Assembly (NCBI RefSeq): GCF_002944315.1
Contig: NZ_CP024311.1
Span: 2,704,501-2,768,500, forward strand
DNA: 64,000 bases
Direction: 5' to 3'
Source of the DNA: Rhizobium sp. NXC24
GTDB taxonomy: Bacteria > Pseudomonadota > Alphaproteobacteria > Rhizobiales > Rhizobiaceae
Shown here: piece by piece, positions 1 through 64,000 of the stretch
How positions within the stretch are numbered: position 1 is the stretch's first letter
Layout: each line of letters begins with the position of its first letter
Notes under the pieces: model-generated
The model's database searches: none
The model's input: the letters and a program-made list of their open reading frames with translations, nothing else
What the model was told of the DNA's origin: nothing
Position numbers and translations under genes: made by a program

Positions 1-332
1 GCGCCAAGCGGGGGATGATCACCGCCTGCCTCGGCCCCTCGATCAGCCAGGCAAGCTACGAAGTCGGCCCGGAATTCGTGGATCGCTTCATCGCTTACGA
101 CCCGGGCTATGCCAAATACTTCATTCCGTCCGAGCAGGCCGGTCACGCGATGTTCGACCTGCCGGGTCTGACGATCGACCGCCTGCGCAAGGCCGGCGTG
201 ACCGCCGAAAACCTCAATCTCTGCACCTATCCCGATCCCGACCGCTTCTTCTCCTATCGCCGCACCACGCATGCGAAGGAACCGGATTACGGTCGACAGA
301 TTTCCGCTATTGCCATCGAGGAGACGTTCTAA
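1..332 (+). CDS. pgeF: PgeF/YfiH (laccase-domain, DUF152) family protein, C-terminal part
   Basis: The reading frame is open from the left edge, so only the last ~109 residues are visible. The family (YfiH/PgeF/LACC1) comprises cytosolic zinc enzymes reported to act on purine nucleosides or to edit peptidoglycan precursors; older annotations call it polyphenol oxidase. Visible hallmarks are GPSISQASYEVGPEF and the terminal LCTYPDPDRFFSYRR followed by a GRQ segment, which form the conserved C-terminal core. The stop codon lies one base before the ATG of the M24 gene, so the two are probably co-transcribed. The start lies outside the window. The family call is confident; the exact substrate is not. 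Confidence 0.85.
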   Translation, partial: AKRGMITACLGPSISQASYEVGPEFVDRFIAYDPGYAKYFIPSEQAGHAMFDLPGLTIDRLRKAGVTAENLNLCTYPDPDRFFSYRRTTHAKEPDYGRQISAIAIEETF

Positions 333-333
333 A

Positions 334-1485
334 ATGGCCCTGCATTTCGAACGCAGTGAATTCGACGCCCGCCGTGCCCGCCTTCTCGCGAAAATGCAGG
401 AAGAGAAGATCGACGCCATGCTGCTCTTCGCGCAAGAGAGCATGTTCTGGCTGACGGGTTACGACACCTTCGGCTACTGCTTCTTCCAGACGCTGGTGGT
501 CAAGGCTGATGGTACGATGGTGCTGCTCACCCGCTCGGCCGATCTTCGCCAGGCGCAGCTCACATCGGTCATCTCCGACATCCGCATCTGGGTCGACCGC
601 GTGAACGCCGATCCGACTCTCGATCTCAAGGAATTGCTGGTGGAGCTCGATCTCCTCGGCGCCCGTATCGGCGTGGAATACGATACCCATGGCATGACCG
701 GCCGCGTCGCGCGCCTGCTCGACAACCAGATAGCCACCTTCGGCCAGATCATCGACGCTTCCTATCTCGTCAGTCGTCTGCGCCTCGTCAAAAGCCCGAC
801 GGAAATCGCCTATGTCGAGCGCGCCGCTGCGCTTGCCGACGATGCGCTGGACGCAGCACTTGCCCTGATCAAGCCCGGTGCCGACGAAGCTGACATCCTT
901 GCCGCCATGCAGGGCGCGATCTTTTCCGGCGGCGGCGATTATCCCGCCAATGAGTTCATCATCGGCTCCGGCGCCGAGGCCCTGCTTTGCCGCTACAAGG
1001 CTGGCCGCCGCAAGCTGGATGCCAACGACCAATTGACCCTCGAATGGGCCGGCACCTATGCGCATTACCACGCCGCCATGATGCGTACGGTCGTCATCGG
1101 CGATCCGACTCATCGCCACCGCGAACTCTACAATGCGTGCCTCGAGACCATCCAGGCGATCGAAACCGTGCTGAAGCCCGGCCACACCTTTGGCGACGTC
1201 TTCGACATGCATGCCAAGATCATGGACGAGCGCGGCCTTGCCCGACACCGGCTGAACGCCTGCGGCTACTCGCTCGGCGCCCGCTTCTCGCCCTCTTGGA
1301 TGGAGCATCAGATGTTCCATATCGGCAATCCGCAGGAGATCGAAGAAGGCATGTCGCTCTTCGTGCACATGATCATCATGGACTCCGACACCGGCACCGC
1401 GATGACGCTCGGCCAGACCTATCTGACGACCTCTCAGGCTCCAAAATCTTTGTCGCGTCACCAGCTCGAATTTCTTAACCGTTAG
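334..1485 (+). CDS. M24-family (pita-bread fold) protein, creatinase/ectoine hydrolase-like
   Basis: This is a 383-residue protein with an N-terminal creatinase-type domain (about 1-140) and a C-terminal M24 domain. The ATG at 334 is chosen because it follows the pgeF stop by one base; an upstream in-frame start at 271 would overlap pgeF deeply. In metal-dependent M24 peptidases the motif around LEWAGTYAHYHAAMMRT carries two aspartate ligands; here they are Glu and Ala, and the usual ligand histidine is replaced by Tyr in GYSLG. It is therefore probably not a metallo-aminopeptidase. The segment FSPSWMEHQMFHIGNP resembles metal-independent relatives such as creatinase and ectoine hydrolase DoeA. 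The substrate is unknown, and no ectoine genes are nearby. Confidence 0.85.
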   Translation: MALHFERSEFDARRARLLAKMQEEKIDAMLLFAQESMFWLTGYDTFGYCFFQTLVVKADGTMVLLTRSADLRQAQLTSVISDIRIWVDRVNADPTLDLKELLVELDLLGARIGVEYDTHGMTGRVARLLDNQIATFGQIIDASYLVSRLRLVKSPTEIAYVERAAALADDALDAALALIKPGADEADILAAMQGAIFSGGGDYPANEFIIGSGAEALLCRYKAGRRKLDANDQLTLEWAGTYAHYHAAMMRTVVIGDPTHRHRELYNACLETIQAIETVLKPGHTFGDVFDMHAKIMDERGLARHRLNACGYSLGARFSPSWMEHQMFHIGNPQEIEEGMSLFVHMIIMDSDTGTAMTLGQTYLTTSQAPKSLSRHQLEFLNR

Positions 1486-1540
1486 CAGCGTAAAATAGCG
1501 ATCCTGAACGGGGTGACCGTCGAGGGAAAGGATCGCGCAA

Positions 1541-2437
1541 ATGGGACTGGTCAGGACAGCGTTTATTTCCGTTGGCTTCTGCTTCGCGCTCGCCGCCTGC
1601 AACACGACGGATGCCCTGACCCCGCCCGAAAGCATCGGCGATGCCGGCTCCAGCCCCGTCACCCAACGCGACGTCGAGCGCATGGCTTCCGCGCCGCAAC
1701 GCCAGCAGAATTATGAGACCGCGCAGGACAGCTACAGCTACCAGCGGCAGGGCTATCAGCAGCAGGGATATCAGTCGCAAAACTATGGCGGTGGTGGCTC
1801 GCTCGACGATCAGGCGGCCGCGCTAAGAAGTGGCGGTCGCAATCCCTATGCCTCCCGCCCGCTCGACGGCTCGCGGACCGCCTCCATCCAGTCACAGGAT
1901 TCGCAGGCTTCGGACGCAGACGAGCAGCGCGAGGCCGATCGCCGCCTCTCCGACGATCCACAACCGCAGCCGCAGCGGCAACAAGCGGCTGAAGACCCGC
2001 AGGATGATCAGCAGCAGCCTGAACAACAGCAACAACAGCAAGCCTCCCTTCCCCCTGCCGTAGCCACGGATAGAAACAGCGTCCGCTTCCTGCCGATCAT
2101 TGGCGCGCCGGTTCAGGCCGTAACACCACTGTCGCGTCAACTCGGGGCCGAGGCCCGCGCGCTCGGCCTGACGATCAAGAGCTCCAGCGATTCCAGTGCC
2201 AGCTATATCCTGAAGGGCTATCTATCCGCCTTCGAGGACGGACCGCAGATTTCCGTCACCTATGTCTGGGATGTTCTCGACAACAGCGGCGCCCGCCTGC
2301 ACCGAATCCAGGGATCGGAAAGTGCGCCACTGAAACGCGGTGATCCGTGGGCCGCCATCCCGCCCTCCGTCATGCAAAAAATCGCCACGGAAACCATGTC
2401 GGATTTCAATTCCTGGCGCGACTCCCGCGGTGGATAG
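1541..2437 (+). CDS. Q-rich predicted lipoprotein
   Basis: The 298-residue product begins with a short basic stretch, a hydrophobic helix and the lipobox FALAAC (Cys about 20), so it should be lipidated and anchored to a membrane. The middle (about 65-165) is low complexity and very rich in Gln, Ser and Asp, probably a disordered linker. The C-terminal ~130 residues look like a small folded domain containing SYILKGYLSAF and VTYVWDVLD. An AAAGGA ribosome site precedes the ATG. It lies between the M24 gene and prs on the same strand. I do not recognise a named family; rhizobial conserved lipoprotein of unknown function. Confidence 0.75.
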   Translation: MGLVRTAFISVGFCFALAACNTTDALTPPESIGDAGSSPVTQRDVERMASAPQRQQNYETAQDSYSYQRQGYQQQGYQSQNYGGGGSLDDQAAALRSGGRNPYASRPLDGSRTASIQSQDSQASDADEQREADRRLSDDPQPQPQRQQAAEDPQDDQQQPEQQQQQQASLPPAVATDRNSVRFLPIIGAPVQAVTPLSRQLGAEARALGLTIKSSSDSSASYILKGYLSAFEDGPQISVTYVWDVLDNSGARLHRIQGSESAPLKRGDPWAAIPPSVMQKIATETMSDFNSWRDSRGG

Positions 2438-2542
2438 CCACAAGCTTTTCAGAAATATGAAAGCTATTGCGCTGTAGCCCCTTGCATTCGAGAGCGAGGC
2501 GGTTAAAAGCGCGGCTATCAGGTTGGTAACAGGCGGGCCACA

Positions 2543-3475
2543 ATGAAGGTTTTCGCAGGCAATTCGAACCGGCATCTCGCCGAAGCGATCTGCAATTATC
2601 TCAACGTTCCCTTGGGCAAGGCCAGCGTCCGGCGTTTCGCGGACCAGGAAATCTTCGTTGAAATCCAGGAAAACGTGCGCGGCGAGGATGTTTTCGTCGT
2701 CCAGCCTACCTCGTTTCCGACAAACGATCATCTGATGGAACTGCTGATCATGATCGATGCGATGCGCCGCTCGTCGGCGCGGCGCATCACGGCCGTTCTT
2801 CCCTATTTCGGCTATGCCCGCCAGGATCGTCGCGCCTCCGGGCGCACGCCGATCTCGGCCAAGTTGGTGGCAAATCTGATCACCGAGTCTGGCGCAGACC
2901 GCGTTCTCACGCTCGATCTCCATGCCGGCCAGATCCAGGGTTTCTTCGATATACCCACAGACAATCTCTATGCACTGCCGATCCTGACGCGCGATATCAA
3001 GGCGAACTATGATATCGGCAACGTCATGGTCGTCTCCCCCGACGTCGGTGGTGTCGTGCGCGCCCGTGCACTCGCTAAACGTCTCGACTGTCTGCTGGCG
3101 ATCGTGGACAAGCGCCGTGATCGCCCAGGTGAGTCCGAAGTGATGAACATCATCGGCGACGTGGAAGGAAAAGACTGCCTGCTGATCGACGATATCGTCG
3201 ATTCCGGCGGCACGCTCTGCAATGCGGCCGATGCCCTGCTCGCACGCGGAGCGGCAAGCGTCACCGCCTATATCACCCATGGTGTCCTCTCCGGCGGCGC
3301 CGTCACCCGCATCACCTCGTCGAAACTGCGCGAGCTTGTCATCACCGACTCGATCCAGCCGACGACGGCCGTTCTCTCGGCCCACAATATCCGCGTGGTC
3401 TCCACGGCGGGCCTCATCGGCGAAGCGATCAATCGCACCAGCCAGGAAGAATCGGTTTCGAGCCTGTTCGACTAG
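2543..3475 (+). CDS. prs: Ribose-phosphate pyrophosphokinase
   Basis: PRPP synthetase transfers pyrophosphate from ATP to ribose 5-phosphate, making PRPP for purine, pyrimidine, histidine, tryptophan and NAD synthesis in the cytosol. At 310 residues it has the normal length. Visible landmarks are the ATP-loop region [10 protein letters not shown] (near residue 95), the metal-binding [12 protein letters not shown] and the PRPP-binding loop [15 protein letters not shown] (about 213-227). It is monocistronic in appearance: there are about 100 bases upstream and a palindromic intergenic repeat starts two bases after the stop. The downstream gene is convergent. Identification is secure. Confidence 0.97.
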
Positions 3476-3476
3476 C

Positions 3477-3590
3477 GCATCCCGCTTTCAGGTGGAATCA
3501 CCTTGGGGCGGATAGGATGCTCTGGATTCAAAAGACTAGAGCGACCTTTGTGCGCTCAAATGAACGCACGCCGGTCTAAGGCCGGCCGGC
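3477..3590. repeat. Rhizobial-type palindromic intergenic repeat with terminal hairpin
   Basis: Three nested or adjacent inverted repeats occupy the whole prs-MFS gap. GCATCC at 3477-3482 pairs with GGATGC at 3525-3530 and encloses GGTG-GAAT-CACC. GTGCG at 3550-3554 pairs with CGCAC at 3565-3569, and GCCGG/CCGGC arms follow near 3570-3588. The order, with the phrases around CAGGTGGAATCACC and GCGCTCAAATGAACGC, matches a repeat I remember as widespread between rhizobial genes. Lying between convergent genes, it may also end both transcripts. Family membership rests on memory, not on a search. Confidence 0.6.
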
Positions 3591-3595
3591 TCTTC

Positions 3596-4831
3596 TCATG
3601 CGGGTTTCGCATCGACCGGATGGCTTTGCCTCCAGACAAGCAGCCCTATGCCAACAAGCCCGGCGACAAAGACAGCCGCACCGGCGCCCATGATCGATGG
3701 GCCGATGCCGAACCAGGCAAATAGGCTGGGCGACATGAGATAGGCCAGGAAAAGACCGAGGAAGATCGCGCACATCAGCAAGCGGTAGGCCTGCGCCAGG
3801 CGATGGGGTTCGCTGCGCGTCTGCATCAGGTGCAGCATGGCAAGATTCTCGAAGGGGCCGTTGATGGCAGCGAGGCATGCGACGACCATGAGCCATAGAC
3901 GATCATGCATCAGCGGCAGCAGGAACACACCGGCGCCAAAAATCAGCTTTGCCGCGATGATCCAAACGACCGGTCTGCGCGGCTTTATGTTGCTGAGGAT
4001 GAGATTGGTCGTCACGTTGCCGACGCCGTAGGCCGTCATCATCAGGCTGTAATCAGTCAAGGGATCGGCGCTGGTCTCGCGCAGATGCAGGATCATTCCG
4101 AGCAGAATGCCCATCGCCCAGGCGATATTGCCCATCAGGTTCGTGAACAGGCCATAGAGTATGGCGGCATGGCCGCGCGCCATCCGCCACCCGCCCAAGA
4201 CGCCGTCGATGACCGCCGCCGCCCCCGAGAATTCGCGCCGCCGCGGCGCCGCCGGTAATTTGGCGACGGCCATCCAAACGGCGAAAGCCGAAAGCAGGAA
4301 GGTCGCCGCCGTCACCGTGAAGAACTGCGATTTCGGCAGAAAACCATTGACCAACGCAATCATGCTGGGTCCGAGGATCCGGGCCATGCGCCTCGTCGCG
4401 TCGAACAATCCGTTGGTCGCATGACGAATATCCGGATCGACCGCGATGGTCGGAAGCGTTGCCTGCAACGACGGATCGAAGGCGGAGGTCAGCAAGGCAA
4501 TGCATCCGGCGAGCACCATTAACAACGGCAGGCTCATGAAATGCATGAGACCGGCAACGGACAGCACCAACAAGAGAACCGCACGCAGGACGTCGGCCGA
4601 GATCATCGTCGTGCTGTGCCGCCAGCGATCCGTCAGAATGCCACCAAACAGGCTGCCGAAGAGAAGCGCGCCTGACTGCAAGGCAGAAACATAACCCGCG
4701 TCACGACCGATGAAATCCGCCGCAATCCAGACGATGGCAACCATGTAGAACTCGGAGCCGGTTGCCGCCAACACCTGACCGGCCCACAGAAGCGAAATCG
4801 AGCGTTGGGCCAGCGGCTTTAAGACAAACAT
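3596..4831 (-). CDS. MFS transporter (EntS-like exporter family)
   Basis: This 411-residue, highly hydrophobic protein has about twelve predicted membrane helices, with a short basic C-terminus. The N-terminal pattern (SISLLWAGQVLAATGSEFYM) and the loop FGSLFGGILTDRWRH match the drug/enterobactin exporter branch of the major facilitator superfamily. It would sit in the inner membrane and export small molecules by proton antiport; the substrate cannot be told. It starts 25 bases after an exported paralogue gene on the same strand, so it is likely the last gene of that small operon. The 3' end meets the palindromic repeat after prs. Confidence 0.85.
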   Translation of the reverse strand: MFVLKPLAQRSISLLWAGQVLAATGSEFYMVAIVWIAADFIGRDAGYVSALQSGALLFGSLFGGILTDRWRHSTTMISADVLRAVLLLVLSVAGLMHFMSLPLLMVLAGCIALLTSAFDPSLQATLPTIAVDPDIRHATNGLFDATRRMARILGPSMIALVNGFLPKSQFFTVTAATFLLSAFAVWMAVAKLPAAPRRREFSGAAAVIDGVLGGWRMARGHAAILYGLFTNLMGNIAWAMGILLGMILHLRETSADPLTDYSLMMTAYGVGNVTTNLILSNIKPRRPVVWIIAAKLIFGAGVFLLPLMHDRLWLMVVACLAAINGPFENLAMLHLMQTRSEPHRLAQAYRLLMCAIFLGLFLAYLMSPSLFAWFGIGPSIMGAGAAVFVAGLVGIGLLVWRQSHPVDAKPA

Positions 4832-4856
4832 GGTCGCATTCTGAAATTCGGGCGGC

Positions 4857-6311
4857 TTATTTGATGACTTGTCCGTTGATCGTCACGGACTCGTCTTCGG
4901 CGATGTTGACCTCCCAACGCGAGCGACCGTCGGGATCGGTCTTTGCAAACCCCTTGGCCATCATCAGACCGAAGGACAATTGATTGAGGTCCGGTTCCGT
5001 CTTCGCGGCGTCTTGAACGGCAGAAATGGTCTTGTCGAGATCGCGGGCAAGCACCGTCATCTTCAAGGCGACACGGTCCTTTTCGTTCAACCAACCGCGC
5101 ATGCTGCCGGAAGCCTCAATGTCGTAAAGGCCCGAAGCCGCGCTGATTTTCGGAAAATTGATCGTCATCGTTCCGTCCGGGAACATGGCCTGCTGCAACT
5201 TTTCATCCACGGAGGGCGTGCCCTCGGGATTGCTGAAATCGGCCTGCTGCAGGACATCCAACAGGGCGGTAAAATTCAGGTTGGGAAGTTGCATCTGCAG
5301 TTCGGCGGCATCGGGAATGAAGGCGATATAGTCCTCAGGCACCAGGCCGGAGGCCAGGGTCAGCTTTTCGGCACGCATGCCGAAATCGGCATTCACTGCG
5401 TTGGCCGGCCCGGCCATCTTGAATGAGTAACCCACCTGCTGCAGCCCGCCATTGCCGAGCGGAGTCGTCACGGAAATATCCTTGGCGGAGACCGACTCTT
5501 CGAACGAGTCGGCAATCGGCATCGCGTTCCGCAGCAATGCCTTGAGCGCCGCGCTTTCGCTGTCGGACAGGGTTTTTGTGTCCTTGTGGTCGGAGACGAA
5601 GCGCAAAATCTCGTTCAGCGCCTTCAGCGGCAGCTTGGTCGCACTGGCCTTGAAATCGATCGCTCCGATTTTGAATTCGCCAAGCGTCGCAGAATCGGAA
5701 GAAACCTTGTCTTGGAAGGATTGCAGGCCTCCGATCATCTGGAGGTCGAGCTTATCCGGCTCGCCGCTGCTGGATGACGAGAGCGCGTAGTTGATACCAT
5801 CGATCGTGATATCGTTTTTCTCCACACCATTGTCAGTCATCTTGGTGGCGAGCGTGATGCCGTTGCCTTTCACGTCCATCGAGCGAACATAGTGGATAGC
5901 AGGGTCGAAGACGCCCGTGAAACTGGACGATGCCACCCCATAACGGAATTCTGCATCCGGGCTGCTGCCCGGCTTCGAACGCGCCGTCACGTCGATCGCA
6001 TTGTTCCCCTCGATGTTCCACAGGCCGCTGTCCAGCGGTGTCGCAAGGGCGATCAACGGCTTCAGCCCGGTAATGTCGAAACCGGTGACGTTCAATTTGT
6101 CGAAGAATTTCTGCAGGTCATAGGTGATTTCATAGTGACCGCTCGTCGGCGTCACAGCAATAAAGCCGCTCTTAACGAGATCGTCGGGCAGGAAATGCGT
6201 CAGGTTGCCGAGCAGGTCCTTTGCTCCCTGCTCATTGACGTCGGCTGCCTGCGAGGCGCCGGCCAGACCAACGGCGAAAACTGCCGCAGCGGCAACTGTT
6301 TTAAAACGCAT
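4857..6311 (-). CDS. Exported conserved protein of unknown function (paralogue 2 of 2)
   Basis: The 484-residue product starts with a clear Sec signal peptide (cleavage near ASQA-ADVNEQ, residue 22) and has no further membrane helix, so it should be periplasmic. It is clearly homologous along its length to the next gene upstream: both begin the mature part with ADVNEQGAK, share YEITYDL near residue 65, and end with AKGFAKTDPDGR, then NGQV. The content suggests a large beta-rich, lipid-binding-like fold, but I do not recognise a family and assign no function. The gene is 113 bases after its paralogue and 25 bases before the MFS gene, suggesting a shared transcript. Confidence 0.75.
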   Translation of the reverse strand: MRFKTVAAAAVFAVGLAGASQAADVNEQGAKDLLGNLTHFLPDDLVKSGFIAVTPTSGHYEITYDLQKFFDKLNVTGFDITGLKPLIALATPLDSGLWNIEGNNAIDVTARSKPGSSPDAEFRYGVASSSFTGVFDPAIHYVRSMDVKGNGITLATKMTDNGVEKNDITIDGINYALSSSSSGEPDKLDLQMIGGLQSFQDKVSSDSATLGEFKIGAIDFKASATKLPLKALNEILRFVSDHKDTKTLSDSESAALKALLRNAMPIADSFEESVSAKDISVTTPLGNGGLQQVGYSFKMAGPANAVNADFGMRAEKLTLASGLVPEDYIAFIPDAAELQMQLPNLNFTALLDVLQQADFSNPEGTPSVDEKLQQAMFPDGTMTINFPKISAASGLYDIEASGSMRGWLNEKDRVALKMTVLARDLDKTISAVQDAAKTEPDLNQLSFGLMMAKGFAKTDPDGRSRWEVNIAEDESVTINGQVIK

Positions 6312-6424
6312 AATTCACCCCCGTGATGCTAGGAAAAACAATTTGAAAGCGGGAAAACCCTAAACGTGATTCTCAATTGAATGATGACGCTGCCCGCCCC
6401 CCGGCTTGCAAGCTGGACGTGGCC

Positions 6425-7867
6425 TCAGGGAGCCTTCATCACCTGCCCGTTCACCGTGACGGTCCGATTTTCATCCATCGTGACGTCCCAGCGCAGACGG
6501 CCATCCGGATCGGTCTTGGCAAAGCCCTTGGCGGCCAGCAGGCTGAAGGAAACGCTGTTTAGTTGCGGGTCCGTCTTTGCAGCATTTTGAATGGCGGCAA
6601 CGGTCCCGTCGAAATTGCGTGCAAGAATGGTCGCCTGCAGCGAATAGCTTGCATGGTGCTTCGTGGAACCCTTCAACGCGCCGGAAACCTCAACGTCATA
6701 AACACTGGAAGTCGCGCTGATCCTCGGGAATTCGAGGGTCCCATAGCCGCTCGGGAACATGGTGCGCTTCAATGCTTCGCCCGAGATCGGCGTGGCGCGT
6801 TCCGCCACGGCTTCCAGAACCGTGTCGACGAGACCATCGAAGTTGATGTTGGGAATTCCGAGCTGCACATCGACCGTCTCGGGCAGGAAAGCCGCATAAG
6901 CTGGCGGAATAAGATCGGCGTCCGGCGTGAAATGTTCCGCCCGCACACCGAAATTGATGTTGGAGGCCTTTGTCAGACCATCCATCTTGAAACTATAGTC
7001 TAAGCTCTTAACGCCGACCTTCCCTTTATCGGTCGCAAACAGCGCATTGTTCAGCGTCACCGTCTCATTCAGCGAGCCGAATACCGGCAAGGCGCGGCGC
7101 ACCAGTTCCTCGAACTTCTTGCTGCCGCTCTCCGATAACTGTTTCGCCTTGATGTGCTGGACGAAGAAGCGAATGAGCTCACGCAACTCCTTCACCGGCA
7201 AGCTCGTCGCGGTCACTTTGACGTCGATGCTGTCAGCGCTGAGGTTAACGGATGGCGCGCCGGGTGCAGCAGTTTGTTCGCTGAAATGCTGCAGCATACC
7301 CTGCGATTGCAGGTCCACTTTGCCGGCCTCGGTACTGTCGGTCACCGCATGGGTGAAGGATGCGCTCTCGATGGTGGCATCCACCTTACGTCCGGCATCT
7401 TTGCCGCTGCCGATACTGGAGAACTTGGCGCCGCTGCTCTTCACCTGCATCGAGCGCATCATCTCGATCGCCGGATCGAAAATGCCTTCGACGGAGCTGG
7501 ATGCGACCGAATAGGTGAGGTCGGACGCAGGCGAATGAACCGAGATATCAACGCTGTTGTCGCCCTTCAGATGCCATCTGCCCTGATCGAGCGACTGCGC
7601 GAACAGCGAGAGCGGCTTCAAGCCGGTGACGGAAAACGCGCTGGAATTGACCTTGTCGAAGAATTTCGCGAGATCGTAGGTAATCTCGTATTGATCGCCG
7701 GCCGGTTTGACCGCGACAAAACCGCTGCGGGCGAGATCGCGCGAGAGCGAATGCGTCAGGATATTGCGCAGCTCCTTCGCGCCCTGCTCATTGACGTCGG
7801 CCGCCTGCGAAACGGCCGCGAGACCGATGGAAAAAACTGCGGCGGCGGCGATAGCCTTGGGGCGCAT
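6425..7867 (-). CDS. Exported conserved protein of unknown function (paralogue 1 of 2)
   Basis: The start is taken as the ATG at 7867 (480 residues), which gives a clean signal peptide (MRPKAIAAAAVFSIGLAAVSQA) and has an AAAGG site upstream; the open frame runs further to 7936 without signal-peptide character. It is the upstream member of a tandem duplicate pair with the gene at 4857-6311, sharing ADVNEQGAK, YEITYDLAKFFDKVN and the AKGFAKTDPDGR C-terminal block. It is probably a periplasmic or outer-envelope protein. No domain is recognised. The divergent neighbour is rplY, nearly 300 bases away. Confidence 0.75.
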   Translation of the reverse strand: MRPKAIAAAAVFSIGLAAVSQAADVNEQGAKELRNILTHSLSRDLARSGFVAVKPAGDQYEITYDLAKFFDKVNSSAFSVTGLKPLSLFAQSLDQGRWHLKGDNSVDISVHSPASDLTYSVASSSVEGIFDPAIEMMRSMQVKSSGAKFSSIGSGKDAGRKVDATIESASFTHAVTDSTEAGKVDLQSQGMLQHFSEQTAAPGAPSVNLSADSIDVKVTATSLPVKELRELIRFFVQHIKAKQLSESGSKKFEELVRRALPVFGSLNETVTLNNALFATDKGKVGVKSLDYSFKMDGLTKASNINFGVRAEHFTPDADLIPPAYAAFLPETVDVQLGIPNINFDGLVDTVLEAVAERATPISGEALKRTMFPSGYGTLEFPRISATSSVYDVEVSGALKGSTKHHASYSLQATILARNFDGTVAAIQNAAKTDPQLNSVSFSLLAAKGFAKTDPDGRLRWDVTMDENRTVTVNGQVMKAP

Positions 7868-8014
7868 AACCCGACCTTTCCCTTTGACGCTGATCGATTG
7901 GATTCGACTGTTGAAGAGGCCGAGGGTATATGTCAAGCCATTGATAGAAATAGCATCGTCGGCTCTTTATCATGAGTTGCAATGTCATCACAGATGCGCT
8001 TTCTCCAGAGATGC

Positions 8015-8043
8015 TTGCACCGCCGGCCTCTTTGTATTATACG
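8015..8043 (+). promoter_or_regulatory. Putative sigma-70 promoter for rplY
   Basis: TTGCAC at 8015-8020 and TATACG at 8038-8043 are separated by 17 bases, a close match to the housekeeping promoter pattern. The site lies about 120 bases upstream of the rplY start, in the divergent gap. This is a pattern match only. Confidence 0.5.
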
Positions 8044-8162
8044 CCACGCGTCCGCGTAGACACCCTTGGAGGCAACGCGGATGAGGCAGGGCTCGCCCTC
8101 CTCCAGTTCACCCGATTCCGATGAACGGATGAACTCTCCAAATAACCTCGAAAGGAATAGCC

Positions 8163-8780
8163 ATGAGCCAGGAAAGCTACGAGCTCAAGGCCGAGGCGCG
8201 CGAACGGGTTGGTAAGGGGTCCGCCCGTGAACTTCGCCGCAACGGTTTCATTCCCGCTGTCATCTATGGTGACAAGCAGGCCCCCATTTCGATCGCTCTC
8301 AACACCAATGAGGTGACGAAGCGCATTCATGCCGGTGGTTTCCTCACCACGATCGCGACGATCGACGTCGACGGCAAGAAGATCAAGGTTCTGCCGAAGG
8401 ACTACCAGCTCGATCCGGTCCGCGACTTCACGATCCACGTCGATTTCCTGCGCGTCTCCGGCAACACCCAGGTGACCGTTGAAATCCCGGTTCACTTCGA
8501 AAACCACGAAAAGTCCCCGGGCCTCAAGGCTGGCGGCGTGCTGAACATCGTTCGCCACGAAGTCGAAGTCCACTGCCCGGCCGATGCGATCCCGGAATTC
8601 TTCACTGTTGATCTGTCCGGTCACAAGGCTGGTGCCAGCATCCACATCTCGGATATCACCCTGCCGAAGAATGTATCCCCGGTCATCACCGACCGCGACT
8701 TCACGATCGCAACGATCGCCGCTCCGGCTGCCGGTCTTGCCGACGAAGAAGAAGGCGGCGAAGAAGAAGCCAACGCTTAA
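8163..8780 (+). CDS. rplY: 50S ribosomal protein L25/general stress protein Ctc
   Basis: L25 binds 5S rRNA in the large ribosomal subunit. The 205-residue product is the long CTC/TL5 form: an N-terminal L25 domain (about 1-95, [20 protein letters not shown] at the start), a second beta domain (about 96-190) and a very acidic tail ([11 protein letters not shown]). The ATG has an AAGGA ribosome site, a plausible promoter upstream and a strong terminator 30 bases after the stop, so it appears to be a single-gene unit. In many rhizobia rplY and pth lie close together; here a GGDEF-EAL gene and a binding-protein gene sit between them. Confidence 0.97.
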
Positions 8781-8809
8781 TCGGCCTCTTTATCGCGACA
8801 CATTCAGAC

Positions 8810-8842
8810 CCGCCTCCCCTTCAGGGGACGGCGGGTTTTTCA
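8810..8842 (+). terminator. Rho-independent terminator of rplY
   Basis: CCCGCC-TCCCC at 8810-8820 pairs with GGGG-A-GGCGGG at 8825-8836 around a TTCA loop, followed by a run of T. It sits 30 bases after the rplY stop codon. Confidence 0.85.
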
Positions 8843-9026
8843 TGTATAGATTCTAATAAAAGAAATAAGAAATCTAATAATTTTTGAAATCAATACTCTA
8901 TTTAAATCCATTAACCCCGCGGTTTCAGCAACATTTAACAAATTCGTGAAAGTTTACGCGAAAGAGTTGTAGAGAAAGGCCCAGCCCTAAGATCAGCCGG
9001 TCTACGACTGGGGAGCAAGCGGAACT

Positions 9027-11393
9027 ATGAGCCATTCCGTCGAGAACAGGTTTTTCGCGATCGTCTGCGGCGCGCTGCTGGTTTTCGTCGCGCCGCTCTT
9101 CGTGTTGTTCCTTTTCCTTTCGTCCGAACGCGCCGAAAAGGAAATCAAAGACCATATTTCCGTCCTGCTCGTCGCCAATGCCCAGGCGCTGGCCAAGCCA
9201 CTATGGGACCTCGATGAAGACAGCGTGACCCAGATCAGCGCGACGACGGTCGCCGAGGGCGCGGTCGTCAAGGTCAATGTCCGCGACGTCTCCGGCCAGC
9301 TCGATGTTACCCAATCCACCATCCCGAGGTCCTACAAGGGCCTCTTGGAATCCATCGCCCGCCCGATCATCTACAACGGCGTGGACGGCGCGAAAAATCT
9401 CGGCACCATCACCGTCTACTACCCAGCTCTCGGTCTCTTCGACGGCTTGAAGAACGAGGAGATCGTTTTCATCTCGATCTTCATCTTCGCCGTCCTGACC
9501 GTCTTCGGCGCCGCCCTCATCGGCAACCGCATCTTCATCATCCAGCCGCTGATGCGGCTGACCCACGCGGTCGAGGCGACCCGGCGACTCGGCTCGCGCC
9601 ATCACGTAGATTGGCAGTCTAACGACGAGATGGGACGCCTCGCCCGCAGCTTCAACGACATGCAGAGCAAGCTGGAGCGCGAAGAAACCGAACTGAAGCT
9701 TGCCCACCGCCGCGCCACCGACACCTACAATCTGACGCCGGCCATGCTGTTTTCGCTCGACGATGACGATTGCATTGCCGCCGTCAGCGATTATTGGCTC
9801 GCCGCCACAGGCTATGGTCGGGCCGATGTGCTGGGACGTAAATTTGCGAGCCTGGTCCTGCCGGAATCGCGCGAGGAATACACCGAACGCAAGAGCAGCC
9901 GTCTCGACAGCGCTGCCCGTCTCGACGTCACGGTGAAGTTCCAGTGCCGGGATGACCGGGTCATGGACGTGCTGATCCTCGAAACGACGGCCATCCAGGA
10001 TGGCCTTACGCTTTCGGTCATGACCGACGTCACCGACCTCAAGCAGTCCGAAGACCGCAACCTGCGCCAGGCAATCACCGACCATCTGACCGGCCTTTTG
10101 AACCGTCAAGGTTTCGAGACGGCACTCGATGCGAAGATCAACGAGGCGGATCTGCGCAAGCGCGAGCTCGCCTGCCTCTTCGTCGATCTCGACCGCTTCA
10201 AATGGATCAACGACAACATGGGCCATGCCGCCGGTGACGCGGCGCTGCGCGAACTGGTTTCGCGCATGCAGGCACGATTGACCCCAGGCGACATCGCCGC
10301 CCGTCTCGGCGGCGATGAATTCGCCATCCTGCTGCTTGCCGAAGATGCCGAGAAAAGAGCATTCGATATGGCGGCCCGCATCGCCGAAGTCTTCGAGACG
10401 CCTTTCGGCGGCGATGCCCGCCTCAGCGCCAGCATCGGGATTGCCATCTACCCACGCCAGGCCGCCAACGCCGCAGAACTGCTGTTGAAATCCGATATAG
10501 CAATGTATGCCAAAAAGCGCGACGGCAAGAACGGCGCGCAGATCTTCGATAACAGCATGCTGGACGATTCCCGCCGCCGGGCTGAGCTGGAGAGCCATAT
10601 CGAAAGTGGCCTGAGCGACGACTGGTTCGAAGCGCACCTGCAGCCGATCGTCAATATCGATGACCGCTCCATCGCTGGCTTCGAGGCGCTGATGCGGCTG
10701 CATCATCCGCAGAAGGGTATCCTGCCGCCGGCCCGGATCATCGACGTTGCCGAGGAGACCGGCTCGATCATACGCATCGGCAACCGCATCATGGAAAAGG
10801 CAATTTCCCACTTCGCCCGTCTCTCACGCCTCGACGGCATGCAGAATACCTACCTCGCCATCAATTTCTCGCCGCTGCAATTCGAGTCTGGCCTGCCGAT
10901 GCGCATCGCGGCCCTGCTCTCCCGCCACGATATCCGCCCGGAACGTATCGTCGTCGAAATCACCGAAGCCGTGCTGATGGACGACAATCCGGAGACACGC
11001 ACGGTCATCAACGAGATCTGCCGTTATGGCTGCCGCATCGCTCTCGACGACTTCGGCACTGGCTACTCGTCGCTGAGCTATATCAACCGCTTCCCGGTCG
11101 ACATCATCAAGATTGACCAATCCTTCGTCCGCGCAATCAACGATACTGCCTCCGATGTCAGCCTTAAGAGCCGCATGCTGGTCGAAAGCATCACGACGTT
11201 GTCGCACAAGATGAACTGCACCGTTATTGCGGAAGGCATCGAGACCGAGGAAGAGTGCGCAACCCTGCGCGCCATGGGGCTCGACTATGGCCAGGGCTAC
11301 CTGTTCCACCGGCCGCAGCATCCGAACGATCTCATGAAGGCGCTTGCGGGACCGCAGGCTGACTACCTCACCCCCGTAGCGCAAGCATCATAG
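9027..11393 (+). CDS. Membrane GGDEF-EAL protein with HAMP and PAS domains
   Basis: This 788-residue cyclic-di-GMP enzyme is anchored by helices at about 10-33 and 145-172 that enclose a ~110-residue periplasmic sensor region. HAMP (about 172-222), PAS (about 232-340), GGDEF (345-505) and EAL (520-775) domains follow. The GGDEF motif at 428-432 is intact, but the inhibitory RxxD position reads TPGD. The EAL domain retains EAL, EITEAVL, DDFGTGYSSL, KIDQSFV and AEGIETEEE, so phosphodiesterase activity is likely, and both activities are possible. The solute-binding gene starts 15 bases after its stop, so the two are probably co-transcribed. The binding protein may present a ligand to the sensor region. 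Confidence 0.92.
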   Translation: MSHSVENRFFAIVCGALLVFVAPLFVLFLFLSSERAEKEIKDHISVLLVANAQALAKPLWDLDEDSVTQISATTVAEGAVVKVNVRDVSGQLDVTQSTIPRSYKGLLESIARPIIYNGVDGAKNLGTITVYYPALGLFDGLKNEEIVFISIFIFAVLTVFGAALIGNRIFIIQPLMRLTHAVEATRRLGSRHHVDWQSNDEMGRLARSFNDMQSKLEREETELKLAHRRATDTYNLTPAMLFSLDDDDCIAAVSDYWLAATGYGRADVLGRKFASLVLPESREEYTERKSSRLDSAARLDVTVKFQCRDDRVMDVLILETTAIQDGLTLSVMTDVTDLKQSEDRNLRQAITDHLTGLLNRQGFETALDAKINEADLRKRELACLFVDLDRFKWINDNMGHAAGDAALRELVSRMQARLTPGDIAARLGGDEFAILLLAEDAEKRAFDMAARIAEVFETPFGGDARLSASIGIAIYPRQAANAAELLLKSDIAMYAKKRDGKNGAQIFDNSMLDDSRRRAELESHIESGLSDDWFEAHLQPIVNIDDRSIAGFEALMRLHHPQKGILPPARIIDVAEETGSIIRIGNRIMEKAISHFARLSRLDGMQNTYLAINFSPLQFESGLPMRIAALLSRHDIRPERIVVEITEAVLMDDNPETRTVINEICRYGCRIALDDFGTGYSSLSYINRFPVDIIKIDQSFVRAINDTASDVSLKSRMLVESITTLSHKMNCTVIAEGIETEEECATLRAMGLDYGQGYLFHRPQHPNDLMKALAGPQADYLTPVAQAS

Positions 11394-11408
11394 AGAAAGA
11401 GGAACTAC

Positions 11409-12140
11409 ATGCGAAAACTGCTTCTTCTGGTATTTTTCAGCCTGTCCTCTCTCAGCCTTCATCACACGGCTAAAGCCGCAACCGTCAATTTTACCACCGA
11501 GGAATATCCGCCTTTCAACTATCGCGAAGGCAAGACTCCCATGGGCGCGGCCGTCGAGCAGGTGGAGAAGATTATGACCGACATCGGCGTCGACTATTCG
11601 ATCGATGTGTTGCCCTGGGCGCGCGCCTACAATCAGGCACTGACCGTACCGATGACCTGCGTTTTTGTCACCGCTCACAATGACGCGCGCGACAAGCTGT
11701 TCAAATGGGTTCAACCGTTGCTGATCGATCGCAATGTTCTGATCAAGCATACCGGGTCCCCCGTAACCGCCGACACGCTCGACGAAGCTCGGAACTATCT
11801 CGTCGGCACATGGCGGGGCGATTATACCGAGACTGTGTTGCGGCAAGCCAACTTTCCGCGGATCGATGTCGGCGCCGATTTCCGGGCGACGCTGAAAAAG
11901 CTGATGAGTGACCGTATCGACCTCATGCCGATCTCGGTCCTCTATTTTGACAAGCTGAAAAAGGAAGGCGATGCCGTCGAACAGGTCACCGTCCTCTCCG
12001 AACAGGCGATGGGCATCGCCTGCCAGAAGGATTTCCCGGACGATATTCTGAAGAAGATGCAGGCTGCGCTCGACAAGCTGATCGCCGGCGGAACGCAGAA
12101 GCAGATATTCCTGAAGTACGGCCTGAACCTCGGCAACTGA
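11409..12140 (+). CDS. Periplasmic solute-binding protein (SBP family 3/PBP2)
   Basis: The 243-residue product has a signal peptide (about 1-23, ending TAKA-ATVNF) and the type 3 solute-binding fold, opening with FTTEEYPPFNY, the ligand-pocket strand typical of amino-acid-binding proteins. No ABC permease or ATPase is encoded nearby. Instead it follows the GGDEF-EAL gene by 15 bases with an AGAGGA ribosome site. That context suggests a sensory accessory role, as for NspS with the GGDEF-EAL protein MbaA in Vibrio, rather than uptake. The ligand is unknown; amino acids or polyamines are guesses. Two cysteines occur in the mature protein, one near MTCVFVTAH and one in GIACQKDF. Confidence 0.85.
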   Translation: MRKLLLLVFFSLSSLSLHHTAKAATVNFTTEEYPPFNYREGKTPMGAAVEQVEKIMTDIGVDYSIDVLPWARAYNQALTVPMTCVFVTAHNDARDKLFKWVQPLLIDRNVLIKHTGSPVTADTLDEARNYLVGTWRGDYTETVLRQANFPRIDVGADFRATLKKLMSDRIDLMPISVLYFDKLKKEGDAVEQVTVLSEQAMGIACQKDFPDDILKKMQAALDKLIAGGTQKQIFLKYGLNLGN

Positions 12141-12215
12141 CGAGGTTGCCGCCTTGACTTTGCCGCTAATTCCCTGTGGTGAAGGGCATCAGCATTTTCC
12201 AAGGGGTGAAGCGCA

Positions 12216-12932
12216 ATGCTTCTTATCGCGGGTCTCGGCAATCCCGGCGCCAAATATCAAGGCAATCGTCACAATATCGGCTTCATGGCCGTGGACGCGA
12301 TCCACCGCCGCCACAGCTTTTCGCCCTGGTCGAAAAAATTCAGGGCTGAGATTTCGGAAGGCGAGCTCGGCGGCCAGAAAGTTCTGCTGATCAAGCCGCA
12401 GACCTTCATGAACCTTTCCGGCGAATCCGTCGGCGAGGCCATGCGCTTCTACAAGCTGGAGCCTTCCGACCTAGTGGCGATCTATGACGAACTCGATCTG
12501 CCGGCCGGCAAGGCGCGGCTGAAGACCGGCGGCGGCCATGGCGGCCATAACGGCATCAAATCGATCGATGCCCATTGCGGCCGGGAATACCGGCGGCTGC
12601 GTCTCGGCATCGGTCATCCCGGCATCAAGGAGCTGGTGCACAATCATGTGCTCGGCGATTTCGCCAAGGCGGACCGGAGCTGGCTGGAACCTCTATTCGA
12701 CGCGCTCGCCGACAATGCCGACATGCTCGTGCGCGGCGAAGATTCGCAGCTTATGAACAAGATCGCTCTTGCCCTCGGCGGTAAGGCGGAAGAAGAGACG
12801 CCGAAGCCGGAAAAGAAGGCCGTGGCCAAATCGCACATCCATCAGGCCCGCAGTCACAACCAGCCACGAATGCCTGAGAGCGGCCCGATGGCCGAGATGC
12901 TGAAGAGAATGTTCGGCAAGAAGGACGATTGA
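12216..12932 (+). CDS. pth: Peptidyl-tRNA hydrolase
   Basis: Pth frees tRNA from peptidyl-tRNAs that drop off the ribosome. The N-terminus [20 protein letters not shown] contains the conserved Asn and the catalytic His; the second conserved region is [15 protein letters not shown], and LGIGHPG is also present. At 238 residues it is longer than E. coli Pth (194) because of a Lys/Glu-rich C-terminal tail from about residue 190, a common feature in rhizobial proteins. The acetyltransferase gene begins one base after its stop, so the two are likely co-transcribed. Confidence 0.96.
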
Positions 12933-12933
12933 A

Positions 12934-13413
12934 ATGGCTGAGGCAGCGGGAGACGGGGCCGCGGGTATTGTCATCCGCCCGGCCACAGCCGGCGACCTGC
13001 CGCCGCTGCTAGCTCTCTACCGCCATCTCAACCACGACGATCCCGATATGGATTCCGGATTTGCGGAGGATCGGTTCGCCGCGATCTCTGCCCATCCGGG
13101 CATGACAATTTTCGTCGGCTTCGAAGGCGAACTCGCCATTTCCTCGGTCACCCTGGTCGTTATCCCCAACCTGACGCGTAGCGGCGCTTCCTATGCGCTG
13201 ATCGAAAACGTCGTCACCCATGCCGATCACCGCCAACGCGGCCATGCTCGGGCGTTGATCGAAACGGCGGTCGCGACGGCCTGGGAGAAGAATTGCTATA
13301 AGGTAATGTTGCTCACGGGCTCCAAGGATCCGGCGACGCTGCGCTTCTACGCCAATTGCGGCTTTTCACAGGACAAGACAGGCTTCCAGATCCGGCGTTC
13401 TGCCGCCGGCTGA
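12934..13413 (+). CDS. GNAT family N-acetyltransferase
   Basis: The 159-residue protein is a single GNAT domain. The acetyl-CoA binding loop is seen as HADHRQRGHARALI (variant of the Q/RxxGxG/A motif, about 90-104), followed by the C-terminal LLTGSKDPATLRFYANCGF typical of small-molecule or protein acetyltransferases. It is directly downstream of pth with one base between. The substrate cannot be inferred. It converges with clpS, whose stop lies 17 bases away. Confidence 0.88.
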   Translation: MAEAAGDGAAGIVIRPATAGDLPPLLALYRHLNHDDPDMDSGFAEDRFAAISAHPGMTIFVGFEGELAISSVTLVVIPNLTRSGASYALIENVVTHADHRQRGHARALIETAVATAWEKNCYKVMLLTGSKDPATLRFYANCGFSQDKTGFQIRRSAAG

Positions 13414-13430
13414 TATATCGCCGCCCGCGC

Positions 13431-13742
13431 CTATTCTTCCGGTTCGGTGGTGAACATCAATGGGAAGCCGGCGCTTTTCGCCAGATCGATCGCTTCCTGC
13501 GCCTTTGTCTCAGCAATATCCCTGGCGCAGACCATGACGACGCAGGTGCCAAGCTTATGCGCGGTCATCATGACGCGATAGCCGGTCTCCTCGCTCATAC
13601 GGAACACGGCCTTCAGCACCATGATGACGAATTCACGCGGGGTGTAGTCGTCATTGACGAGAATGATCTTATAAAGCTTCGGCCGATCGAGCTTCGGCTT
13701 CGTCTTAGTCTTGGGTTTTAGGATGACATCATTGTCACTCAT
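13431..13742 (-). CDS. clpS: ATP-dependent Clp protease adaptor ClpS
   Basis: ClpS delivers N-degron substrates to the ClpA(P) unfoldase. The start at 13742 gives a 103-residue protein with a disordered Lys/Pro-rich N-terminus (about 1-22) and the core motif LVNDDYTPREFV, whose Asn-Asp pair binds the substrate N-terminal amino group. TAHKLGTCVV follows, with the conserved His, then the terminal AETKAQEAI. The open frame extends upstream to 13829 without homology. clpA is not adjacent, in contrast to the clpS-clpA operon of many bacteria, so this may be the second paralogue (ClpS2 type) of alphaproteobacteria. Confidence 0.93.
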   Translation of the reverse strand: MSDNDVILKPKTKTKPKLDRPKLYKIILVNDDYTPREFVIMVLKAVFRMSEETGYRVMMTAHKLGTCVVMVCARDIAETKAQEAIDLAKSAGFPLMFTTEPEE

Positions 13743-14034
13743 CGGGCTCACCGTTGATGACAGGGAAAAGAAATTTGTGGCTGATGGGCAATTTATACTG
13801 CACCGCAACCAAGCATTCAAGGAAAACAACGTTTTCGGAAGGGCGGTCAGATCAATCGACCGTGAACAGCAGCTTCGCTCACCGCCCGCAACATCATGAC
13901 TCCATCACAATCGCTGGATTCCTCCGACCATCCTTCTCTACAGAAAAACGGCGCATCCGCCGTGCAAGGCTTGACCCGCAACGGCCCTTCGCCCATACGC
14001 ACAGCAAAGTTTTTCAAGATATGGACAAGGTGCC

Positions 14035-15138
14035 ATGGGTTTCAAATGCGGTATCGTCGGATTGCCAAATGTCGGCAAGTCCACTCTGTTCAATGCGCTG
14101 ACCAAGACCGCGGCGGCGCAGGCAGCGAATTATCCCTTCTGCACGATCGAACCGAACACGGGTGAAGTGGCGGTTCCCGATCCGCGCATGCGCAAGCTTG
14201 CCGACATTGCCAAGTCGAAAGAGCTGATCCCGACGCGCATCTCTTTCGTCGACATCGCCGGCCTGGTGCGTGGTGCGTCGAAAGGCGAAGGCCTGGGCAA
14301 CCAGTTCCTCGCCAATATCCGCGAAGTTGACGCCATCGTGCACGTGCTGCGCTGCTTCGAAGACAGCGACATCACCCACGTCGAAGGCCGCATCAATCCG
14401 GTCGCCGACGCCGAGACGATCGAGACGGAGCTGATGCTTGCCGACCTCGATAGCCTGGAGCGCCGCACCGAGCAAACGCGCAAGCGCGCCACCGGCAAGG
14501 ACAAGGAATCCATGGCGATGCTGCCGATCATGGAAGCCTCGCTCCAACTGCTGAACGAAGGCAAGCCGGTGCGCACCCTGCTGTCGAAGCTCGACGCTGA
14601 AGAAACCCGCATCCTCAAGGGCTTGAACCTTCTGACCTCTCACCCGGTCCTCTATGTCTGCAATGTCGCAGAGGCCGATGCAGCGACCGGCAACGAGCAT
14701 ACGGCTGCCGTCGCCGCCATGGCGAAGGAACAGAATTCCGAAGTGGTGATCATTTCCGCCGCCATCGAAGCGGAAGTCGCGCAGTTGCCGGAAGACGAAT
14801 CCAAGGAATTCCTCTCCGCCCTCGGCCTCGACGAAGCCGGCCTCGACCGGCTGATCCGCGCCGGCTACAAGCTGCTGCACCTCATCACCTATTTCACTGT
14901 CGGCCCCAAGGAAACGCGCGCCTGGACGATCGAAGTGGGCACCAAGGCTCCACAGGCCGCCGGCGTTATCCATTCGGATTTCGAACGCGGCTTCATCCGT
15001 GCCAATACCATCGCCTTTGACGACTACATCGCCTACAACGGCGAAACAGGCGCCAAGGAAGCCGGCAAGGCGCGCGACGAAGGCAAGGAATACGTCGTCC
15101 AGGACGGCGACGTCATCCATTTCCGCTTCAACACGTAA
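14035..15138 (+). CDS. ychF: Redox-regulated ATPase YchF (Obg family)
   Basis: This is a universally conserved Obg-family P-loop ATPase that binds ribosomes and is linked to oxidative-stress control. The 367-residue protein begins MGFKCGIVGLPNVGKSTLF (Walker A), has the switch region DIAGLVRGASKGEGLGN, and carries NVAEAD at the G4 position in place of NKxD, which explains ATP rather than GTP preference. The C-terminal TGS domain contains TYFTVGPKETRAWT. It has its own AAGGTG ribosome site and a terminator hairpin just after the stop. It is divergent from clpS across a gap of about 290 bases in which I see no further gene. Confidence 0.96.
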   Translation: MGFKCGIVGLPNVGKSTLFNALTKTAAAQAANYPFCTIEPNTGEVAVPDPRMRKLADIAKSKELIPTRISFVDIAGLVRGASKGEGLGNQFLANIREVDAIVHVLRCFEDSDITHVEGRINPVADAETIETELMLADLDSLERRTEQTRKRATGKDKESMAMLPIMEASLQLLNEGKPVRTLLSKLDAEETRILKGLNLLTSHPVLYVCNVAEADAATGNEHTAAVAAMAKEQNSEVVIISAAIEAEVAQLPEDESKEFLSALGLDEAGLDRLIRAGYKLLHLITYFTVGPKETRAWTIEVGTKAPQAAGVIHSDFERGFIRANTIAFDDYIAYNGETGAKEAGKARDEGKEYVVQDGDVIHFRFNT

Positions 15139-15149
15139 GGCATGACGGG

Positions 15150-15183
15150 ATTGCCGGCCTCACCGGAGCGCCGGCAATTTTCC
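15150..15183. terminator. Terminator hairpin shared by ychF and the convergent membrane-protein gene
   Basis: ATTGCCGGC at 15150-15158 pairs with GCCGGCAAT at 15170-15178 and is followed by TTTCC on the plus strand. The stop codon of the minus-strand gene (15160-15162) lies inside the loop. Confidence 0.75.
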
Positions 15184-16281
15184 CTGGACCGATGCCGGCA
15201 GCAGCCGGACGACAGCGCGGCGCAGATGCGGCCAGCCGACGCCGATCACCAGCACGATCAAGCCGACGATCATCAGCACGATGAAGCTGACCTTGTCGAG
15301 CCCGGCATTATTCTGCCGCAGAATGGCGCCGATCGCGACGCCGAGTGACATCAACCCTGCGGTCACGAAAGCACGTCTATCGATGATCAGGCCGATCAGC
15401 ATCATGACCACCACAATGGCGACGATGGTCAGCGCCTGCACGTAGGTACCATGCTCGGTGCCGGCAAAGAACGCGCCGCTCCTGTCTGCCTCAAGCTGAA
15501 ATACCAGCAAGAACGCCGTGTAAAGCAGAGCTGGTGCCGTCACGAGATGCAGCCAGAAAGCCACATCCGAGCGACGCGTCCTGCGGTCGGGATCGCTAAG
15601 ATCGAAGCGCATCGCCACGGCAAATGCCCCGAGCGCAGCCGTAAACATGATGACGAACGACTGCAGCGGATAACTCAAGACGACATTCGATGCGCCGGAG
15701 GCAAGACCGATCAGATAGAAGACGCCGGCGAGCATGAGCACGAACAGCGAGAAGAGCAGCATCGCCAGCGACAGCGGTACGCGATAGCGCCAATAATACA
15801 GCGCCAGCAGCGGCGGCAATGGCAAGGCCATCATGATCCAAGAGGTCATGAGGCCCGGGCTGGCGGCATTTCGGGTGCCGAAATACGTCACGGCTGCCCA
15901 GAAGGTCAAGCAAACCAGCGCGATCGTCAGCACGACGGCGGGAAGCGCCAGACGCTGGCGACGGACCAGGATTTCGGCCAGGATGATGATGGCCGGCAGC
16001 GTCGCGTAGTAGCCGGCGAGCCCCCACAAGCCGGAAAGCAGGACGATGATGCCGATGGTGATCAGCACGTCATGAAAGCCGCGGATGAAACGCGGCGCTT
16101 CGCTGTCCTCCAGCGGATTCGCAATATCGTCCTCGCGAGGCTGCGAAAGATCGTTCCTGACGGCAGCCGCTTTGATGCCGATATTTCGCTCGGCCAGATA
16201 AGGCAAAAGCCTGCTGGCCTGATCCGAGGAGATGATCCCCTCGCCGGCGGCGCCTTCCAGCGCGGTCTTGAGATCGCTCAT
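15160..16281 (-). CDS. DUF2157-like multi-pass membrane protein
   Basis: With the ATG at 16281 the product is 373 residues. The soluble N-terminal ~75 residues (LKTALEGAAGEGIISSDQAS) resemble the cytosolic helical head of DUF2157 proteins. About nine hydrophobic segments follow, including the IIVLLSGLWGLAGYYATLP and FIVLMIVGLIVLVIG helices, so it is an inner-membrane protein of unknown role. The open frame extends to 16650, but that extension lacks coding character. Its 3' end lies inside the ychF terminator. No partner gene is evident. Confidence 0.75.
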   Translation of the reverse strand: MSDLKTALEGAAGEGIISSDQASRLLPYLAERNIGIKAAAVRNDLSQPREDDIANPLEDSEAPRFIRGFHDVLITIGIIVLLSGLWGLAGYYATLPAIIILAEILVRRQRLALPAVVLTIALVCLTFWAAVTYFGTRNAASPGLMTSWIMMALPLPPLLALYYWRYRVPLSLAMLLFSLFVLMLAGVFYLIGLASGASNVVLSYPLQSFVIMFTAALGAFAVAMRFDLSDPDRRTRRSDVAFWLHLVTAPALLYTAFLLVFQLEADRSGAFFAGTEHGTYVQALTIVAIVVVMMLIGLIIDRRAFVTAGLMSLGVAIGAILRQNNAGLDKVSFIVLMIVGLIVLVIGVGWPHLRRAVVRLLPASVQGKLPALR

Positions 16282-16460
16282 GTCTGTTCCTGCGTGGTGT
16301 TGCGGTCGCCAAGCCTCACCACATCGTCGCTGCACAATCAAGGGCTGCGAAGCACACCATTCGCCGCACCCCTTTTCCTGTCGCGACCATGAAAATGCTT
16401 GCGCCATTGCCGGTTGCCGTGCGATTGCGCACGGACGGAATGAAGAAGTCGGTGACGAAT

Positions 16461-16925
16461 ATGGCAAAACTGACATATGAGGATTTTCAGGCCGGACAAA
16501 TGTTTCCGCTCGGCCCGAAACATGTGACTGCCGAAGAGATCGTCGAGTTTGCGCGCGAATTCGATCCGCAACCGATGCATCTCGACGAAGCTGCCGGCCG
16601 CGCCAGCATCCTGGGCGGGCTCGCCGCCTCCGGCTGGCACACCTCGGCAATGTTCATGCGCATGATGACCGACAGCTATCTGCTCAACACCGAGGCCGAA
16701 GGCGCGCCGGGTATCGACTTCATGGACTGGAAGAAGCCGGTGCTGGCGGGCGATACGCTGTCGGGCCGGTCGATCGTGCTCGAATCCCGCGCCATGCGTT
16801 CTCGCCCCGGCATCGGCATCGTCAAGTTCCGCCATGAGGTAGAAAACCAGCGCGGTGAGCTGGTTTGCCTCGGCGAAAATGCGACGATGATCCGCATGCG
16901 CTTGCCCGCGGAGGCTTCAGCATGA
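16461..16925 (+). CDS. MaoC family dehydratase (first of a pair)
   Basis: The hot-dog-fold protein is 154 residues from the ATG at 16461 (MAKLTYEDFQAG); in-frame ATGs at 16440 and 16389 are possible but look poorer. The (R)-specific enoyl hydratase signature is present as EFDPQPMHLDEAA (catalytic Asp/His region near residue 35), followed by GLAASGWHTS. Relatives hydrate enoyl-CoA thioesters or related acyl substrates. Its TGA overlaps the ATG of a second, shorter-homology MaoC gene (ATGA), so the two are translationally coupled and may form a heteromer. The substrate is unknown. Confidence 0.9.
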   Translation: MAKLTYEDFQAGQMFPLGPKHVTAEEIVEFAREFDPQPMHLDEAAGRASILGGLAASGWHTSAMFMRMMTDSYLLNTEAEGAPGIDFMDWKKPVLAGDTLSGRSIVLESRAMRSRPGIGIVKFRHEVENQRGELVCLGENATMIRMRLPAEASA

Positions 16926-17389
16926 AGATGACGGAGCTTTATCCGATCGGTGCGCGCGCCGAGATCGGCAGCCATACGTTCACGGTCGAAAATATCGTCC
17001 GTTTCGCCTCGCGCTTCGATCCGCAGATTTTCCACATGGATGCAGAAGCGGCCAGACACACGCTGTTCGGCGGGCTTTGCGCATCCGGTTGGCACACCTG
17101 CTCGGTCTGGATGCGCACCTTCGTCGACTATTGGAAAAGCGAAACCGCCCGCCTCCACGCCGAAGGCAGAAAACCGCCGAATCTCGGCCCTTCGCCCGGT
17201 TTCCAGAAGCTGCAATGGCTTCGCCCGGTCTTTGCCGGCGACACTGTCACCTACGGAGTGACCTTGCTCGCCAGCCGCCCACTGAGCTCACGCCCCGGCT
17301 GGACGCTCAACACCATCCTTTGCGACGGAACCAACCAGCACGGCACGGCGGTGTTACGGTTCGAGAGCACCGTGCTGGAGTTCGAATAA
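16922..17389 (+). CDS. MaoC family dehydratase (second of a pair)
   Basis: This 155-residue hot-dog-fold protein starts at the ATG overlapping the previous stop codon. It has the same layout as its neighbour: FASRFDPQIFHMDAEAAR with the catalytic Asp-His arrangement, GLCASGWHTC, and LRPVFAGDTVTYGV near residue 105. The pair probably arose by duplication and works together, either as a heterodimer or as two related hydratases. No thiolase or acyl-CoA dehydrogenase gene lies nearby to fix the pathway. It converges on apt, with a small hairpin in between. Confidence 0.9.
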   Translation: MKMTELYPIGARAEIGSHTFTVENIVRFASRFDPQIFHMDAEAARHTLFGGLCASGWHTCSVWMRTFVDYWKSETARLHAEGRKPPNLGPSPGFQKLQWLRPVFAGDTVTYGVTLLASRPLSSRPGWTLNTILCDGTNQHGTAVLRFESTVLEFE

Positions 17390-17391
17390 AT

Positions 17392-17419
17392 GCCCTCGCC
17401 CTCTTTTAGAGGCGAAGGC
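17392..17419. terminator. Hairpin between convergent MaoC and apt genes
   Basis: GCCCTCGCC at 17392-17400 pairs imperfectly with GGCGAAGGC at 17411-17419 around a CTCTTTTAGAG core that itself folds back. It fills the 40-base gap between two convergent genes and could end both transcripts, but no long T run follows. Confidence 0.4.
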
Positions 17420-17429
17420 ATGCTGTTCC

Positions 17430-17972
17430 TCAATGTCCGGCGAATTCCACCAGGGTGTGAACTGGCACATCGAGCGCTTCCAGCTTCTTGCGGCCACCGA
17501 GATCCGGGAGGTCGATGACGAAGCAGGCGGCAACGACCTGGGCGCCGATCTGGCGCAACAATTGGGTGGCGCCGACGGCGGTGCCGCCAGTGGCGATGAG
17601 GTCGTCGACCAGGATCACCTTCTCGCCGGGATTGACCGCATCGCGGTGCATCTCCATCTCGTCGACCCCATATTCGAGGCTATAGGCGATGCGCACGATA
17701 TCGTGCGGCAGCTTGCCCTTCTTGCGGATCGGCACGAAGCCGGCCGACAACTGATGCGCCACCGCGCCGCCCAGAATGAAACCGCGTGCTTCCATGCCGG
17801 CGACCTTGTCGATCTTGGTGCCGGCATAGGGATGCACGAGAGCATCCACGGCACGGCGAAACGCCCTGGCATCGCCGAGCATCGTGGTGATGTCACGGAA
17901 GATGATGCCGGGTTTTGGATAATCCGGAATGGAGCGGATGCTGGCGGCAAGCTCCGAAGCGATAGTGTTCAT
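17430..17972 (-). CDS. apt: Adenine phosphoribosyltransferase
   Basis: Apt salvages adenine by joining it to PRPP to give AMP. The 180-residue product has normal family length. It shows the flexible-loop and adenine-binding regions ([28 protein letters not shown]) and the PRPP-binding signature [14 protein letters not shown] (about 121-134). It sits downstream of the cytochrome bc1 operon on the same strand but is separated from it by a good terminator at 18039-18070, so it likely has its own promoter in the 66 bases between. Confidence 0.96.
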
Positions 17973-18038
17973 GAAATATGTACTCTCAGGCTATGATGGG
18001 GCCGGCCGCACCCTATCAAGACCCGTGCACGATACCAA

Positions 18039-18070
18039 CAAAAAAGGCGGCCTCTGACGACCGCCCTTCT
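18039..18070 (-). terminator. Rho-independent terminator of the petABC operon
   Basis: On the minus strand GGCGG (18065-18061) pairs with CCGCC (18050-18046) and is followed directly by a run of six T. It lies about 20 bases after the cytochrome c1 stop codon. Confidence 0.8.
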
Positions 18071-18091
18071 CTGATTATACGGCCGAGCCGC

Positions 18092-18958
18092 TTAGTGGGC
18101 GCCGGCCTTGGCGTAGACCGACCGCTTGGTGAGATAGATCAGCACCGAGAAGATCAGCAGGAATACGATGACCATGAAGCCGGTTTGCTTGCGGGCTTCG
18201 AGATGCGGTTCCGAAGCCCACATCAGGAACGATGAGACGTCCCTTGCATATTGATCGACCGTCTGCGGCGAGCCATCGTCATAGGTGACCTGGCCGTCGG
18301 AGAGCGGCTTCGGCATGGCGAAGGTCGCGGCAGCATCGAAATACGGGTTGTAGTGCGAGTTCTGCGGAACCGTGAAGCCAGCCGGAGGCTCTTCATAACC
18401 CGTCAGCAGCGAGTAGATATAATCCGGCCCGCCTTCCTGATACTGCGTGAAGATATCGAAGATGAACTGCGGGAAACCGCGTTCGACTTCACGCGCCTTG
18501 GCAAGCAGCGACATGTCCGGCGGCACCGCGCCATTGTTCGAGGCCGCAGCCGCTTCATCGTTCGGGAACGGCGGCGGGAAGTGGTCAGATGGAACCGCCT
18601 TGCGGGTAAACATCTCACCCTGGGCGTTCGGACCGTCCTGTACTTCATAATTGGCCGCGAAGGTTTTGACCTGCGCTTCCGAATAGCCGAGTTCTTCCAG
18701 CGTGCGGAAAGGAACCAGCTTCATCGAATGACAGGCGGAGCAGACTTCCGTATAGACCTTCAGGCCGCGCTGAAGCTGCCCCTTGTCGTAGTAGCCGAAG
18801 GGACCGGAGAAGGTCCAGTGCTGCTCCCTCGGCTCCTTGAGCGGATAGTGCGGCGTCGCAGCTTCGGCGGCGGGCTTGGTCTCCGCGGCAACGGCGGCAA
18901 CGGTCGCGAAGCCACCGATGAGGGCGATCGACAGAAGGCCGGCAACAAGCTTTTTCAT
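18092..18958 (-). CDS. petC: Cytochrome c1 subunit of the bc1 complex
   Basis: This 288-residue haem protein passes electrons from the Rieske centre to cytochrome c. It has a signal peptide (about 1-25), a CSACH haem-binding motif within TEVCSACHSMKLVPF (near residue 70), and a C-terminal membrane anchor (MVIVFLLIFSVLIYLTKR) that holds it in the inner membrane facing the periplasm. The axial Met lies in the later FAMPKPLSDGQV segment. It is a separate gene, in contrast to the fused fbcH of Bradyrhizobium. It is the last gene of petABC, 25 bases after petB, and is followed by a terminator. Confidence 0.97.
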   Translation of the reverse strand: MKKLVAGLLSIALIGGFATVAAVAAETKPAAEAATPHYPLKEPREQHWTFSGPFGYYDKGQLQRGLKVYTEVCSACHSMKLVPFRTLEELGYSEAQVKTFAANYEVQDGPNAQGEMFTRKAVPSDHFPPPFPNDEAAAASNNGAVPPDMSLLAKAREVERGFPQFIFDIFTQYQEGGPDYIYSLLTGYEEPPAGFTVPQNSHYNPYFDAAATFAMPKPLSDGQVTYDDGSPQTVDQYARDVSSFLMWASEPHLEARKQTGFMVIVFLLIFSVLIYLTKRSVYAKAGAH

Positions 18959-18983
18959 TGTTCTCTTCCTCTATCGTCGCCGG

Positions 18984-20258
18984 TTATGCTTCAACCGGAG
19001 CGGCTGTTTTGCCGTTCTGCTTTTCAAGAACCGCTTCCGTAATCGAATTCGGAATGCGTCTCGGTGTTTCCACCAGGCCGAGGACCGGCATGGCGACGAG
19101 GAAGAACAGGAAGTAGAACAGCGTCGCGAACTGCGCAGCCGTCGTGTAGATGCCTTCCGCCGGCTGCGAGCCGAGCCAGCCGAGCAGGATGGCATCAGCG
19201 ATGAACAGCCAGAAGAACAGCTTGTACCAAGGACGATAGACCGCCGAGCGAATCTTGGAGGTATCGAGCCAAGGCAGAAAGAACAGCACGATGATCGCGC
19301 CGAACATCGTCAGAACGCCGCCCAGCTTGGAGTCGATCGGGCCGATGTTGAAGGTGATCGAACGCAGCATCGCGTAGAACGGCAGGAAGTACCACTCCGG
19401 AACGATGTGGGCCGGCGTCTTCAGCGGATTGGCCGGAATGTAGTTGTCGGCATGGCCGAGGAAGTTCGGCAGGTAGAAGACGAAATAGGCGAACACCAGC
19501 AGGAAGATAGACACGCCGAGCGCATCCTTCAGCGTCGCATAGGGTGTGAAGGCCACGGTGTCGGTCTTCGACTTGACTTCGACGCCGGTCGGGTTCGTCT
19601 GGCCGGTCACATGCAGCGCCCAGATGTGCAGGACAACCACGCCCGCGATCATGAACGGCAGCAGGTAGTGCAGCGAGAAGAAGCGGTTGAGCGTCGGATC
19701 GTCAACGGCGAAGCCGCCGAGCAGGAAGGTCTGGATCCAGTCGCCGACCCAGGGAAAGGCCGAGAAGAAGCCGGTGATAACGGTCGCGCCCCAGAAGGAC
19801 ATCTGACCCCAGGGCAGAACGTAGCCCATGAAAGCCGTCGCCATCATCAGGAGATAGATGATCACGCCGAGGATCCAGAGGATTTCGCGAGGCGCCTTAT
19901 AGGAACCGTAGTAAAGGCCGCGGGCAATGTGGAGATAGACCGCCACGAAGAAGAAGGACGCGCCGTTGGCATGCATGTAGCGCAGCAGCCAGCCATGATT
20001 GACGTCGCGAACGATCTTTTCGACCGAATTGAAGGCGATTGTCGTATCCGCCGCATAGTGCATGGCAAGAACGACGCCGGTCAGGATTTGCAGAACGAGC
20101 ATGACGGCCAGCATGGCGCCGAACGTGTAGGCATAGTTCAGATTGCGCGGGACCGGATAGGCGATGAAACTGTCATAGACCATACGCGGCAGCGGCAGCC
20201 GCGCGTCGACCCATTTTTCGAGCCCCGTTGATGGCTCGTAAGACGAATGACCACTCAT
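18984..20258 (-). CDS. petB: Cytochrome b subunit of the bc1 complex
   Basis: The 424-residue inner-membrane protein holds both b haems and the quinol oxidation and quinone reduction sites. Its haem-ligand histidines are seen in [14 protein letters not shown] and [13 protein letters not shown] (first pair) and in [18 protein letters not shown] (second pair). The Qo-site PEWY motif is present in [15 protein letters not shown]. It has normal alphaproteobacterial length with eight predicted helices. It begins 14 bases after the Rieske gene and 25 bases ahead of cytochrome c1, forming the classical petABC (fbcFBC) operon. Confidence 0.97.
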
Positions 20259-20272
20259 GATTCAGCTCCCCC

Positions 20273-20851
20273 TCAACCGACCTTGATCTTTTTTTCTGCG
20301 GTAAACGCATATACCGGAATAGCGAGGTTCTGCGGCGCGGGCCCATGGCGGATGCGACCAGCGGTATCATAGACCGAACCATGGCAGGGACAGAACCAAC
20401 CGCCGTATTCTCCCGCCTGACCAAGCGGTATGCAGCCGAGATGCGTGCAGACGCCGATCATGACAAGCCAGTTTTCCTTCCCATCACCGGCCGAACGCGC
20501 GACATCGGTCGCTTGCGCATCCGCCGGCAAATTGGCATTGCGGGCGTTCGGATCCTTCAGATCGGAGATCTGCGCACCCTTCGCGTCATCGATTTCCTTC
20601 TGCGTGCGGTTGCGGATGAAAACCGGCTTACCACGCCATTTCACCGTCATCGACATGCCGGGCTCCAGGCTCGAGACATCGACTTCGATAGAAGCAAGAG
20701 CGAGCGCCGAGGCATCCGGCCGCATCTGATCGATAAACGGCCAGGCAACGGCGACTGCGCCCACTGCGCCGGCCATGCCCGTCGTCAGATAAAGGAAATC
20801 TCGGCGAGTAGGCTCGCCCGTAGTTTCATTCGTCGTAATGTGCTCGCTCAA
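20273..20851 (-). CDS. petA: Ubiquinol-cytochrome c reductase Rieske iron-sulfur subunit
   Basis: The 192-residue protein carries the 2Fe-2S cluster that takes the first electron from ubiquinol. The cluster ligands are in [10 protein letters not shown] and CPCHGSVYD (near residues 133 and 154). An uncleaved twin-arginine signal anchor, [20 protein letters not shown], is at the N-terminus. The start codon appears to be TTG at 20851, because no ATG or GTG lies upstream of the twin-arginine motif in this frame. It is the first gene of the bc1 operon. A hairpin with a short T run lies about 30 bases upstream in its 5' region. Confidence 0.95.
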
Positions 20852-20869
20852 GGCTGGACCATCCTCATC

Positions 20870-20896
20870 CGCAAAACCCGCAGCTTGACGCTGCGG
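20870..20896 (-). promoter_or_regulatory. Terminator-like hairpin in the 5' leader of petABC
   Basis: On the minus strand CCGCAGC (20896-20890) pairs perfectly with GCTGCGG (20884-20878) around GTCAA and is followed by GTTTTGCGG. It sits about 30 bases upstream of the petA start and so could pause or attenuate transcription. The T run is short, so termination is uncertain. Confidence 0.4.
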
Positions 20897-21176
20897 TACC
20901 CCCTCACTGCCGGCGAATCAACGCGACCATAATTCCGCCATAGATTCCTCCGTAACCCGCCGCGTTCTAAGCTTGATCGCAAATTATGTCCAGTCTTGGC
21001 AAGGGGTGCGGGCACAATGTCGCGGGAAAACTGCGCTATTTGGCCGTGAGTGCCGAGCTTAAAATCCCCACCGCCGGTCAAATAGACGTAAGCGCATGAA
21101 AAATCGCGAGATTCGCCCTATAGATTTTCGTATCGCAGCGCAAAATAAACAGTGATTTTAATGCTGCAATGCACCC

Positions 21177-21252
21177 CGGTCAGCATGAGGCTGACCGCCG
21201 ATCTATACTAAGCTCTACTTCCTACTCCTTAAATCCGAATGGATTTAAGGAG
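21177..21252. repeat. Two perfect inverted repeats in the petA-EEP gap
   Basis: CGGTCAGC at 21177-21184 pairs with GCTGACCG at 21190-21197. A second, stronger palindrome has 12-base arms, CTCCTTAAATCC at 21225-21236 and GGATTTAAGGAG at 21241-21252, around GAAT. The divergent gap of about 470 bases holds no further gene that I can support. Neither hairpin is followed by a T run, so they are more likely operators or RNA structures than terminators. Confidence 0.6.
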
Positions 21253-21320
21253 CGACTTATGCGCCTTTATGCTGCGCCGCCGCTCTATGAGCCATTGGAG
21301 ATATGGCTGAGGACATGACC

Positions 21321-22268
21321 ATGAGACACACGATCTACTGCGTTCTATGCGTCCTTGCTACACTGGCACTGGCCATCCTTGCGGCGCGTTATGTTACCGA
21401 TGTATGGCTGCTCGCCTTTTTCGAAAGCCTTCAGACCCATATCAGCCTTTTCGGCATCGGGCTCGCCCTCCTCGCCCTCCTCTTCAAGCGGCATTGGTAT
21501 GCGGTTTTCCTGGTGGCTGTCGGTGCCGGGCTTGCGGTTCATTCAGTGGTGATGCTGCGCGAATATGCTGCCTCCCCTCCGCTCAACCCGCCGGCAGCGG
21601 CCGATGCGAGCAAGAGCTTCACCCTGCTCTCCTTCAACATCGAAGACAGCAATTTCGAAAACGGCACACGGATCGCTGACCTCATTGTCAATTCGAAGGC
21701 TGATGTCGTGGAGATTTTCGAAGCAGGCCCGATCCAATCGGAGATGAAGCGAATAACCGCCGTCTATCCCAACCGCATCGGCTGCGGCATCATGACGAGC
21801 GATTGCGATTCCCTGCTGCTATCGAAGCGCCCATTCCAGACGCAGGTCATGCACAGCCTCGGCAGCCTTTGGGACAATCGCTTCGTTCTCGCGACCATCG
21901 ACATGGATGGTCAGCCGGTTAACTTTGTCTCAGCCCACCTCAGCAAACCCTATTTCGACGAGTTTCATGGAATAGAGTTGGATATACTCGGCCCGATCCT
22001 GAAAGATATTCAAGGGCCGTTGATCGTCGCCGGCGATTTCAACGCTTCGGTCATTGCGCCCGATATGCGAGGCTTCCTGAACGACACCGGTCTGCGTCAC
22101 ACCTTTCCAGAACCCGCCACCTGGCCGATCATGGCCGGCGCCTATGGCATTTCCATCGACCATGTCTTCGCGCGCCCGCCGCTGCGGCTGAAATCCGTGC
22201 AACAGATAACAGACGCCATGGGATCGAACCATTTCGGTTTGATGACGGAGTTCAGCGTTTCAAAATAG
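21321..22268 (+). CDS. Endonuclease/exonuclease/phosphatase family membrane protein
   Basis: The N-terminal ~95 residues form two or three membrane helices. The rest is an EEP domain with hallmarks LLSFNIEDSNFEN (metal site), GDFNAS and SNHFGL, so the active site probably faces the periplasm. Relatives cleave phosphodiester bonds in nucleic acids, sphingolipids or inositol phosphates; the substrate is not evident. The ATG at 21321 is preferred because GAGG lies eight bases upstream; ATGs at 21303 and 21315 are in frame. It converges on the ABC exporter gene, 55 bases away. Confidence 0.82.
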   Translation: MRHTIYCVLCVLATLALAILAARYVTDVWLLAFFESLQTHISLFGIGLALLALLFKRHWYAVFLVAVGAGLAVHSVVMLREYAASPPLNPPAAADASKSFTLLSFNIEDSNFENGTRIADLIVNSKADVVEIFEAGPIQSEMKRITAVYPNRIGCGIMTSDCDSLLLSKRPFQTQVMHSLGSLWDNRFVLATIDMDGQPVNFVSAHLSKPYFDEFHGIELDILGPILKDIQGPLIVAGDFNASVIAPDMRGFLNDTGLRHTFPEPATWPIMAGAYGISIDHVFARPPLRLKSVQQITDAMGSNHFGLMTEFSVSK

Positions 22269-22323
22269 CTCTTTGATTTTGCTCAAGCTTATCCGGAAAG
22301 CTGTCTGACATTTTGGTGACAGC

Positions 22324-24186
22324 CTACTCGGCCTCGGCTGCTATGAAGCCGCCCGACTGGCGCGCCCAGAGTTCGGAATAGAGGCCGCCGCGGGCAATCA
22401 GCTCGTCATGGGTACCCTCTTCGATGATCCTGCCTTTGTCGACGACGATCAGCCGGTCGAGCTTGGCAATGGTGGACAGGCGATGCGCGATCGCAAGCAC
22501 CGTCTTGCCTTCCATCAATGCTTCCAGATTGGACTGCAGCGCGGCCTCGACCTCGGAATCCAGCGCCGAGGTCGCCTCATCCAACACCAGGATCGGCGCG
22601 TCCTTCAGCATGACGCGGGCAATCGCGATACGCTGGCGCTGGCCGCCTGACAATTTGACGCCGCGCTCACCGACATGGGCGGCATAGCCCGTGCGGCCCT
22701 TCTGGTCCTCCAGCGTCGCGATGAACGTATCCGCCTCCGCCCGCCGTGTCGCCTGCGCCATCTGCTCCTCGCTCGCCTCCGGACGACCAAAGAGGATATT
22801 GTCGCGGATGGAACGATTGAGCAGCGCGGTATCCTGCGTCACCATGCCAATCTCGCCGCGCAGCGATTCCTGCCGGACCGCGGCGATGTCCTGTCCATCG
22901 ATCAGGATGCGTCCGCCTTCGAGATCGTAGAAGCGCAGCAGCAGATTGACGAGTGTCGTCTTGCCGGCACCGGAGCGACCAACGATGCCGACTTTCTCGC
23001 CGGCACGAACGGTCAATGAAAAATTGTCTATGACGCCACTGCCGCGACCGTAGTGGAAGGTCACGTGCTCGAAGCGAATTTCCGGATGGACGATCTGCAG
23101 ATCCCTGGCGCCCGGCCGATCGACCAGGCCGATCGGCTCCGAGACCATCTCGGCGGAATTCTGGATCGTGCCGAGATTGCGCATGATCGCATTGAACTGC
23201 GCCATCATGCGGCCGAAGAGCATGTTGAGCCGCAATACCATGCTGAGCGTGAAGGCGACGCCGCCGGTGGAAATCTCGCCCGCAAGCCAAAGATGGATGG
23301 CAAGCGCCGCGATCGTCGTGATCATCACGCCTGACAGGAGGGCCAGCGACGAGCGCACGCCGGTCAGAAGCCGCGTGAAAGGCATGACGGCGGCCAGGAA
23401 GCGATCGAAGCCGTTGCGAATATAATCATCGTTCTGCTCTTCGCGGCCGAAGAGCTTCAACGTCTGGATATTGGCATAGGCATCGACCATGCGGCCGTTC
23501 AGCATCGAAGATGCCTCGGCAGCGTTGCGCGCGTGTCGCCGGATGCGCGGCACGAAATAGCGGGCAAGCAGCGAAAATATGCAGATCCAGATCGCGATCA
23601 CCAGCGCCAGGCGCCAATCAAGCCCGCCGACCAGCGCTATGGTCGAGGCGGCATAGATGATGATGAACCAGACCACCTGCAGCAGCGAGACGACGAGATC
23701 GCCGGTCGATTGCCCCGCCGACCAGACCTTGGTGACGATGCGGCCGGAAAAATCATTCTGGAAGAAACTCACCGACTGGCGCGCGACATGCACATAGGCC
23801 TGCCAGCGCACGAGATTGAGGAAGCCGGGTACGACGACCTGCTCCTCGACCAGCGCCCCGAGGCTGACCACCACGAAGCGGACGACCAGCACGACGAAAA
23901 CCATGCCAAGCAGCGCGCCGCCATGGCCGGAAAGCAACCCTGCCCAGCCCGCTCCCGGCTGCACCTTGTCTAGGATATCGACCAGATGGCCAACGAACCA
24001 GAACAGCGCCGCCTCCAGCACCGCCACTGCACCACCGAGCGCCGCCATCGCCAGAAACGGCCCCTTCGCCTGACCGACATAGTACCAGATGAAAGCCCAA
24101 AGCGACCGCGGCGGACGCAGGTCGCCAGTGCGGTAATAGGGATCAATCCAGGTTTCGAACAGGCGATAGACGGAACGGATCAGCAT
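22324..24186 (-). CDS. ABC exporter half-transporter (fused membrane and ATPase domains)
   Basis: This 620-residue MsbA/MDR-type protein has six membrane helices in about the first 330 residues and a nucleotide-binding domain in the rest. The ATPase motifs are intact: GRSGAGKTT (Walker A), a Q-loop in MVTQDTALL, the signature LSGGQRQRIA and ILVLDEATSALD (Walker B), with the H-loop in IAHRLST. It exports an unknown lipophilic compound as a homo- or heterodimer. It is related to the next ABC gene upstream at 24640-26493; the two may form a pair, but about 450 bases and a terminator separate them. Confidence 0.9.
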   Translation of the reverse strand: MLIRSVYRLFETWIDPYYRTGDLRPPRSLWAFIWYYVGQAKGPFLAMAALGGAVAVLEAALFWFVGHLVDILDKVQPGAGWAGLLSGHGGALLGMVFVVLVVRFVVVSLGALVEEQVVVPGFLNLVRWQAYVHVARQSVSFFQNDFSGRIVTKVWSAGQSTGDLVVSLLQVVWFIIIYAASTIALVGGLDWRLALVIAIWICIFSLLARYFVPRIRRHARNAAEASSMLNGRMVDAYANIQTLKLFGREEQNDDYIRNGFDRFLAAVMPFTRLLTGVRSSLALLSGVMITTIAALAIHLWLAGEISTGGVAFTLSMVLRLNMLFGRMMAQFNAIMRNLGTIQNSAEMVSEPIGLVDRPGARDLQIVHPEIRFEHVTFHYGRGSGVIDNFSLTVRAGEKVGIVGRSGAGKTTLVNLLLRFYDLEGGRILIDGQDIAAVRQESLRGEIGMVTQDTALLNRSIRDNILFGRPEASEEQMAQATRRAEADTFIATLEDQKGRTGYAAHVGERGVKLSGGQRQRIAIARVMLKDAPILVLDEATSALDSEVEAALQSNLEALMEGKTVLAIAHRLSTIAKLDRLIVVDKGRIIEEGTHDELIARGGLYSELWARQSGGFIAAEAE

Positions 24187-24284
24187 CCCAGCGATATAGG
24201 TGGTTTCGCCTGGGGTGCAAAGGAAAGTAGGCGTGATGGAATCTTATATTTTTGTCATGTTTGACGTAGGGAAAGCGCTACGAT

Positions 24285-24540
24285 TCACGGCGCCCTGTCG
24301 TCGACATCCAGAATGCTTTGCAAGTCACGCCGCCCATTCAAGACGCGTACGACGACGAGGGTTTCACCTCGGACAAGGTAATAAACGCGAATTGTCTCGA
24401 AACCCAATACTGTACGCGATCTCAGACCATCGATATCCGGGTTGTCGAAATGGCGAGGCGATCCAGTCAATGGCGATTGTGCAGCAACTGATAAGCATTC
24501 GCGGACCGCTGGATAAGGCCATCATAACCTCCTAATTGTT
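24285..24540 (-). pseudogene. Remnant of a ParE/RelE-type toxin gene
   Basis: The frame open from 24521 to 24285 encodes a convincing C-terminal half of a ParE/RelE toxin: SPRHFDNPDIDGLRSRTV, then FETIRVYYLVRGE and VVVRVLNGRRDLQSIL. It has no ATG or GTG of its own, only an internal TTG at 24470. A good AGGAGG site with ATGATG at about 24522-24540 is in a different frame. The N-terminal ~40 residues and any antitoxin gene are missing, so this looks like an internally deleted, frame-disrupted gene. It lies alone between two ABC exporter genes, and the rest of the gap holds nothing else recognisable. Confidence 0.6.
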
Positions 24541-24607
24541 CTCAATAGATAAGAAACAACAAAGATCGAATAAGGCAGTTCCACGCAGCGACATGAGCTA
24601 GCCGAAA

Positions 24608-24639
24608 CAAAAAGGGCGAGCCCGAAGCCCGCCCTCTTT
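24608..24639 (-). terminator. Rho-independent terminator of the upstream ABC exporter gene
   Basis: On the minus strand GGGCGGGC (24634-24627) pairs with GCTCGCCC (24621-24614) around TTCGG, with a G-T pair inside, followed by TTTTTG. It begins immediately after the stop codon at 24640. Confidence 0.85.
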
Positions 24640-26493
24640 TCATTCCGCCGCCGCCTCGGCCTCTTCGTGGTCCGCCAGGAACCCACCGGACTGCCGGCTC
24701 CAGAGGTCAGCGTAGATGCCGCCGTGCTGGACCAGATCGTGATGCGTGCCCGTCTCGATGATGCGGCCCTTGTCGAGGACGATGAGGCGGTCCATCTCGG
24801 TCAATGTCGACAGACGGTGCGCGATGGCGATCACCGTCTTGCCCTGCATCAGCGCGAAGAGGTTTTCCTGGATCGCCGCTTCCACTTCGGAATCGAGCGC
24901 CGAGGTCGCTTCGTCCAACACCAGGATCGGCGCGTCCTTCAGGAAGACGCGGGCAATCGCGATGCGCTGCCGCTGGCCGCCGGAGAGCTTGACGCCGCGC
25001 TCACCGACCTGAGCGTCGAGCCCCTTGCGACCCTGCATATCCGTCAGCCCTTCGATGAACTCCCAGGCATTGGCGCGCTTGGCCGCCTCGATCACCTCCG
25101 CATCGGTCGCCTCCGGTTGACCATAGGCGATGTTGTCGCGGATCGAGCGGTGCAGCAGCGACGTATCCTGCGTCACCACACCGATCAGCGAACGCAGGCT
25201 GTCCTGGCTCACCTTGGCGATATCCTGGCCATCGATGGTGATGCGCCCGCTTTCGAGATCGTAGAAACGAAGCAGCAGGTTCATCAGCGTCGTCTTGCCG
25301 GCGCCGGAGCGGCCGACGAGACCCACCTTCTCACCCGCATGGATATCGAAGGTCAGGTTTTCGATGACACCATTGGCCTTGCCGTAGTGGAAGCGGACAT
25401 GATCGAAATGGATCGCGCCCTGCTTGGCCGTGATCGCGGGTGCGGCCGGCACGTCGACGATGTCATGCGGCTTCGTCAGCATCTCGATGCCGTCATAGAT
25501 CGTGCCGATGTTCTCGAACAGTGCCGAGACTTCCCACATGATCCATTGCGACATGCCGTTGACGCGCATGGCAAGCCCGATGGCGATGGCGATCGCGCCG
25601 ATCGAGATCGAGCCGCTCAGCCAGAACCAGATCGACAGCGCCGAAATGACGAACAAGGCCACGCAGTTGTTGACGTAGACCGCGATGTAGAACAGCGTCA
25701 CCTTGCGCATCTGCCCGTAGACGGTCTGCAGGAATTCGCTCATGCCTGCTTTGGCGTAGCCCTCTTCGCGGCCTGCATGCGAAAACAGCTTCACCGTCGC
25801 GATGTTCGTATAGCTGTCGACCACCCGTCCCGTCATCGTCGAGCGTGCATCCGCCTGAGCGGCTGCGATCTTGCGCAGTCGCGGCACGAAATAGCTGACG
25901 ATGCCGATATAGATCAGGAGCCATGCGAGGATCGGCAGCATCAGCCGCCAGTCCGCCGCAGCGATGACCAAGATCATCGACAGGAAATAGGTGACGACAT
26001 AGACGAAGACATCGAGGATCTTCATCACCGCTTCGCGCACGGCAAGCGAGGTCTGCATCACTTTGGTGGCGACGCGGCCGGCGAACTCGTTGGCGAAGAA
26101 GGTCATGCTGTGGCGCAGCAGGAAGCGATGCATCTGCCAGCGGGCGATCATCGGATAGTTTCCGAGCAGCACCTGATGCATGATGATGGAGTCGAGCACC
26201 GCCGCGAGCGGCAGACCGACCAGCACCATCGCGCCCATCCAGAAGAGCTTATGCCACTCCGTCTGCAGGAATGTCGCCTTGTCCGCATGCGACAGCCAGT
26301 CGACGATATCGCCCAGGAATTGGAACAAAGCCACTTCGCCGACCGCGATCAGCATGGTGAGAACGGCCATGGCGATCAGCCAGGGCGCGGCCGGCTTGGT
26401 ATAATGCCAGCAGAAGGCAAAAAGACCCCGCGGCGGAACGTGCGGCACTTCGCTTGGAAAAGGGTTTAGTCGCTGTTCGAACCAGCCAAACAT
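24640..26493 (-). CDS. ABC exporter half-transporter with an attenuator-like leader
   Basis: With the ATG at 26493 (GGAG ribosome site) the protein is 617 residues; the open frame extends to 26604 without coding signs. It has six membrane helices followed by an ATPase domain with GRSGAGKTT, a Q-loop in VVTQDTSLL, LSGGQRQRIA, ILVLDEATSALD and IAHRLST, all intact. The MsbA/multidrug exporter type is clear; the substrate is unknown. About 160 bases upstream on the same strand are a 17-codon ORF and a terminator hairpin, so expression is likely controlled by attenuation. A strong terminator follows the stop codon. Confidence 0.9.
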   Translation of the reverse strand: MFGWFEQRLNPFPSEVPHVPPRGLFAFCWHYTKPAAPWLIAMAVLTMLIAVGEVALFQFLGDIVDWLSHADKATFLQTEWHKLFWMGAMVLVGLPLAAVLDSIIMHQVLLGNYPMIARWQMHRFLLRHSMTFFANEFAGRVATKVMQTSLAVREAVMKILDVFVYVVTYFLSMILVIAAADWRLMLPILAWLLIYIGIVSYFVPRLRKIAAAQADARSTMTGRVVDSYTNIATVKLFSHAGREEGYAKAGMSEFLQTVYGQMRKVTLFYIAVYVNNCVALFVISALSIWFWLSGSISIGAIAIAIGLAMRVNGMSQWIMWEVSALFENIGTIYDGIEMLTKPHDIVDVPAAPAITAKQGAIHFDHVRFHYGKANGVIENLTFDIHAGEKVGLVGRSGAGKTTLMNLLLRFYDLESGRITIDGQDIAKVSQDSLRSLIGVVTQDTSLLHRSIRDNIAYGQPEATDAEVIEAAKRANAWEFIEGLTDMQGRKGLDAQVGERGVKLSGGQRQRIAIARVFLKDAPILVLDEATSALDSEVEAAIQENLFALMQGKTVIAIAHRLSTLTEMDRLIVLDKGRIIETGTHHDLVQHGGIYADLWSRQSGGFLADHEEAEAAAE

Positions 26494-26630
26494 GAAATGC
26501 TCCAAAGACTCAGGCCCTTCGGCCACCGCTTCCGCGTCTAAAAGGGATCGCGGACTGATATGGTGGCCGGGTGATGAAAGAACGAGGCCATATCGGCCGC
26601 GCAATGAATCAAAAAAGGGGAAACTTGCAA

Positions 26631-26652
26631 AAACGCGCTTTAAAGCGCCCGC
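26631..26652 (-). terminator. Intrinsic terminator or attenuator after the short ORF
   Basis: On the minus strand the perfect palindrome GCGCTTTAAAGCGC (26648-26635) is followed by GTTTTTG. It begins six bases after the stop of the 17-codon ORF and lies upstream of the ABC exporter gene, so it would cut most transcripts before the exporter unless opposed. Confidence 0.65.
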
Positions 26653-26653
26653 A

Positions 26654-26707
26654 TCATGGCCGCGCGGCCACGGCTCGGAGGCGCATCATCACAAACAAAA
26701 TATTCAT
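26654..26707 (-). CDS. Putative 17-residue leader peptide of the ABC exporter
   Basis: This very short ORF encodes MNILFVMMRLRAVAARP. It has a perfect AGGAGG ribosome site six bases upstream of its ATG, better than those of most genes here. Its stop codon is followed within six bases by an intrinsic terminator, and the ABC exporter starts about 160 bases further on. A GGCCGCGCGGCC palindrome lies within its 3' codons, giving scope for alternative RNA folds. The Met-Arg-Leu-Arg motif at residues 8-11 is like that of macrolide-dependent arrest peptides such as ErmDL. Translation is inferred, not shown. Confidence 0.55.
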   Translation of the reverse strand: MNILFVMMRLRAVAARP

Positions 26708-26890
26708 CTGAGCCTCCTATGTCGCAAGTTGTAGAGCGGTTCTCTTTTACCGTGCATTAATCGCTTTGGAAAGCGAAATGTGCCCAAAAACGCGCCTGAA
26801 ATCTTCAATTCTGCTGATGAAGACATCACAGAAACAAGGGATTCGACAAAAGGCGAAGACAACGCCCGGCAATTTCGTTAGTTGCAGATT

Positions 26891-27352
26891 ATGACTTCGC
26901 TGCGCATCGCCCTCTACCAGCCCGACATTCCCGGCAACACCGGCACGATCCTTCGACTCGCCGCTTGCCTCGGCCTTGGCGTCGATATCATCGAGCCAGC
27001 CGGTTTCGACATATCGGATCGCAATCTCAAGCGCGCCGGCATGGATTACCTCGCCACCGTCACGCTGACGCGACATGTCAATTGGGAACGTTTCGAGGAT
27101 TGGCGGGCGGAAAGCGGGCGGCGTCTGGTGCTCGCCTCCACCAAGGCGGCCGAACGCTATACGGATTTCACCTTTCGGGCAGACGACATCCTGCTCTTCG
27201 GCCGCGAGAGCGCCGGTGTGCCCGATCATGTGCACGAAAAGGCCGATGGTCGCATCCTGATCCCGATGGTCGCTGGACAGCGCTCCATCAATGTCGCCAT
27301 GTCTGCAGCGATGATTTCGGGCGAGGCACTGCGGCAGACAAACTGGTCATAA
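26891..27352 (+). CDS. trmL: tRNA (cytidine(34)-2'-O)-methyltransferase
   Basis: TrmL is a SPOUT methyltransferase that 2'-O-methylates the wobble base of certain tRNA-Leu species using SAM. The start is the ATG at 26891, giving 153 residues, close to the usual ~155; an in-frame TTG at 26882 is less likely. It shows the three SPOUT motifs: the early IPGNTGTILRLAACLG, FGRESAGVP, and the knot ending in IPMVAGQRSINVAMSAAM. It is divergent from the short ORF at 26707 and probably monocistronic. Confidence 0.94.
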   Translation: MTSLRIALYQPDIPGNTGTILRLAACLGLGVDIIEPAGFDISDRNLKRAGMDYLATVTLTRHVNWERFEDWRAESGRRLVLASTKAAERYTDFTFRADDILLFGRESAGVPDHVHEKADGRILIPMVAGQRSINVAMSAAMISGEALRQTNWS

Positions 27353-27468
27353 ATGTCGCGGCAAATCTGAACGCTGCAGTGGCCAATTGCCGTTGGCACG
27401 TCGGGTAAAGTGTGAGAAGCTTTCTCCTGGAAGTGCTTTACCTAACGGCAGCTCTGGCGAGGTGACCC

Positions 27469-28635
27469 ATGTTCCAGACGGCATTCACCCTCACCCTTAC
27501 TCAATTCGCGCGCACTCTCAGTCTCCCTGAACGGCTGCAGCGCTCGCCGCTACGCAATCTCACTCTGGAAGCTTTGCGCCAGCGCAACACTGCGCTCGAT
27601 GCCCTGTTTTATGACGTCAAGGTCATCACCCCGGAAGAGGCCTTCTACATCAGCGGTTCGCTTGCAGCCGAAGGCTCGATCATGATCGTGCCGCCGAGCG
27701 GCGGTGCTGCGATAACTCTCTGCGAAACGCTTGAGGAGTTCGCACTTCGCGGCGGTGGCGATGCCCAGGCGCTGGCCGTCGCGGGCATCGGCGGCTCCGC
27801 CCTTGGTGCTGCTGCCTTCGCCCGCAATGTCGCCGACGCCATCGGCGCGCCGGTCGCCATCGTCGTTTCAGGATATGGTCTGGCTGACTTCGTCACAGAG
27901 GCCTTTGGCGGCCACTTCTTCTTTGGCCATATGAAAGGTCTGCGGCCCGTCTTCCAAATGCTGGACGATTTTGCCGGACGACCCAAATTCGGAGTCGCCG
28001 ACAAGAATGACGACGAAACAGCCTCGCGCACCAGCCTCGACACCAGGACCGTGCGGGCGCTTCTTGCCGATCCTCGCTTCTCCTTCCGCCTCCTGGCCGG
28101 CCACTCGAAAGGCAATCTGGTCATTTCGGCCGCCCTTCACGATCTCTGCAAGCAGGATGAGGCCAGGGCCGCGACATTGGCGAAGATATTGAAGATCGTC
28201 ACCATCGGCGCCCGCATCGCCATGCCGCCGATTTTTTCCGATGTCGTCGATGTCATCGGCGAATGGGACTGGTTCGGCGAGATGAACTCCAGGCCATTCA
28301 TTCCGGCCGATCAGCGCATTCCGCATGCCTGGCACCACACCAACACGGATTTGGCCGGCCATTTGCCTGTCACCGCAGTGCTCAAAGAGATTTTGGCCAC
28401 GGCCTCAATTTCGGAAGAGACTCAAGCGGCGCCGGCGCTGCATGTCGTGGCCGAGCGGGAGGCATCGAATGCCTCGACAACCGAAACCGCCGTCCCACGG
28501 CCGTCGGAGCGCCCGGCACGGAAGCCAGCAACGATCAAGAAGGTGAAGGAAGCCTTCTCTGAAAGAACGTTGCCCGACATCCCGCCGAGGCAAGCCGACC
28601 GATCCGGTGAAATGCAGCCGCCGAAGCCGCATTAA
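27469..28635 (+). CDS. Conserved protein of unknown function with a hydrolase-like GHSKG motif
   Basis: The 388-residue protein has no signal peptide. The segment FRLLAGHSKGNLVISAALHDL (about 205-225) is the nucleophile elbow of an alpha/beta hydrolase (GxSxG with the Ser at GHSKG), and PHAWHHTNTDLAGHLP could supply the His. A hydrophobic segment GIGGSALGAAAFARNVADAIG lies near residue 105. The last ~80 residues are Pro, Lys and Glu rich and probably disordered. A GAGGTG ribosome site precedes the ATG. A lipase-like or PHA-related activity is possible, but I do not recognise a named family. It is followed by a Na/Pi cotransporter gene after about 210 bases. Confidence 0.7.
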   Translation: MFQTAFTLTLTQFARTLSLPERLQRSPLRNLTLEALRQRNTALDALFYDVKVITPEEAFYISGSLAAEGSIMIVPPSGGAAITLCETLEEFALRGGGDAQALAVAGIGGSALGAAAFARNVADAIGAPVAIVVSGYGLADFVTEAFGGHFFFGHMKGLRPVFQMLDDFAGRPKFGVADKNDDETASRTSLDTRTVRALLADPRFSFRLLAGHSKGNLVISAALHDLCKQDEARAATLAKILKIVTIGARIAMPPIFSDVVDVIGEWDWFGEMNSRPFIPADQRIPHAWHHTNTDLAGHLPVTAVLKEILATASISEETQAAPALHVVAEREASNASTTETAVPRPSERPARKPATIKKVKEAFSERTLPDIPPRQADRSGEMQPPKPH

Positions 28636-28846
28636 AATCAGGCGCCCCGCAAATATTGTCAGATATGTCGTTCGCAGTGTTGAACCGCGAGCCACCGGAG
28701 ACATATAATCATTAGCCGGCGAGCAAAATTGCTGCTGCTCACCAGTCGTTTCCAAGCACTGAAATTCATGCCTTTTCAGTAGCTTCCGTCCGACTTCCGA
28801 CAATCATTGAAAACATGACGGCATGAGAAAGACATAAAAAGGCGAA

Positions 28847-30490
28847 ATGGAATCCACCGTCGTGATGATCAATTTGTTCGGGGCCGTTGCTTTGCTGCTG
28901 TTCGGCCTCGCACAGGTGAAGGATGGTGTTTCACGCGCCTTTGGCGCCAAGCTCAGAACCGGCCTTGCCAGCAGCACGCGCGGCGGGCTTCGTTCCTTCA
29001 CCGCCGGCTTCGTGGCAACGGTCGCGCTGCAGAGCTCGACCGCAACGGCGCTGATGATTGCCTCTTTCGTTGAGCGCGAACTCGTCTTGCCGAGCATGGC
29101 GCAGATCGTGCTGCTCGGCGCCAATGTCGGTACCGCGGTGACTGCCTGGATCGTCGCGACCGGCATCGAATGGCTGTCGCCGCTGATCATTCTCATCGGC
29201 ATCGTGCTTTATCGCCGCTCGTCCACCACCAAGCAGGGCGCGGGTGCGGCACTGATCGGCATCGGCTTGATGCTTCTGTCGCTGCAATTGCTGAGCCTCG
29301 CCACGGCACCGATGCGGCAATCGCCGGCGCTTGGCGCCTTTATCGGCCTGCTGGACGGCGCTCTGCCCGTGGCATTGATCTTTTCGGCCGTGCTCGCCTT
29401 CCTCTCGTCGTCTAGTCTTGCCGTGGTCGTGCTGATCCTGTCTCTCGCTTCGACCGGCATTCTCTCCCCGGCCCTGACCGTCGCGCTCGTACTCGGCGCC
29501 AATCTCGGCGGCGCGGTCCCTCCGGTCATGGCCACCCTCTCCGGTCCCGCCACTGCGCGGCGGGTGACGCTCGGCAATCTGATCGTGCGCACCGTCGGCT
29601 GCCTCCTCGTCCTGCCCTTTGCTGGCTATATCGGCGCGTGGATGCAGGCCCTGCATTTTTCGCCGGCCAAGCTACCGGTCGACATTCACCTGCTCTTCAA
29701 CATCGCCCTCGCGATCTGCGCCTGGCCTTTCTCGTCCTTCTTGTCGAAGATGATGCGGCGGATTGTGGCCGACGATCCGCGAGCCGACGACGGCCCGAAA
29801 TTTCTCGATCAGCACGCCCTGAACACGCCGGTCATCGCGCTCGCCAGCGCAACGCGCGAGGTTCTGGGTGTCGGCGACCTCATCGAGCGCATGCTGATCC
29901 GGACGGAAAACGCGCTCAACAACAACGATCTTGCTCCGCTGAAGGAAATCGCGGTTCTGGAGAAGCGCGTCGACCGGATCCAGCAAGAGGTAAAGATCTA
30001 CCTCTCCAAGCTCGGGCGCGAGGGATTGGACGACGAAAACGGCCGCCGCTCGATCGTCATTATCGACTATGCCATCAACCTCGAACATATCGGCGACATC
30101 ATCGAGAAGGGTCTCGCCGAACAGGTTGCCAAGAAGATTGGCAAGGGCCTGACCTTCTCTGGCGATGGCTATCAGGAGCTGCAGAGCCTCCTCAACCTGA
30201 CGATCGATAACCTGCGTATCGCCCAGACGATCTTCGTCACCCGCGATTTCAACCTCGCCCGCCAGCTCATGGAGGTGAAGGTCGACGTCCGCCGGCTGGA
30301 GAAACAATCCTCCGAGCGGCATCTCGAACGCCTGCGCGACGGCCGCGTTGACAGCCTGCAGACCAGCTCGCTGCATCTCGACATGCTGCGCGACCTGAAG
30401 CGCATCAATGCCCACATCGTCTCGGTAGCGCATCCGATCCTGGATGAGAGCGGGCTGCTGATCGAGAGCCGGTTGCGAAATACGCAGTAG
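28847..30490 (+). CDS. Na/Pi cotransporter family protein with PhoU-like domain
   Basis: The 547-residue inner-membrane protein has two Na/Pi-cotransporter repeats: the first contains VALQSSTATALMIASF (QSS motif near residue 65), the second FLSSSSLAVVVLILSL. A cytosolic PhoU-like helical domain follows from about 335 to the end, with NLEHIGDIIEKGL. Members import phosphate with sodium or regulate phosphate flux. No pst or pho genes are adjacent. The ATG at 28847 is preceded by AAAAGGCG. It appears to be a single-gene unit. Confidence 0.92.
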   Translation: MESTVVMINLFGAVALLLFGLAQVKDGVSRAFGAKLRTGLASSTRGGLRSFTAGFVATVALQSSTATALMIASFVERELVLPSMAQIVLLGANVGTAVTAWIVATGIEWLSPLIILIGIVLYRRSSTTKQGAGAALIGIGLMLLSLQLLSLATAPMRQSPALGAFIGLLDGALPVALIFSAVLAFLSSSSLAVVVLILSLASTGILSPALTVALVLGANLGGAVPPVMATLSGPATARRVTLGNLIVRTVGCLLVLPFAGYIGAWMQALHFSPAKLPVDIHLLFNIALAICAWPFSSFLSKMMRRIVADDPRADDGPKFLDQHALNTPVIALASATREVLGVGDLIERMLIRTENALNNNDLAPLKEIAVLEKRVDRIQQEVKIYLSKLGREGLDDENGRRSIVIIDYAINLEHIGDIIEKGLAEQVAKKIGKGLTFSGDGYQELQSLLNLTIDNLRIAQTIFVTRDFNLARQLMEVKVDVRRLEKQSSERHLERLRDGRVDSLQTSSLHLDMLRDLKRINAHIVSVAHPILDESGLLIESRLRNTQ

Positions 30491-30648
30491 CCGGTTGCGG
30501 CGAACGCGAAGATCGAAAACGGAAGAAAAATCCGTCCCTTATGCTTTGATTTCGTTCAACAATACAGAAAATTTCTCGTCATTGCATTATCGCCACTTTA
30601 GAAGCCTATGCTGTAAAACATTCGCAAATGACACATGGAGGAAACGTC

Positions 30649-31059
30649 ATGCGTCTGGATGCCTATCTGATCTTTGACGGCGATTGCCGGCAAGCTCTCG
30701 AATTCTACCATCGATGCCTTGGCGGCGAGCTCACCGTCATGGACTACAGCCATCCGAATGTGGCGAGCCAAACGCCGGAGCACTGGCGCGACAAAGTCAT
30801 GCATGCGCGGCTGACGGTCGGCGACGCTGTCTTGATGGCTTCGGACGGCAGGCCAGGTGAAACCGGCAAGAAATACGGTTTCTCGGTCTCCGTTCAAATC
30901 GACAGGCCGGAAGAAGCGGAGAAGCTGTTTGCGGCTTTGCAGGAGGGTGGCACGGTTACCATGCCGATCGATGAAACCTTCTGGGCGGAGCGTTTCGGCA
31001 TGCTGGTCGACAAGTTCGGCGTGCCGTGGATGATCAATTGCCAGCGTTCGACTGCCTGA
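30649..31059 (+). CDS. VOC family protein (PhnB/glyoxalase-like)
   Basis: This 136-residue protein starts at the ATG preceded by GGAGGAAACGTC. It has the vicinal-oxygen-chelate fold, with the repeated YLIFDGDCRQALEFYH start and the closing WAERFGMLVDKFGVPWMINC typical of PhnB/YjdN-type proteins. Such proteins bind metals or small molecules; many have no assigned function, and the name PhnB does not imply phosphonate use here. It converges with a small conserved gene. Confidence 0.88.
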   Translation: MRLDAYLIFDGDCRQALEFYHRCLGGELTVMDYSHPNVASQTPEHWRDKVMHARLTVGDAVLMASDGRPGETGKKYGFSVSVQIDRPEEAEKLFAALQEGGTVTMPIDETFWAERFGMLVDKFGVPWMINCQRSTA

Positions 31060-31061
31060 TA

Positions 31062-31319
31062 TCAATCGGCTGACGGGAGGCGCCGCATGGTGAATTCGAT
31101 GCGATCGCCTTCCACCTGCCGCCAGCTTTCGACTTCGGTCCAATAGGCGGCTTTCGGAAATTCATCGAACCACTCGCGGGCCTTGGCCCGCGCTTCCGGG
31201 CGACTGAGACAAAAAGTCTCGCGGACAAAATCACCTTTTCCGCCGGTAGGCTTTTCCTGCCGGTAACGTGAAATCCTGCGTCTCAACCCGTCAAGGGGCG
31301 GCGGTCCGGGTATTTTCAT
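31062..31319 (-). CDS. Small conserved protein of unknown function
   Basis: An 85-residue soluble protein is predicted from the ATG at 31319, which has a GAGGT ribosome site; the frame is open up to 31358. The composition is rich in Arg, Trp and Glu (EARAKAREWFDEFP, AYWTEVESWRQVEGD). No membrane helix or known motif is visible. It is convergent with the VOC gene, two bases apart, and divergent from hemF. It looks like a rhizobial conserved hypothetical; no function is assigned. Confidence 0.65.
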   Translation of the reverse strand: MKIPGPPPLDGLRRRISRYRQEKPTGGKGDFVRETFCLSRPEARAKAREWFDEFPKAAYWTEVESWRQVEGDRIEFTMRRLPSAD

Positions 31320-31490
31320 CGTGAAACCTCGCCTTTGAGAGGGAAGATAATACCGCATTTGGCAATTTGCGAGTCGATTCTCCGGCGAGCCCGGTGCGCT
31401 GGTGACGATGCGATGATGCTGATATTCAGACCGGGAATCGACATTACGTGAATCGCGGGCTCCTGGCGGCCCGCCCCGCCGGAGAACAGC

Positions 31491-32402
31491 ATGGAACGAC
31501 CCGAACTTCCCAAGGGACTACCCGAAGATATCGAAGAGAAGAAAGAAGCGGCCAAGGGCTGGTTTGAAAGCCTGCGGGACACGATCTGCGCGCAATTCGA
31601 ACAGTTGGAGGACGAGCTTGCCGGCCCCCTCTCGGACCAGGAGCCGGGGCGTTTCGTCGCCAAGGACTGGCTGAGAGAGAACGGCGAAGGCGGCGGCGGA
31701 CGTATGTCGATCATGGAGGGCCGCGTCTTCGAAAAGGTCGGCATTCATACGTCCACCGTCTATGGCGAATTCTCGCCCGATTTCCGCAGCCAGATTCCGG
31801 GTGCAGAGGAAGATCCGCGCTTCTGGGCCTCCGGCCTGTCGCTGATCGCCCACCCCGTCAACCCGAACGTACCGACCGTGCACATGAACACGCGCATGGT
31901 GGTGACGACCAGCCATTGGTTTGGCGGCGGCGCCGACCTGACGCCCGTGCTCAACCGGCGGCGCACACAGGAAGACCCCGACAGCGTCCTCTTCCATCGC
32001 GCCATGCAGATTGTTTGCGACCGTCATACGGTTGCAGACTACCCGCGATACAAGACTTGGTGCGACGATTACTTCTATTTGAAGCATCGCAATGAACCGC
32101 GCGGCATCGGCGGCATTTTCTTTGACTGGCTGCACTCTGGGGAGGAGGCAGGCGGTTGGGACGCGGATTTCGCCTTCACGCGGGATGTCGGGCGCGCATT
32201 TTCCATGGTCTACCCACGGATCGTGCGCTCGAATTTCAATGACGTGTGGTCCGAAGAAGATCGTGACGAACAATTAATTCGTCGCGGGCGCTATGTGGAG
32301 TTCAATTTACTTTACGATAGGGGTACAATATTCGGGCTAAAGACAGGAGGCAACGTGGAGTCGATCTTATCGTCCTTGCCACCCGTCGTGCGCTGGCCAT
32401 AG
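31491..32402 (+). CDS. hemF: Oxygen-dependent coproporphyrinogen III oxidase
   Basis: HemF decarboxylates coproporphyrinogen III to protoporphyrinogen IX in haem synthesis, using O2. The 303-residue length is normal. Hallmarks are the central [21 protein letters not shown] (near 125), the [11 protein letters not shown] region, [13 protein letters not shown], and the C-terminal [20 protein letters not shown] with the conserved Arg and Glu. A GGAGAA ribosome site precedes the ATG. I looked for an FNR-type box upstream and saw none. It stands alone among small unrelated genes. Confidence 0.96.
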
Positions 32403-32491
32403 AATGGCAAATGCTAAATCAGAAAAATCTTGAATTAGTTCGGAGGAGTACCGAGGTTAGGTAATGCTCGTTTCAATCGGAGGAGGTTGTA

Positions 32492-32770
32492 ATGGCAGTA
32501 CAGAATCAAGTGGCAGAAGCCGCGAAGGAACAAAAGCTTTCGCGCACAGTCGATACGCCGGATTTCGTCGTCCGGCTGGCTGAGGACATGAGGGTTAGAA
32601 GCGGGTCGGATCTGCCACTCTCCTGCTTCATCGAGCAGGTCAGAATGCAGTTGGCTGGCAAGTCGCCGAGCGATGTGGCACGCATCGTATCCGACCGCCC
32701 AGCAAAGCAAGCGCCCGTTCCGAAGTATCAATCTTCGGATTGCTTCAAATCCTGGGCCATGCCGGATTGA
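32492..32770 (+). CDS. Small conserved protein of unknown function
   Basis: This is a 92-residue soluble protein with a strong GGAGGAGG ribosome site five bases before the ATG, which supports real translation. The sequence is mostly helical and polar (VDTPDFVVRLAEDMRVRSG) and contains two cysteines. No known motif is recognised. It lies about 90 bases after hemF and is followed by an 11-base perfect hairpin, suggesting its own transcript. Confidence 0.6.
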   Translation: MAVQNQVAEAAKEQKLSRTVDTPDFVVRLAEDMRVRSGSDLPLSCFIEQVRMQLAGKSPSDVARIVSDRPAKQAPVPKYQSSDCFKSWAMPD

Positions 32771-32786
32771 TATCCGGGAAGTAATC

Positions 32787-32814
32787 GTCCGGCAGGGTGG
32801 AGGCCCTGCCGGAC
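32787..32814. terminator. Perfect 11-base inverted repeat after the 92-residue gene
   Basis: GTCCGGCAGGG at 32787-32797 pairs perfectly with CCCTGCCGGAC at 32804-32814 around TGGAGG. It is placed as a terminator would be, 16 bases after a stop codon, but it lacks a T run and so may work with Rho or stabilise the RNA end instead. Confidence 0.45.
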
Positions 32815-32906
32815 GTCCGAAACCTTTCCCCACCTTTTGCGTTTTGACCTTCAAGCCGCCGTTCGGCTGGAAGTCTTTCATGGCGTCAAAATATCAGGAG
32901 GCAGAT

Positions 32907-33092
32907 ATGCGACTGTTCGAATGTGGTACACTTGTACCTGGCTGCGACTGGCACACGCGCGCCAATGACGATGCCGAAGTGGTTCGCCGCGCTGTCGAGC
33001 ACATGCGCAACGCCCATGGCGAGACGATCATCCGCGAAAATATGGTCGACAACATCAAGGCCCGCATTCGCGACGAGGCGAGCGCCGCCTGA
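32907..33092 (+). CDS. DUF1059 domain small protein
   Basis: The 61-residue product begins MRLFECGTLVPGCDW and follows an AGGAGG ribosome site; longer frames from 32673 or 32880 are less likely. DUF1059 proteins are small, cysteine-containing and widespread, with a conserved FxCGxLVPGC start and a terminal His-bearing helix (VEHMRNAHGE), suggesting a metal-binding fold. The function is unknown. It converges on the cca gene across ten bases. Confidence 0.85.
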   Translation: MRLFECGTLVPGCDWHTRANDDAEVVRRAVEHMRNAHGETIIRENMVDNIKARIRDEASAA

Positions 33093-33102
33093 TCAACAGA
33101 CA

Positions 33103-34359
33103 TCAGGACTCGGTCAATTCCTTGAGCCGGGCGAGAAGAGCCGCCCGGTTCATGGCGAAATTGCCGTCGAGCCATTGTTGCTCAAGTTTACCCAGGATCT
33201 CGCCGACCCGAGGCCCTGCGCTCACGCCTGCGGCCAGCGCATCCCCGCCATTGACCGGAAAGACCGGCTTCTTCCACCGGGCCGTCCGCTCCAGCAACTT
33301 GCCGAGCCGTGCGGCGCGCGCCATCTCCCCGAAATCGCCTTCCGCCTTGCCCCGTGCAACTGCAAGCGCCAGCTTCAGCCGGGTGGCAATGCCGGATGCA
33401 TCGTGGCGGTAGAGCAGGCGATCGAAGGCCGCTTCGGACACATCGTCCTTGATGCCGGGCGCATTCGCCCAGTCCTGCAAATAGGCCGCTTCCGCCTTCG
33501 ACAGCCGCAGTCGTTCGCCAAGCTTTGCCAGCCGCGCGGCATCCGGCGGCACGATGGCTGCCAACCGCAGCAGCGGATCGAGCGCCCAGCCGAGTGCCTG
33601 TTCCGTGGCGACGAGTGCGGGAATGGCGTCGATGCCCCACTTCTCGGTCTCCGGCAGCACCTCGGTCAAAACTCCGACCTGCCGCATCCAGAGCAGCGCT
33701 CGGCCTGGATCCTTGGCTGCAAGCAGCTTTTTCATCTCCGACCAGACACGCTCGGCAGAAAGCGTCGCGATCTTCGACCGCGCGGCCGCGCAGGCGCGAA
33801 GTCCGCCCGCATCCGGTCTTCCACTGCCGTAATGCGCGAAAAAGCGGAAGAAACGCAGGATCCGCAAATGATCCTCGGCAATCCGCGTCGCCGCATCACC
33901 GATGAAGCGGATATTGCGGCGCTCCAGATCGGCGAGCCCGCCGACCATATCGACGACTTCGCCATCGGCCGAAGCATAGAGCGCGTTGATCGTGAGATCG
34001 CGCCGCTCGGCATCGGCCTGCCAATCATCGCTGAATGCCACCAGGGCACGCCGGCCGTCGGTTTCAATATCGCGCCGCAAGGTCGTGGTTTCGAAAGGCT
34101 TTCCATCGACGACCAGCGTCACCGTCCCATGCGCGATGCCCGTCGGCACTGCCTTGATGCCGGCGGCAACGGCCCTCCCGACGACAGCCTCGGGCAGCAG
34201 CGTCGTGGCGATATCGATATCGGCAACAGGCAGCCCGAGCAGGCTGTTGCGCACTGCCCCACCGACGACACGCCCCTCGCCGCCATCGCCGTTCAACAAC
34301 GCCAGCACCCGCTGCAGCGCTCCGTCCTGGAACCAGGCCTCGCCGGCAATGGAGGTCAT
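33103..34359 (-). CDS. cca: CCA tRNA nucleotidyltransferase/poly(A) polymerase family protein
   Basis: This 418-residue class II nucleotidyltransferase adds or repairs the 3' CCA of tRNA. The catalytic head has GGAVRNSLLGLPVADIDIAT (GG with the DxD metal site, near 35-54), and the base-recognition helix region follows with RRDLTINALY and RRNIRFIGD. The C-terminal half is helical, as usual in rhizobial proteins. Its ATG overlaps the stop of the NUDIX gene by four bases. The minus-strand order is DUF1285, NUDIX, cca, all overlapping, so they form one translationally coupled operon. Confidence 0.93.
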   Translation of the reverse strand: MTSIAGEAWFQDGALQRVLALLNGDGGEGRVVGGAVRNSLLGLPVADIDIATTLLPEAVVGRAVAAGIKAVPTGIAHGTVTLVVDGKPFETTTLRRDIETDGRRALVAFSDDWQADAERRDLTINALYASADGEVVDMVGGLADLERRNIRFIGDAATRIAEDHLRILRFFRFFAHYGSGRPDAGGLRACAAARSKIATLSAERVWSEMKKLLAAKDPGRALLWMRQVGVLTEVLPETEKWGIDAIPALVATEQALGWALDPLLRLAAIVPPDAARLAKLGERLRLSKAEAAYLQDWANAPGIKDDVSEAAFDRLLYRHDASGIATRLKLALAVARGKAEGDFGEMARAARLGKLLERTARWKKPVFPVNGGDALAAGVSAGPRVGEILGKLEQQWLDGNFAMNRAALLARLKELTES

Positions 34360-34991
34360 GAATAAAGCCTTTCGTAAAGCGTGCGGACGATGCCGGCGGT
34401 AATGCCCCAGATCATGCGCGGACCATAGGGCATGCGATAGAAATGCCGCTCCATCCCCTGCCAGACCATGCTGTCGGTCACGTGATGGCCGGGATTCATG
34501 AGGAAGGAGAGCGGGACTTCGAAAGCGTCCTCCACCTCTGTAGGATTGAGCGCCAGTTCGAAGCCAGGCTTGACCACGGCGAGGATTGGCGTGATGCGGA
34601 AACCGGTCGCAGCCAGATAATGCGGCAATCGGGCGACGGGCTCGATGAAGACGTCCGCCAATCCGATCTCTTCACCTGCCTCACGAACCGCCGCCATTTC
34701 CGGCGACGCATCCTCCGGATCGATAGTACCACCGGGAAAGGCGATCTGACCGGAATGTTTGCGCAATGTCGAGGTGCGCAGCGTGAAGATGACGCTGGCG
34801 TCGTCGCCATCGTCCACCACGGGCACCAACACCGCAGCGTCGCGCAGCTTCAGGCCTTCGACTTGCAAGGTAGTATCCGGATTGAGGGCGTGGTCGCCAT
34901 GGTCGCGCCAGGCAAGCTCGACCGGACCGCCGCTCTGATTGAGCGCGCGGCGGCGGAATTCGGCGGCGGAATAAAGCGGAAATTCGCTCAT
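34356..34991 (-). CDS. NUDIX hydrolase, CoA pyrophosphatase type
   Basis: The 211-residue protein contains a near-canonical Nudix box, FPGGTIDPEDASPEMAA followed by REAGEEIGL, and the region that marks the CoA-pyrophosphatase (NudL/YeaB) branch, which hydrolyses CoA to phosphopantetheine and 3',5'-ADP. It overlaps the DUF1285 gene at its start and cca at its end, each by four bases. The NudL assignment is by overall similarity and length and is likely but not proven. Confidence 0.88.
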   Translation of the reverse strand: MSEFPLYSAAEFRRRALNQSGGPVELAWRDHGDHALNPDTTLQVEGLKLRDAAVLVPVVDDGDDASVIFTLRTSTLRKHSGQIAFPGGTIDPEDASPEMAAVREAGEEIGLADVFIEPVARLPHYLAATGFRITPILAVVKPGFELALNPTEVEDAFEVPLSFLMNPGHHVTDSMVWQGMERHFYRMPYGPRMIWGITAGIVRTLYERLYS

Positions 34992-35611
34992 CGCGTTAAG
35001 GCATCCAGTTCGGCAACCGGCATGACCGGGAAGATCGTACCGCCCGAGCGCACGCAGAACATCTCGCGCCCGGCGATCACAACGGTCTCGCCGAGTTCGA
35101 CGAGATCATACATCACCGCGCGCGTCACCAGCGCCTCCAGCCGCCCGCGGACGTGAAGATAGGGTTTCAACTCGTCGTTCTCGCCACGGATGACGAAACG
35201 GATTGGATGTTCCCTGCCCGCCTCGACAACGTCGCCGACATTGGTGCGGAATGTCAGTACCCGCTTGCCTTCGCGCTCGGTCACGCTCATTTCGACAGCG
35301 ATGAACGGCGCATCGACGACGCGGATACCCACCTTTTCCACAGGTGTGACGAGATAGGTCTTTTCATCCGCATCCTTGCGCAACACTGTTGAAAACAGCC
35401 GGACCAGCGGTGCACGGCCGATCGGCGTTCCCATATAGAACCAGGTGCCGTCGCCACGGATTTCCATGTCGATATCGCCGCAAAACGGGGGCTCCCAGCG
35501 ATCGACGGGCGGCAGGCTCTTCTTGCGTGCGCCGGCATCGCCGGCCGCGCGCGAAATCAGCGCAGCCAGACTTGCCGCATCGCTCGCCCCTCTGATTTCC
35601 TCGGTTGCCAT
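34988..35611 (-). CDS. DUF1285 family protein
   Basis: The 207-residue soluble protein has the DUF1285 layout: the opening WEPPFCGDIDMEIRGDGTW, then the conserved GTPIGRAPLVRLFSTVL and a beta-rich body with FRTNVGDVVEAG. The function is unknown across the family. It is the first gene of the overlapping DUF1285-NUDIX-cca operon and is divergent from the MoxR operon, with about 170 bases between; promoters for both directions should lie there. Confidence 0.88.
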   Translation of the reverse strand: MATEEIRGASDAASLAALISRAAGDAGARKKSLPPVDRWEPPFCGDIDMEIRGDGTWFYMGTPIGRAPLVRLFSTVLRKDADEKTYLVTPVEKVGIRVVDAPFIAVEMSVTEREGKRVLTFRTNVGDVVEAGREHPIRFVIRGENDELKPYLHVRGRLEALVTRAVMYDLVELGETVVIAGREMFCVRSGGTIFPVMPVAELDALTR

Positions 35612-35779
35612 TCTTCCGTCCCGGTTTGTGCTTAGTTACGAATACGGCCCTCTCTCACGAGATAGTCATTCGAAACGCGCTTGTCAGCCGTCTTCATAAC
35701 GATAGGTTCTATTGATTATGGGGCAAATGTGTAAGGTCTGCGAATCGCGCGTACCGTTTTTCTGCCGTTGGAGATGCAA

Positions 35780-36793
35780 ATGGGCATGATCAAATCGACC
35801 GAAACGAGCCTCGACGACCAGGCCATCATCGCATCCGCCGAACAGGCGCTGAAAGATATCGCCTCCATCCGTGCCGAAGTCTCCAAGGTCATCTTCGGCC
35901 AGGAGAGCGTTGTGGAGAATACGCTGCTTGCCGTGCTGGCCGGCGGCCATGCGCTGCTCGTCGGCGTGCCGGGCCTCGCCAAGACCAAGCTGGTGACCAC
36001 GCTCGGTGCCGTTCTCGGCCTTGCCGCCAATCGCGTCCAGTTTACGCCGGACCTGATGCCATCGGATATTCTCGGTTCGGAAGTCATGGACCAGGATGAG
36101 ACCGGCCGCCGCTCCTTCCGCTTCGTCAAGGGCCCGGTTTTCGCGCAATTGCTGATGGCTGACGAGATCAATCGCGCTTCGCCGCGCACGCAATCGGCGC
36201 TGCTGCAGTCGATGCAGGAGTATCATGTCACCATCGCCGGGCAGCGTTACGATTTGCCTGCGCCGTTCCACGTTCTCGCAACCCAGAACCCGCTGGAGCA
36301 GGAAGGCACCTATCCGCTGCCGGAAGCACAGCTCGACCGCTTCCTGCTGCAGGTCGATGTCGATTATCCGGAGCTTGCCGACGAACGCAAGATCCTGCTG
36401 GAAACCACCGGCCTCAGCGAAGCGACGCCGCGTGCCGTGATCGATGCCACGCGCTTGATGGAAATCCAGAAATTGATCCGCCAGATGCCGGTCAGCGACG
36501 GCGTCGTCGATGCCATCCTGTCGCTGGTGCGTTCCGCGCGCCCCGGCCAAGGCAATGAAACGACTGACAAGCACGTCGCCTGGGGCCCTGGCCCGCGCGC
36601 CGGCCAGGCAATGATGCTCTGCGCCCGCGCCCGCGCGCTGTATGAAGGCCGGCTTGCGCCGTCGCTCGACGACGTGCATGCCCTGGCCGAGCCTGTGCTG
36701 GAACATCGCATGGCTCTGACCTTCGCCGCCCGTGCGGAAGGCATGTCGGTGCGGGATGTGATTGCAGGCCTGGTCAAGCGGTCGAGATCGTAA
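35780..36793 (+). CDS. MoxR family AAA+ ATPase
   Basis: This 337-residue cytosolic AAA+ ATPase is thought to act as a chaperone that activates partner proteins. Walker A is GVPGLAKTK (near 65), Walker B LLMADEINRA, and the sensor/finger region SPRTQSALLQSMQEY. The lid domain contains PLEQEGTYPLPEAQLDRF. The ATG at 35780 is chosen for its spacing from GGAG; ATGs at 35774 and 35786 are also in frame. It heads the operon with DUF58, DUF4159 and membrane genes, which from memory matches an operon linked to cell-envelope integrity in R. leguminosarum (RL3499-RL3502). Confidence 0.93.
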   Translation: MGMIKSTETSLDDQAIIASAEQALKDIASIRAEVSKVIFGQESVVENTLLAVLAGGHALLVGVPGLAKTKLVTTLGAVLGLAANRVQFTPDLMPSDILGSEVMDQDETGRRSFRFVKGPVFAQLLMADEINRASPRTQSALLQSMQEYHVTIAGQRYDLPAPFHVLATQNPLEQEGTYPLPEAQLDRFLLQVDVDYPELADERKILLETTGLSEATPRAVIDATRLMEIQKLIRQMPVSDGVVDAILSLVRSARPGQGNETTDKHVAWGPGPRAGQAMMLCARARALYEGRLAPSLDDVHALAEPVLEHRMALTFAARAEGMSVRDVIAGLVKRSRS

Positions 36794-36819
36794 CCAGGGT
36801 GTCGAGGAGAGTATAGCGC

Positions 36820-37740
36820 GTGGCATCCATCGGACAGATCGTCAGCCCGACCCCAGGCAATGATGCCCTCTCCCGAGCCCGCAGCCGTGCTGCCCTCGTG
36901 CCGGATTGCCTTGTCGAAGCCAAGCGCATCGCCAATACCGTGATTGCCGGCTGGCATGGCCGGCGCAAGCGCGGCATCGGCGAAAATTTCTGGCAGTTCC
37001 GCCCCTATACCGAGGGCGAGAGCCTGTCTCGTATCGACTGGCGCCGCTCGGCCCGCGACGATCATACCTATATCCGCGATCATGAATGGGAGGCCGCTCA
37101 CACGATCTGGCTCTGGGCCGATCTCTCGCCTTCCATGATGTATAAATCGACCTACGGCCATGTCTCGAAGGAAGGCCGTGCGCTCGTCCTCATGCTGGCG
37201 CTGGCGGAAATTCTTTCCCGTTCCGGCGAACGCATCGGCTGCCCCGGCATCATGGAGCCGGTTGCGACCCGCAACGCCGCCGAGCGCCTGGCAGCGGCCC
37301 TGATGCACACCCCGCTCGAAGGCGGTCTGCCGCAGACCAGCATGATCCGTGGCTGGAGCGATATCGTCCTGATCGGCGATTTTCTGGACGATGCCGACAC
37401 CGTCATGGGCCGGATCGGGCCTCTGGCTCGCCGCGGATTGCGCGGCCATGTGGTCGAGGTCGCCGACCCGGCCGAAGAGGTCTTCCCCTATAGCGGCCGC
37501 ACCGAATTCACCGACCCGGAAAACGGCACGAAGCTAGTGGCGGGCCGGGCGGAAAACCTGCGGGAAGATTACCAGCGCGCCTATCTCGCTCGCCGCGAAA
37601 ATCTCGGCCAATCACTGCGCCATCTCGGTTGGACTTTCGTCAGCCACCGCACCGACCGACTGACATCGGAAGCGCTGGTCGCCGTGCATATGTATCTCTC
37701 CGGCATGCCCGCCAAGGCGACGCTTGGGGGGCAGCCATGA
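36820..37740 (+). CDS. DUF58 domain protein
   Basis: The 306-residue protein begins with GTG and has GAGGAG upstream. The DUF58 core is present as ENFWQFRPYTEGESLSRIDW and the VWA-like LWADLSPSMM, with DXSXS-type metal-site residues. DUF58 proteins are usual partners of MoxR ATPases and of membrane VWA proteins. Its stop codon overlaps the next ATG (ATGA), so translation is coupled. It probably acts at the cytoplasmic membrane face, but I see no membrane helix. Confidence 0.93.
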   Translation: MASIGQIVSPTPGNDALSRARSRAALVPDCLVEAKRIANTVIAGWHGRRKRGIGENFWQFRPYTEGESLSRIDWRRSARDDHTYIRDHEWEAAHTIWLWADLSPSMMYKSTYGHVSKEGRALVLMLALAEILSRSGERIGCPGIMEPVATRNAAERLAAALMHTPLEGGLPQTSMIRGWSDIVLIGDFLDDADTVMGRIGPLARRGLRGHVVEVADPAEEVFPYSGRTEFTDPENGTKLVAGRAENLREDYQRAYLARRENLGQSLRHLGWTFVSHRTDRLTSEALVAVHMYLSGMPAKATLGGQP

Positions 37741-40562
37741 GCGCGCTCTCCTTTGCCTTTGCCTCCCCGGCTATCCTTGGCGCTTTGATCCTGCTTCCGG
37801 CGATCTGGTGGCTGCTGCGCCTGACGCCGCCGCATCCGAGAGCGGAAGTCTTTCCGCCGCTGCGTATTCTGGCAACGATCCTGAAGCGCGAGGAAACGCC
37901 GGCGCGTAGCCCCTGGTGGTTGACCCTGCTGCGTATGGTGCTTGCCACTCTGGTCATCCTCGCCATCGCCAATCCGATGTTCAATCCGCGCACCAATACG
38001 CTGTCGAGCGACGGACCGTTGGTATTGGTCATCGACAATAGCTGGGCGAGCGCTGCCGATTGGGAGCGCCGTGTGCAGACGGCCGACGCGTTGATCGACG
38101 ACGCCGACGCCAAAGGCATCCCCGTCTCCATCGCCTTCACCGCAGACAAGAGCAACGACACGACGCCCGGCGCTGCTGGCGCCGCCCGTGACAAGCTGCA
38201 CGCGGCCAATGCAAGGCCGCTGGTGCCGGATCGCCAACGCGTCGCCCAGGCGATCAAAGCCGCTTTGAACGGCACCAAGCCGGGCACGATCGCCTTCCTT
38301 TCCGACGGCGCCGAAAGCAAGAACAAGGACGATATTGTCAACCAGCTCGCCGCCCTGGAGCCCAGCGAATTGCGCCTCATCGAAGGCGATGGCAGCGAAG
38401 TGCTGGCCATCACCGGCGCCACCAACGCCGCCGACAATATGACCATCACCGCAACGCGGCTGAACGGCAGCAGCCCGCTCCGGCTGGGGCTCAGCGCACT
38501 CGACAATCAGGGACGGCCGATCGCGGCCGGTTCGCTGAATTTCGCCGGCGGCCAGACGGTCGCAACAGGCACCATCGCCGCCCCATTCGAAATGCGCAAC
38601 GATTTTGCCCGTATTAGTATCGACCGCCACGCAAGCGCCGGCGCTGTGCATCTGCTCGACGATGGTTTCAAGCGCCGCCGCGTGGCGCTTCTGTCCGGGC
38701 AGGCCGCCGACGAATTCCAGCCGATCCTGTCGCCGCTTTATTACATCCAGCGCGCCCTGCAGCCCTATGCCGATCTGATCCAGCCGAACAGCGCGGATGT
38801 GGCAAAATCGATCCCCGAGCTGCTTGCCGGCAATCCCTCCGTCATGATCATGGCCGATGTCGGCCGCCTGCCTCAGGAAAGCTACGCGCCATTGCAGCGA
38901 TGGATCCAGAATGGCGGCACGCTGGTGCGCTTCGCCGGACCGCGCCTTGCCGCCGCTCCCGCCGAGGACCCGCTGGTGCCGGTGACGTTGCGCCAGGGCG
39001 AACGCACCTTCGGCGGCGCACTCTCCTGGGCCGAACCGCAGCCGCTTGCCGACTTCCCCTCCTTCGGCCCCTTCGCCGGCATGCCGAAGCCGACCAACGT
39101 CCTCATCAAGCGGCAGGTGCTGGCCGAGCCGACACCCGATCTTGCCGAACGCACCTGGGCTAGCCTCGCCGACGGTACGCCGCTGGTGACCGAAAAGCAG
39201 ATGCAGGCCGGCCGCGTCGTCCTCTTCCATGTCAGCGCCGAACCGCAATGGTCCGATCTGCCGATCTCCGGCGATTTCGTCGAGATGCTGCGTCGCATCG
39301 TGCAGCTTTCGCGCTCCGGCGGCGTCACCTCGACCGAAAGCGCGCCGAAGACCAGCGAAGCCCTGCCGCCATTCCGGCTGCTGACCGCCAAGGGCGTTCT
39401 GACCAGCGAGACCGGCAACGCCCGCCCGCTCGATCCGAACAACAAAGGCGCAATCGCTGCCAACTTCGACAACCCGCCCGGCCTCTACGGTTCGGAGGAA
39501 GGCTTTACCGCGCTCAACGTCCTGCCCGACGGCGCAGAACTCCGGCCGCTGGATGCCTCCGGCCCGAGCGTATCCGTGGCGCGTGAGGGGCTGATTGGCG
39601 GCGAGGCTTGGTCGGCCAAGCCGATCCTCTTCACCATCGCTTTCCTGGTGCTTCTGGCTGACAGCCTCATCGTGCTCTTCATGAACGGTGCCTTCCCGCG
39701 CCTTCGGAAATCACCGAAGACGATCGCCGGCGGTGCAGCAGTCCTATTGCTGGCAATCTCGACCGCCGCCTTCCTGCATCCGACGAATTCCTGGGCCGAC
39801 GATTCCAAACCCGGGGACGACACCATCTATTCGCGGCTCGACAAGACCCATCTTGCCTATGTCGTCACGGGCGAATCCGACGTCGATCATACGTCCGAGC
39901 GCGGACTTGCCGGCCTCTCCGATTTCCTCACCTACCGCACGACTCTGGAGCCGGGACCGCCTGTCGGCCTGGATCTCGCCAAGGACGAGCTCGCCTTCTA
40001 TCCCATCATCTATTGGCCGATTTCCGCCACCGCGCCGATGCCGTCCAACGATGCCATCAATCGTATCGACGCCTATATGCGCAATGGCGGCACCGTGCTT
40101 TTCGACACGCGCGACGCCATCGACACGATGGGCGACAACACGACGCCGAGCCCGAATGGCCAGCGGCTGCAGGCGATCCTCGCCAATCTCGACATTCCGG
40201 CGCTGGAGCCGGTGCCCGCAGGTCACGTGCTCACCAAATCCTTCTATCTGCTGTCCAGCTTTCCCGGCCGCTATGCCGACAGCCCGCTCTGGATCGAGGC
40301 GCGGCAGGATACGCGCGGCGACGGCAATGCGGTCTCCTCCTCGGACGGAGTGACCCCGATCATGATCACCGGCAACGACTTTGCCGGCGCCTGGGCGACC
40401 GACGACAACGGCATTCCATTGCTGCCGACCGTGCCGCCGGACGAGACACAGCGCGAATATGCCTACCGCACCGGCGTCAACATCATGATGTACATGCTGA
40501 CCGGCAACTATAAGTCTGATCAGGTGCACATCCCGGACATTTTGGAACGGTTGGGGCAGTAA
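37737..40562 (+). CDS. Large membrane protein with BatA-like N-terminus and DUF4159 domain
   Basis: The 941-residue product starts at the ATG overlapping the DUF58 stop. The N-terminus is the BatA/aerotolerance type, with two helices (ILGALILLPAIWWLLRL and VLATLVILAIANPMF). A VWA-like periplasmic or cytosolic domain follows (LVLVIDNSWASAADWERR), then another helix pair near 635-695. The DUF4159 domain fills the last ~230 residues (THLAYVVTGESDVDH, FYPIIYWPIS, GGTVLFDTRDAID). It is probably the membrane partner of the MoxR ATPase. The gene is followed by the next membrane gene with one base between. Confidence 0.9.
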   Translation: MSALSFAFASPAILGALILLPAIWWLLRLTPPHPRAEVFPPLRILATILKREETPARSPWWLTLLRMVLATLVILAIANPMFNPRTNTLSSDGPLVLVIDNSWASAADWERRVQTADALIDDADAKGIPVSIAFTADKSNDTTPGAAGAARDKLHAANARPLVPDRQRVAQAIKAALNGTKPGTIAFLSDGAESKNKDDIVNQLAALEPSELRLIEGDGSEVLAITGATNAADNMTITATRLNGSSPLRLGLSALDNQGRPIAAGSLNFAGGQTVATGTIAAPFEMRNDFARISIDRHASAGAVHLLDDGFKRRRVALLSGQAADEFQPILSPLYYIQRALQPYADLIQPNSADVAKSIPELLAGNPSVMIMADVGRLPQESYAPLQRWIQNGGTLVRFAGPRLAAAPAEDPLVPVTLRQGERTFGGALSWAEPQPLADFPSFGPFAGMPKPTNVLIKRQVLAEPTPDLAERTWASLADGTPLVTEKQMQAGRVVLFHVSAEPQWSDLPISGDFVEMLRRIVQLSRSGGVTSTESAPKTSEALPPFRLLTAKGVLTSETGNARPLDPNNKGAIAANFDNPPGLYGSEEGFTALNVLPDGAELRPLDASGPSVSVAREGLIGGEAWSAKPILFTIAFLVLLADSLIVLFMNGAFPRLRKSPKTIAGGAAVLLLAISTAAFLHPTNSWADDSKPGDDTIYSRLDKTHLAYVVTGESDVDHTSERGLAGLSDFLTYRTTLEPGPPVGLDLAKDELAFYPIIYWPISATAPMPSNDAINRIDAYMRNGGTVLFDTRDAIDTMGDNTTPSPNGQRLQAILANLDIPALEPVPAGHVLTKSFYLLSSFPGRYADSPLWIEARQDTRGDGNAVSSSDGVTPIMITGNDFAGAWATDDNGIPLLPTVPPDETQREYAYRTGVNIMMYMLTGNYKSDQVHIPDILERLGQ

Positions 40563-40563
40563 G

Positions 40564-42636
40564 ATGAATATTGGTTTCGCCCCTTTCCTGCCCTGGCCCG
40601 TTCTCGCCGCCCTTGCGGTGCTGACGCTTGGCATCGCCGCACTCGCGATCTACCGGCGCATGCGCGGCAGTTGGATCCGTGCGCTGGCGGCATTCGCCTT
40701 GCTGGCCGCCCTTGCCAATCCCGTGCTGATGCAGGAGGATCGCGACCAGCTCTCCACCATCGTCCCCGTCATCGTGGACCGCAGTCCGAGCCAGGAAACG
40801 CCGGAACGCATCAAGATGACCGACGATGCTCTGGAGGCACTGAAAGACCGGCTGGCGCAATTCCCGCGCATCGAGCCTCGTATTGTCGAGGTGCGTGAAC
40901 CGGCCGAATCCGAGTCACCTTCAACACGGCTCTTCGCGGCGCTCTCCTCGGCAATCGCCGATGTGCCACCCGCACGCGTGGGCGGCGCTATTTTCCTGAC
41001 CGACGGTCAGATCCACGATATCCCCGGCGTCAATCAGGCACTCGGCTTCGACGCGCCGATCCACGGGCTGATCACCGGCAAGCCGGATGAGTTCGATCGG
41101 CGCATAGAGGTGGTGCGCGCGCCTCGCTTCGGCATCGTCAACGACGAGCAGCAGCTCGTGCTGCGTGTCGTCGATGATGGCAAGAGCCCCGGCGGCACCG
41201 CGGCCGTCACCGTGAGAATGAACGGCGACGAGATCGCCACGCTGCAGGCGACGCCCGGCCAGGACACGCCCTTTAGCTTCAAGGTGCCGCGCGCCGGTAA
41301 CAACGTGCTCGAATTCGCTGTCGCCGAAGTGCCGGGCGAAGTGACGCCCATCAACAACCGCACCGTTCAACTGATCGAGGGCATCCGCCAGAACATGCGC
41401 GTGCTGCTCGTCTCCGGCGAACCGCATGCCGGCGAGCGCGCCTGGCGCAATCTTCTGAAGTCGGATGCCTCCGTCGACCTCGTCCATTTCACCATTCTGC
41501 GTCCGCCGGATAAGCAGGATGGCACGCCGATCAACGAGTTGTCGCTGATTGCTTTCCCGACGCGTGAACTCTTCGTCGACAAGATCACCTCTTTCGACCT
41601 GATCATCTTCGACCGTTACCAGGACCGCCCCAACGTCCTGCCGACGATCTATTACGACTACATGGCCCAATATGTCGAAAACGGCGGCGCGTTGCTGGTT
41701 GCTGCCGGCCCCGAGCACGCAGCCGGCAATTCGATCGCGCTCACACCGCTGTCCTCCGTGCTTCCGGCCGAGCCGACCGGCCAGATGATCGAGAAGCCTT
41801 TCTATCCGCGCCTGTCGGAACAGGGCCGCAAGCACCCGGTCACGCGCGGTCTGGATGGATCGGACACCGAGCCGCCGCATTGGGGACGCTGGTTCCGCAG
41901 CGTCGATGTCGAGAAGCCGCAGGGCCAGACCGTGATGGTCGGCGCCGATAACCATCCGCTGCTGGTTCTGAACCGCGTCGGCCAGGGCCGCGTCGCCATG
42001 CTGCTCTCCGATGAAGGCTGGCTCTGGGCCCGCGGCTACGAAGGTGGCGGACCGCATGTGTCGCTCTATCGCCGCATCGCCCATTGGCTGCTGAAAGAAC
42101 CGGCTCTGGAGGAGGAGGCCCTGACGGCAAGCGCCGCCGGCCGCGCGCTGGAAGTTACCCGCCAGACGATCGGCGACGATCCCGGCCCCGTCACCGTCAA
42201 AGCACCCTCCGGCAAGACGCAGACCCTGCAGTTGAAACAGGCACAGCCGGGTCTTTACCAGGCCCAGAAGCACATGGACGAAATCGGCCTCTATCAGATC
42301 ACCAGCGGCAATCTCTCCACGCTGGTGCATGTCGGCGCTGTCGACGCGCCGGAATTCAAGGCGATGATCTCGACCACGGAAACGTTGAAGCCCTTGGCGG
42401 AAAAGACCAAGGGGCTTGTCGCCCGGGTTGCGAGCACCGGAGGCGGCGTCACGGTGCCGCCGATTCTGCCGGTGCGCGGCGCCGTCCGCATCGCCGATAA
42501 CCAACGCCTGACCATCCGCATGACCGATGAAACCGTCTTGAAGGGCGTCAATAACCTGCCGCTCTTTGCGGGCTTCGCTGGTCTTTCCGCCCTCCTCTTC
42601 GCCTTCTCCGCCATGTGGTGGCGCGAAGGACGGTGA
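40564..42636 (+). CDS. Large membrane protein of the MoxR operon
   Basis: This 690-residue protein has two N-terminal helices (LPWPVLAALAVLTLGIAAL, WIRALAAFALLAALANPV), a VWA-like segment (IVPVIVDRSPSQETPE), a long periplasmic part with a glutamine-amidotransferase-like fold (VENGGALLVAAGPEHAAG) and a C-terminal helix (LPLFAGFAGLSALLFAFSA). It is the last obvious member of the MoxR-DUF58-DUF4159 set and, by its position and size, corresponds to the fourth gene of the rhizobial envelope operon. No enzymatic residues can be identified with confidence. Confidence 0.87.
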   Translation: MNIGFAPFLPWPVLAALAVLTLGIAALAIYRRMRGSWIRALAAFALLAALANPVLMQEDRDQLSTIVPVIVDRSPSQETPERIKMTDDALEALKDRLAQFPRIEPRIVEVREPAESESPSTRLFAALSSAIADVPPARVGGAIFLTDGQIHDIPGVNQALGFDAPIHGLITGKPDEFDRRIEVVRAPRFGIVNDEQQLVLRVVDDGKSPGGTAAVTVRMNGDEIATLQATPGQDTPFSFKVPRAGNNVLEFAVAEVPGEVTPINNRTVQLIEGIRQNMRVLLVSGEPHAGERAWRNLLKSDASVDLVHFTILRPPDKQDGTPINELSLIAFPTRELFVDKITSFDLIIFDRYQDRPNVLPTIYYDYMAQYVENGGALLVAAGPEHAAGNSIALTPLSSVLPAEPTGQMIEKPFYPRLSEQGRKHPVTRGLDGSDTEPPHWGRWFRSVDVEKPQGQTVMVGADNHPLLVLNRVGQGRVAMLLSDEGWLWARGYEGGGPHVSLYRRIAHWLLKEPALEEEALTASAAGRALEVTRQTIGDDPGPVTVKAPSGKTQTLQLKQAQPGLYQAQKHMDEIGLYQITSGNLSTLVHVGAVDAPEFKAMISTTETLKPLAEKTKGLVARVASTGGGVTVPPILPVRGAVRIADNQRLTIRMTDETVLKGVNNLPLFAGFAGLSALLFAFSAMWWREGR

Positions 42637-42642
42637 ATATAG

Positions 42643-43068
42643 ATGCCGCAACTCGATGTGACCGATACCCCGTCAGAAAGCGAACTTGCGGCAATCGGCG
42701 AAGGATTGACGGCCTTCAACGCCGCCGATGTCGGCCCTTCCAGGCGCCGCGCGCTCGCCGTCCTGATCCGCGACGAAAGCGGCAAGACCATAGGCGGCAT
42801 CTCGGGCTATACGGCCTGGGGCTGGCTGTTCACGGCCTGGCTGTTCGTGCCGGAAACGCTGCGCGGTCAAGGCATGGCGGGAAAGCTGCTGGAAGCAGCG
42901 GAGACGGAGGCGATCGCCCGCGGGTGCCAAGGCGCCTGGATCGACACCTTCAATCCGCAAGCGCTACGGGCTTATCAGCGGCAGGGCTACACCATCTTCG
43001 GCGAACTGCCGGAATTTCCTATCGGCCGCAGCCGTTACTTTTTGCAGAAAAAGCTATCGCCCCGCTGA
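42643..43068 (+). CDS. GNAT family N-acetyltransferase
   Basis: The 141-residue single-domain protein has the GNAT acetyl-CoA loop in VPETLRGQGMAGKLLEAAE (Q/RGxGxA type, near 77-90) and the terminal ALRAYQRQGYTIFGELPEF. It starts six bases after the large membrane gene and may be a passenger of the MoxR operon, although its ribosome site is weak. The substrate is unknown. Confidence 0.88.
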   Translation: MPQLDVTDTPSESELAAIGEGLTAFNAADVGPSRRRALAVLIRDESGKTIGGISGYTAWGWLFTAWLFVPETLRGQGMAGKLLEAAETEAIARGCQGAWIDTFNPQALRAYQRQGYTIFGELPEFPIGRSRYFLQKKLSPR

Positions 43069-43104
43069 TGGAAACGAGGCGGTAGGCTTTGTTTTTGTAG
43101 AAGC

Positions 43105-43677
43105 TTAAACCGCGATTGCCGTCAGCGGCAAATCTTCGTCGTCATCCATCTCATCGGAGACAGCAACCGGGATATCCGCCTCACGCCAGGCGATCGTGCC
43201 CGCCAGTCGCGCATGCGTATCGGCGGCGATCGGCACGACGAGAACCCGGTTGGGATCGACCGGCCCCGGAAAGGCGAGCGCATTGTAAGCGACCTTCTCG
43301 AAGCCGAGCGGACCGTAATAGGGCGGATCGCCCACCAGGATCACGGCTTCCGACCCCTTGCGTTTGGCGGCTTCGACGGCGATCCGCACGAGTTCGCGGC
43401 CGATACCCTGGTTCTTGTGCGAGGGCCGGACGGCGAGCGGTCCGAGCAGATGCCCCTTGACCGAACCGGCCAGCACCGGCGTCATCCGGACGGAAGCGAT
43501 CGTCTCGCCGTCATCGGCGCAGATGAAGGAGAGCGAGCGGTCATGCGGCCCCTGCTCGCGAATCCGCGCTGCGGCGCGGGTGAACCGGCCGGGGCCGAAT
43601 GCTTCTTCGTTGATGTGTTCGATGACAGCGTCATGCGACGCGTCCTCAGTGAGGTAGACCAGTTCGTGCTTGTGCAT
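43105..43677 (-). CDS. GNAT family N-acetyltransferase (YhbS-like)
   Basis: With the ATG at 43677 the protein is 190 residues. The GNAT loop is RPSHKNQGIGRELVRIA, and VILVGDPPYYGPLGFEKVA is the YhbS-type C-terminal strand. The open frame runs on to 44208, but the extra ~175 codons have no homology and overlap the next gene's antisense strand, so they are rejected. A Glu/Asp-rich tail (SDEMDDDEDLP) ends the protein. It is divergent from the glutathionyl-hydroquinone reductase gene across a gap of 330 bases that contains a repeat. Confidence 0.85.
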   Translation of the reverse strand: MHKHELVYLTEDASHDAVIEHINEEAFGPGRFTRAAARIREQGPHDRSLSFICADDGETIASVRMTPVLAGSVKGHLLGPLAVRPSHKNQGIGRELVRIAVEAAKRKGSEAVILVGDPPYYGPLGFEKVAYNALAFPGPVDPNRVLVVPIAADTHARLAGTIAWREADIPVAVSDEMDDDEDLPLTAIAV

Positions 43678-43863
43678 TAGACCAAAGAAACCAGATGGAC
43701 ATACGGGATGGTTCTCGAAAACGCTTGTCGAGCGTTCGGGATCATCGGCGTCGTCGCAGGCTTCTGATTGCTTCCATGGCAAGTGGTCCTCAAAGTGTGA
43801 CAAGCCCGATAGCAGGAAATGCCCGCCTCGTCCAATGCAAAATGCGAGCGCCTGGATATTGAC

Positions 43864-43907
43864 GCATGATCTTATCCGAAAGCCGCTTCGCACTCTCCGC
43901 ATCATGT
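43864..43907. repeat. Rhizobial-type palindromic intergenic repeat
   Basis: GCATGAT at 43864-43870 and ATCATG at 43901-43906 bracket CTTATCCGAAAGCCGCTTCG. This closely resembles a short repeat (GCATGATCTTNTCCGAAA... ATCATGC) that I remember as very frequent between rhizobial genes. The surrounding gap, 43678-44007, holds no gene I can support. Membership rests on memory. Confidence 0.65.
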
Positions 43908-44007
43908 CTGTAACGCACTGTTCATCGTTTGCCGTCTCGAAATTCCGCGGCCATACCGTATCTTCCGGATCAAGTTCTTCGACAGGATCTCCGAAAGGAT
44001 AGAGTAA

Positions 44008-44997
44008 ATGGGCATGTTGGTTGACGGCGTCTGGCATGACATCTGGTACGACACCAAGGAAACCAAGGGTCATTTCAAGCGCGCAGCTTCGCAGTTTCGC
44101 AACTGGGTCACCGCAGATGGCGCGCCCGGTCCGAGCGGCACGGGCGGCTTCAAGGCCGAAGCGAGCCGCTATCATCTCTATGTGTCGCTCGCCTGCCCAT
44201 GGGCGCACCGCACCTTGATCTTCCGCAAGCTGAAGAAGCTCGAAAACCTGATCTCTGTTTCCATCGTCGACCCGCTAATGCTGGAAAACGGCTGGGAGTT
44301 CAAAGGCCGGGATGGTGGGACTGTCGATCACCTCCTCGGCGCAAAGGCGCTCTGGGAAGTCTACGTCAAGGCCGATCCGCATTATTCCGGCCGTGTTACC
44401 GTTCCCGTCCTTTGGGATAAGCAGACCGGCACGATCGTCAACAACGAATCCGCCGAAATCATCCGCATGTTCAACAGCGCCTTCGATGGATTGACGGGCT
44501 CGAAGAGTGATTTCTATCCGATGGATCTTCGCAGCGACATCGATGCTTTGAACGATATCGTCTACGACACGGTCAACAACGGCGTCTACAAATCTGGTTT
44601 CGCCACCACACAGGAAGCCTACGAGGAAAATGTCCGACGCCTGTTCGAAACCCTCGACATGCTCGACAAGCGCTTAGAAGGAAGCCGCTACCTCTTCGGC
44701 GACCGGCCGACCGAGGCCGACTGGCGGCTGTTCACCACGCTCGCCCGCTTCGACGCCGTCTATGTCGGCCACTTCAAATGCAATATTCGCCGCATCGAGG
44801 ATTATCGCAATCTCTCGGGCTATCTGCGTGACCTCTACCAGGTCCCCGGCGTCGCCGAGACGACCAATCTTGCGCACATCAAGACCCACTATTATCGCAG
44901 CCACAGGGCGATCAACCCCACCGGAATCGTCCCCGTAGGTCCCGACCTCGATCTCGACCGCCCGCATGCACGCGAACGGCTGGCAAAGGCAGCTTGA
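44008..44997 (+). CDS. Glutathionyl-hydroquinone reductase (Xi-class GST, ECM4/YqjG family)
   Basis: The 329-residue protein reduces glutathionyl-hydroquinones, using a cysteine rather than the usual Ser or Tyr of GSTs. The catalytic Cys is in SLACPWAHRT (near residue 61), followed by VPVLWDKQTGTIVNNESAEI, the glutathione-binding region, and the helical C-terminal domain with YLFGDRPTEADWRLF. It has normal family length. It stands alone, with a repeat-containing gap before it and a convergent NUDIX gene after it. Confidence 0.93.
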   Translation: MGMLVDGVWHDIWYDTKETKGHFKRAASQFRNWVTADGAPGPSGTGGFKAEASRYHLYVSLACPWAHRTLIFRKLKKLENLISVSIVDPLMLENGWEFKGRDGGTVDHLLGAKALWEVYVKADPHYSGRVTVPVLWDKQTGTIVNNESAEIIRMFNSAFDGLTGSKSDFYPMDLRSDIDALNDIVYDTVNNGVYKSGFATTQEAYEENVRRLFETLDMLDKRLEGSRYLFGDRPTEADWRLFTTLARFDAVYVGHFKCNIRRIEDYRNLSGYLRDLYQVPGVAETTNLAHIKTHYYRSHRAINPTGIVPVGPDLDLDRPHARERLAKAA

Positions 44998-45004
44998 GGC
45001 AAGG

Positions 45005-45496
45005 CTACCAATAGTTCGAGGGCGGCGCGTCGCCCTCCAGCTCCTTCAGCCGCCGATAGGTTGCCTTGGTCGTCCCCGGCGGCAAGGCGTCGAGCGAGAA
45101 GAAGCCGCTTTCGACGATCTCGAGATTCGGCTTGCGCGGCACGGTCTGCTCGACCTCTACACGGTAGAAGACGACGTGATCGCGCTTGCTGATGTGGTTG
45201 TTGAAATAGACGTGGAAGAGCTGGGGCCGGCCCGATATCACCAGATTGCCCTCTTCCCGCAATTCCTTCGCCAGCGCCTGCTCCACTGTCTCGTGGCGCT
45301 CGACACCGCCGCCCGGCATGTGCCAGCCGGCGACATAGGAATGCCGCACCAGGAAAATCCGTCCCTCCCTGTCGAAACAGGCCGCACGCACGCCCATGGT
45401 CATGCTGCGGGTGAGCACGAAATAGCTGTGCAGCATTCTGCCGAACAGCTTGGCCCGCCAATTGCGGGCTTCGTCGGGAGCATTGCTGTCCTTCAT
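45005..45496 (-). CDS. NUDIX hydrolase
   Basis: The ATG at 45496 gives 163 residues. The Nudix box reads GGGVERHETVEQALAKELREE then GNL, so two positions differ from the consensus: Lys for the first Arg and Asn for the last Gly, although both catalytic glutamates remain. The substrate is unknown; the N-terminal helix (ARNWRAKLFGRMLHSYFVL) is shared by a group of alphaproteobacterial proteins. It lies between convergent glutathionyl-hydroquinone reductase (eight bases) and divergent metallophosphoesterase genes. Confidence 0.85.
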   Translation of the reverse strand: MKDSNAPDEARNWRAKLFGRMLHSYFVLTRSMTMGVRAACFDREGRIFLVRHSYVAGWHMPGGGVERHETVEQALAKELREEGNLVISGRPQLFHVYFNNHISKRDHVVFYRVEVEQTVPRKPNLEIVESGFFSLDALPPGTTKATYRRLKELEGDAPPSNYW

Positions 45497-45564
45497 GCCC
45501 CGGCTCCGGCGTTGTGATCCACCACCGAAAAACCGATGTATTTGTTTTGACAATAGACTGAGCT

Positions 45565-46482
45565 ATGTCTCATCTCATGTTCAAGCTCGCGCATATTTCC
45601 GACGTTCACCTGGGCCCCTTGCCACGGCTTTCGATCAGAGAACTGGCCTCCAAACGCATTACCGGATTTGTGAACTGGCACCGGAACCGGCGCAAGCATC
45701 TTTTTGGCGGGACGCTCGATCTTCTGCTCGAGGACATCAAGTCGAAGCAGGCCGATCATCTTGCCGTGACCGGCGATCTCGTCAATCTCGCCAGCGGCAT
45801 CGAGATCCGCACCGCCGCGGAATGGCTGAAGACGCTTGGTGATCCTGCCTTCACCTCCGTCGTGCCCGGCAACCACGATGCCTATGTGCCCGGCTCCTAC
45901 GAAAAGGCCATGCGCGCCTGGTATCCTTATGTCCAGGGCGACCATGCGCCTGCCGAATGGCAGGAAGACCGGCGCATTTTCCCCTATTTGCGTATTCGCG
46001 ACCGTGTCGCGTTGATCGGCTGCTCGACGGCAGTGGCAACGCCTCCCTTTGCGGCCAGCGGCTTCTATTCGGCCCGGCAGGCGCGCGAAACGGTGAATAT
46101 GCTGCGCGCCGCCGGCGAGGCCGGCCTTTTTCGCGTGGTGATGATCCACCACCCGCCGATCCGCGGCGCCACCAGCTTCTATAAGCGCATGATCGGCATA
46201 CGCCGTTTTGCCGCCGTCGTCTCGACAGGCGGCGCCGAACTGGTCCTGCATGGCCACACGCATCTCAACACGCTGCATTGGCTGAGGGGGCAAACCGGCC
46301 CGGTGCCGGTCGTCGGTATTGCATCGGCCTCGCAAGGTCCCGGCGGGCTGAAGCCGGCCGCTGCCTACAATCTCTTCACCATTGATGGCCATCCTGGCGC
46401 CTGGGAGCTCAAGGCCGAGCGCTTCAGTCTCAATGGCCGGGGTGACGATGTAGAGGACCAAGGCGTCAATATCCTGGCGTGA
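45565..46482 (+). CDS. Calcineurin-like metallophosphoesterase
   Basis: The 305-residue protein has all motifs of the dimetal phosphoesterase fold: LAHISDVHLGP (DxH), VTGDLVN (GDxx), VVPGNHDAY (GNHD), VMIHHPP and LHGHTHLN (GHxH). There is no signal peptide. Related enzymes hydrolyse cyclic nucleotides, phospholipids or nucleotides such as UDP-diacylglucosamine; the substrate is not clear from sequence. The ATG at 45565 or the one at 45577 may be the start. It is followed by a TPR protein gene after about 95 bases. Confidence 0.9.
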   Translation: MSHLMFKLAHISDVHLGPLPRLSIRELASKRITGFVNWHRNRRKHLFGGTLDLLLEDIKSKQADHLAVTGDLVNLASGIEIRTAAEWLKTLGDPAFTSVVPGNHDAYVPGSYEKAMRAWYPYVQGDHAPAEWQEDRRIFPYLRIRDRVALIGCSTAVATPPFAASGFYSARQARETVNMLRAAGEAGLFRVVMIHHPPIRGATSFYKRMIGIRRFAAVVSTGGAELVLHGHTHLNTLHWLRGQTGPVPVVGIASASQGPGGLKPAAAYNLFTIDGHPGAWELKAERFSLNGRGDDVEDQGVNILA

Positions 46483-46576
46483 TAATCTGTGGCATTTTGT
46501 GAATGCCACTTTGTCGTTTCGGTGGCGTTTTCGAATATCCGGAGCTACAATTCTCTCATCGAATTTCGGGAGGGAT

Positions 46577-47146
46577 ATGATGGGCTTTGGTGTAGCGATG
46601 AAGAGTTCCGCCGTGACCGCGCTTGCCGTGGGATTTCTGTTTGGCGCCAGCCTGCAGGCCCTCGCCGCCGGCTCAGAGAGCGACGAGACAGCACCGCCGC
46701 CGAAGACCAAAACCACGACCAAATGCACGGATGGCAAAGTCTGGGACAAGGATAAAAAGGAATGCGTGAAACCGCAGAAAAGCGGTTTTAACGACGATCA
46801 GCTTTTCCAGGCAGCACGCGAGTTCGCCTATGCCGGCCAGTATGACAACGCCATCACCGTCCTGAAGCTTGCCAAGAACCAGGACGATCCCCGCATTCTC
46901 AACTATCTCGGTTATTCCAACCGCAAGGCCGGCCGCATGGAGCTCGGCATGACGTATTATCGCAAGGCCCTGCAGCGCGATGAGAATTACATCCTCGCGC
47001 GCTCCTACATGGGCCAGGCGCTGCTCGAGCAGGGCGATGTTCAGGCGGCGCGCGTGCAACTTGTTGAAATCCGCGATCGCGGCGGTGAGAACACCTGGGC
47101 CTATCGCTCGCTGCTGCAATCGCTGAATGGTCAAATCAGCTATTGA
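46577..47146 (+). CDS. Exported TPR-repeat protein
   Basis: With the ATG at 46577 (GGGAGGGAT site) the protein is 189 residues, with a signal peptide ending in QALA-AGSESD. A short Lys- and Thr-rich segment with two Cys (CTDGKVWDKDKKEC) follows, which may form a disulphide. The rest is a TPR-like helical solenoid (LNYLGYSNRKAGRMELGMTY, ARSYMGQALLEQGDV). It is a periplasmic protein, likely a scaffold in envelope biology. It precedes the ECF sigma gene by about 210 bases on the same strand; co-regulation is possible. Confidence 0.82.
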   Translation: MMGFGVAMKSSAVTALAVGFLFGASLQALAAGSESDETAPPPKTKTTTKCTDGKVWDKDKKECVKPQKSGFNDDQLFQAAREFAYAGQYDNAITVLKLAKNQDDPRILNYLGYSNRKAGRMELGMTYYRKALQRDENYILARSYMGQALLEQGDVQAARVQLVEIRDRGGENTWAYRSLLQSLNGQISY

Positions 47147-47355
47147 GAGGTGCGCGCACTCCATTCCTCAAGATCGCGTGAGAAGTGGAGATGAAGCGCA
47201 CAACCACTTTTTGAAGACTTGCGAAACGGCACGAAAATGGTTCATACCAACACAGAACGATCCTTCGGCTCAGTTAGCTTTTTTCGAAAGAAAAGCCGTC
47301 TTTTGCCGGATGACGCCTGCAGCTCTCCAACCCCCAACGTCTCCGTGGAAAGACA

Positions 47356-47871
47356 ATGCCTACGCCGGTAGCCGCCATCGACATCAGACGAGATCTGGTC
47401 GGCCTTCTGCCGAAGCTCCGGCGCTTCGCCTTGACACTGGCCGGCGATCTGACCGACGCCGACGAACTCGTGCAGAGCGTTTGCCAACGCGGCATTGCGA
47501 AATTCCATCTGTGGAACAATGACGGCCGGCTCGAAAGCTGGCTCTACACCATGGCCCGCCATCAATGGGTGGATGAGGCCCGACGCCATCGGCTGCGGTC
47601 TGCCACCAAGGGTGGCGCGCTGGAACAAGGCGAACTGGCAGCGCCGGGCATGCGCGCCAATCCGGTCGAAGCAAGCGAAGCGCATCAGATGGTCACATCT
47701 TTGCCCGAAGGACTTGCCAGTGTCTTCCTGCTCGTCGATGTCGAAGGGCATAGCTACAAGCAGACGGCCGACATTCTTGGCATTTCCGTGTCGACGGTAG
47801 CGTCCCGGCTTTCCGGTGCCCGCCTTCGCCTCGCTACTCAAGGTCACAGCCGCTCGCCGCGAAGGTTTTAG
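47356..47871 (+). CDS. ECF-type RNA polymerase sigma factor
   Basis: The 171-residue protein has only sigma regions 2 and 4: region 2 with TDADELVQSVCQRGIAKF and WLYTMARHQWVDEARR, and region 4.2 with the helix-turn-helix in SYKQTADILGISVSTVASR. It directs transcription of a stress regulon after release from an anti-sigma factor. The anti-sigma gene starts within 12 bases of the stop codon, the usual arrangement. The regulon is unknown. I looked for an autoregulatory promoter pattern upstream and found none that is convincing. Confidence 0.92.
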   Translation: MPTPVAAIDIRRDLVGLLPKLRRFALTLAGDLTDADELVQSVCQRGIAKFHLWNNDGRLESWLYTMARHQWVDEARRHRLRSATKGGALEQGELAAPGMRANPVEASEAHQMVTSLPEGLASVFLLVDVEGHSYKQTADILGISVSTVASRLSGARLRLATQGHSRSPRRF

Positions 47872-47882
47872 CATTGCAGGAT

Positions 47883-48710
47883 ATGAAAAAAATGCCGCTC
47901 GAAACTCGCCTGTCCGCCTTTATGGACGGCGAGACGAGTCGCGAGGAGAAGGAGGAGCTGGAACGGCTCATAGCCTCCGATCCGGAAGCGCGGCGGATTT
48001 TCGATGAGCTGAAGCACGGTTCCGATGTCGGCCGCAAGGCTTTTGACGAGGTGCTGAAGGAACCGGTGCCGCTGGCGCTGGTACGCTCCATCAAAAGCGC
48101 GCAGGCACCGAAGGCGCGTGAGCCCGCCCCTCGCCTTTCCCGGCCATCCCTGAAGCTTGCTCCGACCGGTCGCCAGGCGCTCGCCGCAGCCCTTATCCTC
48201 TTCGTGGTCGGCGGCGGCATCGGCTATCTCGTCGGCATGCAGCCGTCCGGCGCACCCGCTGCGGCCCCGGCCTCACCGGCGCCGAACCGCACATGGCTCG
48301 ACGATATCGCCGCCTATCACCGCATCTATGCGCATCAACCCCGCCATATCGTCGAAGTACAGGCAACCGAGGTCGACGAGATCAGCAAATGGCTGACGGG
48401 CACTGTGGGCGTGAAATTCAATATACCGGATCTTGCCGCCGACGGGTTGGTCTTCCAAGGCGCACGCATGTTCATTGCCAACGGCAAACCGGTCGGCCAG
48501 TTGATCTATAAAGACCTCGACGGCGATGTCGTCGCCATCTGTTTCATGAAGGATGAAGGCGCCGCCGGCGACGGCAATTTTGACGAGACCATCAAGGATG
48601 ACGTGAGCATCGTATCCTGGCATCGCAGCGGTACCGCTTATGCCGTCGTGAGCCCCTCCTCCGACGCGATGCTCGACCAGATCGCTGACCGGGTATCGTC
48701 GGAAATTTGA
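47883..48710 (+). CDS. Membrane-anchored anti-sigma factor
   Basis: The ~275-residue protein has an N-terminal cytosolic region (LSAFMDGETSREEKEELE) typical of anti-sigma factors, without the HxxxCxxC zinc motif. One membrane helix follows (ALAAALILFVVGGGIGYLVG, about 100-120), then an Ala/Pro linker and a periplasmic domain with ADGLVFQGARMFIANGKP. It should hold the neighbouring sigma factor until an envelope signal arrives. Starts at TTG 47874, ATG 47883 or ATG 47892 are possible. The last domain resembles rhizobial stress sensors of unknown ligand. Confidence 0.85.
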   Translation: MKKMPLETRLSAFMDGETSREEKEELERLIASDPEARRIFDELKHGSDVGRKAFDEVLKEPVPLALVRSIKSAQAPKAREPAPRLSRPSLKLAPTGRQALAAALILFVVGGGIGYLVGMQPSGAPAAAPASPAPNRTWLDDIAAYHRIYAHQPRHIVEVQATEVDEISKWLTGTVGVKFNIPDLAADGLVFQGARMFIANGKPVGQLIYKDLDGDVVAICFMKDEGAAGDGNFDETIKDDVSIVSWHRSGTAYAVVSPSSDAMLDQIADRVSSEI

Positions 48711-48817
48711 GCTGATCCGCTGGCGCTGCTTGCGACTTCCGTTCAGCCGGGAATACAATCCATCCGCCAATCGTACCCGGAGGCTTCGTCCGATGGGGCG
48801 CATTCTGGAGATCGATC

Positions 48818-49021
48818 ATGTCCGACATTCTGCTGACCATCCCGGAGATTGACGAGCGCATCGCGGCAATAAGAGAAAATCTTCGCGAGTTGATCGAACA
48901 GGCCGCCGCATATTCCGGCGCAGCGGACGAGGAGCTCGCATCGGAGCGCATTGCCGAACAGGAAGAAGAACTCGAACGCCTGTTGAAGCGGCGCGAGGAG
49001 CTTTCCGGGCAAAAATCCTGA
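48818..49021 (+). CDS. Small coiled-coil protein
   Basis: The 67-residue product is almost entirely helical and charged, with heptad-like Glu/Leu/Arg spacing (ADEELASERIAEQEEELERL). A GGAG site lies before the ATG. It could pair with itself or another coiled coil. It lies about 110 bases after the anti-sigma gene and could share its transcript. No function is assigned; Arg/Glu-rich small frames can be spurious, but the ribosome site and length support it. Confidence 0.65.
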   Translation: MSDILLTIPEIDERIAAIRENLRELIEQAAAYSGAADEELASERIAEQEEELERLLKRREELSGQKS

Positions 49022-49072
49022 TGGCAAAAAGACGGCGGTGCTGATTTCCCCTGCCGTCTCTCGTTCGCAAGA

Positions 49073-49477
49073 TCAGCGAGACGACGCCGGCGAAATCGTC
49101 CTGGTGGCTTGCTCGCTTGAAAAGATGATGAAGGCGAACAACAGAACGCCAATGAAGATCACGATCGACGCTGCTGCAACGATCGGCTCCATCGCCATAT
49201 TGCCGAGAAGCATGAGATACAGTGCCGGCACAAGGACTGCGACGCCGGCCGTGTAGATGTAATATTGGATCATCGCCAGCCGTCTTTCCGCCTTTTGCGG
49301 GTTCAGTGCGTGGTAGCCGCCGAAGAGCGCCATGGTCACCCAGCCGAGAAGGTTGGCATGCGCATGAGCGCCGATGACGCTGTGATCCTCGGTGATTGCC
49401 ATTTTCAGGCCTATTCCAATTCCGATGATCAGAAAGATGATGGCTGTCTTGAAATAGAGATTGGCAAGACGTGGCAT
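49073..49477 (-). CDS. Small membrane protein with an HAHANLLGW motif
   Basis: The 134-residue protein has four hydrophobic helices. The second contains IGAHAHANLLGWVTMALFG, with His residues spaced as in the first helices of haem-copper oxidase subunit I, where such His residues bind haem; a further His lies in GGYHALNPQK. It might therefore bind haem or copper, but no oxidase subunits are nearby. It is conserved-looking but unnamed. It is divergent from the ABC exporter unit. Confidence 0.7.
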   Translation of the reverse strand: MPRLANLYFKTAIIFLIIGIGIGLKMAITEDHSVIGAHAHANLLGWVTMALFGGYHALNPQKAERRLAMIQYYIYTAGVAVLVPALYLMLLGNMAMEPIVAAASIVIFIGVLLFAFIIFSSEQATRTISPASSR

Positions 49478-49620
49478 GACTTCCCCCCGATAGGATTGCC
49501 GGTCGTCTAAAATATCACGTCACTCAGCCTCCCCGAAATTCAGCTTAATGGACAATAGCGGGTCAACTGCTTCGCGAGTTTCACGGAGAGGCGCCCGTAT
49601 GGATTTCTCCGCCATTTCTG

Positions 49621-49649
49621 CTGACATCAGCACCATCATGCGTTATAGA
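49621..49649 (+). promoter_or_regulatory. Putative sigma-70 promoter of the ABC exporter leader
   Basis: CTGACA at 49621-49626 and TATAGA at 49644-49649 are 17 bases apart. The start site would be near 49656, giving a leader of about 130 bases that includes a ten-codon ORF. Pattern match only. Confidence 0.5.
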
Positions 49650-49680
49650 ACCGCCAAGCGACTTCAAAGGAGAGCGTTTG

Positions 49681-49713
49681 ATGAGAACTCACGGCACAGG
49701 AAACCACCGCTGA
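49681..49713 (+). CDS. Putative 10-residue leader peptide of the ABC exporter
   Basis: The ORF encodes MRTHGTGNHR, with an AAAGGAG ribosome site about eight bases before the ATG. The codons lie inside the left arm of a perfect 8-base RNA stem (CACGGCAC at 49690-49697 with GTGCCGTG at 49720-49727), so a ribosome on this ORF would change the fold of the leader. The exporter gene starts 73 bases after its stop. Translation is inferred. Confidence 0.45.
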   Translation: MRTHGTGNHR

Positions 49714-49782
49714 AAAGCAGTGCCGTGAAGGGCTGCTTATTCGGCCCATCCATCAAATTGTTGTCTCCCGCCCCTGGAGGGC
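49690..49782 (+). promoter_or_regulatory. Attenuator-like alternative hairpins before the ABC exporter
   Basis: The stem CACGGCAC/GTGCCGTG (49690-49697 with 49720-49727) cannot form together with AGCAG/CTGCT (49716-49720 with 49733-49737), because they share base 49720 and overlap in space. A later hairpin, GCCC at 49770-49773 with GGGC at 49779-49782, covers part of the exporter ribosome site GGAGGG. No long T run is seen, so control of translation is more likely than termination. Confidence 0.45.
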
Positions 49783-49786
49783 ACTC

Positions 49787-51619
49787 ATGTTTCGTCGCTT
49801 TGAAAAGCTCGTCGATCCATTCCAGTATTATGATGATCTGAACCCGCCGTCGGATTCATGGCGGTATCTTAAAAGCAACCTGCGCCCGTTCCGCTTCGTC
49901 ATGGGAATGAGCCTTGCCCTGACCGTCATCGGTGCGGCGATCGAGATCTGGCTCATCGGCTATACCAGCCAGCTCGTGGACATTCTCGCGGCCGCTCGCC
50001 CGGATCAACTTTGGGCGTCCCACGGCGCCGAATTGCTGGCCGCCGCCGCCCTTGTGCTGATCGGGCGGCCGCTCGCCGGCTATATCAGGGAAAGCCTCGA
50101 CGACATCGCGTTTCGGCCGAATGCTGAGACCCTGTTCCGCTGGCGGGCTCATCGCCACGTCCTGCGGCAATCCGTCGGCTGGTTCCGCCAGGACTTTTCC
50201 GGACGCATCGCCAGCCAGGTGCGCGACATCGGCAATTCCGCGACCGGAGCAGCCTATGCGGTGCTGCACACGCTATCCTTCGTCACGATCTATGTCGCCG
50301 GCTCGCTATGGCTCATGGCTTCGATCGATCTGCGTCTCATCTGGCCGTTGCTCGTCTGGATCTGCTGCTACCTGGGTCTGATGGCATTTGTCATACCGCG
50401 GCTCCGCCGGGCGTCCGAGGAGTTTCAAGGCGCCTATGCCTCCCTGACGGGCATGCTGGTCGATACCTACGCCAATATCGATGTCATAAAGCTCTTTGCC
50501 AATGCGGCCGAAGAAGACCGTGAAGAGCGGGAGCGCTTCGCCGCTGCCCGCAGGAAGTTTGTGCGCGTGCAAAAGCTCGAAGTCATGGTGAATTCGAGCA
50601 TGCTGTTCCTGGGCAGCTTTCTTATCGTCGGCCTGGTCGGCTATGCCGTCATCCTTTGGCAGGCCGGCAGCGCGCCGCTCGGCCTGATTGCTGCTTCGCT
50701 CGCCTTGAGCTTCCGCATCACCGGCATGGCGGAATGGATGCTCGACGCCGTCTCGTCGCTGTTCGGCCATCTCGGCGCTATGCGGCAATCGCTGCTGACT
50801 GTGGCACAGCCGCTCGCCATTACGGATGAACCCGATGCCCGCCAGCTCATAGTCAACGGCGGCGCCATCACCTTCAACTCCGTGACGCATCATTACGGCA
50901 AGGGCAATGGCGGTCTGGACGGCGTTTCGCTGCAGATCGCACCCGGCGAAAAGGTCGGCCTTGTTGGCCGCTCCGGCACCGGCAAGTCGACACTTGTCAA
51001 TCTGCTGCTGCGGTTCTTCGATCCGGAAGCAGGCTCCATCGAGATCGACGGACAGAATATCCGCGGGATCGCCCAGGAGAGCCTGCGCAGACAGATCGGC
51101 ATGGTGACCCAGGACGCTGCCCTGCTCCACCGCCCGGTTCGCGACAACATCACCCATGGCGACCCCCGCTTCTCCGACAGCGCGATCGCAGCGGCGGCGG
51201 ACAAGGCAGCCGCAAGCGGCTTCATCGCAGCTCTCCGGGATCATGAAGGCCACACCGGCTACGACGCCCATGTCGGCGAGCGTGGCGTCCAGCTATCGGG
51301 CGGACAGAGGCAACGCATCGCGCTTGCCCGCGCCATCCTGAAGGACGCGCCGATCCTGGTGCTCGACGAGGCGACGTCGGCTCTCGACTCGGAGGTGGAG
51401 GCCGCCATCCAGGATACGCTCTATGGTGTCATGGATGGCAAAACTGTCATCGCGATCGCCCACCGCCTGTCGACCATCGCCCGCATGGATCGCATCGTCG
51501 TCCTCGATGAAGGGCGGATCGTCGAAGACGGTAGCCACGACGATCTGCTCGCGCAAAACGGCATCTATGCCGCATTGTGGGCACACCAATCCGGCGGCTT
51601 CATCGGCGACGATGTCTAA
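49787..51619 (+). CDS. ABC exporter half-transporter
   Basis: The 610-residue protein has six membrane helices and an ATPase domain with an intact GRSGTGKST Walker A (near 395), a Q-loop in MVTQDAALL, the signature LSGGQRQRIA and ILVLDEATSALD with IAHRLST. It is the same MsbA-like class as the pair at 22-26 kb. The ribosome site GGAGGG is partly inside a small hairpin. A promoter and a short leader ORF lie upstream. The substrate is unknown; drug or lipid export is typical of the family. Confidence 0.9.
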   Translation: MFRRFEKLVDPFQYYDDLNPPSDSWRYLKSNLRPFRFVMGMSLALTVIGAAIEIWLIGYTSQLVDILAAARPDQLWASHGAELLAAAALVLIGRPLAGYIRESLDDIAFRPNAETLFRWRAHRHVLRQSVGWFRQDFSGRIASQVRDIGNSATGAAYAVLHTLSFVTIYVAGSLWLMASIDLRLIWPLLVWICCYLGLMAFVIPRLRRASEEFQGAYASLTGMLVDTYANIDVIKLFANAAEEDREERERFAAARRKFVRVQKLEVMVNSSMLFLGSFLIVGLVGYAVILWQAGSAPLGLIAASLALSFRITGMAEWMLDAVSSLFGHLGAMRQSLLTVAQPLAITDEPDARQLIVNGGAITFNSVTHHYGKGNGGLDGVSLQIAPGEKVGLVGRSGTGKSTLVNLLLRFFDPEAGSIEIDGQNIRGIAQESLRRQIGMVTQDAALLHRPVRDNITHGDPRFSDSAIAAAADKAAASGFIAALRDHEGHTGYDAHVGERGVQLSGGQRQRIALARAILKDAPILVLDEATSALDSEVEAAIQDTLYGVMDGKTVIAIAHRLSTIARMDRIVVLDEGRIVEDGSHDDLLAQNGIYAALWAHQSGGFIGDDV

Positions 51620-51762
51620 TTGGATCATGCCGGGTAGCCGGTCGACGCACCGTAGCCTCCGTCCGGCACCCAGAATACGAAGGCGACCATCATCAATGGT
51701 CGCCTCACGCCAACTCCTCAGCACAATAAGGTGGCATTGGAGCTTCTCTCTGGTACCCGATG

Positions 51763-52167
51763 TCATTTCACGGGTATGACAGTCGGAGCATCCTTGTTCT
51801 TGAGCAGCACAACGATGAATTTTGCGGGTTTGGTCTTGCTTGCGTTGCGGCTGACCACGTGAATGTCGGACGGACCTTCATAGAAGGTCTCGCCAGGCGA
51901 CAGGGTGACTTCTTTTTCCCCCTTGACCTGCATCACGATCGAGCCTTCCAGAACATAGACGAATGCATTTGCGTCATGTTTGTGAATAGGATCGGAACCT
52001 CCTGGCCCATACTCGACCGATATCATCAGCCCCTCCTTGCCAGGATAATTTGGAAGGTCCTTTTTCATGAGCGATGTGACGTGCGCAGTGTTGTCAGCGG
52101 CAACCGACATCGTGCCGAGGAGGCAAACCGTAGCCGACACAAATAGTCCTAGAAAAATTGACTTCAT
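51763..52167 (-). CDS. Exported cupin-domain protein
   Basis: The ATG at 52167 has a GGGGA ribosome site and gives 134 residues with a signal peptide ending SVAA-DNTAH. The single cupin domain has HKHDANAFVYVLEGSI (first motif with two His) and a second motif PGETFYEGPSDIH, so a metal-binding beta barrel is likely in the periplasm. Many such proteins bind small molecules or act as dioxygenases; the function is unassigned. It is about 100 bases after the nitroreductase gene on the same strand. Confidence 0.82.
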   Translation of the reverse strand: MKSIFLGLFVSATVCLLGTMSVAADNTAHVTSLMKKDLPNYPGKEGLMISVEYGPGGSDPIHKHDANAFVYVLEGSIVMQVKGEKEVTLSPGETFYEGPSDIHVVSRNASKTKPAKFIVVLLKNKDAPTVIPVK

Positions 52168-52271
52168 TGTCGTAATCCCCTTGGTTGTTGAAGCATAGAT
52201 GCGCGTTGGCATGATTTCGTTTCGACTTCGAATGCTTCGGGCAAAAGCCTTCGCAGAGTGCGGGCATCGTT

Positions 52272-52988
52272 TCATACACCCAGCAATGCATCGTCTCGCA
52301 CTGTTTGCGCCCATCGTTGCGAAGTCGAATCGACGAACGTGACGGTTTCATCGAGCGGCGCCCGGCCGGTGCGGGCGTAAGGCTCAGTGACGTCCTCGTA
52401 CCCAATCGACATGCCGCAGAACAGGATGAGCCCTTCGCGCGGTGACAGGATCTCCGCGACGGTCTTGCGGTACACCGACCACGCCATTTGGGTGCAACTG
52501 TGCAACCCCTCGCCGCGCAGCAGCAGCATGACGGTCTGAAGGTACATGCCGACATCGGCCCATTGGGGTACACCCAAGTCGCGGTCGATATAGCAGAACA
52601 GGGCGGCGGGCGCGCCGAAACAATTCCAATTTGCGGAAGCAGCTCTCTGACTTGCCTCCCAGTCGCCGTCCGCAATGCCGAGCGCATGGTAGCGTTCATG
52701 GCCGAAGGCAGAGCGACGCTCGCGGTACGGAGACTTCAGTGTGTGCGGGTACATTTCGTATTCCCGCTCGTCCCAGGGGTCGCCTGCCGCCACGCGTTTC
52801 CCCGCGCGCTTCTTGAGCTCGGCAAGCGGCTCTCCGGTCATTACGTAGGTGTTCCATGGCTGGATGTTCGATCCGGAAGGGGCCCAAGCCGCGGCAAGCA
52901 GCACACGCTCCAGCACCGCCTTCGGGATATCCCGGTCGGTGAACTTGCGCACCGCCCGTCGACTCTTGACCGCCTCATATACGTCCAT
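52272..52988 (-). CDS. Nitroreductase family protein
   Basis: The 238-residue flavoprotein has the FMN-binding SRRAVRKFTDRDIP near the N-terminus and WAPSGSNIQPWNTYV near residue 36, with the C-terminal LFCGMSIGYEDVTEPYA. Members reduce nitroaromatics, quinones or halides with NAD(P)H. It may be transcribed with the cupin gene downstream. The physiological substrate is unknown. The gap between it and leuA, about 300 bases, shows no gene beyond the leuA terminator. Confidence 0.88.
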   Translation of the reverse strand: MDVYEAVKSRRAVRKFTDRDIPKAVLERVLLAAAWAPSGSNIQPWNTYVMTGEPLAELKKRAGKRVAAGDPWDEREYEMYPHTLKSPYRERRSAFGHERYHALGIADGDWEASQRAASANWNCFGAPAALFCYIDRDLGVPQWADVGMYLQTVMLLLRGEGLHSCTQMAWSVYRKTVAEILSPREGLILFCGMSIGYEDVTEPYARTGRAPLDETVTFVDSTSQRWAQTVRDDALLGV

Positions 52989-53229
52989 GATCGTTCACCT
53001 TCTAGTTGTCAGGTTCCCAATAACCAAGAGGTACCAATTCGAGATGAGCCGGCCAATTCTGCGCAGTGTTTGTCCGCGCACTGCATTTGGTTAGACGAAG
53101 CCATACCAATGGCTAGGCTAAGTCCTATCGACGCTCTGACTATTTCGTACTCAGTGGCTAGGTTCGGGCGCGCGCCTGGATAGCGGCCAGCTCGGCGTTT
53201 GCAGCGGCCAGCCCGCTGAACGACAAAAC

Positions 53230-53264
53230 AAAAAATCCCCTCGACCATATCGAGGGGATTTTGT
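53230..53264 (-). terminator. Rho-independent terminator of leuA
   Basis: ATCCCCTCGA at 53235-53244 pairs perfectly with TCGAGGGGAT at 53250-53259. On the minus strand a TTTTTTG run follows, and on the plus strand TTTTG, so it can also work in the other direction. Confidence 0.88.
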
Positions 53265-53292
53265 CTTCACGGCGCTTACTAACGGCTGAAAG

Positions 53293-55005
53293 TCAGCCCT
53301 TTTTCGCCTGAATATCGAGCACGCGGTTCGCCGCCGAGACGATCGCCTCGAGAGAAGCGGCGACGATGTTGGTATTGATCCCTGCACCGAAGAGCTTGCC
53401 GCCGGGATAGGAGGTCTCGACATAGGAGATTGCCGCGGCATTGGAGCCGTGCTGCAGCGAATGCTCGGAATAATCCTCGACCGACATCGGAATGCCGAGA
53501 TAGATCGAGAGGGCATTGATGAAGCCGTCGATCGGGCCGTTGCCGCGGCCTTCGATGCGCTTCACCTCGCCATTGTCGGTGATCTCCGCCGCGACGATAC
53601 GCTCGCCCTTATGCGCGGGATCGGCGAAGGTGTGGTGATCGACGAAGCGGATGCGAGCGTCGGACTGCGTCACGTAACGTTCGATGAAGTGATCGTAGAT
53701 GCGCCTCGACGGCAGCTCCTTGCCCTCTTCATCGGTGATGCGCTGGATCTCCTCGCGATATTCCACCTGCAGATTGCGCGGCAGGTTGAGCCCGTAATCC
53801 TGTTGCAGGATATAGGCGATGCCGCCCTTGCCCGACTGCGAGTTGATGCGGATAATCGCCTCGTAGGTACGGCCGACATCCTGCGGATCAATCGGCAGAT
53901 ACGGCACTTCCCAAACCGGATGGTTGGCGACCTTCGCCGCCTTCATGCCCTTGTTGATCGCATCCTGGTGCGAGCCGGAAAAGGCGGTGTAGACCAGCTC
54001 GCCGACATAAGGGTGACGCTCGCTGATCGCCATCTGATTGGAATATTCGAAGACTTCCTTCATGCGCTCGATGTTCGAGCAATCGAGCTCGGGATCGACG
54101 CCCTGCGTGAACATGTTCAGCGCCATGGTGACGACATCGACATTGCCGGTGCGCTCGCCATTGCCGAACAGCGTACCTTCAACACGGTCGGCGCCGGCCA
54201 TCAGGGCCAGTTCGGCAGCGGCAATACCGGTGCCGCGGTCATTGTGCGGATGCAACGAGATGATCAGATTTTCGCGGTTGTCGAGATTGCGGCACATCCA
54301 CTCGATCTGGTCGGCATAGATGTTCGGTGTTGCCATTTCGACGGTCGACGGCAGGTTGATAATCAGTTTGTTGTCCGGCGTCGGCTTCACCACCTCGATG
54401 ACGGCGTTGCAGATTTCCAGCGCCACTTCCAGTTCGGTGCCGGTAAAGCTTTCCGGTGAATATTCGAAGCGATAGCCCCCGCCCGCTTTGGCCGCCATGT
54501 CGGTGATCATCTTGGCCGCATCGACCGCGATCTCCTTGATGCCCTTCACATCCTTGGCGAACACCACGCGGCGCTGCAATTCGCTGGTGGAATTGTAGAA
54601 ATGCACGATCGGCTTGTTCGCGCCTTCGAGGGCCTCGAAGGTGCGGGTGATCAGCTCAGGGCGGCACTGCACGAGAACCTGCAGCGACACGTCGGCCGGC
54701 ACATTGCCGTGCTCGATGCACCAGCGGGCGAAATCAAAATCGGTCTGCGATGCCGACGGGAAACCGATCTCGATTTCCTTGAATCCCATCTCCAGCAACA
54801 GATGGAACATGCGCGCCTTGCGGTCGTGGCCCATCGGGTCGACCAGCGCCTGGTTGCCATCGCGCAAATCGACGGAGCACCAGATCGGCGCCTTGGTGAT
54901 GGTTTTCGAAGGCCAGGTTCGATCGGGAATATTGATCTGCGGGTAAGCGCGGTATTTCACCGCTGCCTCGGGCATGCCTTTGGGGGAATGGCTGTTCGCG
55001 TCCAT
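53293..55005 (-). CDS. leuA: 2-isopropylmalate synthase
   Basis: LeuA condenses acetyl-CoA with 2-ketoisovalerate, the first committed step of leucine synthesis. The 570-residue protein has the TIM-barrel catalytic part with SVDLRDGNQALVDPMG, the LHPHNDRGTGIAAAE metal-site histidines and GNGERTGNVDVV, and a C-terminal LeuA dimer domain (from about 440) that binds leucine for feedback inhibition. The length suits the type 2 form common in alphaproteobacteria. A leucine-rich short ORF lies about 160 bases upstream, and a terminator follows the stop. Confidence 0.96.
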   Translation of the reverse strand: MDANSHSPKGMPEAAVKYRAYPQINIPDRTWPSKTITKAPIWCSVDLRDGNQALVDPMGHDRKARMFHLLLEMGFKEIEIGFPSASQTDFDFARWCIEHGNVPADVSLQVLVQCRPELITRTFEALEGANKPIVHFYNSTSELQRRVVFAKDVKGIKEIAVDAAKMITDMAAKAGGGYRFEYSPESFTGTELEVALEICNAVIEVVKPTPDNKLIINLPSTVEMATPNIYADQIEWMCRNLDNRENLIISLHPHNDRGTGIAAAELALMAGADRVEGTLFGNGERTGNVDVVTMALNMFTQGVDPELDCSNIERMKEVFEYSNQMAISERHPYVGELVYTAFSGSHQDAINKGMKAAKVANHPVWEVPYLPIDPQDVGRTYEAIIRINSQSGKGGIAYILQQDYGLNLPRNLQVEYREEIQRITDEEGKELPSRRIYDHFIERYVTQSDARIRFVDHHTFADPAHKGERIVAAEITDNGEVKRIEGRGNGPIDGFINALSIYLGIPMSVEDYSEHSLQHGSNAAAISYVETSYPGGKLFGAGINTNIVAASLEAIVSAANRVLDIQAKKG

Positions 55006-55119
55006 GTTTCGTCTCTTCCTTTCCCGTCATTTGCCCCGCGTCTTAGCCGATCGTACGCGGCTTGGCGATGACAAATACGGACCCGCTACGGGGTATACTG
55101 TCGATTTTGGGGATATGTC

Positions 55120-55168
55120 GCGAGGAGCGATGGCCGGGCGGGCTCTACGGCCGCCGAGCGCTCCTCAA
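55120..55168 (-). promoter_or_regulatory. Large hairpin after the leuA leader ORF
   Basis: On the minus strand GAGGAGCG (55166-55159) pairs with CGCTCCTC (55129-55122), and GGCGG/CCGCC pair within. The left arm overlaps the leader stop codon, so the position of a ribosome at the stop or at the Leu codons would affect it. A clear T run is lacking, so the final terminator is not proven. Confidence 0.5.
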
Positions 55169-55290
55169 AGGACCCGGCAACCGCGCGTAAGGCCGAGAAG
55201 AAGAAGCGAAGTAAGGGCGCGCGTATTGTCACGCAGGGCAACGCGCCCGCGTGCAATCTGTTCGGAAATCTTTGCGCCAGTCGTCTTCAT
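55165..55290 (-). CDS. leuL: Putative leucine leader peptide of leuA
   Basis: The 41-codon ORF ends in RALTSLLLLGLTRGCRVL, with four Leu in a row and eight Leu in all, mostly CTT and CTC codons, typical of leucine attenuators. It lies directly ahead of leuA and is followed by a strong hairpin that overlaps its stop codon. Its ATG has no ribosome site; instead the best promoter places the transcript start at or next to the ATG, so it may be a leaderless ORF, as known for the rhizobial trpL. The leuL name is used by analogy. Confidence 0.7.
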   Translation of the reverse strand: MKTTGAKISEQIARGRVALRDNTRALTSLLLLGLTRGCRVL

Positions 55291-55297
55291 GGTCGCG

Positions 55298-55326
55298 CTT
55301 ATAGCCGCGCCATAAAAAAGAAGCAA
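55298..55326 (-). promoter_or_regulatory. Putative leuA promoter
   Basis: On the minus strand TTGCTT (55326-55321) and TATAAG (55303-55298) are 17 bases apart. The start site would be near 55291, next to the ATG of the leader ORF at 55290. The site begins nine bases after the benE stop codon. Confidence 0.6.
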
Positions 55327-55334
55327 CCCCTTGC

Positions 55335-56519
55335 TCACCGTTTGAGCACTTGCACCCCATGCGACAGCGCCATCATCAATCCGCCGGCGATCAGCCCCCA
55401 GAAGGCGCCCGAGATGCCACCGAAGGAAACGCCTGATGCCGTGACGAGGAAGGTGATCGCGGCCGCCTCGCGCGATTCCGCCTTTTGAAAAGCATTCATG
55501 GCAGAGTTGGACAAAGCGCCGACCAGCGCCAGGCCGGCGACAGCTTCGATCAGGATCGGCGGCGCCAGTGCCACGAAGGCGGTAACGGCGCCTGCCAGCA
55601 ATCCGAGGATGATGTAGACGACCCCCGCGGTGATTGCCGCCCAATAGCGCCGCTTTGGATCGGCATGGGCGTCCTGCCCGGCGCACATGGCGGCGGTGAT
55701 CGCGGCAAGATTGACGGCATGGCCGCCGAAGGGTGCGCTCAACAGCGAAAACAGGCCGGTCACGGCAAAGAGCGGGCCGGGCTTCGGATCATAGTGGTGG
55801 ACCTTCAGCACCGCGATGCCCGGAATATTCTGCGACGCCATGGTGACGATGAAAAGCGGCAGCGCGATGGAGACGAGGCCGGCGACCGTGAAGGTCGGCT
55901 TCACCAGTTCGAGGCTCGGCATCAGCGAATGCTCAAGCGATGCCAGCGCTCCATCGGGCACCTTCACGCCGAAAGCCAGCACCAGCGCAAAAGCGGCAAG
56001 CGCCGCCGGAACGGCCCAAAGCCGTTTGAAGGCCCCAACCACGATCCAGGCGATGATAATGGGCAGGCCAAGCAATGGATCGAAGGCGATGGCCTTCACA
56101 GGCGCAAAGCAAAGCCCGAGCAGGACGCCGGCAAGCATGGCGTTTGCCAGCGCCGCCGGAATAGCTGCGACGGCGCGTCCGAGCGGCCGGAACAGGCCGG
56201 CAATCACGATCAGCACCGCACAGATCAAAAAGGCGCCGACCGCCACCGGAAAGCCGCCCTCGATGGCGCCCGCACTCGCCAGAAGTGCTGCCCCCGGCGT
56301 CGACCAGGCAATGCTGACCGGCAGCCTTGTTGCCAGGCTGAGCACGATGGCGCAGAGCCCCATCGCGATCGACAGGGCCGTCAACCCGGACGCGGCCTGC
56401 GCATCCGTGGCGCCGACCGCCTGCAACCCATGCAGCACGACCGCGAAGGAACTGGCAAAGCCGACAAAGGCGGTAAGGCAGCCCATGAACAGGCTTTGGA
56501 CGGAAAAATCTTTGAGCAT
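55335..56519 (-). CDS. BenE family benzoate/H+ symporter
   Basis: The 394-residue inner-membrane protein has about twelve helices with the BenE pattern: the opening VQSLFMGCLTAFVGFASSFA, the central TMASQNIPGIAVLK motif conserved among BenE and nucleobase transporters, and FGGHAVNLAAITAAMCAG. BenE proteins take up benzoate or related aromatic acids, but no aromatic degradation genes are nearby, so the substrate is uncertain. It lies upstream of leuA on the same strand, with the leuA promoter just after its stop. The 306-base gap before the divergent DGPF gene shows no other gene. Confidence 0.88.
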   Translation of the reverse strand: MLKDFSVQSLFMGCLTAFVGFASSFAVVLHGLQAVGATDAQAASGLTALSIAMGLCAIVLSLATRLPVSIAWSTPGAALLASAGAIEGGFPVAVGAFLICAVLIVIAGLFRPLGRAVAAIPAALANAMLAGVLLGLCFAPVKAIAFDPLLGLPIIIAWIVVGAFKRLWAVPAALAAFALVLAFGVKVPDGALASLEHSLMPSLELVKPTFTVAGLVSIALPLFIVTMASQNIPGIAVLKVHHYDPKPGPLFAVTGLFSLLSAPFGGHAVNLAAITAAMCAGQDAHADPKRRYWAAITAGVVYIILGLLAGAVTAFVALAPPILIEAVAGLALVGALSNSAMNAFQKAESREAAAITFLVTASGVSFGGISGAFWGLIAGGLMMALSHGVQVLKR

Positions 56520-56825
56520 GGCGGCGGCTGGAGACTCGTGGATCCGGTGGAAAGCGCATGGAGCATCACAAGCGGCGGTCGTGCAAGTGCAGTTTGACGA
56601 AAGAATGCAGCGGTATCAGGCAACGCACGGGGTCAGCCGCATTTCGAGCGGACGGACTGCGGCGATTTTCGCCAGGGCAATCCGGGCCAGAGAGCGCCCC
56701 TCGATTGGCAGAAGAGCTTGAATAGGTATTGCGCACGAAACATCAAACTTGTGTAGTCAAACGCATCTAGGTTTCTGAATTTCAGTCGGCTGAAATCGAT
56801 AGGTGCGTAAAGGGGGGAACGATCC

Positions 56826-57209
56826 ATGTATTACGCTATCCTGGCCTACCACGAAGAGGGAGTGGTCGAATCCTGGACCAAGGAGGAGGATGCGGCGTTG
56901 ATGACCGAACTCCTGCAGGTGAATGATCGCCTCGTTCAGGAAAAGTCTCTGGGGCCGGCCGCGCGGCTTGGCCCGACCGAACGCGCGGTGACGCTGCGGG
57001 GCAAGGGTGCCGGCATCGTCACGGACGGCCCCTTTGCTGAAACCAAGGAGCAATTGCTGGGCTTCTATGTCGTGGATTTTCCAACGCTAGAGGCAGCGGT
57101 CGCAGCCGCGCGCGACCTCCGACGCGTCAATCCGACGGCAGTCTATGAGATCAGGCCGATTTCGCTTTATCTGCCCGGCGCGCCGCTGGTATCGCGGGAT
57201 GAGGAATAG
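56826..57209 (+). CDS. YCII-related (DGPF) domain protein
   Basis: The 127-residue soluble protein has the DGPF-type signature TDGPFAETKEQLLGFYVVD (about 61-79) and a second short strand AVYEIRPISLY. Family members are small enzymes or binding proteins of unknown function, often beside an ECF sigma gene, but none is adjacent here. A GGGGGGAAC site precedes the ATG. It is convergent with the clpP paralogue and shares a strong bidirectional terminator with it. Confidence 0.9.
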   Translation: MYYAILAYHEEGVVESWTKEEDAALMTELLQVNDRLVQEKSLGPAARLGPTERAVTLRGKGAGIVTDGPFAETKEQLLGFYVVDFPTLEAAVAAARDLRRVNPTAVYEIRPISLYLPGAPLVSRDEE

Positions 57210-57217
57210 CGCCAACA

Positions 57218-57260
57218 CAAAAGCGCCCTCGCCTGCCTTTGGGCAAACGAGGGCGCTTTG
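57218..57260. terminator. Bidirectional terminator between the DGPF and clpP genes
   Basis: AAAGCGCCCTCG at 57220-57231 pairs perfectly with CGAGGGCGCTTT at 57248-57259, with a 16-base loop. The terminal A and T runs allow it to end transcripts from both sides. Confidence 0.8.
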
Positions 57261-57281
57261 ACTGAGCAAAGAGCCGTCAGA

Positions 57282-57869
57282 TCAAATCTCGGCCTGCGAC
57301 GTCACGATCCGCGAAACCAGGCCGTAAGCCTTAGCCTCTTCCGCAGACAGCCAGTAGTCGCGGTCCGTGTCCTTGGCGATGCGCTCGACCGGCTGGCCGG
57401 TGGCTTCCGAGAAGATCTTGTTCAGGCGTTCGTTCATCTTGATGATCTCGCGAGCCTGAATTTCGATATCGGAGGCCATGCCGCGGGTACCGCCGGACGG
57501 TTGGTGCAGCAGGAAGCGGGTGTTCGGCAGGCAGATGCGGCGCTCCTTGGGGGCGGCGACGTAAATCAGTGCACCCGCGGAAGCGACCCAGCCGGAACCG
57601 ATCATCCAGACCTTCGGCTTGATGAACTTGATCATATCGTGAATGGAATCGCCGGATTCGACGTGGCCGCCGGGCGAATTCACGTAGATCCGGATATCCT
57701 CATCGCTGGCGGCCGCGAGTGCCACGAGCTGCGAGCAGACCTTCTGCGCCAGTTCCTGCGTAATGCCGCCATAGATGAAGATCGAGCGCGATTTGAAAAG
57801 ATTCGCCTCCGCGTCCTTGCCCAAGGGCAGCTCTTTCGTCTTTTCTTCCTGTTCGTCTTCGTCGTTCAT
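57282..57869 (-). CDS. clpP: ATP-dependent Clp protease proteolytic subunit (paralogue)
   Basis: The ATG at 57869 has GGAGA upstream and gives 195 residues. Catalytic residues are visible: Ser in [14 protein letters not shown], His in [11 protein letters not shown] and Asp in [14 protein letters not shown]. The Ser region differs from the usual ASMGAF of the main ClpP, so this is one of the extra ClpP paralogues that rhizobia carry. The main clpP is normally next to clpX and lon; here no Clp ATPase gene is adjacent. It probably forms mixed or specialised Clp complexes. Confidence 0.93.
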
Positions 57870-58100
57870 TCGCAAGTCTCCAGCAGATGTATCCTACCGC
57901 ACATAATGCGACTCCATGCGTAAAACAATGCCGGAAAAAGGCAAGGCGTGAATAGCCAGGGAAAGCATGGCGTTATGGTTGCGGATTACCGAATTGTAAC
58001 TTGAAGAGGCTTTGAAAAGCCGGAATTCCATCCTACGTCAGGTGGGCGCGACGAGAATCGCGCCCGGAATTTGCAGCAACAGATCGCCAAGGAGGCCATC

Positions 58101-58883
58101 ATGTCGCCTGAAGAACGTCAAATGCTCGCTTCCCTCTTCGATCGCGTCCGCACTACGGCGAGCACCCAGCGCGATGCCGATGCGGAAGCCTTCATCAATC
58201 AATCGGTTCGCGAGCAGCCCTATGCGCCCTATTTCCTTGCGCAAGCCGTGCTCATACAGGAACAGGGCATGAAGGCTGCGGCCGACCGTATCCAGCAGCT
58301 CGAAGCACGCGTGCACGAGCTGGAACAGCAGGGCGCCGACACTCACCCGCAGGCCCAGAGCGGCAGCTTCCTCGGCGGCCTCGGCTCGCTGTTCGGCGGC
58401 AACCAGCAGCAGCGCGTCCCTGCTCCACAAGCCCCGCAGCAGCAGGGCCGTCTCTATGACGATTATGCCCGCAACGCTCCGCAACCGGGCCCATGGGGCG
58501 GCCAGCAACAGCCGACCGGTCCCTGGAACCCGCAGGCCGGCGCTCCCTCCGCGGGCGGCAGCTTCCTGCGCGGCGCCCTTGGCACGGCGGCAGGCGTTGC
58601 CGGCGGCGTGATGCTGGCGGAATCGCTCTCCAGCCTGTTCAGCCCGCATCTCGGCGGCACCGCGGCAGGCTCGGGCCTTGGCGGCCTTTTCGGCGGGACT
58701 TCCGCCAACGCAGCCGAACAGCCGGTTCAGGAAACGATCATCAACAACAACTATTTCGGCAACGACGACAAGAACGATCAGAACGACAATGATCAGACCA
58801 ATGTCGACTACGCCTCGAACGATCAGGACGACGACTACGATGATTCGTCGGACAATGGCGGCGACGACAGCTCGTTCGCGTAA
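58101..58883 (+). CDS. DUF2076 family protein with acidic, Asn-rich tail
   Basis: With the ATG at 58101 (AAGGAGG site) the protein is 260 residues. The N-terminal ~85 residues are the helical DUF2076 domain (SPEERQMLASLFDRVR, PYAPYFLAQAVLIQEQGM). The middle is Gly, Gln and Pro rich, with a hydrophobic Ala/Gly stretch (GTAAGVAGGVMLAESL), and the last ~50 residues are Asp and Asn repeats. Family members are predicted to sense ligands in the periplasm, yet no signal peptide is seen here. It is followed by a strong terminator. Confidence 0.85.
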   Translation: MSPEERQMLASLFDRVRTTASTQRDADAEAFINQSVREQPYAPYFLAQAVLIQEQGMKAAADRIQQLEARVHELEQQGADTHPQAQSGSFLGGLGSLFGGNQQQRVPAPQAPQQQGRLYDDYARNAPQPGPWGGQQQPTGPWNPQAGAPSAGGSFLRGALGTAAGVAGGVMLAESLSSLFSPHLGGTAAGSGLGGLFGGTSANAAEQPVQETIINNNYFGNDDKNDQNDNDQTNVDYASNDQDDDYDDSSDNGGDDSSFA

Positions 58884-58902
58884 TACCGATCGCCTCTAAT
58901 GA

Positions 58903-58938
58903 CAAAAGCCGCCCTCCCTTCGGAGGGGGGCTTTTTCA
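58903..58938 (+). terminator. Rho-independent terminator of the DUF2076 gene
   Basis: AAAAGCC-G-CCCTCC (58904-58917) pairs with GGAGGG-G-GGCTTTT around CTTC, followed by a T run. It also lies just beyond the queF stop codon and may serve both genes. Confidence 0.85.
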
Positions 58939-58941
58939 ATT

Positions 58942-59406
58942 TCAGCCACGCCCGCGATAGGGTTGCACGCCCTGATCCGGTAGCCACACGCCCTCGGGCG
59001 GCTTGCCCGTCTGCCAGAATACATCGATCGGGATACCGCCTCGGGGATACCAGTAGGCACCGATGCGCAGCCACTTCGGCTCCAGCAATTCGACCAGCCG
59101 CTTGGCGATGTAGATCGAGCAATCCTCATGGAAGGCGCCGTGGTTGCGGAAGGAATGCAGGAAGAGCTTCAGCGACTTCGATTCCACCAGCCATTCGTTG
59201 GGCACATAGTCGATGACGATATGAGCAAAATCCGGCTGTCCGGTCATCGGGCAGAGCGAGGTGAATTCCGGTGCGGTGAAACGCACGACATAGTCCGTGC
59301 CGGCATGGCCGGACGGCACTTTTTCGAGAACGGCAGCTTCGGGGTTCGCGGCCGTTTCGGTCTGGCTGCCGAGCATCGACAGGCCGGAAACATCCGTTGT
59401 AGGCAT
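58942..59406 (-). CDS. queF: NADPH-dependent 7-cyano-7-deazaguanine reductase
   Basis: QueF reduces preQ0 to preQ1 in queuosine synthesis. The 154-residue unimodular form has the catalytic Cys in [14 protein letters not shown] (near residue 52), the substrate-binding [16 protein letters not shown], then AFHEDC. It lies one base after the stop of the CDF transporter gene, so the two share a transcript; no preQ1 riboswitch can fit in that gap. Confidence 0.96.
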
Positions 59407-59407
59407 C

Positions 59408-60322
59408 TTAGGTCTCCTTGATCACTTTAACGCGGATGCCATGGGCCTTCTCGCCCTCGGGCTCCACGTGAATGGTTATTTCTGCGCCCGCATGGATCGC
59501 CCGTATGGCGTCTTCAAGGCGGTCGCAAATGCGATGGGCCTCGCGGACCGGCATCGCCGCTGGCACGACTAGGTGGAAGTCGACGAAAGTGACGGCACCC
59601 GCCCGGCGCGTCTTCAGATCATGCACGCCGAGAGAGCCGTTGGCATGCGTCGCGATCGCCTCCTTGATCACCGCTTCCTCTTCGGGCAGGACGGCCTTGT
59701 CCATCAGCCCGTCGATGGAATTGGAGATGACTTTCCAGCCTTGATAGAGAATGTTGACGGCGACGAGAATTGCAAGCACCGGGTCGAAGATCGGGTAGCC
59801 GGTGCCAAGCGCCAGCAGCAGGCCGATGAGCACACCAACCGACGTATAGACATCGGACATGATGTGCTGCCCATCCGCCGTCAGCGCCGGCGAGCGGTGT
59901 TCGTGCCCGGCGCGGATCAAAGTCAGTGCCCACAGGGCATTGATGATACCGGCGGCAAAGTTGATGGCAAGACCGAGGGCAGGCGCCTGCAGCGGTTGCG
60001 GATTGCTCAAATGCCCCACCGCCTCCTGTACGATCATCAGCGCAGCGACGACGATCATCGCACCCTCGGTGACGGCCGAGAGATATTCCGCCTTATGGTG
60101 GCCGAAGGGATGGTCATGATCCGCCGGCTTCTGCGCATAGCGGATGACGAAGAAAGCGATGAAAGCGGCCACGACATTGACGAAGGACTCCAGACCGTCC
60201 GACAACAGCGCGACGGAGCCCGTGACCCACCAAGCGACCATCTTCAGCGCCATGACGCCTAGCGATAGCGGAATGCCCCAGAGGGCCAGCCGCCGTATCG
60301 TCTGGTTGCCCTGTCCGTTCAT
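59408..60322 (-). CDS. Cation diffusion facilitator family transporter
   Basis: The ATG at 60322 gives 304 residues with six membrane helices and a cytosolic C-terminal domain (about 215-304). Metal-site residues include [12 protein letters not shown] (helix 2), [13 protein letters not shown] and the helix 5 region [15 protein letters not shown], so export of Zn, Fe, Mn or Co by proton antiport is likely. The terminal domain has HVEPEGE. It is co-transcribed with queF. A terminator-like hairpin lies in its 5' region at 60385-60426, so the gene may be attenuated. Confidence 0.92.
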
Positions 60323-60384
60323 GCGTTTCTCCAATGCGGATGCGCGCCTGCATATGCGAACGAATTGCAAGAACCGCGCCATTC

Positions 60385-60426
60385 AAATGCAAAACCGCCC
60401 GCGCGAAAATCGCGCAGGCGGCTTAT
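60385..60426 (-). promoter_or_regulatory. Terminator-like hairpin in the CDF 5' region
   Basis: On the minus strand AGCCGCC-T-GCGCGA pairs with TCGCGC/GGGCGG arms around TTTT and ends in TTTTGC. A TTGACA-17-CATATG promoter match lies just upstream, so the hairpin is in the leader of the CDF gene. The rest of the 360-base gap to bluB holds no gene that I can see. Confidence 0.5.
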
Positions 60427-60603
60427 TGAGGCTCATATGATGCAGAATACACCATTTGTCAAAGGACGGCTCGGGCCTAGCGCATCACAATTTATCCCAA
60501 ATGGCCCGCTTAAACAAAGTCGAGCGGCAAGGGCGATTGCCGGCCGATCCTATGCTTGCCTGTGAAAATCATGATGGCACCTTCCCGTGCGAGCGCGCAC
60601 TGA

Positions 60604-61443
<840 letters not shown>

Positions 61444-61449
61444 TCAGCG

Positions 61450-62154
61450 CTAATCCATCTTAGTGGACGCGAAACGATCGCGATCATTATGCAGGCTGAG
61501 CGACAGCCGCAACATCCAGGGCAGCGCCGTCCATAGGCCCGAAGTCAATCCCGCTTGCCTCAACCCCGCCGCCGTCCACGTATTGCACCCCATCAGCGCA
61601 TTGAAATATCCCCGCGCCTCGAAGAATGCATCATTCTCGCTGTAGTTGCTACCCGGCAAGGACACCGGCCCGCTATCCGCCTGCACGAGACTGCCCAGGA
61701 TGAATTGCTGCAATCGCTTAAGCCCGCCGTCATCGATGTTGAGCACGGTCACACCGGGCGCACTTTCGGGTATCTCACCGGCCAGTTCCGCATGAATGAC
61801 AGACCGATCCAAGGTAAAGCTCTTCAGCACCGGCCCTGTCTTCAGATCCGCCCAGGTCCGCGTCTCGGTATAGAAACTCCTGCCGCCCCAGCCGAAAATG
61901 AGGTAGTGCAGGTTCGGGTTGTCGAGATCGAGCCCGGCTGTCCGCAGGAACGCAAAGCGGCTCAAGAGATCGGCATCGACGGGAATGGCGATATCCGTGT
62001 GGATGGGATTGCTGAGCACGAGGATGCGACGCGAGCGCTCCGGCACCGCCGGCCCATCATGCCAGAGCGGACGCGGCACCACGATGCCGAGGACGACGAT
62101 CACGACAAGCGCAAGTATCGCGATCAGAACGCGTTTGAATATCTTTGAAATCAC
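61450..62154 (-). CDS. DUF2459 family membrane-anchored protein
   Basis: The GTG at 62154 is chosen because the longer frame to 62259 would start upstream of the trpE terminator; it gives 234 residues. It has one N-terminal helix (LIAILALVVIVVLGIVV) and a periplasmic body with SNPIHTDIAIPVDAD, FGWGGRSFYTETRTW and the terminal GCNTWTAAGLRQAG, the conserved Asn and Cys region of DUF2459 (TIGR02117) proteins. The family is widespread in rhizobia and its function is unknown. It follows trpE(G) on the same strand but is separated by the terminator. Confidence 0.83.
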   Translation of the reverse strand: MISKIFKRVLIAILALVVIVVLGIVVPRPLWHDGPAVPERSRRILVLSNPIHTDIAIPVDADLLSRFAFLRTAGLDLDNPNLHYLIFGWGGRSFYTETRTWADLKTGPVLKSFTLDRSVIHAELAGEIPESAPGVTVLNIDDGGLKRLQQFILGSLVQADSGPVSLPGSNYSENDAFFEARGYFNALMGCNTWTAAGLRQAGLTSGLWTALPWMLRLSLSLHNDRDRFASTKMD

Positions 62155-62212
62155 CGACCGTAAGCCCCTACCGACATTGAATGTCTTCAGGGCTTGTTGG
62201 CCTCTTTCAAGG

Positions 62213-62250
62213 CAAAAAACATCCCCATGCACTTTTTTCGTGTGCACGGG
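62213..62250 (-). terminator. Rho-independent terminator of trpE(G)
   Basis: On the minus strand CCCGTGCAC (62250-62242) pairs with GTGCATGGG (62232-62224), one G-T pair included, around ACGAAAAAA; GATG and then TTTTTT follow. It lies about 35 bases after the trpE stop codon. Confidence 0.8.
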
Positions 62251-62282
62251 TTTGTTCAAGCATCAGTGGCTGCGATTTTGCG

Positions 62283-64000
62283 TCACGCAGCCTTGGTTTT
62301 TGCCCGCCGCGCCAGATGAGCGACGACGTTCTCGATCATCCGCATGCCGGCATCGCCGCCGAGCGTCATGATCGATTCCGGATGGAACTGCACGGCCGCG
62401 ATCGGCTCCTTCACATGCTCGATGCCCATGATCGTGCCGTCCTCGCTTTCGGCCGTGATCATGAAGTCACGCGGCAAGCTGGACGGATCGGCAAAGATCG
62501 AATGATAGCGCCCGACGGTCACCTCACGGCCGAGGCCAGAGAAAACCAGACCGGGCTCCAACACGCGGATGCGTGAGGGCTTGCCATGCATCGGGATCGC
62601 CAGATGGCGTAGCTCGCCGCCATAGGCTTCGGCAAGCGCCTGCAAGCCCAGGCAGACGCCGAAGATCGGCAGATTGCGCGCCCTCGTCTTTTTGATGGTC
62701 GCCTTGCAATCGAAATCTTTCGGGTTGCCGGGACCTGGCGACAGCACGACCAAATCCGGATCCAGCCGGTCGAAAACCTCTTCCGGCACGGGCGTACGCA
62801 CGGTCGAAACCGTCGCACCGGTCTGGCGGAAGTAATTCGCCAGCGTGTGCACGAAACTGTCTTCATGGTCTACGAGCAGGATCTTCACGCCCTTGCCGAC
62901 CGAGGCGACGTCGCGCTGCTGCTTGCCGGAATTCGCAGCCTTGGCATCACGGATAGCGGACAACATGGCGGATGCCTTCAATTCGGTTTCTGCTTCTTCT
63001 TCTTCTGGGATGGAGTCGTTCAGCAATGTAGCGCCAGCACGAACCTCGGCAATGCCGTCCTTGATGCGCACGGTGCGCAGTGTCAGGCCGGTATTCATGT
63101 CGCCGTTGAAGCCGACCATGCCGATCGCGCCGCCATACCATGCGCGCGGGCTCTTTTCATGGTTCTCGATAAAGCGCATTGCCCATAGCTTCGGTGCGCC
63201 GGTGACGGTGACGGCCCAAGCGTGGCTGAGGAACCCGTCAAAAGCATCCATATCGTCGCGCAGGCGGCCCTCGATATGGTCGACCGTGTGGATCAACCGC
63301 GAATACATCTCGATCTGCCGGCGGCCGATGACCTTCACCGAGCCTGGCTCGCAGACGCGGCTCTTGTCGTTACGGTCGACGTCCGAGCACATGGTCAGCT
63401 CGGACTCGTCCTTCTTGGAATTCAAAAGCTTCAGGATCTGCTCGCTGTCGGCGATCGGATCGTCGCCGCGCTTGATCGTGCCGGAGATCGGGCAGGTTTC
63501 GATGCGGCGGCCCGAGACGCGAACGAACATTTCCGGCGAAGCGCCGACGAGATATTCCTGATTGCCGAGATTGATGAAGAAGGAATAGGGAGACGGATTG
63601 ATCGCTTTCAGCCGCTTGGAGATATCGGAGGGCTTGCTCTCGCAGCGTTCCATGAACTTCTGGCCCGGAACGACTTCGAAGAGATCGCCCTTGCGGAAAC
63701 TTTCCTTCGCCTTGACCACCAGCTCGGCATATTCGCCGGGGCGATGATCGCTCTTCGGGGGAATGGTGCTCGTCTGACGGAACGGCTCGGCAGCGATGTC
63801 GCCGGACTTGCCTTCGGTGGAGACGCCGCCCTTGGCGAAATCGTAACGATCGATCCAGGCCTTAGCGGAGTAGTTGTCGACCACCAGGATTTCGTCCGGC
63901 AGATAAAGCACCATGTCGCGCTGATCGTCGGGACGCTTGAGCTTCAGATCGATCGCATCAAACTGGAAAGCGAGATCGTAGCCGAAGGCACCGTAGAAGC
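62283..64000 (-). CDS. trpE: Fused anthranilate synthase TrpE(G), 5' end missing
   Basis: Only the C-terminal ~572 residues are present; the gene runs off the right edge. The TrpE part shows the chorismate-site signatures [14 protein letters not shown] and [19 protein letters not shown], and the fused glutamine amidotransferase (TrpG) part has [16 protein letters not shown] with the nucleophilic Cys, [11 protein letters not shown], and QFHPESIMT near the end. It makes anthranilate from chorismate and glutamine, the first step of tryptophan synthesis. The fused form is typical of rhizobia. Its known trpL attenuator would lie beyond the window. Confidence 0.96.

Follow-up and report, generated by a model that had tools for sequence, protein, structure and literature searches.

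The leader of an ABC exporter gene in Rhizobium sp. NXC24 is probably a cis-acting, translation-status attenuator of the kind described for duf1127_1, placed here ahead of a Rhizobiaceae exporter. Comparison among related loci argues for the short leader open reading frame (ORF) and its position, for two helices (P2 and P1), for conservation at the RNA level and for a design matching that of DUF1127 leaders.

A short leader ORF precedes an ABC exporter gene

In the window (the whole 64,000-nucleotide stretch that was analysed), a 17-codon leader ORF, MNILFVMMRLRAVAARP, was read directly on the minus strand, with its ATG at 26707-26705, its TGA at 26656-26654 and an AGGAGG SD at 26718-26713. 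The ATG of the ABC exporter lies on the same strand at 26493-26491, 160 bases past the leader ORF stop. A sequence-only reading of this DNA had reported a 17-codon ORF with a perfect AGGAGG site about 160 bases ahead of an ABC exporter, and both statements agree with ours, the ORF being conserved in all 79 loci compared. The palindrome GCGCTTTAAAGCGC (26648-26635, minus strand) that it placed behind the stop is likewise present, followed by G and T5 (26633-26629), but it is separated from the stop by 5 bases and not six. The features of the locus are as follows.

26744..26751, minus strand: -10-like box GGTAAAAG of the leader promoter, a candidate recognized by eye
26722..26730, minus strand: P1 5' strand AACTTGCGA, from the window fold, two-sided change by lineage and per-lineage RNAalifold
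26713..26718, minus strand: SD AGGAGG of the leader ORF; GGAGGC (26717-26712) is the P2 5' strand
26654..26707, minus strand: leader ORF MNILFVMMRLRAVAARP*, with a 16- to 23-codon ORF in 79/79 loci compared
26677..26682, minus strand: GCCTCC within the Arg-Leu-Arg codons, the putative anti-SD and P2 3' strand, from P2 pairing statistics
26656..26671, minus strand: predicted P3 hairpin GTGGCC-GCGC-GGCCAT in the last codons of the leader ORF, from the window fold and the consensus in lineages R1, N and S
26635..26648, minus strand: palindrome GCGCTTTAAAGCGC, a weak hairpin with T5 at 26633-26629, terminator-like by rule
26622..26630, minus strand: P1 3' strand TTGCAAGTT, from the window fold, lineage comparison and RNAalifold
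24640..26493, minus strand: ABC exporter, a TMD-NBD half transporter of 617 aa and the gene behind the leader, from Pfam PF00664 and PF00005

From the putative -10-like box, the transcript would start about 30 nt 5' of the leader ORF. Counterparts of this box, GGTAGAAG or GGTTAAAG, were seen by eye upstream in some relatives, and the promoter scan of the window listed no sigma-70 consensus at 26744..26751. The exporter carries the Pfam domains ABC_membrane (PF00664) and ABC_tran (PF00005); among proteins of solved structure, MDR-type ABCB transporters are closest to it in sequence, and it falls below the cut-off of every NCBIfam model among the best 25 of 187. Upstream of the leader lies the divergent trmL, and a second ABC gene (22324-24186) follows downstream behind a hairpin that is terminator-like by eye. 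Between both ABC genes there is a 61-codon ORF (window 24285-24470, minus strand), which we take to resemble a ParE/RelE-type toxin fragment. The window also contains a third related exporter of the ABC type (locus L003, plus strand, about 49787-51616), which shares 42% identity with the first.

The leader ORF is conserved among close genera

The window and 80 named relatives were compared, yielding 79 nonredundant loci after the near-duplicates L026 and L076 were dropped; by hand, the choice of leader ORF was corrected at L016, L035 and L039 and that of L083 was supplied. An ORF of 16 to 23 codons with a strong SD precedes the orthologous exporter gene in 79/79 loci. A rule-based search (ATG, 14 to 26 codons, SD-like word, 330 bases before the gene) recovered an ORF in 78/79 loci on the sense strand and in 12/79 on the antisense strand, the sole sense-strand miss being the hand-added L083, with its GGGGG-like SD. 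The near-invariant columns of the alignment are the SD, the ATG and the bases of a GCC..C word in codons 8 to 11. Judged by this comparison, the leader ORF is real.

The exporter itself is present in 281/297 genomes of the family at E 1e-190, and in 107/109 genera. The extension sample comprised 60 more upstream stretches, from 20 and 40 genomes chosen by exporter identity. Because the ORF was found in 19/20 genomes with 71 to 78% identical exporters (18 genera, some species repeated from the main set) and in 8/40 with 62 to 70% identity (rule: SD match of at least 6, 14 to 30 codons), it appears to be near-universal in close genera and patchy farther out. In S. meliloti, the ORF before the ABC gene is the 18-codon MTVLMLTRLPRVTRPFLA. 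One contig labelled Pleomorphomonas, from a metagenome bin (L050), carries a Rhizobiaceae-type exporter and leader and is probably mis-assigned.

An RNA word rather than a peptide is kept in codons 8 to 11

The kept element in codons 8 to 11 is the RNA word GCCUYC, from which RL, SL, NL, CL, HL and RF, among others, are read; in L069 it stands, by reading, in a shifted frame. The wobble base of the Arg codon, one of the two most conserved bases of its stretch, is C in 75/79 loci, and the first base is C in 66/79. Over 78 related pairs, codons 8 to 11 differ at positions 1, 2 and 3 in 34, 37 and 12 cases, respectively, and synonymous changes make up 3 of 58 single changes versus 14.7 expected, a count whose 78 pairs are not mutually independent. 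Since third positions vary least and synonymous changes lie below the random expectation, what is conserved at codons 8 to 11 appears to be RNA and not peptide. Codons 2 to 7 show mild amino acid conservation (33/71 synonymous versus 17.4 expected), and the end of the ORF shows little (38/118 versus 30.8). The codon usage of the leader ORF (-0.97) is near that of untranslated DNA (-1.11), early exporter codons having -0.68.

MRLR occurs in 3/79 peptides, RLR in 10/79 and any R/K-X-R/K in 27/79. The Arg-Leu-Arg arrest motif that the sequence-only reading had seen in the window peptide is thus not borne out by the relatives, in which the RNA is kept instead; what looks like an Arg-Leu-Arg "stalling motif" in a short ORF can be the by-product of an RNA hairpin.

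Predicted RNA structure of the leader

In P2, the SD (GGAGGC) would pair with GCCUYC in the codons of its own ORF. Pairing holds in 90.5% of 474 cells versus 48 to 61% when slid, the covariation score is 0.219 versus 0.177 in shuffled data, and double-change cells number 15 versus 5.5; the number of pairs with double changes, 3 versus 2.1, was not above that of shuffles in the 79 loci. By computed pairing, 5 or 6 of the 6 pairs can form in 76/79 ABC leaders and in 11/11 DUF1127-type leaders.

P1 would enclose the ORF, joining a strand before the SD to one at or behind the stop, and both of its sides change between lineages: ACUUGCGAA/UUCGCAAGU in the lineage of the window, CGCGAACCG/CGGUUUCGCG in Sinorhizobium, AACGCC/GGCGUU in Neorhizobium, AUCGCC/GGCGAU in R. 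leguminosarum relatives (inside the ORF there), CACGCA/UGCGUG in Ciceribacter and UCGAGA/UCUCGA in A. vitis. A locus's own helix exceeds the cross-lineage mean in 73/79 loci, and the best ungapped helix ranks among the best 5% of swaps in 29/79 and the best 20% in 52/79; by duplex energy, a weaker test, 24/79 loci fall within the best 5% of cross-lineage swaps. Among 40320 lineage permutations, 9 were equally good, the true one included, in a test that is partly circular since the eight lineages were drawn from kinship together with the P1 strands. In lineages A and O, the match with other lineages is better than the match within the lineage.

Per-lineage RNAalifold covered four lineages and 55/79 loci, leaving out lineages A, C, V and O and loci L048, L050, L069, L082 and L084. 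It predicted P1, P2 and P3 together in three lineages (R1, N and S); for R2 it gave P2 and a terminator-like hairpin, with the closing helix placed differently from the manual P1 reading. No pair was predicted by RNAalifold on the whole 79-row alignment, and Rfam returned 0 matches above gathering score in the window and four relatives, with one chance-level hit (E 2.8).

Further hairpins were seen nearer the gene. One, GCGGCC...GGCC (window 26585-26605, minus strand), stands behind the pyrimidine tract, and RNAalifold predicts it at the corresponding position in lineages R1, R2 and N, its stem sequence varying. In Sinorhizobium-type loci (L042, L044, L045, L061 and others), the exporter SD may be part of a hairpin, CCUUCCUUCA...UGAAGGAG, which suggests, as a model, a second, translational layer of exporter control in that lineage.

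Terminator-like hairpins and folding with masked ribosomes

Taken alone, a hairpin with a T run is not above chance, with 8 sites on both strands of a 10-kb stretch versus a mean of 9.2 in shuffles. Across the leaders, a simple rule of hairpin plus T run finds sites in 36/79 loci overall versus 16.6 expected from shuffles: 2/13 in the window's lineage (the window and L009), 15/17 in R2, 4/17 in the Sinorhizobium type and 6/13 in the Neorhizobium type. Because it is present in 2/13 loci of the window's lineage, the intrinsic terminator does not appear to be a general device, and the terminator claimed earlier is not a conserved one. In R2, termination may be intrinsic, since terminator-like hairpins occur in 15/17 loci; there the stop codon lies inside the hairpin, the tail is U rich and the stem sequences change. 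The alignment upstream of orthologous exporter genes, which the sequence-only reading had proposed, shows its short ORF to be conserved, but neither its peptide motif nor its hairpin with T run.

Ribosomes were modelled as masks in folding. The predicted probability of the window hairpin is 0.86 in the free RNA and 0.26, 0.68 and 0 when the ribosome covers the start, the RL codons and the stop, respectively; a stall at the RL codons, which had been thought to undo the hairpin, would leave it mostly formed. The start mask brought no hairpin lowering in lineages N, A and O (n = 5, 4 and 2, respectively). Throughout masked folding the exporter SD is mostly paired (mean unpaired 0.01 to 0.34 by lineage and state); switching of this SD by a ribosome on the leader ORF was considered and rejected, as no consistent change appeared across the modelled states. 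Rut-like clustering of C after the stop reaches the 5% level in 2/79 loci, the other 77 not going beyond shuffles. On average over the 79 loci, codons 3 to 10 have C 0.33 and G 0.21 and the 45 nt after the stop have C 0.32 and G 0.21; the window alone has C 0.17 and G 0.25 in codons 3 to 10 and 10 C and 11 G in the 45 nt after the stop.

A parallel design ahead of duf1127_1

The leader of duf1127_1 in Sinorhizobium meliloti 2011 (sORF26) has been dissected experimentally (PMC12218461, 2025). According to that report, the SD of its uORF can pair with the uORF's own C-rich codons; RNA and not peptide matters; start-codon loss or synonymous change of codons 3, 5, 9 and 10 leads to derepression; tetracycline and chloramphenicol induce; mutation of a predicted intrinsic terminator was without effect; and Rho is only presumed (PMC12218461). 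As judged from sequence, our locus L176 appears to be this published leader. It encodes a 29-aa uORF, and its gene starts 249 nt after the uORF ATG, which with the stated 30 nt between transcript start and uORF gives a 279-nt leader; C11 and A15 are present, TCCAAGGC stands directly past the stop, and codons 9 and 10 are CGC CTC, Arg-Leu. Codon 17 and a terminator-like word differ from what PMC12218461 gives. L176 lies in genome G257; the exporter uORF of this genome encodes the same peptide as its counterpart in S. meliloti 4H41.

DUF1127-type leaders precede duf1127_1-like genes at 11 loci (L176, L189, L204, L207 to L210 and L212 to L215). In these, the SD-to-ATG distance is 11 and the anti-SD follows the ATG by 22 to 27 bases; among ABC leaders, the corresponding values are 10 to 12 in 75/79 and 22 to 25 in at least 64/79, and base composition is alike in both types. 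A search for further duf1127_1-type loci found a uORF in 7 of 8 matches, L211 being the eighth. The source genome carries both leaders, the exporter type and the duf1127_1 type (L210, contig 4 near 416284-416774). The uORF of the latter begins MKSIVMFRRFSGG..., and its SD, GAGGAGGCG, stands opposite CGCUUCUC; the protein behind it shares 57% identity with its duf1127_1-type counterpart in L176 and is absent from the listed matches of a Pfam DUF1127 search.

The pattern GGAGGC-ATG-GCCTCC occurs at 2 places in the source genome and a looser one at 7, of which 5 were read: the window leader, three long-gene starts and one 27-codon ORF. In this last ORF (contig 4:1812080), the SD GGAGGC stands opposite GCCTCC; the ORF overlaps a longer antisense ORF, and no gene was found close behind it. 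Such patterns miss weaker pairings, for example, the DUF1127-type leader of the same genome. Matches elsewhere (6 genomes, or 9 besides the source genome with the looser pattern) comprise exporter leaders, DUF1127-type leaders, long genes and further short ORFs. A long gene beginning MGQKINPIGFRL, taken for rpsC, shows the same SD...CGCCTC arrangement at L191, L192 and L206 (G061, G103 and G057), which could be chance within coding sequence.

Proposed mechanism and alternatives

In the proposed attenuator, the transcript would begin about 30 nt before the short ORF with its perfect SD. Without timely ribosome loading, the SD would pair with GCCUCC in codons 9 to 11 (P2), and P1 would close the leader around the ORF. 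A translating ribosome would open P2, thereby freeing the anti-SD codons and the pyrimidine-rich stretch behind the stop, and the freed element would, by analogy with the duf1127_1 leader, allow premature termination in healthy cells, presumably through Rho. With a drug-held ribosome at or near the start codon, or with no ribosome, the element would stay hidden, and transcription would read through into the exporter. The transcript start, the direction of control, the part of Rho and the inducing drugs are what we infer here; a drug response of the exporter leader is plausible.

An attenuator built on an intrinsic terminator, the hairpin and T run behind the leader ORF, is unlikely in our judgment. 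It would account for the window hairpin with its T5, for the R2 hairpins with their changing stems (15/17) and for the 36/79 loci versus 16.6 expected, and in the model the window hairpin drops from 0.86 to 0.26 under a start mask and to 0 under a stop mask; yet the rule finds no site in 11/13 loci of the window's lineage, the start mask produces no lowering for N, A and O (n = 5, 4 and 2), and in the duf1127_1 leader mutating a comparable predicted hairpin had no effect (PMC12218461). Less probable again is a leader that acts on mRNA stability or on basal translation, or gives rise to a small RNA, with no ribosome sensing and an ORF that merely opens structure. The mostly paired exporter SD in all modelled states and the hairpins recurring between leader ORF and gene are consistent with such a leader, whereas the near-invariant SD and ATG, the matching anti-SD and the parallel with a tested sensor would be left unexplained.

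Macrolide-dependent nascent-chain arrest at MRLR, freeing the exporter in an ErmDL-like manner, is very unlikely: the window peptide does contain MRLR, but relatives mostly lack it (MRLR 3/79, RLR 10/79, any R/K-X-R/K 27/79), RNA and not amino acids appears conserved at these codons, and a modelled ribosome at the RL codons leaves the hairpin mostly formed (0.68). R/K-X-R/K sequences are known macrolide stall sites (PMC12121999), a point in favor of such arrest. From the drug-responsive attenuator proposed earlier, a ribosome-dependent, possibly drug-responsive switch is thus likely to remain, and its macrolide arrest is unsupported. That reading knew of no description of such a device; a leader of this design ahead of a DUF1127 gene appeared in print in 2025 (PMC12218461), and among open papers we found none describing the exporter leader.

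Beyond the translation-status attenuator at this locus, self-caging uORFs could be ribosome-status sensors of one class across the Rhizobiaceae, a single RNA design having been independently placed, or copied, before a multidrug-type exporter and a DUF1127 gene, so that general translation stress and not contact between drug and peptide switches on efflux; we hold this wider view tentatively, with slightly less than even confidence. If true, the published single case (duf1127_1) becomes a class, ribosome status gains a direct link to an exporter conserved throughout a large bacterial family of soil and plants, and efflux answers any translation inhibitor without a drug-specific peptide.

A possible expression record in S. 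meliloti

In S. meliloti (L061), the two ABC genes are adjacent and precede an ORF taken for petA. The closed relative G138 served as the map for gene tags of strain SM2011, anchored at rpsC (1.150 Mb) and at cold-shock genes (1.801 and 2.306 Mb); the pairing of the cold-shock genes with tags was our choice, and we take the RS21190-21315 block to be the ribosomal-protein cluster. With tags from PMC8632152 and PMC10117765, interpolation put RS23660 at about 1.707 Mb, the ABC ortholog of G138 lying at 1,681,143-1,682,993. By this interpolation, SM2011_RS23660, which PMC12218461 gives as a tetracycline-induced ABC gene, is probably the exporter ortholog.

Comparison with known systems

ErmDL and ErmCL are macrolide attenuators with a leader ORF before a resistance-type gene. 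The exporter leader resembles them in having a leader ORF before a resistance-type gene and MRLR in the window peptide; unlike in ErmDL and ErmCL, the peptide motif is not conserved here and the RNA word is. The window peptide resembles TnaC in its MNIL... start and RP-stop end, and TnaC-like arrest was rejected as the peptide end is variable and within P3. An amino acid leader peptide of the trp or his type was also rejected, the codon listing having no run of one amino acid's codons. The S. meliloti trp attenuator rnTrpL/peTrpL is rich in Trp codons, and unlike it, the exporter leader ORF has no Trp-codon run. Both combine a leader ORF with attenuation in the same bacterial group; rnTrpL/peTrpL is leaderless (PMC10117765), whereas the exporter leader ORF has an SD.

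As PMC12121999 describes it, the toiL uORF of E. coli topAI, like the proposed leader, mediates a multi-class ribosome-drug response via RNA structure. It has 8 codons, belongs to a toxin-antitoxin operon and base-pairs with the regulated gene's SD, whereas the uORF of the exporter leader would pair with its own SD (PMC12121999).

The closest likeness is to the duf1127_1 leader, which is known from experiment, the exporter leader being known from sequence comparison alone. The downstream gene is an ABC exporter here and a DUF1127 gene there; the uORF has 16 to 23 codons in exporter leaders and 29 to 34 in DUF1127-type leaders; and P1, P3 and, in some lineages, terminator-like hairpins belong to exporter leaders, in which alone P1 and P3 were sought. 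Both leaders have a short uORF whose SD, GGAGGC, would be caged by its own early codons CGCCUC (often Arg-Leu), and they are alike in favoring RNA over peptide, probably in the pyrimidine-rich stretch past the stop and in their similar spacing. The leader design is thus already known from the 2025 work on duf1127_1, to which a widely conserved exporter case is added here.
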